Of a DNA stretch of 31,968 bases, positions 1 to 31,968 are shown one piece after another (positions within the stretch are counted from its first letter, which is position 1; each line of letters starts with the position of its first letter). Source of the stretch: a virus. The stretch spans positions 32,869-64,836 of the IMG/VR virus record IMGVR_UViG_3300008261_000086; one strand, written 5' to 3'. The notes beneath the pieces were generated by a model, which worked only from the letters and a program-made list of their open reading frames with translations, was not told the DNA's origin and made no database searches. A program made the position numbers and the translations under genes.

Positions 1-1290
1 TACCTTGCCCCGCTCAAGTCGCCGGGACCTGGGTACGAGTACCTACAGGCAGTGGCCAAGGTGAATGCGCGGGTGAGTGAGGGTGTCGCTCACATTGGCT
101 CTGGCTGCTACATCGGCTCCGCAACTGGGGGCACCTACGCTACGGCTACTGTGGAGTTCTACCGGGACAACACGGTCTTTGGCGCGGTAACGCTGCTTAA
201 GGGCACTGTGGTAGGCACCTATGACGGCTACCTGTACCAAACGGTGGCAGATGTGGTGTTTGGCGCCTCGGACCTTGGACCTCATGCGGTACAGGTGCAG
301 GCACTGGCAAGGGGCTGGAACTGGAACAAGCCTGGGCCGGTCACCTCAAAGGCAGGCGAGGTGCTGCCGGGAAGTATTTCGCAGATAGTGGCGCCTGTGG
401 TGTCCTCATCGGGTGCGAACTTCGACCCGACCATGCAGGTGCGCCAAACGACTGATGCCGTGGGCGGCTCCTCGCCCATGCTGGACGGGTTGGGGCAGGA
501 CCGGGGCGCCTATCGGCGCATTACGCCTGCCACGGTGCGGCTGATTAGGAGCAATAACTGGCCTATCACCGTGCTGGCTGATTCGCGGCTCAAGACGGCA
601 GATGGCTTCATCTACCGCACGATTGATCCGGTGATCTTTGGTCAGGACGATCAAGGCCCTCGCACCGTGCGCGCAGTGCCGCTCATTCAAGGCACGCAGG
701 CAGAGATCGACTCGCATGGCCTGATTACCACTTTGACTGCGGGCATCGACATCATCCGATGGGGCACCACGACTCCAGACGTGTCCCTTGGGGTGGATGT
801 CAACGAGCGGACTCCCTACCTCAAGGAGTCGGATGACAGCTACCGCGCACGGATCGCCTTCCTGCCCGAAACGGTAACACCTACGGCACTGGCGCGACTG
901 GTCAACCAGATCATTGGGCAGGCGCTGCGAACGGCTAGTGAGACTTGGGCCTACCGCGAGGTCTGGGACATCCGCTACCAGACGGCCTACAGCGAGACCT
1001 ATACGGGCGCCTCACCGCTGAACTTCCCTGTCAACCAGACGTTCAACACGGCAGAGATCAACGTGGTGGTGCCTGACTACAGCAGCAACATCTTTGCCTA
1101 TGACTACGGGACGGATGTCCCCAATCCTGATCCCCTTTCCAACCGTTACCTGACCTCAAACGATCAGGGTCAGTTGGTCATTGCCCTGCCGACAATTCCC
1201 AATTTTGGTGCTATCTATCCCGGTCTGGCGTCCAGCCTAGAGCAGGCCAAACCCGCCGGGATCGACATCGCCTACATCCTCGTTCCGTAG
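1..1290 (+). CDS. Baseplate J-like phage tail protein (5' end outside window)
   Basis: The frame is open from the first base, so the start lies upstream; a GTG at 52 is internal. The product resembles gp47/baseplate J-like proteins, which form the baseplate wedge periphery in contractile tails. Supporting marks are the segment LGPHAVQVQALARGWNWN near the N-terminus, a GLGQDRG stretch, and ESDDSYRARIAFLPE, which matches the usual 'ESDExxRAR' region of the family. Two copies of one beta-rich unit are visible (bases about 148-315 and 532-693), sharing DG-Y/F-x-Y-x-T and VxFGxxDxGP. It is the first visible gene of a + strand structural run; the next gene starts 11 bases after its stop. The family call rests on motif memory, not a search. 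Confidence 0.72.
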   Translation, partial: YLAPLKSPGPGYEYLQAVAKVNARVSEGVAHIGSGCYIGSATGGTYATATVEFYRDNTVFGAVTLLKGTVVGTYDGYLYQTVADVVFGASDLGPHAVQVQALARGWNWNKPGPVTSKAGEVLPGSISQIVAPVVSSSGANFDPTMQVRQTTDAVGGSSPMLDGLGQDRGAYRRITPATVRLIRSNNWPITVLADSRLKTADGFIYRTIDPVIFGQDDQGPRTVRAVPLIQGTQAEIDSHGLITTLTAGIDIIRWGTTTPDVSLGVDVNERTPYLKESDDSYRARIAFLPETVTPTALARLVNQIIGQALRTASETWAYREVWDIRYQTAYSETYTGASPLNFPVNQTFNTAEINVVVPDYSSNIFAYDYGTDVPNPDPLSNRYLTSNDQGQLVIALPTIPNFGAIYPGLASSLEQAKPAGIDIAYILVP

Positions 1291-1301
1291 GAGCCGTCCG
1301 T

Positions 1302-2567
1302 ATGTCTAACAAGCCCTTTAACCAGCAGATTACCAATGCACTGGAGCGCCCCACCTCCAGCGGACTCAACTTGGGATTCGCCAACTACGACGTGCAGGCA
1401 CTTGCGCTGTCACTGCTGCAGTCTGGAATAGCAGCGCCTGGCCAAGGCACTGACGGTTTTGTTGGAGCCTCATTCTACGTTACCCAAGGACCTACGCCCA
1501 CGCAGGTGTATCTGGGACGGGGTGTGGGATTTGTGTCTGGCGCCTTTGCGCCCATCTCTAACATTGGTGGTATTGCTGGCGTAAATGACGCCTTTGACTA
1601 CAAGGCACTGTATACAGATGCGCGCACGCTTGATGTTGCACCGCTCTGTTCTGCTGGAAACATTCGCCGCGACTTGATTATGATCAAGCCGAAAACCACG
1701 TTGACCGATGTGGCCACTACTGACATCTACCAGCCCGGCGTCAACGCCTTTTCAGCACAGAACCGCTACCATACGCTGAGTCGCGACTTCACTAATGAGC
1801 CGCAGTACACGCTTCCCGCAGGTGGCGTGCCTACGGCTGACCAGTACCTCGTCTATAAGATGGGTATAGAGGTGCCTGCCGCATCGCCTAATGGGTTTTT
1901 GGATGCGCCGCTGCCTGTCGTAGATGCGGGATACTATGCTATTGCCGCAATCAACGTGGCAGATACACTCCCTGGCGCTGGTTATACGACGCTTGAGATC
2001 AACGATCTGCGTAAAATCCTTGCTCCTTTTGGCCTCGTATCATTCTCAGGTAAGGCTAAGCTAGGGAGCACTCCTTCTGGGCCGTCCTATCTCGTTGGCG
2101 ACCACCTATCCAATGTCACGCTTAACAGTATGCTGACTATGCCGGTCAGTATTGTCAAAGACAATGACAGCAATACGCAAAACAAGTATAAATTAATTAT
2201 TGTGCATGGCGGATCAGACTTGAGGGTGGGCGGTACGATTAATGTTCGCAATGATCTGCTTATTGATGCTGCAAACTTCTCATTAGGAGCGTCGGCAAGC
2301 ATTGTTGAGGTCTACAACGGCACCGCAACTGCCGCTACACAAGCGTTGCTACTGAATAGCGCACAAGCTTCACCAACTTTCCCGCTTGCAGTTGGACAAG
2401 GCGTTACGGTTGTAACCTTTGTGCTTGGTATGCCTGAGTATTACGCATCTTCGCCATATACGACCAAGATGCTTTGGAATACGACGCATCCAGTGTTTAG
2501 CCGTTCCGGTGGCACCTCGGTGCCGACAGTGGACGTAGACTTTAACCTGGCCATTACGTTTGTTTAA
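1302..2567 (+). CDS. Phage structural protein, probably tail/baseplate-associated
   Basis: A 421-residue protein that I do not recognise as a named family. The ATG follows a TAGGAG ribosome-binding site that overlaps the stop region of the preceding baseplate gene. The composition is rich in small residues and beta-formers, with no signal peptide or membrane segment, as expected for a virion protein. The N-terminal two thirds uses GC-rich codons like its neighbours, while the last third (about bases 2100-2500) is visibly more AT-rich, suggesting that the distal part was exchanged. Its place between a baseplate J-like protein and a tail fibre suggests a baseplate, fibre-connector or receptor-binding role. 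That is inference from position. Confidence 0.6.
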   Translation: MSNKPFNQQITNALERPTSSGLNLGFANYDVQALALSLLQSGIAAPGQGTDGFVGASFYVTQGPTPTQVYLGRGVGFVSGAFAPISNIGGIAGVNDAFDYKALYTDARTLDVAPLCSAGNIRRDLIMIKPKTTLTDVATTDIYQPGVNAFSAQNRYHTLSRDFTNEPQYTLPAGGVPTADQYLVYKMGIEVPAASPNGFLDAPLPVVDAGYYAIAAINVADTLPGAGYTTLEINDLRKILAPFGLVSFSGKAKLGSTPSGPSYLVGDHLSNVTLNSMLTMPVSIVKDNDSNTQNKYKLIIVHGGSDLRVGGTINVRNDLLIDAANFSLGASASIVEVYNGTATAATQALLLNSAQASPTFPLAVGQGVTVVTFVLGMPEYYASSPYTTKMLWNTTHPVFSRSGGTSVPTVDVDFNLAITFV

Positions 2568-2581
2568 GGAGCCGGTGACCT

Positions 2582-4441
2582 ATGCCCGTAACAGCACAAA
2601 TCGCAGTTAATGCAGTTCCCGGCTCCAATGACAATGTCCCGTTGGACGTGTCGGTGGCCTTGTCAAACGTGGACGACACGGGGGTCTCGACGTGGGAGTG
2701 GGCTCTCCTCACCCAGCCCACAGAGGGCAGCGGCCCTGCCGCAGCTTTGAGCAGCACCTCGGCAGCAGCGCCCACCTTTACCCCCAACCGCGAGGGCAGC
2801 TACCTCATTCGGTTGGTGGTGAACAAGGGACTGATAGACGAGGCCAGTGACCAAGTCATCGTAGCGGTGCGGGAACTTGAGACCGGCAACCGTGTTCCAG
2901 CCATCATGGAGACTACTGAAAACAGTGGCTCTACTGGTTGGGCAGGAACGGCAGTAAACGACATCCTGCGACGGGTGACGCGGCTGACTGATGGTGGCGC
3001 GTTTGTGTGCATCGCGGGCGAGAACCTGTCGCCTGGCGATGTCGTTCACATACGAGGACTGACGACCATTGCCAATGGGTTGCCAGGCCAGCGCCAAATT
3101 CCCACGATCAACAAGGCGCTGGCAACGGCCCTTGAGAACGTGGACGGGCCGATGGGCGTGCTGACCGGCAACAAGGAAGGACAGGCCCTTGCAGTTTCGA
3201 CGGGAGACTATTGCCGCGTCATGGTCATTGGCGTCATTCCCGCCTACACCATGGAAACGGGTGGCGTTGCGGGTGATCCGGTCTATGTGAGCAATAGCGG
3301 CAACCTGACGCTGACTCCTGGCACTTACATTCGTCAGGTTGGTGATGTCGCCAACGTGGTCGTGGACGGCACCTACGATTTGGCGATTGCAGCGGTCGCC
3401 AACTCCATCCCTCGGGGCAACGCGGGAGGTGACCTCAGTGGTGAGTACCCCAATCCCTCCGTGGCCAAGGTCCAAGGCGTGTTGGTCACTAGCGGCATCG
3501 GGCTTGTGGGGCAGGCACTGCGGTTGACCAGTGTGGGGGCCACCAATCTGGCCGATTGGGGCCCTATTGATCTTGCTGACAGCAACGCCACCACGGGATC
3601 GTTGAACGCAGGTCGCGGTGGCACGGGACAGTTTTCCTACGCAGTTGGCGACATCCTCTACGCCAGCGGAGTGACCACCCTTAGCAAGCGTACCATTGGC
3701 GCAAACGGCACCGTGCTCAAGAGTGACGGCAGCTTGCCTGATTGGGGCACTGTGGCGCTCTCAGAAACGACCGGGTCACTGGACGCCTCGCGCATTACCG
3801 GCACGCTGGGGGCTGGCTACGGGGGCACTGGGCAGAACACCTATACGGCAGGCAACATCCTCTATGCCTCTGGAGCTACGAGCCTAAGCAAGTTGGCACC
3901 TGGCACGACGAGCCAAGTGCTGCGGGGTGGCACAACCCCCTCTTGGGGAACTGTGCCGGCAGGCGCATTTGCGTCGGCTACTATTCCATACGATGCGATA
4001 CAATCACAGTACAGCGCAACTGTTGTTTCGGGAACGCTGCAAGTAGTGAATGTTGAGCCTGGTGCATACCAAACGCTGGCAAGCGTAACTCTGGCTACTG
4101 CCAAGCAAGGCTCAGTTATGTTTGCCATTATGCCGCACGATGATGGCACCACATTCTGGAATCGCGTTGAATGCATTGGAAACAACGTCAACTCAGAAGT
4201 TATTTTGAGATTTGTTGTAACAGGGCCCTCTGGGTATTCCAAAACATTTATTCACAAATACTCAATGCCAACGGCTTCAAATGAATTATCGGGATCAATT
4301 ACGTTTCCGACCTTATCGTTTTTTGCCACCGCTAACGGTTCGTATACAGTAACAGCAAGTGCGCGATTTTCGCCAACTATTCTGATAGGTAATGCGTATT
4401 GGTGGATTTCGGACTACCAACTTCTGATGTGGCAGGGCTAA
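2582..4441 (+). CDS. Tail fibre protein
   Basis: A 619-residue fibre with an AAGGAG ribosome-binding site. Residues about 1-100 look like an Ig/PKD-type beta domain. The middle contains GGDLSGEYPNPSV, a signature seen in many tail fibres. Residues about 338-460 hold two copies of a glycine-rich repeat (GGTGQ...ILYASG...LSK...W-G-T-V) typical of fibre shafts. The last about 155 residues (from about base 3970) are encoded by clearly AT-richer DNA with different codon use and probably form the receptor-binding tip. The protein should attach to the baseplate and recognise the host surface. It is followed 3 bases later by a small gene of the same operon. No chaperone or glycosidase motif is seen. 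Confidence 0.85.
   Translation: MPVTAQIAVNAVPGSNDNVPLDVSVALSNVDDTGVSTWEWALLTQPTEGSGPAAALSSTSAAAPTFTPNREGSYLIRLVVNKGLIDEASDQVIVAVRELETGNRVPAIMETTENSGSTGWAGTAVNDILRRVTRLTDGGAFVCIAGENLSPGDVVHIRGLTTIANGLPGQRQIPTINKALATALENVDGPMGVLTGNKEGQALAVSTGDYCRVMVIGVIPAYTMETGGVAGDPVYVSNSGNLTLTPGTYIRQVGDVANVVVDGTYDLAIAAVANSIPRGNAGGDLSGEYPNPSVAKVQGVLVTSGIGLVGQALRLTSVGATNLADWGPIDLADSNATTGSLNAGRGGTGQFSYAVGDILYASGVTTLSKRTIGANGTVLKSDGSLPDWGTVALSETTGSLDASRITGTLGAGYGGTGQNTYTAGNILYASGATSLSKLAPGTTSQVLRGGTTPSWGTVPAGAFASATIPYDAIQSQYSATVVSGTLQVVNVEPGAYQTLASVTLATAKQGSVMFAIMPHDDGTTFWNRVECIGNNVNSEVILRFVVTGPSGYSKTFIHKYSMPTASNELSGSITFPTLSFFATANGSYTVTASARFSPTILIGNAYWWISDYQLLMWQG
3597..3963 (+). repeat. Tandem shaft repeat inside the tail fibre gene
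   Basis: Two imperfect copies, offset by about 204 bases, each encode GGTGQ-x(9)-ILYASG-x(3)-LSK and end in W-G-T-V. The repetition is clear at protein level and partial at DNA level. Confidence 0.75.
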
Positions 4442-4444
4442 CCC

Positions 4445-4840
4445 ATGGCAGTCATCTACCTAACAGGTGTGTACGAGGACGGGACGACGCCCCGGGCTGC
4501 GTGGGTGCCAGAGAACCCACGGCAGGAGTTGTCCGTCATCCAAGCCACCAGCAACCAGATCATCATCCAAGTGACCAACCCCGGCGGGGTGCCGGTGGCT
4601 GCACTGGGTGAACTGATCCTCACGGTCAAGCAAAAGCCACAGGACGAGCCCGCACTGGCCCGCATTGTGGGTACTTGGACGCCCATGCTGGGGGCGGGGA
4701 CTGCTCTGTTCTCTTGGGCGCGCTTGACCATGGACGGCAGTCCTTGGGGGCGGTACGTCTACGATGTCAAGTGGGCAAATGGTTCAGAAGTGAACGTTGT
4801 CATTCCGGCAAGTCCCTTTCGGCTGTCGCCAGCGGTTTAG
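4445..4840 (+). CDS. Small phage structural protein, possible fibre-associated
   Basis: A 131-residue protein starting 3 bases after the fibre stop, with a GGCAGGG ribosome-binding site about 7 bases upstream. It has no membrane segment. Alternating hydrophobic strands (for example ELSVIQ, QIIIQVTN, ELILTVKQK) suggest a beta-sandwich. The position directly after the fibre suggests a fibre cap, assembly factor or accessory baseplate protein. I do not recognise a family. Confidence 0.6.
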   Translation: MAVIYLTGVYEDGTTPRAAWVPENPRQELSVIQATSNQIIIQVTNPGGVPVAALGELILTVKQKPQDEPALARIVGTWTPMLGAGTALFSWARLTMDGSPWGRYVYDVKWANGSEVNVVIPASPFRLSPAV

Positions 4841-4888
4841 GGGTGGGTGTGGTAAAAAGGACGTAGGTACTTCGACAGGGGACAAGGG

Positions 4889-5242
4889 ATGCCATCCGCA
4901 GATTCCACAGCGTTGCTGATTGCCATGGCCAGCGGCGCGAGTTGGCTCGTTTCGCTGATCTTTGCTGTCATCAAGGGCCGCGATTGGATTGAGAAGACTG
5001 CCTTGGCGGCGCTCAAGAGTGAGTCGGGGCGCAAGGCAGTGATGGCCATGAACAAGGACCATCTCGACGTGAAGTTGGACGGCATTACGGAGCGGATCAA
5101 CGCCCTTGGAACAACCATTAACACTATGAGCAACAAGCTGGAGCGTCGGCTGGACAAGCTGGACGCAGACATGCAGGCGATGCACGTTCGGGTGACGCTG
5201 TTGGAGCAGCGTGGCCCCATCCGTGAACGGGAGACTGACTAA
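4889..5242 (+). CDS. Small membrane protein with coiled coil, holin/XhlA-like candidate
   Basis: A 117-residue protein. Residues about 8-28 form one hydrophobic segment (SGASWLVSLIFAVI), followed by a basic turn and a long amphipathic helix at residues about 60-110 with regular leucine/methionine spacing (coiled coil). One N-terminal membrane segment plus a coiled coil recalls XhlA-type lysis accessory proteins, although in XhlA the membrane segment is C-terminal. It could also be a tail-associated membrane protein. Its stop overlaps the next start by one base (TAATG), so the two are likely translated together. No endolysin lies in the window, so a lysis role is not confirmed. Confidence 0.55.
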   Translation: MPSADSTALLIAMASGASWLVSLIFAVIKGRDWIEKTALAALKSESGRKAVMAMNKDHLDVKLDGITERINALGTTINTMSNKLERRLDKLDADMQAMHVRVTLLEQRGPIRERETD

Positions 5243-5520
5243 TGGCAAATTACAGCAAGGTTGTGTCGGTGGCGGCAGGCTCTTACGCCACCAACCCGGA
5301 CGTGGTCATTCCCTTTGTGCCCAAGCGCATTCGGGTGATGAACATGGACGCAGCAGCAATGGCCTATGTGTCTCTGGATGGCCACCAGGACGACGTGGCG
5401 CTGCTGAATGACGTTAAGAGCCCGTCCTCTAGCCACGAATGGTCATGGCAGATTTGTCAAAAGGTCTGGCTGCGGACCGGCGGCGCCGCCGTGTCTGTCC
5501 AGATCGTGGCAGAGGCTTAA
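5242..5520 (+). CDS. Small beta-rich phage protein, unknown function
   Basis: A 92-residue protein coupled to the upstream gene by a TAATG overlap. Predominantly beta with aromatic and valine-rich strands, no cysteine pair motif and no membrane segment. The context suggests a small virion component. I do not recognise the family. Confidence 0.55.
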   Translation: MANYSKVVSVAAGSYATNPDVVIPFVPKRIRVMNMDAAAMAYVSLDGHQDDVALLNDVKSPSSSHEWSWQICQKVWLRTGGAAVSVQIVAEA

Positions 5521-5556
5521 CCGATGGTGCTTAACACCATCCTTCCGGGGAATCCC

Positions 5557-5805
5557 ATGCAATTCGATCTTCACAAGATGCTGGAACTGGCTGGCGCATT
5601 GGTGCCGCTGTTTTCGGCTATCGGTTCGTTCTTTAACCACATCGTGCGCCAGCAGACCGCAGAGGGCAAGCAGCCTCCTGCCGCCCTGCTCGGTGCCAAT
5701 GCCGTGGTGAACGCTGTGGCCCTCAACGTGGACAAGGCTGTCCAGATGGGCTCCATGTTCAAGGCTGTGGTTTCGCAGCCCAAGGACGAGCCGAAGGCTG
5801 AGTAA
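5557..5805 (+). CDS. Small phage protein with hydrophobic helix, unknown function
   Basis: An 82-residue product if it begins at the ATG at 5557, preceded by GGGGAA. An in-frame ATG at 5524 with AGAGG upstream would add 11 residues; I prefer 5557 because the added segment is proline-containing and atypical. Residues about 5-25 (KMLELAGALVPLFSAIGSFF) form a moderately hydrophobic helix, and the C-terminus is charged. It could be a small membrane-associated or virion protein. It is the last gene before a strong terminator. Confidence 0.5.
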   Translation: MQFDLHKMLELAGALVPLFSAIGSFFNHIVRQQTAEGKQPPAALLGANAVVNAVALNVDKAVQMGSMFKAVVSQPKDEPKAE

Positions 5806-5853
5806 GCCTATCGGTAGAGTTCCATAGACAGAACAGTTCAATTGTGTAAAGAG

Positions 5854-5894
5854 GCCACAAGGCCCGCAACTGGCGGAACCTTGTGGCCCTTTTC
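5854..5894 (+). terminator. Rho-independent terminator after the structural genes
   Basis: A perfect 9-base stem (GGCCACAAG at 5854-5862 with CTTGTGGCC at 5880-5888) encloses a smaller CCGC/GCGG stem and is followed by CCTTTTC. It ends the structural operon 16 bases before the next start. Confidence 0.85.
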
Positions 5895-5910
5895 ATAGGT
5901 GGAGTGCTGG

Positions 5911-6849
5911 ATGTCTGGAGCGACGACTCAGCAGTGTAAGTCTTGTGGCGAGAAAAAGCCGGCAAACTACATTCACTTTCGCAGTAACGCTAACTCTCCC
6001 AGTGGGCTACGCGCCGACTGTAGGCCCTGTGAACTTCGCAAGCAGGCTGCACGGCGAGAGGAACAGAAAAAGCATCGGCACAACCGGACGCTGTTTGTCA
6101 TCTCCGACATCCACTTCCCGGAGCATGATCGTGCTGTGTGGGTCACCATTCTGGAACTGCTCAAGGACGTGAGGCCCTCGGAGATCGTGCTGTTGGGTGA
6201 CTTCCTTGAGATGTCCTCAGTGAGCCAGCACGGTGGGGCGGAACTAGAGAAACTGACGGAGGATTTTGAGGCAGGCAAGAGCGCCTTGAGGCAGCTACGC
6301 GAGGTGGTGGGCGAGGGCTGTCGCATGACCTACCTAGAGGGCAACCATGAGAGCCGGTTGACTCGGTTCCTCATGTCCAAGGCCCCCTCCCTGCGCGATA
6401 GCTTGTCGTTCCAGGTGGGGCTGGAGTTGGACAAGTTGGGCGTTGAGTGGGTGCCTGAGTACAAGCAGCCTGTCGTGCGTGGCGACCTCGACCTAACACA
6501 TGGGCACCAAGACCTGCGGGAGCGCCCCAGCAAGTTCCATTCGGGCAAGATGGCAGAGGTCTACGGCAGGCCGGAGCGCACGGTCCTGTACGGCCACACC
6601 CACAAGCCACAGGTCTTTACGCGCCCCACGGTGGGGGGGCACGCCACCGCTATCGGTCTGGGCTGTGCTCGCACGCTCACCCCTGGCTGGCTGCATGGAG
6701 CGCAGGCAGGATGGGTGCATCAGGTGGCGGTGGTGTACTTGAGCGATGCGGGGAGGAGCTATGTCTACCCCATCACCCTGCGCCATGGCCAGACGGTGTG
6801 GAACGGCAAGCTCTATGGAGCACGCGAGCAAAAAGAAACGGCGCCCTGA
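5911..6849 (+). CDS. Metallophosphoesterase with N-terminal zinc ribbon
   Basis: A calcineurin-like phosphoesterase of 312 residues. The two-metal motifs are complete: D66-I-H68, G96-D97, G144-N-H-E147, H197/H199 in THGH and G228-H-T-H231. These enzymes hydrolyse phosphomono- or diester bonds; the substrate here is unknown. Residues 9-40 form a CxxC...CxxC zinc ribbon (C9, C12, C37, C40) of the kind found next to phage endonuclease VII/HNH domains, followed by a basic linker. That fusion suggests a nucleic-acid substrate. I chose the ATG at 5911 because GGAG sits 6 bases upstream; a GTG at 5899 lacks a good site. It lies between two terminators, so it may be transcribed separately. A sequence-based family assignment beyond the superfamily is not possible. 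Confidence 0.85.
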   Translation: MSGATTQQCKSCGEKKPANYIHFRSNANSPSGLRADCRPCELRKQAARREEQKKHRHNRTLFVISDIHFPEHDRAVWVTILELLKDVRPSEIVLLGDFLEMSSVSQHGGAELEKLTEDFEAGKSALRQLREVVGEGCRMTYLEGNHESRLTRFLMSKAPSLRDSLSFQVGLELDKLGVEWVPEYKQPVVRGDLDLTHGHQDLRERPSKFHSGKMAEVYGRPERTVLYGHTHKPQVFTRPTVGGHATAIGLGCARTLTPGWLHGAQAGWVHQVAVVYLSDAGRSYVYPITLRHGQTVWNGKLYGAREQKETAP

Positions 6850-6863
6850 CACGACATCAGGGC
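6828..6863 (-). terminator. Terminator of the - strand operon
   Basis: Read on the - strand: stem GCCCTGA (6857-6863) and TCAGGGC (6843-6849) with a 7-base loop, followed by GCCGTTTCTTTTTGC. The T-tract lies in the coding end of the + strand phosphoesterase, and the stem includes that gene's stop codon. Confidence 0.75.
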
Positions 6864-6879
6864 ACCGTCAACAAGTGCT

Positions 6880-6915
6880 GCCACATGGATGGGACGTGGC
6901 TACTTTTTCTTCTTC
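6880..6915 (+). terminator. Terminator of the + strand phosphoesterase gene
   Basis: Stem GCCAC (6880-6884) with GTGGC (6896-6900), followed by TACTTTTTCTTCTTCT. The stem is short. The T-rich tract is the antisense of the lysine-rich C-terminus of the - strand gene beginning at 7208. Confidence 0.6.
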
Positions 6916-7208
6916 TCGCGCTCTAGCTTGTTGACTTGGGCGTTGGCCCACTTCTGGCCTGCGGTTCCACCCCAGAGGCCCCACGCAATAGAGGCAGCGG
7001 AGGTCTTGTCGCTCTTGGGATCGACGCTGTGGCGGGCGAAGAACGACTTCATCCTCTTGAGGGTTTCGGGGGAGATGCCCTTGCCGGCAGCAAGGTCACG
7101 GGCGCGGGCAACCCCAACCTCAGTGCCTCCACGGCCATGCTCTCGGCGGCGCTCAAGGGCGTTCTTGGCAATCTGACGAACGGTAGCGGGGGGTTTGGGA
7201 TTAGGCAT
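6900..7208 (-). CDS. Small basic phage protein with WGLWGGxAGxxWA motif
   Basis: A 102-residue basic protein. The stretch KRMKSFFARH...D...SIAWGLWGGTAGQKWA matches a module I know from many phage proteins (R-M-x-x-F/Y-F-x-R-H ... WxxWGGxAGxxWA), whose biochemical role is not established. The protein ends in EREKKKK. It overlaps the cytosine methyltransferase by 8 bases and is the last gene of the long - strand operon. It may be DNA-binding because of its charge; that is inference. Confidence 0.7.
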   Translation of the reverse strand: MPNPKPPATVRQIAKNALERRREHGRGGTEVGVARARDLAAGKGISPETLKRMKSFFARHSVDPKSDKTSAASIAWGLWGGTAGQKWANAQVNKLEREKKKK

Positions 7209-8130
7209 CGGTGGTCTCCTTTGGCGCTAAGGTAGCAGCAACTCGGCGGGCAAGCCACTCGGCTACGTTGACCGTCACCGCGTTGCCCAACTGCTTGTAG
7301 CGGTGCCGGTTTGCCTGTTGATCTGTCCAGCCACGGGGAAACCCCTGTAGTGCCTCAAATTCTTCTGGCAACAACCTGCGAATGCCGTTGTCGAGAACAG
7401 GCACAAACCAAGGGCAACCGTTGTTGACGTGCTGGTCCTCCAGCCCATGCTTGAGGCCAAACTGCGTGTCCAGCGTAGCCACTACGTCTGCTGGCCAGCG
7501 ACCTTTCGTAGCATGCGCTCCAACTCTGGAATGAGCCGTGCTCCCCGCTTTTCGGCCCTTCTCAGGATTCCTTGGCAGGCTTTCGGGCTCAAAGAGTACT
7601 GACTCGGCGCGTTCGCCTCTAAAATCTGCTGCAAGGAACACACGTTTGCGGCGTTGGGCGACATTGAAGAACTGCGAGTCCAGAACACGCCAGCAGATGT
7701 CCACCGCCCCGATGTCTGCCAGCGAGTGCAGGACGGCTTCAAAGTCACGCCCTCCGTTGCTGGTGAAGACTCCAGTGACGTTTTCCCAAATGGCAAAGTC
7801 AGGTTTTCCATAGGCTTCCCTGAGTTCCTTGATGATGCGTACAGCCTCAAAGAACAAGCCACTACGCGCACCAGCAAGGCCCGCTCGCTTACCCGAAAGG
7901 CTCATGTCCTGGCACGGGGAGCCGTAAACCACCACGTCTACTGGCTTTAGGTTGTGTGCTCCAACAGCACAAACATCCCCATGCAGTTGTGCATGGGGAA
8001 ACCAGCGCCGCAGGACGGCTTGGGCGTGTGGATCAATTTCGCACTGCCAGACCGTTTGGAAGCCCGCTCGCTCAAACCCAAGGTCGACCCCGCCGATGCC
8101 GGCGAACAGGCTACCCAAGGTCATGCTCAC
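7201..8130 (-). CDS. DNA (cytosine-5) methyltransferase
   Basis: A 309-residue C5-cytosine methyltransferase with all key motifs in order: I (FAGIGG, residues 9-14), IV with the catalytic cysteine (GSPCQ, C73), VI (ENV, 116-118), VIII (QRRKRVF, 159-165), IX and X (QLGNAV). It transfers a methyl group from S-adenosylmethionine to C5 of cytosine in a specific DNA site, which the short recognition region does not reveal. No restriction enzyme gene is nearby, so it is likely an orphan protecting phage DNA from host restriction. It starts at GTG with GGGAG 8 bases upstream; the GTGA overlap with the resolvase stop supports this. A later ATG at 8124 is possible. Confidence 0.95.
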   Translation of the reverse strand: MSMTLGSLFAGIGGVDLGFERAGFQTVWQCEIDPHAQAVLRRWFPHAQLHGDVCAVGAHNLKPVDVVVYGSPCQDMSLSGKRAGLAGARSGLFFEAVRIIKELREAYGKPDFAIWENVTGVFTSNGGRDFEAVLHSLADIGAVDICWRVLDSQFFNVAQRRKRVFLAADFRGERAESVLFEPESLPRNPEKGRKAGSTAHSRVGAHATKGRWPADVVATLDTQFGLKHGLEDQHVNNGCPWFVPVLDNGIRRLLPEEFEALQGFPRGWTDQQANRHRYKQLGNAVTVNVAEWLARRVAATLAPKETTDA

Positions 8131-8795
8131 GGCAGCAACTCCCTAGCCATCAGTCCTGCCCTCTTGGAGTGAGGGCGCAGAACCTTGGCCATAGTTTCCG
8201 ACACAGTAGTCCAATCGTCGAAGTGAGCATCACTCCATGCCAGCATGGTCCTAGCAAGCCAGTAGGCGTCCACCACGTTGTTGCGGGTCGCAGTGCCAAA
8301 GGTGCTCTGGTCCAGCCCCGGAGTTGCCACAGCCATCATAGCGTCCTTGTCAGCATTACCCTTGCCGGTGACTGCGGCCTTCAACTCAGTTGGAGCCACC
8401 AGCAGCCACTTGTGCCCATATTGCTGGAGCATGTGCCGCACCAGCCCGTGCAAATGCCCTAGCTGGTAGATGCTGGTGCCACGCGCCCCAAAGGCATGAT
8501 CCTCAATAGCCACAAGTGCGCCTGGCTCTGCCCACAAGCGCAGCCAATCCTCAATCTCATGCAGCACATAGGTGGTGCGCGCCCACATGGCCTTGGGATC
8601 GCCCTGCTTGACCTCAGGAGAGGCGACAACGTGAATGCTGCCGGTGCCTGCCTTGGCGACCTCGCGCTTGCTGGTTGAGAAGGCAAGCACGCTCACCACC
8701 TCGCCATTCTCGTCCAGCAGCACGCCACCTGTACCGGCCAGTGACAGGTCCAGCCCTCCATAGCTTCCCAGCCGCACAGGCGCTCGCTTTTTCAT
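8127..8795 (-). CDS. RuvC-like Holliday junction resolvase
   Basis: A 222-residue RNase H-fold resolvase. It shows the RuvC pattern of spaced acidic residues: D16 in GGLDLSLAGTG, E98 in VAIED, and D176 in NNVVDAYWLA, plus a basic KAAVTGKGNADKD segment. RuvC enzymes cut four-way junctions using two metal ions; in phages they resolve recombination intermediates and branched DNA before packaging. It overlaps both neighbours by 4 bases (ATGA and GTGA), placing it in the recombination and replication operon with RecA and Mre11/Rad50 upstream. A related family of phage nucleases with the same fold could act on other branched DNA. Confidence 0.85.
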   Translation of the reverse strand: MKKRAPVRLGSYGGLDLSLAGTGGVLLDENGEVVSVLAFSTSKREVAKAGTGSIHVVASPEVKQGDPKAMWARTTYVLHEIEDWLRLWAEPGALVAIEDHAFGARGTSIYQLGHLHGLVRHMLQQYGHKWLLVAPTELKAAVTGKGNADKDAMMAVATPGLDQSTFGTATRNNVVDAYWLARTMLAWSDAHFDDWTTVSETMAKVLRPHSKRAGLMARELLP

Positions 8796-9010
8796 GCCCT
8801 CACCTTGCTGTCAACGGCAAAGCGCAGGGCCTCTGCGCGAGTGCAGTATTGCATAGACGCCTCGTCCAAGAGCGAGGGAGGAAAGGACAATGCCGCCTCT
8901 ACTGGCCCTGCGTAAAAGGCGCCCGTCTTCCAGCGCACGACTGCATAGTGCCGCTCGTCGGGCATGATGGTGGATGCCCACGTCCAATTCTCTGCTGCCT
9001 GCCGCATCAT
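8792..9010 (-). CDS. Hypothetical protein
   Basis: A 72-residue protein. The start is the ATG at 9010, 6 bases after a strong GGAGG; an upstream GTG has no such site. The stop overlaps the resolvase start (ATGA). No motif is recognised. Confidence 0.7.
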   Translation of the reverse strand: MMRQAAENWTWASTIMPDERHYAVVRWKTGAFYAGPVEAALSFPPSLLDEASMQYCTRAEALRFAVDSKVRA

Positions 9011-9036
9011 CTCGTTCCTCCCGCGCACAACTTAAA

Positions 9037-9058
9037 GCAGCCAGCCAGTGCAGCCAGC
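9037..9058. repeat. Short direct repeat in a 78-base gap
   Basis: GCAGCCAGC occurs twice (9037-9045 and 9050-9058). The gap from 9011 to 9088 otherwise holds only a ribosome-binding site and no clear promoter. Confidence 0.4.
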
Positions 9059-9088
9059 ACAATGCACTAGGCTATTGATGCTTAGGTC

Positions 9089-9292
9089 TTAGGGGCGCAG
9101 CTTGTGGCGCAAGGCGCGGTGCTCATGGCAGCACCCAGAGCGATTCCAAGAGGCCACCATGTTCTTGCAGTCATCAATCACGCACGGCCTAGCGGCCACA
9201 GAGTGCTCTGGGCAATAACCACGCCAGGCAAAGTTCGTTCCGTAGGGCTTGGTGTAGGTACAACCCGGGAACTTGCAGGCGTAACGGCCCAT
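9089..9292 (-). CDS. Small protein with two C-x4-C...C-x2-H zinc-finger units
   Basis: A 67-residue protein beginning at the ATG at 9292, which has GGAG 8 bases upstream; longer in-frame starts lack a site and overlap the adjoining 31-codon gene. It contains two similar units, C-x4-C-x15-C-x2-H and C-x4-C-x(11-12)-C-x2-H, apparently an internal duplication, each able to bind one zinc. Small zinc proteins of this size in phages often bind host proteins or nucleic acid; the function here is unknown. Confidence 0.75.
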   Translation of the reverse strand: MGRYACKFPGCTYTKPYGTNFAWRGYCPEHSVAARPCVIDDCKNMVASWNRSGCCHEHRALRHKLRP

Positions 9293-9296
9293 ACGG

Positions 9297-9392
9297 TCAT
9301 CTCCCCGACACATCCCGACTGAGCCAACCGATAGCGTAGCCACAGACAAAGAATACCACGGCCCCTAGCAGTTGCAGCATGTCCAGCATCAT
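9297..9392 (-). CDS. 31-residue single-membrane-segment protein
   Basis: A very short gene with consistent signals. ATG at 9392, AGGAA 8 bases upstream, ATGA overlap with the stop of the previous gene, and a TGA at 9297-9299, five bases before the next ATG. The product consists almost wholly of one hydrophobic helix (LQLLGAVVFFVCGYAIGWL) with a basic C-terminal tail (SRDVSGR), predicting insertion into the inner membrane. Possible roles include host takeover, superinfection exclusion or lysis timing; none can be shown. Confidence 0.7.
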   Translation of the reverse strand: MMLDMLQLLGAVVFFVCGYAIGWLSRDVSGR

Positions 9393-9595
9393 GACTTGTT
9401 CCTATAGAGGTGCGCGGAGATTTCCTTAGCAATTCGCAGGTACTCAACATGGGTCAGCGGCAGCGCGTCCTGCGTATTGGCAAAGTAGACCTCGTCCAGG
9501 TCCACTCCCCACGGGCGAATGCGGTACACCACGTCAACCACAATGGAGCCTGCTGGCGTGTCAACCTGAGTGCAATAGGTCTTTGCAGGAGTCAT
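9389..9595 (-). CDS. Hypothetical protein
   Basis: A 68-residue protein starting at ATG 9595, preceded by AAAGGA. It overlaps the genes on each side by 4 bases. The sequence alternates beta-forming residues (SIVVDVVYRI) with a C-terminal helix. No family is recognised. Confidence 0.65.
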   Translation of the reverse strand: MTPAKTYCTQVDTPAGSIVVDVVYRIRPWGVDLDEVYFANTQDALPLTHVEYLRIAKEISAHLYRNKS

Positions 9596-9846
9596 GGATG
9601 GTCCTTTGCCGTCAGGCTGCACATCACGGAGGGCTCGACGCTGTTTAGGTAGCCAACGCTCTCAGCCCGCATAATCGACATACCAGCCATGAAGGCATGG
9701 CGAATCGGCATCAGGTAGCGCCCTGCGTCCTTTTGAGTCAGCCTGCGTGCTGGGTAAGACAGCAAGTTGCCCGCATGATCCCGAATAGCCACAGCAAAGT
9801 GATCGGCAACGCCCGGGTCTGACTCAACTGATACAGTAAAGCGCAT
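9592..9846 (-). CDS. Hypothetical protein
   Basis: An 84-residue protein with an N-terminal beta-like segment (RFTVSVE) and a C-terminal helix. ATGA overlap with the downstream gene. No motif is recognised. Confidence 0.65.
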   Translation of the reverse strand: MRFTVSVESDPGVADHFAVAIRDHAGNLLSYPARRLTQKDAGRYLMPIRHAFMAGMSIMRAESVGYLNSVEPSVMCSLTAKDHP

Positions 9847-9854
9847 GGGCTACC

Positions 9855-10304
9855 TCACAGGCTATCAGGAACAGGCACAGCCGCCACAATGTTGGCTGCA
9901 CCACGATCCCACAATGTCTGCATGCGCTCCCCAATTGCGGCCCGCATGGACTCGGCACCTGCCTTGCGCGCCACTTGGATTTGCTCCGTCACGCTCTCTT
10001 GGGCGTACTGCAATTCCCGCTTGAGCCGGTAGACCTCGTCCAGTAGCGCAGCTACATCCTCTGGCGCATGGGCAATAAACGTCGCATTCGCCAGTGCTAC
10101 TTGGTGACCCGGCGTGGGCTTGTCCTCGTCGCCATAGCAGACCACAAAACGGTCCCAAGAAGTGAAGGCAAGGCGGGGGTCTCCTTGCTCGGAGCAGATG
10201 CCGACCTCCTGTGGATCGTAGGTCGCGGCTTCATCAACACGCCAAGGAAAGGGCGTAATGAGGTCCAAGCGATACTCAATTGCTTCTAGGTCTTTGTCCG
10301 TCAT
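9855..10304 (-). CDS. Ead/Ea22-like phage protein
   Basis: A 149-residue protein resembling the Ead/Ea22-like group common in phage early regions. The N-terminus (MTDKDLEAIEYR...TPFPW) matches the usual 'MTPEELAxIExR...TPGPW' opening, and the middle (ANATFIAHAPEDVAALLDEVYRLKREL) matches the typical 'AxFIAHAxxDVxxLLxEVxRLR' segment. The helical rear half is likely a coiled coil. The function of this group is not established. It overlaps the zinc-ribbon gene upstream by an ATGA. Shorter genes at 12500-13513 and 20051 share parts of this design. Confidence 0.75.
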   Translation of the reverse strand: MTDKDLEAIEYRLDLITPFPWRVDEAATYDPQEVGICSEQGDPRLAFTSWDRFVVCYGDEDKPTPGHQVALANATFIAHAPEDVAALLDEVYRLKRELQYAQESVTEQIQVARKAGAESMRAAIGERMQTLWDRGAANIVAAVPVPDSL

Positions 10305-10504
10305 CGGCTCTTTCTGTCTCTGTTTGCGTAGAACTCGCGACTGATTCGCTTGACCATGGCCATGTCGTCAATAAGCAGCCGTTGGGGCTGGCTCTTCTCT
10401 CTAGCAACCGCAGTTCGACACCTGGCGCAGAGTGCGCGCTTTTCGACCTTGGTGCGTGACACACGCAGCAGCGTTAACGGGCACAGGCACTTCTCGCAGT
10501 TCAT
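10301..10504 (-). CDS. Small zinc-ribbon protein
   Basis: A 67-residue basic protein with C3-x2-C6 and a second C-x2-C pair (CARC) 20 residues later, a four-cysteine zinc ribbon, followed by a basic helix. The ATGA overlaps join it to ThyX upstream and the Ead-like gene downstream. Likely nucleic-acid or protein binding; function unknown. Confidence 0.7.
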   Translation of the reverse strand: MNCEKCLCPLTLLRVSRTKVEKRALCARCRTAVAREKSQPQRLLIDDMAMVKRISREFYANRDRKSR

Positions 10505-12306
10505 GTGCCTTCCCGTTGGTAGATCGCCTCGTTGGGGACCAGCTTTCGCAACTGCACCCAGCCACGGAAGTTCCCGCTGGGCACATCAGCGGCACTGGCC
10601 ATAGCCACATGCTCAAACGGGCTCATGTGGCCAGAGGCCCGCAGGCGCTCGCACAATTCAATGTCTGCCCAGGGGTTACGCTCTCCGTCATGGGTGAGAT
10701 ACGACACCCGCGCACAGCGCCCCACAGACACCTGCCGCACCTGCTCCTCGGAGTAGCCACCTGCGCGCAACTCGTCTGCGTCATCCATGAGCGGCATATG
10801 CCAAAACCCCGCCTCCACGAACTTGGGGCGATTGGCGCGGTAAACCGCCTCCATCCGTGAGGCGATTTCCTTGATCTCCGGCTGGGCGTCCTTGTGGTTC
10901 CGCAGGGCAAAGAAGTTTTCCCACTCGGTTGCGGTGCAGATGACCGTTTGCCACATGAACGGCTCCAAGAGCCGATTCACCAGTTGCTTGTGGACGCCCA
11001 GCGACTTGAGGTGCTTGGCACGGTTCATGGCGTCAAGGCGGGCTGCGTGCCATTGGTACCTGGCAGCATCCTGCACCTCCAGCGGCAACGCCGCTTCTGC
11101 CTGCATACCCTTCTGGTTGGCTCCCCAGTAGGTTGGCACGAATGGGTCCAACTCCACTCGGGACATCATCTTCTCAATAGGGATGGCACGGGAGGATGCG
11201 GAGTTACGGGAGTTATGAACGACGACGCCATTCGCCAAAAAGTTTGGATAATCTCCGGCAATCTCAAGGTCGTATGTTTTTTCAACTCCGCGAAACACTA
11301 CTTCATCAACAGTCACAGCTGCGCCATACAAATAAGTATCTCCCTGCCATCCTTGTTTTCGATGCATGTCGTCATGGCACTTATCACAAACCAATGTGAT
11401 ATTACTCTCGTCAAGCGCACGAGACACATCTTGATATACTGGAACCAAATGATGAATGTCTGTACCGTTTGTCACGCGACAAATACGGCACAAAGGATCC
11501 ACTTCTTGCATTTTTTTGCGTTGTTTTCGTTGCCACATTGAGCGCCATACGCCATTGATCTTTGTAAGGCTTAATGGATCTTTTTTATCGGAATCGCGTT
11601 TGCCAAATTTGCGAACCAATATCTGGCTACCTGGCCGCAACTCTCCAATAGGCTTCCAGCCATCCGTAGTTAGGACTCGATGATCCTTACTGCCAGCCAC
11701 ACGAAATTCGCTAGCACGGACCTCGTAGACCTCTTTTTCGCCAGACTCATAAACAGCTTTGACATGAGATGTCTGAATGTCTCCTGTATCTTCATTGAGT
11801 TGGCGTATGTGCATTTCCGCAAGCTTGTTTTTCATATCAAACCGCGTGTGCTCCGGAATGTGGTTCCGCCACGCAATCAAGTCTTTTCCTAGAATGTGCC
11901 ATACCCTCCCACGCTTTTGTGCCGGTAAAGCACCAGATCGGCATAGCAAATTGATATTGAACTGATTCGCCATCCCCATCATCGTGGCCGCTTGCTTTGG
12001 CGTGTAAATTTGATCCGGTACAAAATCAGCGGGGTAGTTCTTCTTTGGATTAGCTTTTGTACGCCTTGCGCCATTAAGCCATTTGTCTACAAACTCATCC
12101 AAGCGCATACAGTACACACGCTTGTGTTGCCCTTTGGAAGTTCCAGCTGGCAAATCAAACTCCAGCATGGCATCTCCAGCCAAACACAACTGCCTGTGCG
12201 TGTTGAACTCACTCAGCACAATGCGCGGAAACGTGACCTCAAAAGTGGTCAGGCGATAGCCACTGGGAGCCAGGTGGTCAGCCAGAATGCGAGCGGAATA
12301 GCCCAT
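10501..12306 (-). CDS. thyX: Flavin-dependent thymidylate synthase ThyX interrupted by an intein
   Basis: ThyX makes dTMP from dUMP with methylenetetrahydrofolate, FAD and NADPH, supplying thymidylate for phage DNA. The 601-residue precursor has a 40-residue N-extein ending EFNTHRQL, a 325-residue intein, and a 236-residue C-extein beginning SRNSASSRAIP. Joined, the exteins restore the ThyX signature THRxx-SRNSASSRAxP, giving a normal 276-residue enzyme. The intein thus sits exactly in the substrate-binding motif, so the enzyme should be inactive until splicing. The start is ATG 12306 with AGAGGA upstream and TGATG overlap with the previous gene. The extein is GC-rich, the intein is not. No ThyA is seen. 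Confidence 0.95.
   Translation of the reverse strand: MGYSARILADHLAPSGYRLTTFEVTFPRIVLSEFNTHRQLCLAGDAMLEFDLPAGTSKGQHKRVYCMRLDEFVDKWLNGARRTKANPKKNYPADFVPDQIYTPKQAATMMGMANQFNINLLCRSGALPAQKRGRVWHILGKDLIAWRNHIPEHTRFDMKNKLAEMHIRQLNEDTGDIQTSHVKAVYESGEKEVYEVRASEFRVAGSKDHRVLTTDGWKPIGELRPGSQILVRKFGKRDSDKKDPLSLTKINGVWRSMWQRKQRKKMQEVDPLCRICRVTNGTDIHHLVPVYQDVSRALDESNITLVCDKCHDDMHRKQGWQGDTYLYGAAVTVDEVVFRGVEKTYDLEIAGDYPNFLANGVVVHNSRNSASSRAIPIEKMMSRVELDPFVPTYWGANQKGMQAEAALPLEVQDAARYQWHAARLDAMNRAKHLKSLGVHKQLVNRLLEPFMWQTVICTATEWENFFALRNHKDAQPEIKEIASRMEAVYRANRPKFVEAGFWHMPLMDDADELRAGGYSEEQVRQVSVGRCARVSYLTHDGERNPWADIELCERLRASGHMSPFEHVAMASAADVPSGNFRGWVQLRKLVPNEAIYQREGT
11212..12186 (-). mobile_element. Intein with HTH and HNH homing endonuclease domains in ThyX
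   Basis: The element encodes 325 residues from C1 (CLAGDAMLEF, splicing block A) to the terminal H-N (block G, NGVVVHN), with Ser as the +1 residue. Block B is near residues 163-173 (GSKDHRVLT) and block F near 300-315. Residues about 50-110 contain a segment like excisionase-type HTH domains (YTPKQAATMMG...GRVWHILGKDLIAW). Residues 233-275 form an HNH nuclease (C233-x2-C236, H245-H246, C267-x2-C270-H271, H275). The DNA is visibly AT-richer than the exteins, as expected for a horizontally mobile element. All residues needed for splicing are present. The cut site would be the intein-free thyX allele. Confidence 0.92.
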
Positions 12307-12500
12307 CAGAGGAGTCCTCTTTCGTACTTTTCGACCTTGGTCAGTTCGGTGCGCTCGCCCTTGAGTGGCTTGGGGGGCTTGGTACGGGCCTGCATTTTTG
12401 CCCTACAGTGGTAGCAGGTGGCGTCCTTGCCCTGCACTCGGTTGCCGTCGCAGGCGACCTGGCTAACGCAGATGCGGACATTGTAGTTGAGACTGGGCAT
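12306..12500 (-). CDS. Small cysteine-containing protein
   Basis: A 64-residue protein beginning at ATG 12500, where TGATG overlaps the preceding stop; an apparent longer reading frame upstream is out-of-frame shadow of the next gene. It contains four cysteines (C12, C18 and the CYHC pair) that could bind zinc, and a basic C-terminus. Function unknown. Confidence 0.65.
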   Translation of the reverse strand: MPSLNYNVRICVSQVACDGNRVQGKDATCYHCRAKMQARTKPPKPLKGERTELTKVEKYERGLL

Positions 12501-12817
12501 CACCCCTCCTTCAACGCCTTCAGTTCTTGGATCTCTGGGCCGTCCTGCCACGGGTACTGAGCAACGAACCGGGCGATAGCAACGCGCAGCCGCTGGACCT
12601 CGGCCATCGCCTCGTCGCGTTCCCTCTGCGCCTCGGTGATAGCGGCAGTGATCTGCGCCTCGCTCATGCGGTCGTCGGAACTCACCCGATCCAGCGCAGC
12701 CCACGCCTCCCGCAGCGCCTTCGCCATTTCGGGGAACCACTGGTGAATCTCGGCGGGGGCCGCAGGGTGTACTTCGGCGTGCATAGTCTCTAGCCGGAAT
12801 AGGTCTTCAAGGGTCAT
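12500..12817 (-). CDS. Small helical protein of an Ead-like paralogue cluster
   Basis: A 105-residue, mostly helical protein (MTLEDLFRLE...KALREAWAALDRV...) with a coiled-coil-like centre (EAQRERDEAMAEVQRLR). ATG 12817 follows GGGGAGGG. It shares the opening and the KALREA segment with the two genes upstream, including a 17-base identical DNA stretch. Function unknown. Confidence 0.7.
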   Translation of the reverse strand: MTLEDLFRLETMHAEVHPAAPAEIHQWFPEMAKALREAWAALDRVSSDDRMSEAQITAAITEAQRERDEAMAEVQRLRVAIARFVAQYPWQDGPEIQELKALKEG

Positions 12818-13172
12818 TATCCCTCCCCTTCAGCACTCGCCGCGCCGTGTCCCAGCAGTCCGCGAGTCGCTGGTCATTGACCTCTACGATGCCGCGCAGC
12901 CGCTCGGCCTCGGCACGGGCCTTGTTGTAGTCCAGCGTGATCGTCTTCACCTTGAGCAGTAGAGCGTCCGCAGTCATCTCTGCCGGATCGCCGTCGCCGT
13001 ATTCCTCCTTGATGAATGCAAGTTCGTCTAGCGCCTCCCCAAGCTCGGCCCGCGCCTCCCGCAGCGCCTTGACCAGCAGCAACGTGTCCTGCGCGAAGAC
13101 CGCAGTCGGCCCGCCTATCCACATGGCAGCGGCTTGCTTGTTTTCGATATTGTCCAGCTCTTCTGGCGTCAT
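12807..13172 (-). CDS. Small helical protein of an Ead-like paralogue cluster
   Basis: A 121-residue protein starting at ATG 13172 with GGGGAG 7 bases upstream and an ATGA overlap. It opens MTPEELDNIENK, continues LLLVKALREARAEL and has an acidic middle plus a coiled-coil end (KARAEAERLRG). It is a likely paralogue of its neighbours. The function is not known. Confidence 0.72.
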   Translation of the reverse strand: MTPEELDNIENKQAAAMWIGGPTAVFAQDTLLLVKALREARAELGEALDELAFIKEEYGDGDPAEMTADALLLKVKTITLDYNKARAEAERLRGIVEVNDQRLADCWDTARRVLKGRDNDP

Positions 13173-13513
13173 TCGTCGCTCCCCTCGTATTCGCGCAACC
13201 GCAGCAGATGCGCCCGCGACTGCTCCACCAGTTTTTCGATGCGGTTGCCGTTCCTCGGAGCCTTCACAAGCTCCTCGACTAGATAGGTCAGCAGAGCGGT
13301 CGAGGTGAGCATACGGTCGCACTCCTGCTCGGCAGCGATGGCGTCGTTGCGATAGTCCTCTCGATCCTTCCACGCCTCCCGCAGCGCCTTGGACATGTCC
13401 CAGAAGTCACGCTTGTCCCACCATTGAGCGAAAAGGAACCGCCGCTCCACCTCGTTCTTTTTGAGGTATCCGGCCCAACGCTTCTCGATCTCGTCCAGTT
13501 GCTCAGGGGTCAT
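13169..13513 (-). CDS. Small helical protein of an Ead-like paralogue cluster
   Basis: A 114-residue protein opening MTPEQLDEIEKRWAGY and containing SKALREAWKDRE. Third adjacent member of the same design. GAGAGG precedes the ATG, and its stop overlaps the next start (ATGA). Function unknown. Confidence 0.72.
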   Translation of the reverse strand: MTPEQLDEIEKRWAGYLKKNEVERRFLFAQWWDKRDFWDMSKALREAWKDREDYRNDAIAAEQECDRMLTSTALLTYLVEELVKAPRNGNRIEKLVEQSRAHLLRLREYEGSDE

Positions 13514-13716
13514 CGCACACCTCTCAATTGACGCACCTCGGCCACAAGGCGCAGGACGTGTGGTTCAGCAGCAGAGCGGCCAGACCCCTCACAGGTCGGG
13601 CAGGCACGCCCCAGGTTCCAGCGATCCTCACCAGAGCCGTAGCAAGTGGTGCAGACAATGAGGCGGCGGGCTTCCTTTTCCCACTGCTCAAGTTCAAAGG
13701 GAGTGGGGGACTGCAT
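13510..13716 (-). CDS. Small protein with two DnaJ-type CxxCxGxG zinc motifs
   Basis: A 68-residue protein with CTTCYGSG and CPTCEGSG, spaced 13 residues apart, which is the zinc-finger repeat of DnaJ chaperones (C-x2-C-x-G-x-G). Two repeats would bind one zinc. No J-domain is present, so it is not a co-chaperone by itself. The start is 3 bases from the end of the sliding clamp gene, and its stop overlaps the next gene. Confidence 0.75.
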   Translation of the reverse strand: MQSPTPFELEQWEKEARRLIVCTTCYGSGEDRWNLGRACPTCEGSGRSAAEPHVLRLVAEVRQLRGVR

Positions 13717-13718
13717 AC

Positions 13719-14840
13719 CTAAGCCCTCACCGGCATGAGTACATAGACATGCGACTCGTCACCAACAGGCCGCATCCGCACGGGGTCCGTGTCGCCCGTA
13801 ATGCTCAGGACCATCTTCGTCCCCGCTGCCGTCATCAGCATGTCCTGCACATAGCGCCCGTTTAGGTTGATCTTAGTGGCCTGGCCTGCGAACTCCACCG
13901 GCAGGCTGTCCACTGCCTCACCCACCTCGACGTGACGGGACGACAACTGCATACGACCATCTTCCAGAGCTAGCGTGACCGCAGCCGAATGATCCTGCGC
14001 CATCAGCAGCACTCGCCGCAGCACCTCCAGCATGGCTCCACGATCCGCAAAGACCGGCTTGGCCGACTCCTTGGGCATCACCTGTTGATACGCAGGAAAG
14101 GCACCATCGATCAGGCGTGCCGTATAGGTCAGCCCCTGCCGCCGGTAGGTGAGGGTGTTTTCGTTGAACGCCAACTCGGCAGGTGCCGCAGTCTCCTCAC
14201 CCAGCAGCTTGCGAAGTTCGCCAACCGCCTTGCGGGAGATAATGACCCCTGCATCCTTGAGGCCATAGCGGCGGTCGTCCTTGAGGGCGTACATTGACAG
14301 ACGGTGCCCATCGGTGGCCACCAAGTTGACGCCATCAGGAGTCGGGTCCACATAGACACCGTTGAGGTTATAGCGAGTCTCGTCGGAGGACATAGCAAAG
14401 GCCACAGCCTCCAGAGCATCCTTGAACGCCTCGCGCTCCACCGTTTGGTACGCCTGCGCCTCTGGCGTGGGCATGGCAGGGAAGTCCTCTGCCGCCTGAC
14501 CAGCCAGCTTGAACGAGGCTGCGCCGCTGGTGACCTCCAGCCGGTTATTGGCTGCGCTCTTGAGGCGCACCGTCATGTCCGGCAGCACCTTGGCGATGTC
14601 GAACAGCAACTTGGCAGGAACCGCCACAGTGCCTGGCTTTTTGATCTCGCATGGGTGCTGTGAGCACAGGCCCAACTTCAGGTCGTAAGCACGCACCGTC
14701 AACCGGCCACCCTCTGGAGTCTCGTTGGCCTCCAGCAGCACCGTCGAGAGGATGGGCAAAGAACCTTTCTTATCAGCGGTAATGCCCTGCGCTCGCGCCA
14801 GGGCGGCCTTGAGTTCGTGCGTTGCAATCGTGATGTCCAT
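13719..14840 (-). CDS. dnaN: DNA polymerase III beta subunit (sliding clamp)
   Basis: A 373-residue bacterial-type beta clamp, the usual family length. Visible marks are the three-domain spread of the family, DETRYNLNGVY, ATDGHRLS in the second domain, GAFPAYQQVMP in the third, and the C-terminus YVLMPVRA, matching the MPxR ending of host clamps. The ring encircles DNA and tethers polymerases and other enzymes carrying the QLxLF-type motif. It should form a dimer in the cytoplasm. AGAGGA precedes the ATG. No clamp-loader gene is in the window, so the host loader may be used. A partner candidate is the methyltransferase at 29408, whose C-terminus is QLRLF. Confidence 0.97.
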   Translation of the reverse strand: MDITIATHELKAALARAQGITADKKGSLPILSTVLLEANETPEGGRLTVRAYDLKLGLCSQHPCEIKKPGTVAVPAKLLFDIAKVLPDMTVRLKSAANNRLEVTSGAASFKLAGQAAEDFPAMPTPEAQAYQTVEREAFKDALEAVAFAMSSDETRYNLNGVYVDPTPDGVNLVATDGHRLSMYALKDDRRYGLKDAGVIISRKAVGELRKLLGEETAAPAELAFNENTLTYRRQGLTYTARLIDGAFPAYQQVMPKESAKPVFADRGAMLEVLRRVLLMAQDHSAAVTLALEDGRMQLSSRHVEVGEAVDSLPVEFAGQATKINLNGRYVQDMLMTAAGTKMVLSITGDTDPVRMRPVGDESHVYVLMPVRA

Positions 14841-14850
14841 GTGCAGTCCT

Positions 14851-15063
14851 CTAGTGGTTACCGGGAAAGGTGTCGTCCCATGGCAATGGGGAATTGGGGG
14901 TCCGCAGGATAGAGAACTCCTGCGGACCCTGTTGCGAGACTTGCTGTCGGAGTCGTTGTATTTCTTCGATCAGGTCAAGGATGTCGTCACGGGTCGCCAG
15001 CAGTCCTTCCATCGCTGCCGCCCACAACATTGCCAAGCGTGCGTCCGTTACTGGTTGCCTCAT
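14851..15063 (-). CDS. Small helical protein, unknown function
   Basis: A 70-residue product if the ATG at 15063 is used (AAAGG upstream). It overlaps the four-HTH gene by 77 bases, an unusually long overlap here; a later ATG at 15012 would reduce it but has no good site. It contains a helix EGLLATRDDILDLIEEIQRLRQQ similar to the helical part of Ead-like proteins. It ends 10 bases before the clamp start. Confidence 0.55.
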   Translation of the reverse strand: MRQPVTDARLAMLWAAAMEGLLATRDDILDLIEEIQRLRQQVSQQGPQEFSILRTPNSPLPWDDTFPGNH

Positions 15064-15784
15064 CGGGGCCTTTCTGCGCCAACTTACGCATCCAGTAGCG
15101 GATGACCATCTGCTCCACACCAAGTTGCAGGGAGATGGCGTAGGCGCTTAGGCCCTTATTGGCCAGCTTGGCCAACTTCTTAGGGTCCACCTTGCCGTGC
15201 GATTCCCGTCCACTGGGCCGGTTCTTTCGCACTGCCGCAATACGCGCAGACAGTTCGGGCCTGGCGTAGACATAGGACCGCAGGGAGGACAAACGCAGCC
15301 CAGCAGCCGCAGCCAGTTCCGGCCAGGTGCGCCCTTCTGCCAGCCGCACCAACTCGTCATCGGAGGGGCGCTTGTGGTTGGTGTTCAACTTGACGCGCAA
15401 AGCCTTGGCCATCTCGCGCACACGACTTGCAGTTGTGTTGGCAAGACGGGCAATTTCAGTGGCAGAGCGCCGACGCTTGCGGTCCTGTAGCAGTTCACGA
15501 ATGCGCTCTTCGCGCTCCTGCTCCAGCCGCTCTCGTCGTCGTGGCAGGTTGCCGCCAGCCTTGCGGAACCAGTAGTCCACCGTTTGGCGGCGCACTCCTA
15601 ACCGCTCGTAGACCTCGGCAGAACTCAAGCGGTCGAACTTGCCCAACTCCCAAACCACCCGAATATCATCAGGGTCTGGGGCGCGAAACCCGGTACCTAG
15701 CGCCAGTTGGGCTTCCTCTGCATTCGCAGCAGTGCAAAACACCAAGTCCTTGCCGCTACCTGCCACATACAGCCGTCGAGCCAT
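14987..15784 (-). CDS. DNA-binding protein with four helix-turn-helix segments
   Basis: A 265-residue basic protein. Four helix-turn-helix-like segments are visible at residues about 54-76 (SSAEVYERLGVRRQTVDYWF), 107-130 (SATEIARLANTTASRV), 152-176 (TWPELAAAAGLRLSSLRSYV) and 210-234 (LSAYAISLQLGVEQMVIRYW). The first is followed by an arginine-rich linker. Such tandem HTH arrays suggest binding to an extended DNA site or bridging of sites. It starts 2 bases after the stop of the alpha-CTD-like gene, so both are made from one message. A transcription regulator or nucleoid-like role is likely by inference; no catalytic motif is seen. Confidence 0.75.
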   Translation of the reverse strand: MARRLYVAGSGKDLVFCTAANAEEAQLALGTGFRAPDPDDIRVVWELGKFDRLSSAEVYERLGVRRQTVDYWFRKAGGNLPRRRERLEQEREERIRELLQDRKRRRSATEIARLANTTASRVREMAKALRVKLNTNHKRPSDDELVRLAEGRTWPELAAAAGLRLSSLRSYVYARPELSARIAAVRKNRPSGRESHGKVDPKKLAKLANKGLSAYAISLQLGVEQMVIRYWMRKLAQKGPDEATSNGRTLGNVVGGSDGRTAGDP

Positions 15785-15786
15785 GG

Positions 15787-16218
15787 CTATCCCTCCTGCG
15801 GAAGTTCCATGCGTCCAATAGCCTGCACAACCTCAAACGGTGCGTTCAGTGCTGCCAACTGAGCCAGCACGGCCAGTTGCATGGCCTTGGCTCCACGGCG
15901 ATAGGCTGGCGGCAATGCAGCAGGCACCTCGGCGGCAATACGCCCATCCAGCCCAAGGCCAATGTATTGGAGGTACGCCTCAATGTGCAGCACGGTTTTA
16001 CGGCCCATGTTGCGGGCCTTGAGCAAAGCCTTGCGCTCCAGCTTGGACAACTGCCCAATGGTCTGGATGTTGTGCTTCTGGCAGTAGCTCATAGCCCGCA
16101 CAGCTAACGGCAGTTCCGTGACCGGCTGCTTGAGGAGGTCAGTCATGGGCAGTGCCCGCAACTTCTCAAAGCGCGGGCGGTCCTTTTCATAGACAATGGT
16201 CGGTGCCTGCTCACTCAT
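15787..16218 (-). CDS. Free-standing RNA polymerase alpha C-terminal domain-like protein
   Basis: A 143-residue protein from ATG 16218 (GGAG 7 bases upstream, ATGA overlap). Residues about 28-90 align with the alpha-subunit C-terminal domain: L-x(2)-P-V-x-E-L-x-L-x-V-R41, I-Q-T-I-G-x-L, L-L-K, and N70-M-G72-R-K74-T, then I-G-L-G-L. Against E. coli alpha, R265, G296 and K298 (DNA contacts with UP elements) are kept; N268 is Ser, C269 is Tyr and S299 is Thr. In bacteria this domain binds promoter DNA and activators but is tethered to the alpha N-terminal domain; here the tether and that domain are missing. The C-terminal 50 residues are unrelated helices. It is likely a transcription modulator. 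A helix-hairpin-helix DNA-binding protein is the alternative. Confidence 0.8.
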   Translation of the reverse strand: MSEQAPTIVYEKDRPRFEKLRALPMTDLLKQPVTELPLAVRAMSYCQKHNIQTIGQLSKLERKALLKARNMGRKTVLHIEAYLQYIGLGLDGRIAAEVPAALPPAYRRGAKAMQLAVLAQLAALNAPFEVVQAIGRMELPQEG

Positions 16219-16742
16219 GGAGCATCTCCGTTGTACGCATGAGGCCAGCACTTCATCACAAACACCTCTAATGCTGAACGCTTCCACTTGGGGGTACGAA
16301 GAATCCAAGCCGAAATAGGGGCCAAACAGGACCAGCAACTCCACGCATAGTTTTTTTCAAGCAAGTTTTTGCACTCATCTTGTGCCTGCTTGAGCTCCGC
16401 TATGCGTCCGGTCAGGATATCTGCTGCTTCCGCGCACTCTTGTGGATTGGCAGCACACTGCTTTAACAACTTGGCAACACCAGGTCCGCGAGGCCAAGAT
16501 ATGGGCGTTATCGAATACGATCCGATATGATGGTTTTCGGCGCCCATCAACTCAAGCAAGCGCGAACTTACATACTGCGCGATGTTGGCCTCATCTCGCC
16601 AATCGGCCATAACCTTTGCAATCTCGGCACCCTTTCCGCGCTCAATCGCATCCCATGCAGCACGCCGCACCGCTTCCAACTTGGCGTTCTCGTCGCGGAA
16701 CTTTTTTGCCAGAGCCTTCACGTCCTTGATGTCTACGCTCAC
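16215..16742 (-). CDS. Hypothetical helical protein
   Basis: A 175-residue protein starting at GTG 16742, with AAGGAG 7 bases upstream and a GTGA overlap with the preceding stop. It is mainly helical and charged, with a tryptophan- and cysteine-rich C-terminal segment (YAWSCWSCLAPISAWIL) that could be membrane-associated. Bases about 16300-16530 look AT-richer than neighbours. It lies directly before the alpha-CTD-like gene. No family is recognised. Confidence 0.65.
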   Translation of the reverse strand: MSVDIKDVKALAKKFRDENAKLEAVRRAAWDAIERGKGAEIAKVMADWRDEANIAQYVSSRLLELMGAENHHIGSYSITPISWPRGPGVAKLLKQCAANPQECAEAADILTGRIAELKQAQDECKNLLEKNYAWSCWSCLAPISAWILRTPKWKRSALEVFVMKCWPHAYNGDAP

Positions 16743-16957
16743 GGCGCATCTCCTTGCACAGCCCTCCACAACTGCTCTCGGAGGCGCAGGTTCTCAGCGG
16801 ACAGGTACTGGGCGAGGTCAAGTGCCTCCTCCAGTGCCATCTGCTGCCAATCGCGATCTTCGTGATGGTCGAGGCCCTTCCCGTAGGTATTGCGGCCCAC
16901 TCGGCGGCGCTCCTCCAGCAAACGGTCAAAGTGCTGCTCTGCCAATGTCTTCGTCAT
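16739..16957 (-). CDS. Small helical protein, weak MazG-like pattern
   Basis: A 72-residue protein. The segment YGKGLDHHEDRDWQQMALEEALDLAQYL recalls all-alpha NTP pyrophosphohydrolase (MazG-like) helices with the E-E-x(2)-D pattern and is common in small phage proteins. It is too short for a full enzyme, so function is open. ATGA and GTGA overlaps join both neighbours. Confidence 0.65.
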   Translation of the reverse strand: MTKTLAEQHFDRLLEERRRVGRNTYGKGLDHHEDRDWQQMALEEALDLAQYLSAENLRLREQLWRAVQGDAP

Positions 16958-17181
16958 GGAACCACCTGCTGGTATTGGTACTGCATGGTCACTCGGCGGT
17001 CATCGGCCTTGAGCGTGTCGATCTCGTCAAGTGCCTTTTCCAACCGACACACAGTGCATGGGCTGTCTTGCGGGCAAGAGGGAATGGCGCCGTCACCTGG
17101 CGTGCAATCGTGCTCGCGCAGGCGCTCCCGCAGGTACTGAATCCGCTCCTGCAACTCCTTGATGAGCAAGTCCGCGCTCAT
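16954..17181 (-). CDS. Small coiled-coil protein with cysteine cluster
   Basis: A 75-residue protein with two helical segments around C26, C36, C42 and C45 (CTVC), which could hold a zinc. The ATGA overlap joins both neighbours. Function unknown. Confidence 0.65.
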   Translation of the reverse strand: MSADLLIKELQERIQYLRERLREHDCTPGDGAIPSCPQDSPCTVCRLEKALDEIDTLKADDRRVTMQYQYQQVVP

Positions 17182-17438
17182 GGGCGATCCACCCGCCGCA
17201 GGACGATCATCAACTCGGCCCAGGTGTGCCGATCACCCTGCGGGTCGGAGAGGGCGTGGTCCACGTCCAGCATAAGTTGCCGGATGTCGGTCTCCGACAA
17301 CAGTGGCGTGATGTGGGCAATGGCCCCCGCAATCGTCACTGCCTGCTGGCCGGTGTCCTTACCAATTGCATGGCGCAGTGCGGCCCGTGCCAAAATGCCT
17401 AAATCGTCTTGCTGCTCCACCGTCACTTTTGAACCCAC
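17178..17438 (-). CDS. Hypothetical protein
   Basis: An 86-residue protein starting at GTG 17438, 6 bases after a strong GAGGAG. It overlaps the upstream gene by 16 bases and the downstream start by 4. Helical; no motif is recognised. Confidence 0.65.
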   Translation of the reverse strand: MGSKVTVEQQDDLGILARAALRHAIGKDTGQQAVTIAGAIAHITPLLSETDIRQLMLDVDHALSDPQGDRHTWAELMIVLRRVDRP

Positions 17439-17677
17439 GTCGAACTCCTCAGTGTTTCAGTCATTGCAGGCTGCTGTGTCATCTTGATGTGCTGGAGTAC
17501 CTGCCACTCCCGCACTGCTGCGGCGTACCGTGCCGCAAAGCCATCCCAATCCAGTGAATCGATCTCGCCAGCGTCGCGGCTCATGGCGGCGGAGTGCATC
17601 TGCTGCTCGCGCAACTGCACAATGCGCTTGGCCTCCACGACACGCTGCTCCAGCGTCAACTCTTGGTTAGAGGGCAT
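17423..17677 (-). CDS. Hypothetical helical protein
   Basis: An 84-residue protein from ATG 17677 with GGAGGTG upstream; a longer frame upstream is shadow. Two amphipathic helices (VVEAKRIVQLREQQ and FAARYAAAVREWQVL). Function unknown. Confidence 0.65.
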   Translation of the reverse strand: MPSNQELTLEQRVVEAKRIVQLREQQMHSAAMSRDAGEIDSLDWDGFAARYAAAVREWQVLQHIKMTQQPAMTETLRSSTWVQK

Positions 17678-17957
17678 TAGACACCTCCAATCCCAGCTTG
17701 CGGCGATTTTGTGCAATCATCTGATCAAGGTCCGCATAGTACAGCGCCTCTTGCGCCTTCAGTTCAGCCTCCGCAGCCGACAGGTCGGTGAGCCAACTAC
17801 GCAGCACCTCCATGTGCGTGGAGAGCTTCATGCCAGAAGCCTCTAACTCATCGAGAACCTTTCGTGCCGCAGTGATGGCCAGACCTTGGTAGACCGTCAC
17901 CTTACCGCGAGCCAGACCCACGTCAGAAACTTCAACACCGTTCAGTACCGTTGCCAT
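17667..17957 (-). CDS. Hypothetical protein, first gene of the long - strand operon
   Basis: A 96-residue protein from ATG 17957, with GGAGG 6 bases upstream. It has an N-terminal beta-like part and a long helical part (EVLRSWLTDLSAAEAELKAQEALYYADLDQM). It follows a terminator and a leader, so it is probably the first gene of the transcript running to 6900. No family is recognised. Confidence 0.68.
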   Translation of the reverse strand: MATVLNGVEVSDVGLARGKVTVYQGLAITAARKVLDELEASGMKLSTHMEVLRSWLTDLSAAEAELKAQEALYYADLDQMIAQNRRKLGLEVSNAL

Positions 17958-17973
17958 GAGTGCCTCCGTTTTT

Positions 17974-17990
17974 GGTAGGCCAACCCTACC
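17974..17990. promoter_or_regulatory. Inverted repeat in the leader of the long operon
   Basis: GGTAGG (17974-17979) and CCTACC (17985-17990) flank five bases, forming a hairpin or a possible operator about 17 bases upstream of the start at 17957. No convincing -35/-10 pair was found around it. Confidence 0.4.
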
Positions 17991-18030
17991 ACAGGGGATG
18001 TTGCCTGACACACGATATTTCTTAGGCCAA

Positions 18031-18065
18031 AAAGCAAAGGGGCCAGTGCAACTGCACCAGCCCCT
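18031..18065 (-). terminator. Terminator after the Rad50-like gene
   Basis: On the - strand AGGGGC (18060-18065) pairs with GCCCCT (18038-18043), with an inner GTGC/GCAC stem, followed by TTGCTTTTTGG. It lies 22 bases after the stop of the ATPase gene. Confidence 0.8.
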
Positions 18066-18086
18066 CGCGCTTGAGTGCTTGTGTTG

Positions 18087-19727
18087 CTAACCGGACAGAA
18101 CAGCCTTGCCGTCACTGAGCGAAACCCGAATGTGCCGGTCTGGGCGCAGTGCCTTGACCAAGTCGGGGCTATGGGTCACCACCACGACCACACGGTCCTG
18201 CGCCATCTCTGCCAGCACTGCGGCAACATCCGACTGCCCCTGCACGTCGAGGGCGTCAAAGACCTCATCGCAGAGCAGGGAGCCGTCGCGGCCATGTGCA
18301 GCCACCGCCAGTTCGCGCAGGGCCAGCAGGAGGGCCACATCGACTCGGCGCCGCTCGCCACCAGAGCAGGAGGCATAGGGACGCCCATGCACTCGCAGGG
18401 AGATGGCGTCCACCGTGCTGCCGCTCTTTTGGGTGGTGGTGCCTGTCAGGCTAATAGCCAGCGCCCCCTGCTCCGTAGGCATACGGTCCAGCCAGGCGTT
18501 AGCCTGACCTTCAAGTGCTGTCAGGCTGTGGTCAAGCACCTGAGCCCGCACACCTCGCAGCCCAAGCACCTGCTCCGTGGCCTCAAGGTGCGCCAAGTGC
18601 AGTTGCGCTTCCGCTGCTGCCTGCTTGGACACCTCCACCTTGCCTGCCCACTCAGCCACCGCATTCTGGGCGTCCAGCACCTTTTGCGCCAGGCCTGCGC
18701 GCTGCTTGGCTGCTTGCTCGGCTAGACGGAACTCCGTGCGTGCTGTGTTCAGCTTGTTCTGTAGCTCTTGCAGTTCGTACTTGAGGTCAGCCTCCATAGC
18801 GCGGGCAGCGACCATGTCCACTTCGACGGCAGCTAGCGCACGAACGGACTCCTGCCGCAGTCGCTCCACCTCGCGCTCTAGGTGGCTCTTCATGTCCACG
18901 ACATTCTGTCCGCAGGTGACGCAGGTGTCCTTGGAGAGTCGGGCAAGGCGGGCCTGCTCTGCACGCAAGTCTGCTATGCACTCTGCCTGCTTCTTCAGCA
19001 GGTCCACCACGACATCGGTTGCCTTGCTGGCGTCGGACTCTGCCGCCTTGACCAAGTCCACCAACCGCTGGCCCTCGGCCTTCATGGCCTTGAGGTCTTT
19101 AGCCTCTGTTGTCAGGTCGGCCAGTTCTTTCTTGGCTGTGTCTAGCTGAGACTGCGCGAAACCCAACTGTAGGTTTACTTTCTCGCAATCGGAGGTGGCC
19201 TGCTGCGCCTTGGCCGATGCCTCCCGCTTGTCCTTACGGCAGGCGTCCAGAGCCACGTCGAAGGCAGACAGCCCAAGGAACTCCTCCAGCAGGCGCTTTC
19301 GGTCAGCGTCCCGTGCCAGAGAGAATGCGGCGCTATCGGCACTTGAAAGGACGCAGGTCCGTCGCCACACGTCATAGGAGCCCACGACATGCTCTAGCGC
19401 AGCCTGTGCCTTGCTGGTGGTTTCGTACTCGGTGGCTGATGTGTTGAGGTACTGCCACTCCAACTTGGAGGCGCCTGCCTTAGACCTCTTGCGGGTCAGG
19501 CGCAGTTGGTCAGTTTCCAGAGTGACTGCCCCCGGCTGGCCAGAGCGCCAGCCCAACTCCCCGCGCAGGCTCTCGCCCCAGCCAGCGGTGGCCACGGCTT
19601 CTAGCAGGCTGCTCTTGCCCGACCCGTTGCCGCCCGTAACCGCCACAAGGCCACGGGAGGGCAGGGCGACCTCGGACTGCTCATGGGTCGCAAAGTTAGC
19701 CAGGGTCAGTTTCCGTAGGTGCAGCAT
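18087..19727 (-). CDS. Rad50/SbcC-like recombination ATPase
   Basis: A 546-residue SMC-type ATPase, about the size of T4 gp46. Walker A is GGNGSGKSS (residues 32-40), a zinc hook C269-V-T-C272 lies in the middle of the coiled coil, the ABC signature is S455-GGERRR, Walker B is LLCDEVFDALD (484-494) and the H-loop is H519. With the Mre11-like nuclease at 20880 it should process DNA ends for recombination-dependent replication and repair, tethering DNA ends by zinc-linked hooks. The start overlaps the previous gene by 32 bases with GGGGAG upstream. Five small genes separate it from the nuclease partner, although both sit in one transcript ending in a terminator. Confidence 0.94.
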   Translation of the reverse strand: MLHLRKLTLANFATHEQSEVALPSRGLVAVTGGNGSGKSSLLEAVATAGWGESLRGELGWRSGQPGAVTLETDQLRLTRKRSKAGASKLEWQYLNTSATEYETTSKAQAALEHVVGSYDVWRRTCVLSSADSAAFSLARDADRKRLLEEFLGLSAFDVALDACRKDKREASAKAQQATSDCEKVNLQLGFAQSQLDTAKKELADLTTEAKDLKAMKAEGQRLVDLVKAAESDASKATDVVVDLLKKQAECIADLRAEQARLARLSKDTCVTCGQNVVDMKSHLEREVERLRQESVRALAAVEVDMVAARAMEADLKYELQELQNKLNTARTEFRLAEQAAKQRAGLAQKVLDAQNAVAEWAGKVEVSKQAAAEAQLHLAHLEATEQVLGLRGVRAQVLDHSLTALEGQANAWLDRMPTEQGALAISLTGTTTQKSGSTVDAISLRVHGRPYASCSGGERRRVDVALLLALRELAVAAHGRDGSLLCDEVFDALDVQGQSDVAAVLAEMAQDRVVVVVTHSPDLVKALRPDRHIRVSLSDGKAVLSG

Positions 19728-20058
19728 CGGCCCTCTCCCCGTTGCAGATCATTTCCATGTCTTCTATCGCCTCATTCGCAGCCCGCTGCACTGCCTCCAG
19801 CATGGAACGCGAGATAGCCCAGGACAGGCTGTTGAGTTCCATGTGGCCAAACTCAGGCTGGATCGGCAGGGGAAGCATAGCCGACGAGTACACGCTCGTA
19901 TCGCCCGTGGCGTCCTCTCCTTGGTAAAGCAGCGTTACCGCATAGCCCACCGGCAGCTTGCCCTCCAACTGCGGCATGCTGAGTAGGTAGTCATGCAGGG
20001 CTTTTGAGAGGGGCGCGAACTCGGCCTGCACATCGCGCAACACAAGGGTATCACTCAT
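19696..20058 (-). CDS. Hypothetical protein between Rad50- and Mre11-like genes
   Basis: A 120-residue protein with a mixed alpha/beta pattern, overlapping the ATPase gene by 32 bases and the upstream gene by 8. It has no recognised motif and an acidic C-terminus. The location inside a recombination operon suggests an accessory role, which is inference. Confidence 0.65.
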   Translation of the reverse strand: MSDTLVLRDVQAEFAPLSKALHDYLLSMPQLEGKLPVGYAVTLLYQGEDATGDTSVYSSAMLPLPIQPEFGHMELNSLSWAISRSMLEAVQRAANEAIEDMEMICNGERADAAPTETDPG

Positions 20059-20278
20059 TGTCGGAAATCCTCTCTAGCGTGCAATCGCCAATCTTCATGG
20101 TGCTCCACGAAGTCAGCAATTGTCGGAGGAGCGCGATCTCGTTTCGGGCCTCTCGGAGTGCTTGAAGCAGTTGCGGCGCCTGTTCCGCAATAAACACTGC
20201 GTCATCAATGTCCCCTTCCTCTGGCGACATCCACTGAGCGTAGCGTTTCTCAATAGCAATTAAGTCGTCATCGGTCAT
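20051..20278 (-). CDS. Small Ead-like helical protein
   Basis: A 75-residue protein from ATG 20278 (ATGA overlap with the previous stop). It opens MTDDDLIAIEKRY and has LLQALREARNEIALLRQLL, the same design as the genes at 12500-13513. Function unknown. Confidence 0.7.
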   Translation of the reverse strand: MTDDDLIAIEKRYAQWMSPEEGDIDDAVFIAEQAPQLLQALREARNEIALLRQLLTSWSTMKIGDCTLERISDNE

Positions 20279-20463
20279 GGGTGCCATTCCACTAGGCGCA
20301 GGGCGTCCACGGCAGGCTCGCAGTGCCCGCAGTAGCTCTCCATGCTGCACTTGTACCGACAGCGCCCCATGCTTTGGTGAAGGGTCTCCACCAGCATGGC
20401 AATCTTTCGCTGTGCCAGCTTGAGTTGAAGGGTCAGGTTTTCAACCTGTTCAGGGATTCGCAT
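20275..20463 (-). CDS. Small coiled-coil protein with cysteine cluster
   Basis: A 62-residue protein: a helix (VENLTLQLKLAQRKIAMLVETL) followed by C35, C39, C45 and C48, possibly a zinc site. ATGA overlap downstream. Function unknown. Confidence 0.65.
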   Translation of the reverse strand: MRIPEQVENLTLQLKLAQRKIAMLVETLHQSMGRCRYKCSMESYCGHCEPAVDALRLVEWHP

Positions 20464-20653
20464 TGTCAGCCCCGACCTTTTTCAGCACCAACTCCGCCTC
20501 AAAAGCCTCGGCCAGTGCCTCTCCATGGGCCAGCGCCATGTCCTCGGTGCCGGTCATTAGACCCGACTGAATGACCTTGCCGTCCTCGTCCAGCACTTGG
20601 TTTTGCCACAGGACTTCGCTCACCCGCTCCAACACGACCTTCTTGGTTGCCAT
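20450..20653 (-). CDS. Hypothetical protein
   Basis: A 67-residue protein from ATG 20653 with AAGGGGAAA upstream; a longer in-frame extension is rejected because it lacks a site. It contains a beta hairpin-like part (VSEVLWQNQVLDEDGKVIQ) and a helix. Function unknown. Confidence 0.65.
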   Translation of the reverse strand: MATKKVVLERVSEVLWQNQVLDEDGKVIQSGLMTGTEDMALAHGEALAEAFEAELVLKKVGADNANP

Positions 20654-20883
20654 CACTTTTCCCCTTCCATACGGAGCAAAATGCCCTTGGTGCAAGAAAC
20701 CAACTCGTCCATGCGCCGCCCCATGCGGTGCAGTTCCTCAGTCATTAGCGCCAACTGCCTGGCCTGCTCTAGCTGGGCAATGACCGGCCACTCCTCGTAG
20801 AGCGAGGCGATGTTGCTGCTTTGCAGCTTCTCAACCACCTTTTCGCTCAGGACTCGTACTGCTGTTTGCGTGTCTTTTGTCAT
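20653..20883 (-). CDS. Hypothetical helical protein
   Basis: A 76-residue, mostly helical protein coupled by ATGA to the Mre11-like gene upstream and overlapping the next start by one base. No motif is recognised. Confidence 0.65.
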   Translation of the reverse strand: MTKDTQTAVRVLSEKVVEKLQSSNIASLYEEWPVIAQLEQARQLALMTEELHRMGRRMDELVSCTKGILLRMEGEK

Positions 20884-21971
20884 ACAGTGCCTCCCTGTGA
20901 CAGGTACTTGCCTGCCATCGCCAGAACCTTACTTCGCTCTACGCCCTCTGCCACGGGCATCTCGGTGACGTACTTGGCTAGCGCCTCCCGCAGCGTGCCT
21001 GCCTCACGCACTGCCACTGCTGCCGCCCTCGTCGCGTCCTTGGCATCCGTTGTGTCTGTGACTGCGCGAGCCGTCACACCCCAAGAGCGGACCTCGTCCA
21101 GTGCGCTTGCCGCCTCACCCTTGAGGTTTAGGTAAGGATAGATGTCACAGCCGCGCCGCTTCCATTCAATATACGCTTCCCGTGCCTCGTCCAGTGTGGA
21201 CACAGACAGGAACCGTGGGCCGGGAATGTGGACAATGCTCATGTGCCCGGTGACTGTGTCGAGGACGTGAACCTGTCCATAGTCCCAACCGGGGTTGTCC
21301 CAGCCCGTCGGAGCCAGTGCGCCACACTGAACGATGTTGCCCCACCGCTTGGGCGTATGCCAGTTGCCGCAGTAGGCATAGACAATGCTGTGGCGCTTCA
21401 TGGCCTCCTGCACCACCTCCAGCGGAATGGCGTCGTGCGCCTCTCTAAGGAAGGCTGGCGTGTCCTTGTCGATGACGCCAAGGTGGAAGGCCAGCACTCG
21501 TTTGTGGTCAGGACCAAACTGAGCCGCGTGCTGCACTGCCTCCTCAACCGCAGGCGCAAACCATTCGCGGCAGTCACCTGGCATAAAGGGAATGGAAAGC
21601 AGCGCCGTGTCCTTGATGAAGGCAACATCTGTTTCCTGCTCCACCTGCACGTTCTGGAGCGGACGCAGGGGACCAAGGGCGTTGTCGCCATCGGTCGTGC
21701 TCACCATGTCGTGGTTGCCCAAGAGAATGTAGGTGTTAGGGCCTCCCTCAAAGATGCGCTGCGCTTGAGCAATTAGCTGCGGGCTTGGATTGCTGGTATC
21801 GAACAGGTCACCGCACACCACAAAGGCATCGCAGTCAACCGTGGCCTCCACCGCAGCTTTCAGTGCGTCCAGAACTTGGTTGCCTCGCGTGTTCACACCG
21901 CAGACCACAGGCCCGCCAAAGGTGCTTGGGTTGCCGACATGGACATCCGCTACGAATGCTAGCTTGGCCAC
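20880..21971 (-). CDS. Mre11/SbcD-like nuclease
   Basis: A 363-residue calcineurin-like nuclease, the usual partner of the Rad50-like ATPase (T4 gp47 type). Metal-binding motifs: D9-V-H11, G54-D55, G85-N-H87-D88, H163 in FHLG, and G202-N-W-H205. The last motif is usually GHxH; here the first histidine is Asn. The enzyme should cut ends and hairpins during recombination. GTG 21971 starts the gene, directly after a TAA and 5 bases after GGAGGTG. A helical C-terminal region (residues about 300-363) probably docks to the ATPase. Confidence 0.93.
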   Translation of the reverse strand: MAKLAFVADVHVGNPSTFGGPVVCGVNTRGNQVLDALKAAVEATVDCDAFVVCGDLFDTSNPSPQLIAQAQRIFEGGPNTYILLGNHDMVSTTDGDNALGPLRPLQNVQVEQETDVAFIKDTALLSIPFMPGDCREWFAPAVEEAVQHAAQFGPDHKRVLAFHLGVIDKDTPAFLREAHDAIPLEVVQEAMKRHSIVYAYCGNWHTPKRWGNIVQCGALAPTGWDNPGWDYGQVHVLDTVTGHMSIVHIPGPRFLSVSTLDEAREAYIEWKRRGCDIYPYLNLKGEAASALDEVRSWGVTARAVTDTTDAKDATRAAAVAVREAGTLREALAKYVTEMPVAEGVERSKVLAMAGKYLSQGGTV

Positions 21972-22178
21972 TTACCACCTCCCCGTCACGTTGACCTCGT
22001 CCACGTCCAGTGTTGTGGCCATGTCCAGTGCAATAACCACTGCATGCCACTTGTTGGTGGCCGTCCCTACTCGACGCATCCGTTGCTGCCCGTAGTACAC
22101 ATCAACCGCCCAGACAGTGACATCGCCTTGCTGGGTTGCCACCACGCGCAGTTCATCCGCCTTGGTCTGGTCGCTCAT
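21972..22178 (-). CDS. Hypothetical protein
   Basis: A 68-residue beta-rich protein (RVVATQQGDVTVWAVDVYYG) with a helix. Its stop abuts the nuclease GTG. It overlaps the cysteine-rich gene upstream by 26 bases. Function unknown. Confidence 0.65.
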   Translation of the reverse strand: MSDQTKADELRVVATQQGDVTVWAVDVYYGQQRMRRVGTATNKWHAVVIALDMATTLDVDEVNVTGRW

Positions 22179-22509
22179 TCTGCCGCTCCTGCCTCTTGCG
22201 TTCGTTGCGTTTTCGCAGCCACTCCGACCGCTTCACCAGCACCGCTTCCCAGTTGCCGTAGTAGTAGTTGAACCAGCCCTTGCGCGTCTGCTCTCGTCGC
22301 ACATCGCGGTTGGCGTAGACGTACTCACGTCGATGGCACGGCTTGCACTTGGCCACCCACCCACAAGCGCAGACCTGGCGGTTTCGGTTACTGTTCGCGG
22401 AAATCTGCTCATGGCATCGAATGCACAAGCGATGCTGGCGCTTATCGTCGGAACTATGTGTCAGTGGGCAGTTACAACGTAGACAGTGTGGGTACTTGAA
22501 CTCGCGCAA
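22153..22509 (-). CDS. Cysteine-rich zinc-binding basic protein
   Basis: A 118-residue protein with C9-x2-C12, C29-x2-C32, C47-x-C49 and C55-x2-C58, enough for two zinc sites, then a strongly basic helix (EWLRKRNERKRQERQ). The start appears to be TTG 22509, 7 bases after GAGGT; there is no Met codon in the frame. It overlaps the gene downstream by 26 bases. A nucleic-acid-binding role is plausible. Confidence 0.65.
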   Translation of the reverse strand: MREFKYPHCLRCNCPLTHSSDDKRQHRLCIRCHEQISANSNRNRQVCACGWVAKCKPCHRREYVYANRDVRREQTRKGWFNYYYGNWEAVLVKRSEWLRKRNERKRQERQNERPDQGG

Positions 22510-22513
22510 GTGC

Positions 22514-22717
22514 CTACCTCTGGACGGTATAGGTGTTGCCTTGGATATTCAGCACCCGCTCCACGCGCTCCACGAACTCGTCGCGACTCTGTGCCAGTTT
22601 GCTACTCGGAGCCTCAAACGACCACAGCCAGAACCGCGCCTCGCGCAGCAGGTTGTCTAGCTGCTCCTCTCGCGGCAGAGCCTCAAACGCCTTCTGTTCC
22701 TCAGGGGAGATAGCCAT
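22514..22717 (-). CDS. Hypothetical helical protein
   Basis: A 67-residue helical protein (PEEQKAFEALPREEQLDNLLREARFWLW) from ATG 22717 with GGAGG 8 bases upstream. First gene after the recA terminator. Function unknown. Confidence 0.65.
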   Translation of the reverse strand: MAISPEEQKAFEALPREEQLDNLLREARFWLWSFEAPSSKLAQSRDEFVERVERVLNIQGNTYTVQR

Positions 22718-22736
22718 GGCAGTGCCTCCAGTGCAA

Positions 22737-22767
22737 AGGGGTGAAGAGCGTTATGCCCTCCACCCCT
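22737..22767 (-). terminator. Terminator or attenuator after recA
   Basis: On the - strand AGGGGTG (22761-22767) pairs with CACCCCT (22737-22743), and the inner GAGGGC/GCTCTT pairs with wobbles to give a 13-base stem. The T-tract after it is only TTT, so it may be leaky or act as an attenuator. Confidence 0.6.
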
Positions 22768-22792
22768 CTCTTAGCCTAGCAGTCGGACATTC

Positions 22793-23902
22793 TTACTCAA
22801 CAGCCACATCGGCCAACTCTGCCACTGCTTGCTCCTCACTCAGTGCGTCCAGCGAGCCGTCCTCTGCCTGTACACTGGCAGGCTCAGGCCAGCCCAGCGC
22901 AGCCAGCGCCTCGCGGTAGCCCTTGATGCCGGATGCCTTGGGGCCAACCGCTCCGACGCTCTTGGCGTGAGTCAGCGTCGTCCACGGCTCATGCCAGCCA
23001 CCCTCATAGAGCAGCCGCGCCTTGGCCTTGTGCATGGGAGCAATCAGCTTGTTCTTCATGCAGAGAATGGTCACGTCCTTGCCAATGGGCGTGTCGTCCA
23101 CCTTCACGGCAGAACCGCCCATGAGTTGGAGTCGGACTGAGGCTGCGAATTTGACTGCCTCTCCACCTGGCGTGGTGGTCGGGTTGCCAAACGCCACACC
23201 GATTTTCATGCGCGTCTGGTTGACCATGAGGATGGCAGTGCGCGTCCGCGCAGCCAGAGTGCAGAGTTGCTTGACGCCATGGCTCATCCGTCGAGCGAAC
23301 TCCCCCACGCGCAGGTTGCCGCCTGCACCCGCCTCCAGTTCAGCCTTAGTGGCGCAGGCAGCAATGGAGTCCAGCACCCAGAGGTTGGGACCAACACCCT
23401 CAGGAATGCTCTTCATAAACGCTTCCGCATTGGCCAGCGCATCCTCCAGCGACTCGGGGTGGGTCAGGACAATGCCATCCGGGTCCACGCCAAACGAGAT
23501 GGCGCGGTCCACCTGTAGCGCGTTCTCGGTCTCTGCCAGACCAACCAGCCCACCGGCCCGTTGGCAACCGACCATGAGCGCATAGGTCAGGCTGCTCTTC
23601 CCTGTGCCCTCGGAGCCAAACAGTTCGGTGAGGCGCCCGACGTGCAGCCCACCACCTCCCAGCAAGTGATGGTCGATGACGCTCACTCCGGAGGGAATGA
23701 ACTCCCTCACCTCGGAGATAGAGCCAGCCGCCATCTCCACGACCTGCGCCCCAGCACTCTTGCCCAGCTTGGCCCGCATAGACTCAACGAGAGCCAGGGT
23801 CGCGCTCTTGTTCGTTGCGGTCTTCTTTGCCGTGCCTGCCACTGCTGCCACCTTGGTGGTGGCCTCCACACCCGCTGGGGTGATTCGCTTGCGTCCTGCC
23901 AT
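22793..23902 (-). CDS. recA: RecA recombinase
   Basis: A 369-residue RecA, closer to bacterial RecA than to T4 UvsX. Walker A is GSEGTGKSS (96-104), the catalytic glutamate is E126 in ETENAL (E. coli EHAL), Walker B is LWVLDS, and the DNA-binding region NQTRMKIGVAFGNPTTTPGG is almost the E. coli sequence. It forms ATP-dependent filaments on ssDNA for strand exchange. The N-terminus has about 50 extra residues of basic, low-complexity sequence, unlike the short host RecA N-terminus. Start ATG 23902 follows GGAGGT; a GTG/ATG extension upstream is not supported. It stands alone between two hairpins. The C-terminal acidic part is present but short. Confidence 0.96.
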   Translation of the reverse strand: MAGRKRITPAGVEATTKVAAVAGTAKKTATNKSATLALVESMRAKLGKSAGAQVVEMAAGSISEVREFIPSGVSVIDHHLLGGGGLHVGRLTELFGSEGTGKSSLTYALMVGCQRAGGLVGLAETENALQVDRAISFGVDPDGIVLTHPESLEDALANAEAFMKSIPEGVGPNLWVLDSIAACATKAELEAGAGGNLRVGEFARRMSHGVKQLCTLAARTRTAILMVNQTRMKIGVAFGNPTTTPGGEAVKFAASVRLQLMGGSAVKVDDTPIGKDVTILCMKNKLIAPMHKAKARLLYEGGWHEPWTTLTHAKSVGAVGPKASGIKGYREALAALGWPEPASVQAEDGSLDALSEEQAVAELADVAVE

Positions 23903-23919
23903 GTAAACCTCCAAACGAA

Positions 23920-23959
23920 CAGGCGCAGAAGCGGTCCCTGCCGGGTGCCACTGCGCCTG
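23920..23959 (-). terminator. Terminator after the ssDNA-binding protein
   Basis: On the - strand CAGGCGCAG (23951-23959) pairs perfectly with CTGCGCCTG (23920-23928), loop 22 bases, followed by TTCGTTTGG. It lies in the recA leader and may act as an attenuator. Confidence 0.65.
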
Positions 23960-23977
23960 CCGTCGTGTGTGTGAATG

Positions 23978-24742
23978 CTAGAAGGAGTCCGGGTCGAAGG
24001 AGTCGGCGTCGTCTTCGATGGTACGGCCCTTGGGCTTGACCGTCATGGTGCGCGGCTGCTCCTGTGGGGCCTCTTCGCCACGAATCTTCGCTTGAATGGC
24101 TGCGTCGTCCAGCACAGTCAAGAACGAGTCGAGGTCGTAGGACGCCTCAATCCAGGCGTCGGCCTGCAACTCATCATGGGACAACGGGCTGGCCTGCACA
24201 TCGGGGTTGACGATGTACTCGGTGTCGAACTGGCCCGTCCCCTTGCGCGTGATGATGATGTCGCGCCCAGTGAGCGGGTGGGTGAAGTTGCCACCCTTAC
24301 GCGCATTCTGGCGAATGGCGGTCAGGCTCTCCAGCACGCCCTTGCCAAAGGCCAGAATCTTGATTCCGGCGCCCTCGTCGTTGCGGTCAACGACATTGGC
24401 GTAGACACGCAGGCGGGGGAACAGGCGCTTGCCTGCCTTCTGGTCAGCCATGTTGCGGCTGGCGCGCAGTTGGTCACCCTTAGCGCAGACCATGCAGGGA
24501 CGCTTCTTCTCGCCCATCATGCGAGGGCAGTTGAACGAGACCTTGCGGCCATCCGGCAGTTCCATGTAGTGGCTGTAGGTCACTGCGAACGGTGACGGCT
24601 TGCCGATCTTGGGCGGCAGGAAACGGACGATGTTGTCGCCCTCGGTCAACTTCATGTAGTTACGCTGTCCGCTGTTGAGCGCAGACAAGTCCTGCTTGAC
24701 TGCGTCATCTCCCCACTCGCCCCACTTTGCCAGATTGCTCAC
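23978..24742 (-). CDS. gp32-like single-stranded DNA-binding protein
   Basis: A 254-residue protein of the T4 gp32 type. The core holds a zinc site H58-x13-C72-x10-C83-x2-C86, close to gp32's H-x12-C-x9-C-x2-C. The N-terminus carries a basic/aromatic core region (GQRNYMKLTEGDNIVRFLPP), and the C-terminus is acidic (DDADSFDPDSF), as used by gp32 and bacterial SSB to recruit partner proteins. It should coat ssDNA at the fork and regulate RecA loading. GTG 24742 is preceded by AAGGAG. A terminator follows. A possible RecA mediator lies upstream at 25768. Confidence 0.9.
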   Translation of the reverse strand: MSNLAKWGEWGDDAVKQDLSALNSGQRNYMKLTEGDNIVRFLPPKIGKPSPFAVTYSHYMELPDGRKVSFNCPRMMGEKKRPCMVCAKGDQLRASRNMADQKAGKRLFPRLRVYANVVDRNDEGAGIKILAFGKGVLESLTAIRQNARKGGNFTHPLTGRDIIITRKGTGQFDTEYIVNPDVQASPLSHDELQADAWIEASYDLDSFLTVLDDAAIQAKIRGEEAPQEQPRTMTVKPKGRTIEDDADSFDPDSF

Positions 24743-24809
24743 GGGTCACTCCTTGGCGCGGCTCTTTGGCCCTGCCCTCTGTTATCCCTGCGCGGAATGC
24801 GTAGGGGCC

Positions 24810-25283
24810 TTACAATTCGATCCCATAAGACTTAGCGGTTTCGATTGCTTGCTGCTTAAGATCAGGAAACTGAAAACAAAAATACTTAAGATTGTCCAGC
24901 CGCCATTGTGCGCTACGCGCTGTTTCATAGTTTTCGCTATTGAGCGCATCCCATTCAAACTTGATGAGCACGTCTTCTGCAATAGCGCGCAATTCCACTG
25001 CGCCAATCCTTGCCTCTTCAGAGTCCATGACAGGCGTGCTAGTATAGTTCTGCTCTTCCTGATCCTGCATGTCGCTCTCATAAGCATGCAGAATTTTCAG
25101 CAGCGCATGACTGAACTGAGCCATGGTGCGAGTAGCCTTATCAAGGTTTCTGTCTTTCCATGGCTTGCCATTTTCTGGATGTAGCAGTGTGTACGCTTGG
25201 TCCCAAGTGAAGCCGCACCGTTCAGCATGCAGCTGCAAAAGATGGCCAATACCATCAACAAAACGCTGTTCTTTTCGTGTCAT
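24810..25283 (-). CDS. Hypothetical protein
   Basis: A 157-residue helical protein using AT-richer codons than its neighbours. ATG 25283 or GTG 25286 are both possible (the previous stop overlaps either). No motif is recognised. Its place next to ssb is the only clue. Confidence 0.65.
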   Translation of the reverse strand: MTRKEQRFVDGIGHLLQLHAERCGFTWDQAYTLLHPENGKPWKDRNLDKATRTMAQFSHALLKILHAYESDMQDQEEQNYTSTPVMDSEEARIGAVELRAIAEDVLIKFEWDALNSENYETARSAQWRLDNLKYFCFQFPDLKQQAIETAKSYGIEL

Positions 25284-25765
25284 CACTCACTCCACTGCAA
25301 TGCCGGATGTCGGCAGTTAGTCACGGCCCAGCGTGTCCAGAACGCAAACCATTCGATCTTGGCCAGCACATGATCTGTACCCGGCATGGCGTCATCCCAC
25401 GGCAGGCCGGGCTTGGCATTTGAATTGCGCGCTTGATACGACTGAACTGCGCGTTCCAACTCTTCCGCGTGCCGCTCAGTCAATCCCACAACACCGCTCG
25501 GAAGACCACCTATCTCCCAATCGTACATGAGCGCCATATCGCTGCCCCAGAACAATCCAGACAGCCCGGCTTCCTTGATAGCACCTGCGAGATAGTAGCC
25601 GCCCATGCCTACCGTGTTTCCGTTGTACCCGTGAGATGGAGCGCCCTCGACACGCTCAACGAGTTCCTGCACATTCCACTGGAGATTGCGCGGCGGGTCG
25701 CGGTCATCCCTATCCCACTCAGGAACCACTGGAACTGCGTTTCCGATTTTAATGGTCATGGTCAT
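25283..25765 (-). CDS. Hypothetical protein
   Basis: A 160-residue protein with a glycine-rich middle and a tryptophan-rich C-terminus (AKIEWFAFWTRWAVTNC). There are two ATG choices near the 5' end (25765 and 25759), neither with a strong site. Function unknown. Confidence 0.65.
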   Translation of the reverse strand: MTMTIKIGNAVPVVPEWDRDDRDPPRNLQWNVQELVERVEGAPSHGYNGNTVGMGGYYLAGAIKEAGLSGLFWGSDMALMYDWEIGGLPSGVVGLTERHAEELERAVQSYQARNSNAKPGLPWDDAMPGTDHVLAKIEWFAFWTRWAVTNCRHPALQWSE

Positions 25766-25767
25766 GT

Positions 25768-26187
25768 CTAAAACTCTACCTTGATCGACGGCTCATGCTG
25801 CATTTCGGCACGCTGCTGGGCACCCAGGCCAACCAGCATGTCCCTCTTAGCACGCAGCGCCTCCCACACAGCACGCACTCGGTCCATCTCAAATGTGGCG
25901 CTGATGAGGTTCTTCTCGGCCTCCTGCATGGCAGGGTGACGCGTCACCCAGGCGCTAATCATCGCCTCGGTGGGCTTCTTGTCACCAGCCAGTGCCTCAC
26001 GCGCCTGCACGTCAAGGTCAGCCGCAGTGGTCTCCTTGGCCAGCTTGGCCAGGCTTTCCTCCTGCTTGGCCTGAGCGAACCGCTCGCCCCAGTGGGAAAA
26101 GTCTGCCGTGTACTTGCAGAACTCACCTTGCAGGTTGGTGTTATCCAGCGTTACGCACTGCTGGGCGTACTCAGTGTCAAAGCTCAT
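25768..26187 (-). CDS. Possible UvsY-like recombination mediator
   Basis: A 139-residue helical protein from ATG 26187 with AGGAGG 8 bases upstream. The layout resembles UvsY: an N-terminal segment with SHW, a middle with ADLDVQAREALAGDKKPTEAMISAW, and a C-terminal helix with WEALRAKRDMLVGLGAQQRAEM. In phages with RecA/UvsX and gp32-type proteins, UvsY loads the recombinase on ssDNA coated by the binding protein. Its place two genes from the gp32-like protein fits. No catalytic motif is expected. The family assignment is inference and moderate only. Confidence 0.55.
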   Translation of the reverse strand: MSFDTEYAQQCVTLDNTNLQGEFCKYTADFSHWGERFAQAKQEESLAKLAKETTAADLDVQAREALAGDKKPTEAMISAWVTRHPAMQEAEKNLISATFEMDRVRAVWEALRAKRDMLVGLGAQQRAEMQHEPSIKVEF

Positions 26188-26260
26188 TGCCGTGCCTCCT
26201 GTGGCCCGCTCACATGCTCGCGGGAAATATGTCAATCAGTCAAAAACCAACAACCCGTCC

Positions 26261-26674
26261 TCAACGGACACAACGCACCCGGTGAGTATTGCCGACGCCG
26301 TTGTGGCTGCTGGCGCCGTAGTAGAAGGAGACGAACCACGCGACCGAGGTATCGCCAGACAGCGCGGACGACGACCAAAACCACTCTGAAGGGCAGTCAG
26401 AAAAAATGCTGCAAGCCGGGTCGTGCTTCTCGTAATCAACCAGCGTAAGCAGCTCCTTGATGGTCGGAAGCCGCCATCCAGCACCAAGGGAGGCGGCGTA
26501 AGCCTTAGCCTGTGCCCATGTGAACTTCTCATCAGGAACATCAGCCTGCCACTCAAGATCGTCAATCTTGATAGTGCGGATAGTGCGGATAGTGCATGTA
26601 GATTGTGCAGCCTCCTTCAAAGCATTTAACGCTTCCTGTAGTTTCGCAATACGAATTTCAAGTTCCGTACTCAT
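26261..26674 (-). CDS. DUF1566-type protein with lectin-like C-terminus
   Basis: A 137-residue protein from ATG 26674 with GGAGG upstream. The second half (WRLPTIKELLTLVDYE...FWSSSALSGDTSVAWFVSFY... and HRVRCVR) matches DUF1566, related to the C-type lectin/formylglycine-enzyme fold often used for ligand display. The N-terminus is a short coiled coil (LEIRIAKLQEALNALKEA) followed by a run of TIR-TIR-TIK. Such proteins bind ligands and are sometimes targets of diversity-generating elements, but no reverse transcriptase is visible here. It lies next to the DNA polymerase, an unusual place for a surface-type domain. Confidence 0.75.
   Translation of the reverse strand: MSTELEIRIAKLQEALNALKEAAQSTCTIRTIRTIKIDDLEWQADVPDEKFTWAQAKAYAASLGAGWRLPTIKELLTLVDYEKHDPACSIFSDCPSEWFWSSSALSGDTSVAWFVSFYYGASSHNGVGNTHRVRCVR
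26571..26597. repeat. Three 9-base tandem repeats
   Basis: ATAGTGCGG occurs at 26571-26579 and 26580-26588, with a third imperfect copy to 26597. It encodes the TIR-TIR repetition and could be slippage-prone without causing frameshift. Confidence 0.75.
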
Positions 26675-26739
26675 GCCGTGCCTCCGTTGCATGCAGCACC
26701 ACGCTGCCACTGTCTCTATAGGCGAGGACTGCCAGAATC

Positions 26740-29385
26740 TTATGTGCAGCCCTCAAGCGGGCAGGGTTGACCCTTTTTCCACTTCTGCATGCTGGCCCAG
26801 TTACGCCCCACCTTGGCATCAGCAGCCAACGGCACCCCGTTCTTCGTCCGGTGGCTGCACATGATTTCCAAGACCTTAGCATGCACCTCGGACACGCAGT
26901 CGTCCCGCACTTCTAGGAGCATGGAGTCATGGATAGTGACTAGCACCTTCGCCGGCACGCCCTCACTCACGATCCAGTCCACCACCTTGCAGGCAGAGGC
27001 CACCAAGTATTCGTTTCCGGTGCCTTGAATCGGCGTGTTCCAACTGGAGCGGCGCTGAGTCTTGCCGGTTGGCGTGTCGAGGTTGATAGCCTCGACCAGC
27101 GGCCTCCGTCGAGCAGGTAGTCCATCCCACCAGGTCCATGCCGCTCCGGTCTTGGCAGTCTCCTTGACCCGCTCGGCAATCCACTTGCCCAGCATCGGAT
27201 AGCAGCCAAAGACTGCCTCCTTGATCTGCTCTGCCTTTTCCTTGGCGCAGCCCACCCGCATGGCCAGCCCATACGGGTCGTCATCGTACAAAAGTCCGAA
27301 AACGAACGGTTTAGCTTCTCGTCGGTGGGTGTCGGTGACTTGGTCCGGCTCAATGTCCCACAGCGCACGGGAGAGCAACCGCGCCGTCTGCATGTGGAAG
27401 TCTTTGTCTTGAATGAAGATGTCGAGCATGGCCGGATCGCCTGACAGGTCAGCAGCCACACGCAACTCTAGCTGGGAGTAGTCCACCTCCATCAGGCAGT
27501 ATCCCGGCTCCGCTTGAAAGCAAGCACGAAACATGCGCGCCAACTCGGCCTGCATCGGGTCGGTGGACTCTACTGAAGGCATGACCTGGAGGTTGGGCGC
27601 TGAACTGCTCGTCCTTCCAGTGCGGGCGCCGTCCGGGTGAATCGTAGGATGGACGCGCCCATCGTCGCGGATGTAGCCCAGAATGTTGTCCACATAGGAC
27701 GAGCGCATCTTCGTCAGGCCACGCCACTTGAGGATGTCGGCCACAACCGGATGTTGGTCAACCAGCGCCTCCAGTGCCACCGCATCGGTGGAGGCTGCGC
27801 CCTTGTCAGTCAGTTTGGCGCTCTTGAGTTTCAACTGAGCGAACAGCAGCTTGCCGATCTTCGACGGACTGCCGGGGCTAAACTCGCAGTCAGGGTTCGC
27901 TGGGTCATAGCCATAGGGCCGCAGGCGCTCCACGATACAATCTGTCTGCATATCTAAATAAGTGCCGACGTTTTGTAGTGCATCGCGGTCCACGCAAATG
28001 CCCCACGACTCAATGCGGGCATAGGTGTCACTGGCAGGAAGCGCCACCTTGCGGGCCACCTCTTGCATTCCCTCGGGCTCCTGTGCCAGCCACTCCTCAA
28101 GCAGCGCCCCTACCTGTGCCGTAATAACCGTGTCGGAGGCGTTGTAGCGGTACAGCAACTCCGGCTCCACGAAGGCAAAGCCGTACTGGCCGGTTTCGGC
28201 ACCTGCTGCCAACTTGTCGCCATGGGAGGGCAGTGCCAGCGATGGGAGCGGCACCTTGAACAGGCCCCCATTCCCCTTGGCGCGTGCTCGTCGGTAGGCG
28301 GCAACTGCCTTGCTCATCGCCTCTTGCAGTTCGTCTTTGTGGCCACCACGCCCAACGAGGTGCGCCATGTCGGCCAACTTGCCGCTAGCCTCGGCGTCCA
28401 TGAGGCGGCGGGCAAGTCGGGTGTCAAAGGTGACACCACGGGTCCACACGCCAAAGAACGCATGGAAGGCGACGATGTCAGCCTTGAAGTAGGAGCCTAC
28501 CTTTTTGTAGGTCGGGTCACGCAGCCAGCCAGCTAGCAGCGCCCGGCACGTCGGGTCTGCCAGCGCCTCTGCCGTAAAGACCCAGGCGTCTTCTTGCCCC
28601 TTGGGAGTCAGAGCCACGGACAACAACTTGAAGTCTTTATCGTAGGGGCGCCCTGCCCACTCAGCGTCCACGGCAGTCCATGCCGCAGTCTTGGTTTGCT
28701 CAAGGCACCGTCGAGCGGTCTCTTCTGCAAACACCAACTTCGCCCAGGTCTCTCCCGGCTCAGGTGGCGCAGTGCGAGGCTCGCAGGTCAGGGCACGTTG
28801 AAAGTCTTCCTCAAGCCATGCGGCGAGAAAGCGGTTCTTTGCGGCCTGCACAGGAGACACAAGGTAAAAGACCGGCACCCAGCCCCATGCGAACTTCACC
28901 CACGCAAAGCCCTGCCGCATGACGCTGGGGGCAATGAGTGAGCCGGTGATGGCGTAGATGGCGCCAGAGCCAAGGGCAAGGATGCGCTTGGGCTTCAAGG
29001 CTTCCAGCGTGTGCTGGAGATAGGGACGGCACTCGGACAGGCCTGGCACCAACGCAGTGGCAAGCTCCCCTTGTCCCTGTCCCTTGGGAGGGCAGCGCAA
29101 GGCCGAAGCGTAAGCGACCGGCATCGCTGCCGCCTCGGCCATGCGCCGCAACTTCAACCCTAGCGGACCTTGGAGCGGCTTCTTAAACCGCGCCTCGGCT
29201 AGGCTAGGGTAGCTGTCCAGCACCAGCAGCCCACCGGCTTCACCCTCATGCGGCAGGCAGGTTCCCGTGCGCCCAGCGGAATGGGCACAGCGGGTGCAAG
29301 ACGCATCAGGCGCAAGCCCCTCAACGCCATCCAGCGGAGAGGAGGGCGTCGAGTTGTAGATGGGCAACTGGTGCAGGACAGACAT
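26740..29385 (-). CDS. polA: Family A DNA polymerase with N-terminal UDG-like domain
   Basis: An 881-residue replicative polymerase. Residues about 28-200 resemble family 4 uracil-DNA glycosylases, with C30-x2-C33 and C98/C119 able to hold a 4Fe-4S cluster, but GEAPG is DSYPS and the late HP motif is SP, so glycosylase activity is doubtful. Residues about 235-425 are a 3'-5' exonuclease (D240-A-E242, D303, Y414-x3-D418). Polymerase motifs: A D635-YSQLE640, B R689-x2-K692-x3-F696-x3-Y700, C H819-D820-S821 where Glu is usual. It copies phage DNA with proofreading. The partner clamp is at 13719. AAAGG precedes the ATG. Confidence 0.95.
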   Translation of the reverse strand: MSVLHQLPIYNSTPSSPLDGVEGLAPDASCTRCAHSAGRTGTCLPHEGEAGGLLVLDSYPSLAEARFKKPLQGPLGLKLRRMAEAAAMPVAYASALRCPPKGQGQGELATALVPGLSECRPYLQHTLEALKPKRILALGSGAIYAITGSLIAPSVMRQGFAWVKFAWGWVPVFYLVSPVQAAKNRFLAAWLEEDFQRALTCEPRTAPPEPGETWAKLVFAEETARRCLEQTKTAAWTAVDAEWAGRPYDKDFKLLSVALTPKGQEDAWVFTAEALADPTCRALLAGWLRDPTYKKVGSYFKADIVAFHAFFGVWTRGVTFDTRLARRLMDAEASGKLADMAHLVGRGGHKDELQEAMSKAVAAYRRARAKGNGGLFKVPLPSLALPSHGDKLAAGAETGQYGFAFVEPELLYRYNASDTVITAQVGALLEEWLAQEPEGMQEVARKVALPASDTYARIESWGICVDRDALQNVGTYLDMQTDCIVERLRPYGYDPANPDCEFSPGSPSKIGKLLFAQLKLKSAKLTDKGAASTDAVALEALVDQHPVVADILKWRGLTKMRSSYVDNILGYIRDDGRVHPTIHPDGARTGRTSSSAPNLQVMPSVESTDPMQAELARMFRACFQAEPGYCLMEVDYSQLELRVAADLSGDPAMLDIFIQDKDFHMQTARLLSRALWDIEPDQVTDTHRREAKPFVFGLLYDDDPYGLAMRVGCAKEKAEQIKEAVFGCYPMLGKWIAERVKETAKTGAAWTWWDGLPARRRPLVEAINLDTPTGKTQRRSSWNTPIQGTGNEYLVASACKVVDWIVSEGVPAKVLVTIHDSMLLEVRDDCVSEVHAKVLEIMCSHRTKNGVPLAADAKVGRNWASMQKWKKGQPCPLEGCT

Positions 29386-29407
29386 GAGTTACCTTTCAGA
29401 ACAGTAG

Positions 29408-30079
29408 TCAAAACAAACGCAACTGCGCCAACTCGTTCTCAAGTCTTTTGGCTGCAACGTCGCAGTATTTCTCTTCAATCTCAATTCCGATGAACCGATG
29501 CCCTGTGCGAATGCAGGCCACGCCCGTCGTTCCGCTGCCGCAGTATGGGTCCAGCACCAACGAGTCGGCCTTGAGGCGCAACACGTCGTTAAGACACCAC
29601 TCCATTACGCGGATCGGCTTCTGTGTAGGATGCACTCGCTTGATGCCGTGCCCATCAGCGTTGACCACACCACCATGCAGGCATCGCATCATCTTGAACT
29701 TGTCGCGCAGTGAACACCACGCCATTTCAAAAGGAGAGCCGTACATCTTGTCTGCCGCCTCAGTAAGGCGCTTATCCCAACAGAGCCATCCGCCAGGCGG
29801 CAGTCGGTGCGCGAAGTTATTGCCTCCCCACAACAGCGTTGGTTTTCCAAAACCGCACAAGTAGTATGGGTCAAACTCTTCAGAGTCTCCTTGAATGCCA
29901 CCACTGAATGTCTCGTTGGTATTTTTGGCTGTGTAGCGGGACGCCTCGTAGCCGATGCCATATGGGGGATCGGATACGAGAGCGTCCGCCTCTAGCCATC
30001 CGTATTGGGTCAAAAACCTCTTGCTTTCTGCGTGGAACAGTTTGTGCCGACCATCAGCACTGACCCAATACGGCTTCAT
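29408..30079 (-). CDS. DNA methyltransferase (DPPY type) with C-terminal clamp motif
   Basis: A 223-residue beta-class adenine-N6 or cytosine-N4 methyltransferase. Motif IV is D37-PPYG; motif I is in VLDPYCGSGTTG near residues 175-186; HPTQKP is also present. It modifies exocyclic amino groups using S-adenosylmethionine. The target sequence is unknown. The last five residues are QLRLF, matching the beta-clamp-binding consensus QLxLF, so it may ride on the phage or host clamp. No restriction partner is nearby. It starts 2 bases from the gene upstream and ends 22 bases before the polymerase gene. Confidence 0.93.
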   Translation of the reverse strand: MKPYWVSADGRHKLFHAESKRFLTQYGWLEADALVSDPPYGIGYEASRYTAKNTNETFSGGIQGDSEEFDPYYLCGFGKPTLLWGGNNFAHRLPPGGWLCWDKRLTEAADKMYGSPFEMAWCSLRDKFKMMRCLHGGVVNADGHGIKRVHPTQKPIRVMEWCLNDVLRLKADSLVLDPYCGSGTTGVACIRTGHRFIGIEIEEKYCDVAAKRLENELAQLRLF

Positions 30080-30081
30080 AG

Positions 30082-30411
30082 TTACACCACCTCGGCGGGC
30101 TTCTCGGCCTTCTCTTCAGCGACGATGGTCTTCGCGGCCTTGGTGGCACTCTCACCCAGCAGGCGGGCGGTCTCCTCCTGCCACTCCTTCGACGTGCCAC
30201 CTGCACCAGCAGCCACGCTCAAAATGGCGCTGGTCCCGTCGTCCTTGGGAACAGCAACGGCCATGGTGAACGCCTGCACCCCTGCGGCATTGGCAAGGGA
30301 CGCCACATAGCGGAAGAACATGTCCGCATGGGACGGAGGCGGGTTCGCCTTGGTGGTGGTGCTTGCGGCCTCCTCGGCCTGCTTCTCAATGCTCTCAGTC
30401 ACGTCGCTCAT
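30082..30411 (-). CDS. Hypothetical protein
   Basis: A 109-residue protein with low-complexity charged ends and an alanine-rich centre (FFRYVASLANAAGVQAFTMAVAV). ATGA overlap with the previous stop. Function unknown. Confidence 0.65.
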   Translation of the reverse strand: MSDVTESIEKQAEEAASTTTKANPPPSHADMFFRYVASLANAAGVQAFTMAVAVPKDDGTSAILSVAAGAGGTSKEWQEETARLLGESATKAAKTIVAEEKAEKPAEVV

Positions 30412-30842
30412 TGCATCATCTCCAAAACGCGAGGAATGCGGTCAGCTAGCTGTTGCTCGCTCAACTTTGCCAGCCCAGGAATTGCACTCTTAATCCGCAG
30501 CACCTCTGCCAAAATGGCGTTGGTATCGGTTACGCCGATATCTCGGATGGCCTGCACGATGGCAGACAACTTGCCAGCAGAGGCCAGTTCAATGACCTGC
30601 CCCTCGGACAGTTGACCGGCAACTGCGGCAGGCTTGGGAGCCTCCACGGGTGCAGGCACAGGTGCAGTGCTTACTGGCTCAGAAAACACGGGAGCCGGAG
30701 TTGCTGCCTGCGGTGCCGGGTCGTCAGTCTCCACCTCCGACACTGCGATGTCGTGTGGCAGATTGCCCCAAGCAGCGGCGATGTACCGCTTCATGTCTTC
30801 GGGACTCATCTCGCCTTCAATAGTGATTTTTAGCCTCGCCAT
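30408..30842 (-). CDS. Hypothetical protein with proline/alanine linker
   Basis: A 144-residue protein from ATG 30842 with AGGAGGG 7 bases upstream. A beta-helix N-terminal part (ARLKITIEGEMSPEDMKRYIAAAW), a proline/alanine-rich linker, and a helical C-terminal part. Function unknown; two-domain architecture suggests a binding adaptor. Confidence 0.65.
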   Translation of the reverse strand: MARLKITIEGEMSPEDMKRYIAAAWGNLPHDIAVSEVETDDPAPQAATPAPVFSEPVSTAPVPAPVEAPKPAAVAGQLSEGQVIELASAGKLSAIVQAIRDIGVTDTNAILAEVLRIKSAIPGLAKLSEQQLADRIPRVLEMMQ

Positions 30843-31027
30843 GCCTTGCCCTCCTGTGCGGTGATGTTGCATGCACTGTGCTCTTCTTGGAACGCATCCA
30901 GCCGCCGCTGCACTTCGCTAACAGACACCGGCAGGGTGACGCCAGCCTCCACCTTGCAGGCCGGGCAGGCCCACCAGATCCGGTTGCCTCCGGGTGTCCA
31001 AACGATGGGCTCGCTGGTAGTGCTCAC
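30830..31027 (-). CDS. Small protein with CPAC zinc-type motif
   Basis: A 65-residue protein from GTG 31027 (GTGA overlap). C21-x2-C24 and H50/C53 could form a zinc site. It overlaps the next gene by 13 bases. Function unknown. Confidence 0.6.
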   Translation of the reverse strand: MSTTSEPIVWTPGGNRIWWACPACKVEAGVTLPVSVSEVQRRLDAFQEEHSACNITAQEGKAWRG

Positions 31028-31185
31028 TGCTCATGCTCCTTGGCGCGCTTTCGCTCGCGCTCCTTCTCGTCCAATCGGGCCATCCACTTGAGGGTCTGTA
31101 GCGTGAGCAAGTTGCCCACAACCTCACCAATGCCAACCACTGCCAGCAGCACCAACGCGATTGCCGCGAGTTCCTTTTCAGTCAT
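31024..31185 (-). CDS. 53-residue single-membrane-segment protein
   Basis: ATG 31185 has AGGAGG 7 bases upstream, and the stop overlaps the next GTG (GTGA). The product has one hydrophobic segment (LAAIALVLLAVVGIGEVVG) near the N-terminus and a highly charged, basic C-terminal helix (KERERKRAKEHEQ). It should be a small inner-membrane protein with a cytoplasmic charged tail. Role unknown. Confidence 0.72.
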   Translation of the reverse strand: MTEKELAAIALVLLAVVGIGEVVGNLLTLQTLKWMARLDEKERERKRAKEHEQ

Positions 31186-31230
31186 GTCTGTCCTCCTGTG
31201 CCTTCCCTATAGCCTTGCCCGCCTGTGGTC

Positions 31231-31968
31231 TTAGGTAGCCAGGCTGGCCTGTGCCCACTCCCACAGGTCGCCCTTGTCCACCTCGTCTGGGTCCGCTCCG
31301 TCGAGGAGCCTGACGCAGCCAGCCCTGCACCCCTCCAGCCGCAGCCGCATGGACAGAGCAAGACCCTTTTCCCAAGCATCAGCGTCTAGCACCACCACCA
31401 GAGGGCGGGCACTGGTGGCCAATAGCTGGACCTGCTTCTCGCTGGGCATGCCTAGCACCGCAACCGCATGAGGCCACAGGAACAAGCTATCGAACGCCCC
31501 CTCTACCACATACAGGTGCTCGTCGGTCGGGGCATGAAGTGCTGGCTGGTTGTGCAGTACCTCGCCACGCCAGCTTCCTTTTGGGAAACGGTAAGCCTGC
31601 TTCTTGTTGACGCCCTTGTCATAAGCGCGGGTTGTATAGCCGTACCAGCCGCCATCCGGCAGGAGGTTCGGGATGACGATGCGGCCTGCATACGGACCCC
31701 AAACGCAGGCGCCCACCTGCGCCTCCTGCCAGACCTGCTCGGAGATGCCACGCCCGTGCATATAGTCACGGGCAGGAGCTAGGCTTTCGGACTCGTCCCC
31801 TGCCAGCAGAAAGAAGCCATCCGGCGGGCGGGTGAGTGCAGCCTGTTGAGCGTCCAACTCGGTTTGTGGCGGCTTCTCAAACTCTACCGGCTCATCCGAA
31901 TTTCGGTCTAGAGCACCTTTCGTTACACAACGAAAACAGTGGTAAAACGAAGTTTCGGGGTTGTAGCT
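31231..31968 (-). CDS. DnaG-type primase with TOPRIM domain (5' end outside window)
   Basis: The frame is open to the window edge, so the start is missing; a TTG at 31857 is internal. The visible N-terminal piece includes YHCFRCVTKGAL, the end of a CHC2-type zinc ribbon. The middle and end form a TOPRIM domain with E in VVEGAFDSLFL and LVVVLDADAWEKG (D-x-D). It should make RNA primers at the phage fork and pair with the polymerase at 26740; the partner helicase is presumably outside the window. It is shorter than host DnaG, possibly a compact primase or the start of a primase-helicase. Confidence 0.85.
   Translation of the reverse strand, partial: SYNPETSFYHCFRCVTKGALDRNSDEPVEFEKPPQTELDAQQAALTRPPDGFFLLAGDESESLAPARDYMHGRGISEQVWQEAQVGACVWGPYAGRIVIPNLLPDGGWYGYTTRAYDKGVNKKQAYRFPKGSWRGEVLHNQPALHAPTDEHLYVVEGAFDSLFLWPHAVAVLGMPSEKQVQLLATSARPLVVVLDADAWEKGLALSMRLRLEGCRAGCVRLLDGADPDEVDKGDLWEWAQASLAT

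Follow-up and report, generated by a model that had tools for sequence, protein, structure and literature searches.

The stretch of DNA analysed here (the window, 31,968 nucleotides) makes up the latter half of a virus record of 64,836 bases. Structural-type genes occupy the plus strand in the first 32.9 kb of the record and at the start of the window. A block on the minus strand encodes a DNA methyltransferase, a RuvC-like resolvase, ThyX with an intein, DnaN, an HTH protein, an RNA polymerase alpha C-terminal domain (alphaCTD) protein and several small ORFs, and continues with SbcC, SbcD, RecA/UvsX, a gp32-like SSB, UDG-PolA, a methyltransferase and a primase. The alphaCTD gene lies within this compact replication and recombination block, directly before a multi-HTH gene, which is followed by dnaN (Table 1).

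Table 1. Features around the alphaCTD gene (window coordinates)
Feature	Position	Strand	Evidence
DnaN-type sliding clamp, same operon direction	13719..14840	minus	PF00712/02767/02768, E about 1e-21 to 1e-26; phrog_947, 2.2e-79
P0005, downstream neighbour, 265 aa, several HTH motifs, candidate partner	14987..15784	minus	MerR_1, 4.1e-5; other HTH families weak
P0001, free-standing alphaCTD-like protein, 143 aa	15787..16218	minus	PF03118, PDB sequence matches, AF2 + Foldseek
P0004, upstream neighbour	16215..16742	minus	Sequence
Shine-Dalgarno-like GGAG, 7 nt 5' of the P0001 ATG	16226..16229	minus	Sequence read directly
Small ORF, 72 aa, in the overlapping gene chain	16739..16957	minus	ORF list; overlaps read from the sequence
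Small ORF, 75 aa, in the overlapping gene chain	16954..17181	minus	ORF list; no NCBIfam match
Small ORF, 86 aa, in the overlapping gene chain	17178..17438	minus	Weak phrog_6703 (unknown function)
Terminator-like hairpin and T-rich tail, directly following SbcC	18037..18066	minus	13-pair stem, 8 GC
SbcC-like ATPase, upstream in the replication/recombination block	18087..19727	minus	phrog_77, 1.3e-54; SMC_N, 1.2e-14

A first-pass annotation, made from the sequence alone, had placed the alphaCTD-like protein at 15787-16218. An intact ORF of 143 aa (named P0001) was indeed found there on the minus strand, with an ATG start (16218-16216) and a TAG stop (15789-15787); the plus-strand reading of the same interval is interrupted by an internal stop. 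The P0001 start overlaps the stop of P0004 by 4 nt (ATGA), and 2 nt separate the P0001 stop from the start of P0005. GC contents at the three codon phases were 0.67/0.40/0.70, a pattern also seen in DnaN, PolA and SbcC of the same contig. The P0004 ORF opens at 16769, and its likely start is the GTG at 16742, which follows AAGGAG. No match to P0004 was obtained in Pfam, PHROG or NCBIfam. P0005 matches phrog_323 (D5-like transcriptional regulator, 1e-8). What the first-pass annotation had called an early operon is, by gene content, part of the replication and recombination block.

Because a terminator-like hairpin lies just after SbcC and small overlapping genes form a chain, the sequence points to a transcription unit of its own for the alphaCTD gene chain, starting near 18.0 kb and running toward the HTH gene and dnaN. 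Three terminator-like hairpins were found in the region against 5.2 expected in shuffled sequences, so the hairpin is suggestive only. A promoter scan of the region gave nothing above chance.

Three other features of the contig were recorded. The ThyX-type thymidylate synthase gene (10501-12306, minus strand) is split by an intein in which HNH and HTH_17 were matched. The family A DNA polymerase (26740-29385, minus strand) has an N-terminal uracil-DNA-glycosylase-like domain (PF03167, E = 1.9e-5). A tRNA-Ala (tgc) gene is present on the same phage contig (L007:3607-3681).

Domain identity and fold of P0001

P0001 was confirmed as a genuine RNA polymerase alphaCTD protein by sequence matches and by its predicted fold. 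Pfam family PF03118 (curated cut-off 23.8 bits) matched residues 26-84 over positions 8-66 of the 67-position profile, with 41 bits and E = 1.6e-10. When PDB sequences were searched with phmmer, the best E-value was 2.1e-7 and all 43 matches listed were RNA polymerase alpha. A model was built with AF2 from an alignment of 76 sequences, including the 75 viral alphaCTDs described below. Its mean pLDDT was 80.5, with most of the core above 90; single-sequence AF2 gave 46.

The model was compared with the PDB using Foldseek. The best 50 matches by E-value were all RNA polymerase alpha or alphaCTD structures, among them CAP-alphaCTD-DNA and sigma4-alphaCTD-DNA complexes. Owing to the small size of the domain, the E-values were modest, none better than 1.5e-3. 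Many isolated alphaCTDs were superposed on the model at 1.0-1.7 A over about 60-66 residues with a probability of 1.00. For structures of alphaCTD with DNA or sigma4 the values were 1.6 A (3n4m), 1.1-1.7 A (1lb2) and 1.2 A (1z3e). The first-pass annotation had proposed such an AlphaFold comparison, and the predicted fold matches the alphaCTD structures. It had also named an unrelated helix-hairpin-helix (HhH) family as the competing identity; no HhH family outscored alphaCTD in the Pfam, PDB sequence or fold searches. No HhH Pfam family was reported for P0001 at E <= 0.01, and in a viral fold search with the model HhH proteins appeared only at ranks 17 and 20.

The alphaCTD core spans residues 26-90 approximately. 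It is accompanied by an extra N-terminal helix (11-21) and a helical C-terminal tail (110-135), the latter modelled with low confidence. The alphaCTD match, originally described as covering the first 90 residues, is therefore real but extends over about residues 26-90 (16-102 at most) and does not begin at residue 1.

PF03118 was the sole Pfam match in the 143 aa of P0001, and no alpha N-terminal domain (alpha-NTD) was present. The NCBIfam rpoA models scored only 24-42 bits, against cut-offs above 227. On the whole 64.8-kb contig a single PF03118 locus and no RNA_pol_L match were found, so the absence of an alpha-NTD, already proposed for the protein, holds for the rest of the contig as well. 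Sigma regions 2 and 4 were not found on the contig. As it contains neither alpha-NTD nor sigma domains, the contig gives no sign of a phage-encoded bacterial-type polymerase. A search of the contig for single-subunit RNA polymerase was empty, which says little since the same family was matched in no control genome.

P0001 has in common with the bacterial alphaCTD (E. coli RpoA 249-329; PDB 1coo, 1lb2, 3n4m and 3n97) its fold, its domain length, R265/G296/K298 and the hydrophobic core, at about 29-37% identity. In contrast to the bacterial subunit, it has no alpha-NTD or linker and so cannot assemble into RNA polymerase, and it adds the N-terminal helix and a 45-aa C-terminal tail.

DNA-contact and sigma-contact residues

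Alignment to E. coli numbering confirmed that R41, G72 and K74 are the equivalents of R265, G296 and K298, as first proposed. T75 occupies the S299 position, a conservative change. Several other contacts are replaced: N268 by S44, C269 by Y45, L270 by C46 and E302 by H78. The DNA-contact set R265/N268/C269/G296/K298/S299/E302 thus reads R, S, Y, G, K, T, H in P0001 and is incomplete, which lowers the case for binding to UP elements in the manner of the host alphaCTD but not that for membership of the domain family. Published work on E. coli describes R265 as critical for DNA binding and reports a complete loss of UP-element activation with N268A and of PBAD activity with N268T (PMC11434276). 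Given these effects of N268 substitutions, P0001 may bind UP elements weakly or in an altered way. In our reading, binding to DNA as such has probably been kept in a modified form.

The surfaces that face other proteins differ as well. The acidic 258-261 determinant, which contacts sigma region 4, is absent, V33, T34, E35 and P37 being found at 257, 258, 259 and 261. Positions 285-288 read E/R/K/A, so that the acidic 286-288 patch is lost or basic. From the sequence, the classical sigma- and CRP-facing surfaces were probably not retained. The net charge of the core is +6, versus -1 for the E. coli and B. subtilis alphaCTDs.

P0001 was then set against 75 other viral alphaCTDs. A core charge above that of P0001 was found in only 3 of them. 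E or D occurs in 69/75 at position 302, a column left unconstrained by the search pattern, and K or R in 48/75 at position 298. Serine (AGY) at 268 was permitted by one of the two patterns, and the alphaCTDs matched by that pattern carry N nonetheless. By its sequence, P0001 is an outlier, an atypical and very basic alphaCTD. The altered DNA-contact and sigma-contact surface is the key detail overlooked in the first-pass annotation.

AlphaCTD proteins of other phages and viruses

No close relatives of P0001 were found in IMG/VR, GTDB genomes or phage records at default thresholds. The phage itself appears from sequence searches to be nearly an orphan. A sole relative of its DnaN was found (25% identity), and searches with its RecA, SbcC and P0005 gave no relatives. 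Its PolA had a single match, 100% identical, on a contig whose 8.4 kb do not extend as far as the alphaCTD gene.

In a relaxed search of phage records, genuine alphaCTD proteins were found in Bacillus phage Goe8, Mycobacterium phage Zenteno07 and the Microbacterium phages Mazun, Morrill, Atraxi and TrippleS. Many further 'alphaCTD' matches in the phage collection were bacterial rpoA contamination and were discarded (also MD-2021a and Salmonella contigs). MT839982 was rejected as a phage alphaCTD, its rpoA being followed by an L17-like gene. Several of the 'phage' records in the series MT837xxx-MT839xxx, OR84xxxx and CAKLQ contain normal bacterial rpoA genes, and host contamination is their apparent origin.

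The proteins of Mazun, Morrill, Zenteno07 and Goe8 are, like P0001, short chains without an alpha-NTD. P0001 has no detectable homology to them outside the core, and their N-terminal extensions differ. N268 is kept in all four aligned proteins, whereas P0001 has S at that position and H at 302. The Goe8 gene (MN043729.1) is located at 1959-2591; PF03118 was matched at 2397-2567 and at 156544-156714, near both ends of the 161.6-kb genome, and the two copies probably belong to a terminal repeat. In SPO1-like phages related to Goe8, the corresponding terminal region holds host-takeover genes. Bacillus phage SBSphiC has a region related to the N-terminal part of the Goe8 protein; the reported match takes in only residues 1-143 and stops short of the alphaCTD.

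Two codon-pattern scans of IMG/VR yielded 114 alphaCTD ORFs in 76 clusters (70% identity), a lower bound as the scan was motif-based and not an unbiased profile search. Hand-made codon patterns were used because the divergent 8-row alignment contained no sufficiently conserved stretch. These patterns preselect R265, N268 (or N/S), R293, N294, G296 and S/T/C299, and the columns concerned were therefore not used as evidence of conservation. PF03118 was matched by 75 of the 76 cluster representatives. No alpha-NTD was detected in any of the 114 ORFs by phmmer (E. coli query, without a positive control; locus ends truncate some of the ORFs), and the 25 Pfam families listed for the 76 clusters include none for the alpha-NTD. 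A virus-encoded alphaCTD without an alpha-NTD was thus found in P0001, which lies in a virus record with adjoining phage replication genes, and likewise in the 76 clusters. Since terminases, portal proteins, NinG, helicases and ssDNA-annealing proteins are encoded next to these alphaCTDs, the contigs that carry them were considered viral.

The same chain contains Sigma70_r4 in 24/76 clusters. Many other clusters match HTH or transcriptional-regulator families in the one chain; the additional matches include HTH_3, HTH_17, HTH_26 and the NrdR zinc ribbon. In fusions such as L030, L021 and L041 the same alphaCTD module, without an alpha-NTD, is joined to its own sigma region 4 or HTH domain, whereas P0001 has only an HTH gene next door. 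Proteins with HTH, sigma region 4 and alphaCTD in one chain and no alpha-NTD are encoded at L030:256-1149 and L021:6342-7295 (both minus strand), among others. Two tandem alphaCTD genes were seen in 2 of the 22 records searched (G017, 6743-7460; G020, 14964-15669), echoing the two alphaCTDs of RNA polymerase. A stretch of the PglW (BREX/Pgl kinase) profile (804-857) is weakly similar to the alphaCTD core of P0001, and L021 also has NF033442 in this PglW-type likeness, hinting at an alphaCTD-like module in the defence protein PglW.

Two candidate features of the class were rejected. Free-standing alphaCTDs do not sit preferentially beside regulators, no excess over control genes being found in 39 other clusters. 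Nor was a tie to the sliding clamp, of the kind known from T4 late transcription, a feature of the class, since DnaN was found in 0/50 other alphaCTD-bearing virus records.

Phage alphaCTD proteins have already been annotated in one phage paper (PMC9127768), besides databases. No functional study of phage free-standing alphaCTDs was found in the literature searched. P0001 is an atypical member of this already annotated class. A stand-alone alphaCTD had been called unexpected in a phage. That holds only in part, since annotations of the class exist: free-standing alphaCTDs have been annotated in several phages, and viral contigs carry them widely. In our view the broader class, with its sigma4-alphaCTD fusions, is a more interesting lead than P0001 itself.

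Possible roles of an untethered alphaCTD

The reading we favour, with a confidence a little short of even, is that P0001, as an untethered alphaCTD, influences in trans how the host RNA polymerase transcribes. Without an alpha-NTD, it would be a small DNA-binding domain unable to assemble into the polymerase. Binding either to activator-DNA complexes or in the minor groove of upstream promoter DNA, it could compete with or substitute for the host alphaCTDs there. The result would be less UP-element- or activator-dependent host transcription, the marking of phage promoters, or both, and the multi-HTH P0005 might act together with it. The domain match, the predicted fold, the retention of R41, G72, K74 and T75, the basic core and the lack of alpha-NTD and sigma domains on the contig support such a role. 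It is also favoured because the context of the class is transcriptional (Sigma70_r4 and HTH or regulator fusions), and the end-located Goe8 genes were counted on the same side. Against it stand the replacement of N268, C269 and E302 (the last so rarely lost in other viral alphaCTDs), the position of the gene among replication genes (SbcC, DnaN) and not beside a late-gene operon, and the absence of a regulator excess beside other free-standing alphaCTDs.

The first-pass annotation had suggested that the protein competes at promoters, bridges activators or redirects the host polymerase. The fold and three contacts on which this idea was based are kept, but other DNA contacts and the acidic sigma/CRP determinants are altered; neither action like that of the host alphaCTD at UP elements nor bridging of activators to sigma can therefore be assumed. 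With the 258-261 and 286-288 acidic patches lost, a DNA-binding competitor or an adaptor is likelier than a faithful sigma/CRP-contacting copy.

In the adaptor case, which we regard as unlikely, P0005 would provide the sequence specificity and P0001 an alphaCTD-like surface, and the pair would recruit or position host RNA polymerase at phage promoters, a positive regulation. At the same low probability, the two genes would correspond, in split form, to the HTH-alphaCTD and HTH-sigma4-alphaCTD proteins that other viral contigs encode as one chain. The existence of such fused chains and the start of P0005 2 nt past the P0001 stop are in keeping with this. So is phrog_323, matched by P0005 and by 2 of the 76 viral alphaCTD proteins, a weak sequence link for a pair fused elsewhere and split here. 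However, none of the viral alphaCTD proteins retrieved has extra domains homologous in sequence to P0005, free-standing alphaCTDs show no regulator excess, and the acidic sigma-contact determinant is lost.

Somewhat less probable still is a role outside transcription, in which an HhH-like DNA-binding protein of the phage replication and recombination machinery was repurposed from an alphaCTD and the fold kept for non-specific DNA binding. The neighbours (SbcC, DnaN, the RecA-like protein, the gp32-like SSB and PolA), the high positive charge and the erosion of alphaCTD-specific residues (N268, E302, 258-261, 286-288) would fit. Yet R265, the most specific mark of minor-groove binding by alphaCTDs, is kept with G296 and K298, P0001 is matched by no HhH family in Pfam, transcription domains are fused to, or annotated in, many relatives, and the clamp is missing from all 50 other alphaCTD-bearing virus records. 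A non-functional relic or stray host rpoA fragment, from phage pick-up or assembly, is highly improbable: several otherwise conserved residues have diverged, but the ORF is intact, with a Shine-Dalgarno sequence, start/stop overlaps and native codon-phase GC, the best identities to bacterial RpoA reach only about 31-37%, PF03118 occurs once with no alpha-NTD on the contig, and the core and predicted fold are retained.

Host RNA polymerase alpha is a known target of phages. T4 Alt and ModA ADP-ribosylate R265 of the host alphaCTD. The Rac protein of phiKMV-like phages also acts on host RNA polymerase alpha (PMC7552054). The trans-acting role favoured here for P0001 involves the same target, but Alt, ModA and Rac modify or cleave the host subunit, whereas P0001 would be an alphaCTD mimic or paralogue and not an enzyme.

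A wider proposal, which we hold as doubtful, is that phages of many lineages use the untethered alphaCTD as an interchangeable part for transcription control (alone, in tandem, or fused to sigma region 4 and/or HTH), such that one protein could read the UP element and the -35 without the body of a polymerase subunit. P0001 would then be a strongly basic member of altered specificity, acting jointly with the neighbouring HTH protein. Interference with host transcription, or its redirection, is the probable use of lone phage alphaCTDs.

In bacterial RNA polymerase, the alphaCTD is the hub through which UP elements and many activators make contact. If it acts in this way, a lone alphaCTD supplied by a phage would rewire host transcription compactly, with the polymerase left unmodified. 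Viral alphaCTD proteins are numerous and diverse and are often fused to sigma region 4, which raises the question of whether a free alphaCTD in trans is an inhibitor or an adaptor. Natural variants with changed DNA-contact residues are ready material for studies of minor-groove recognition.
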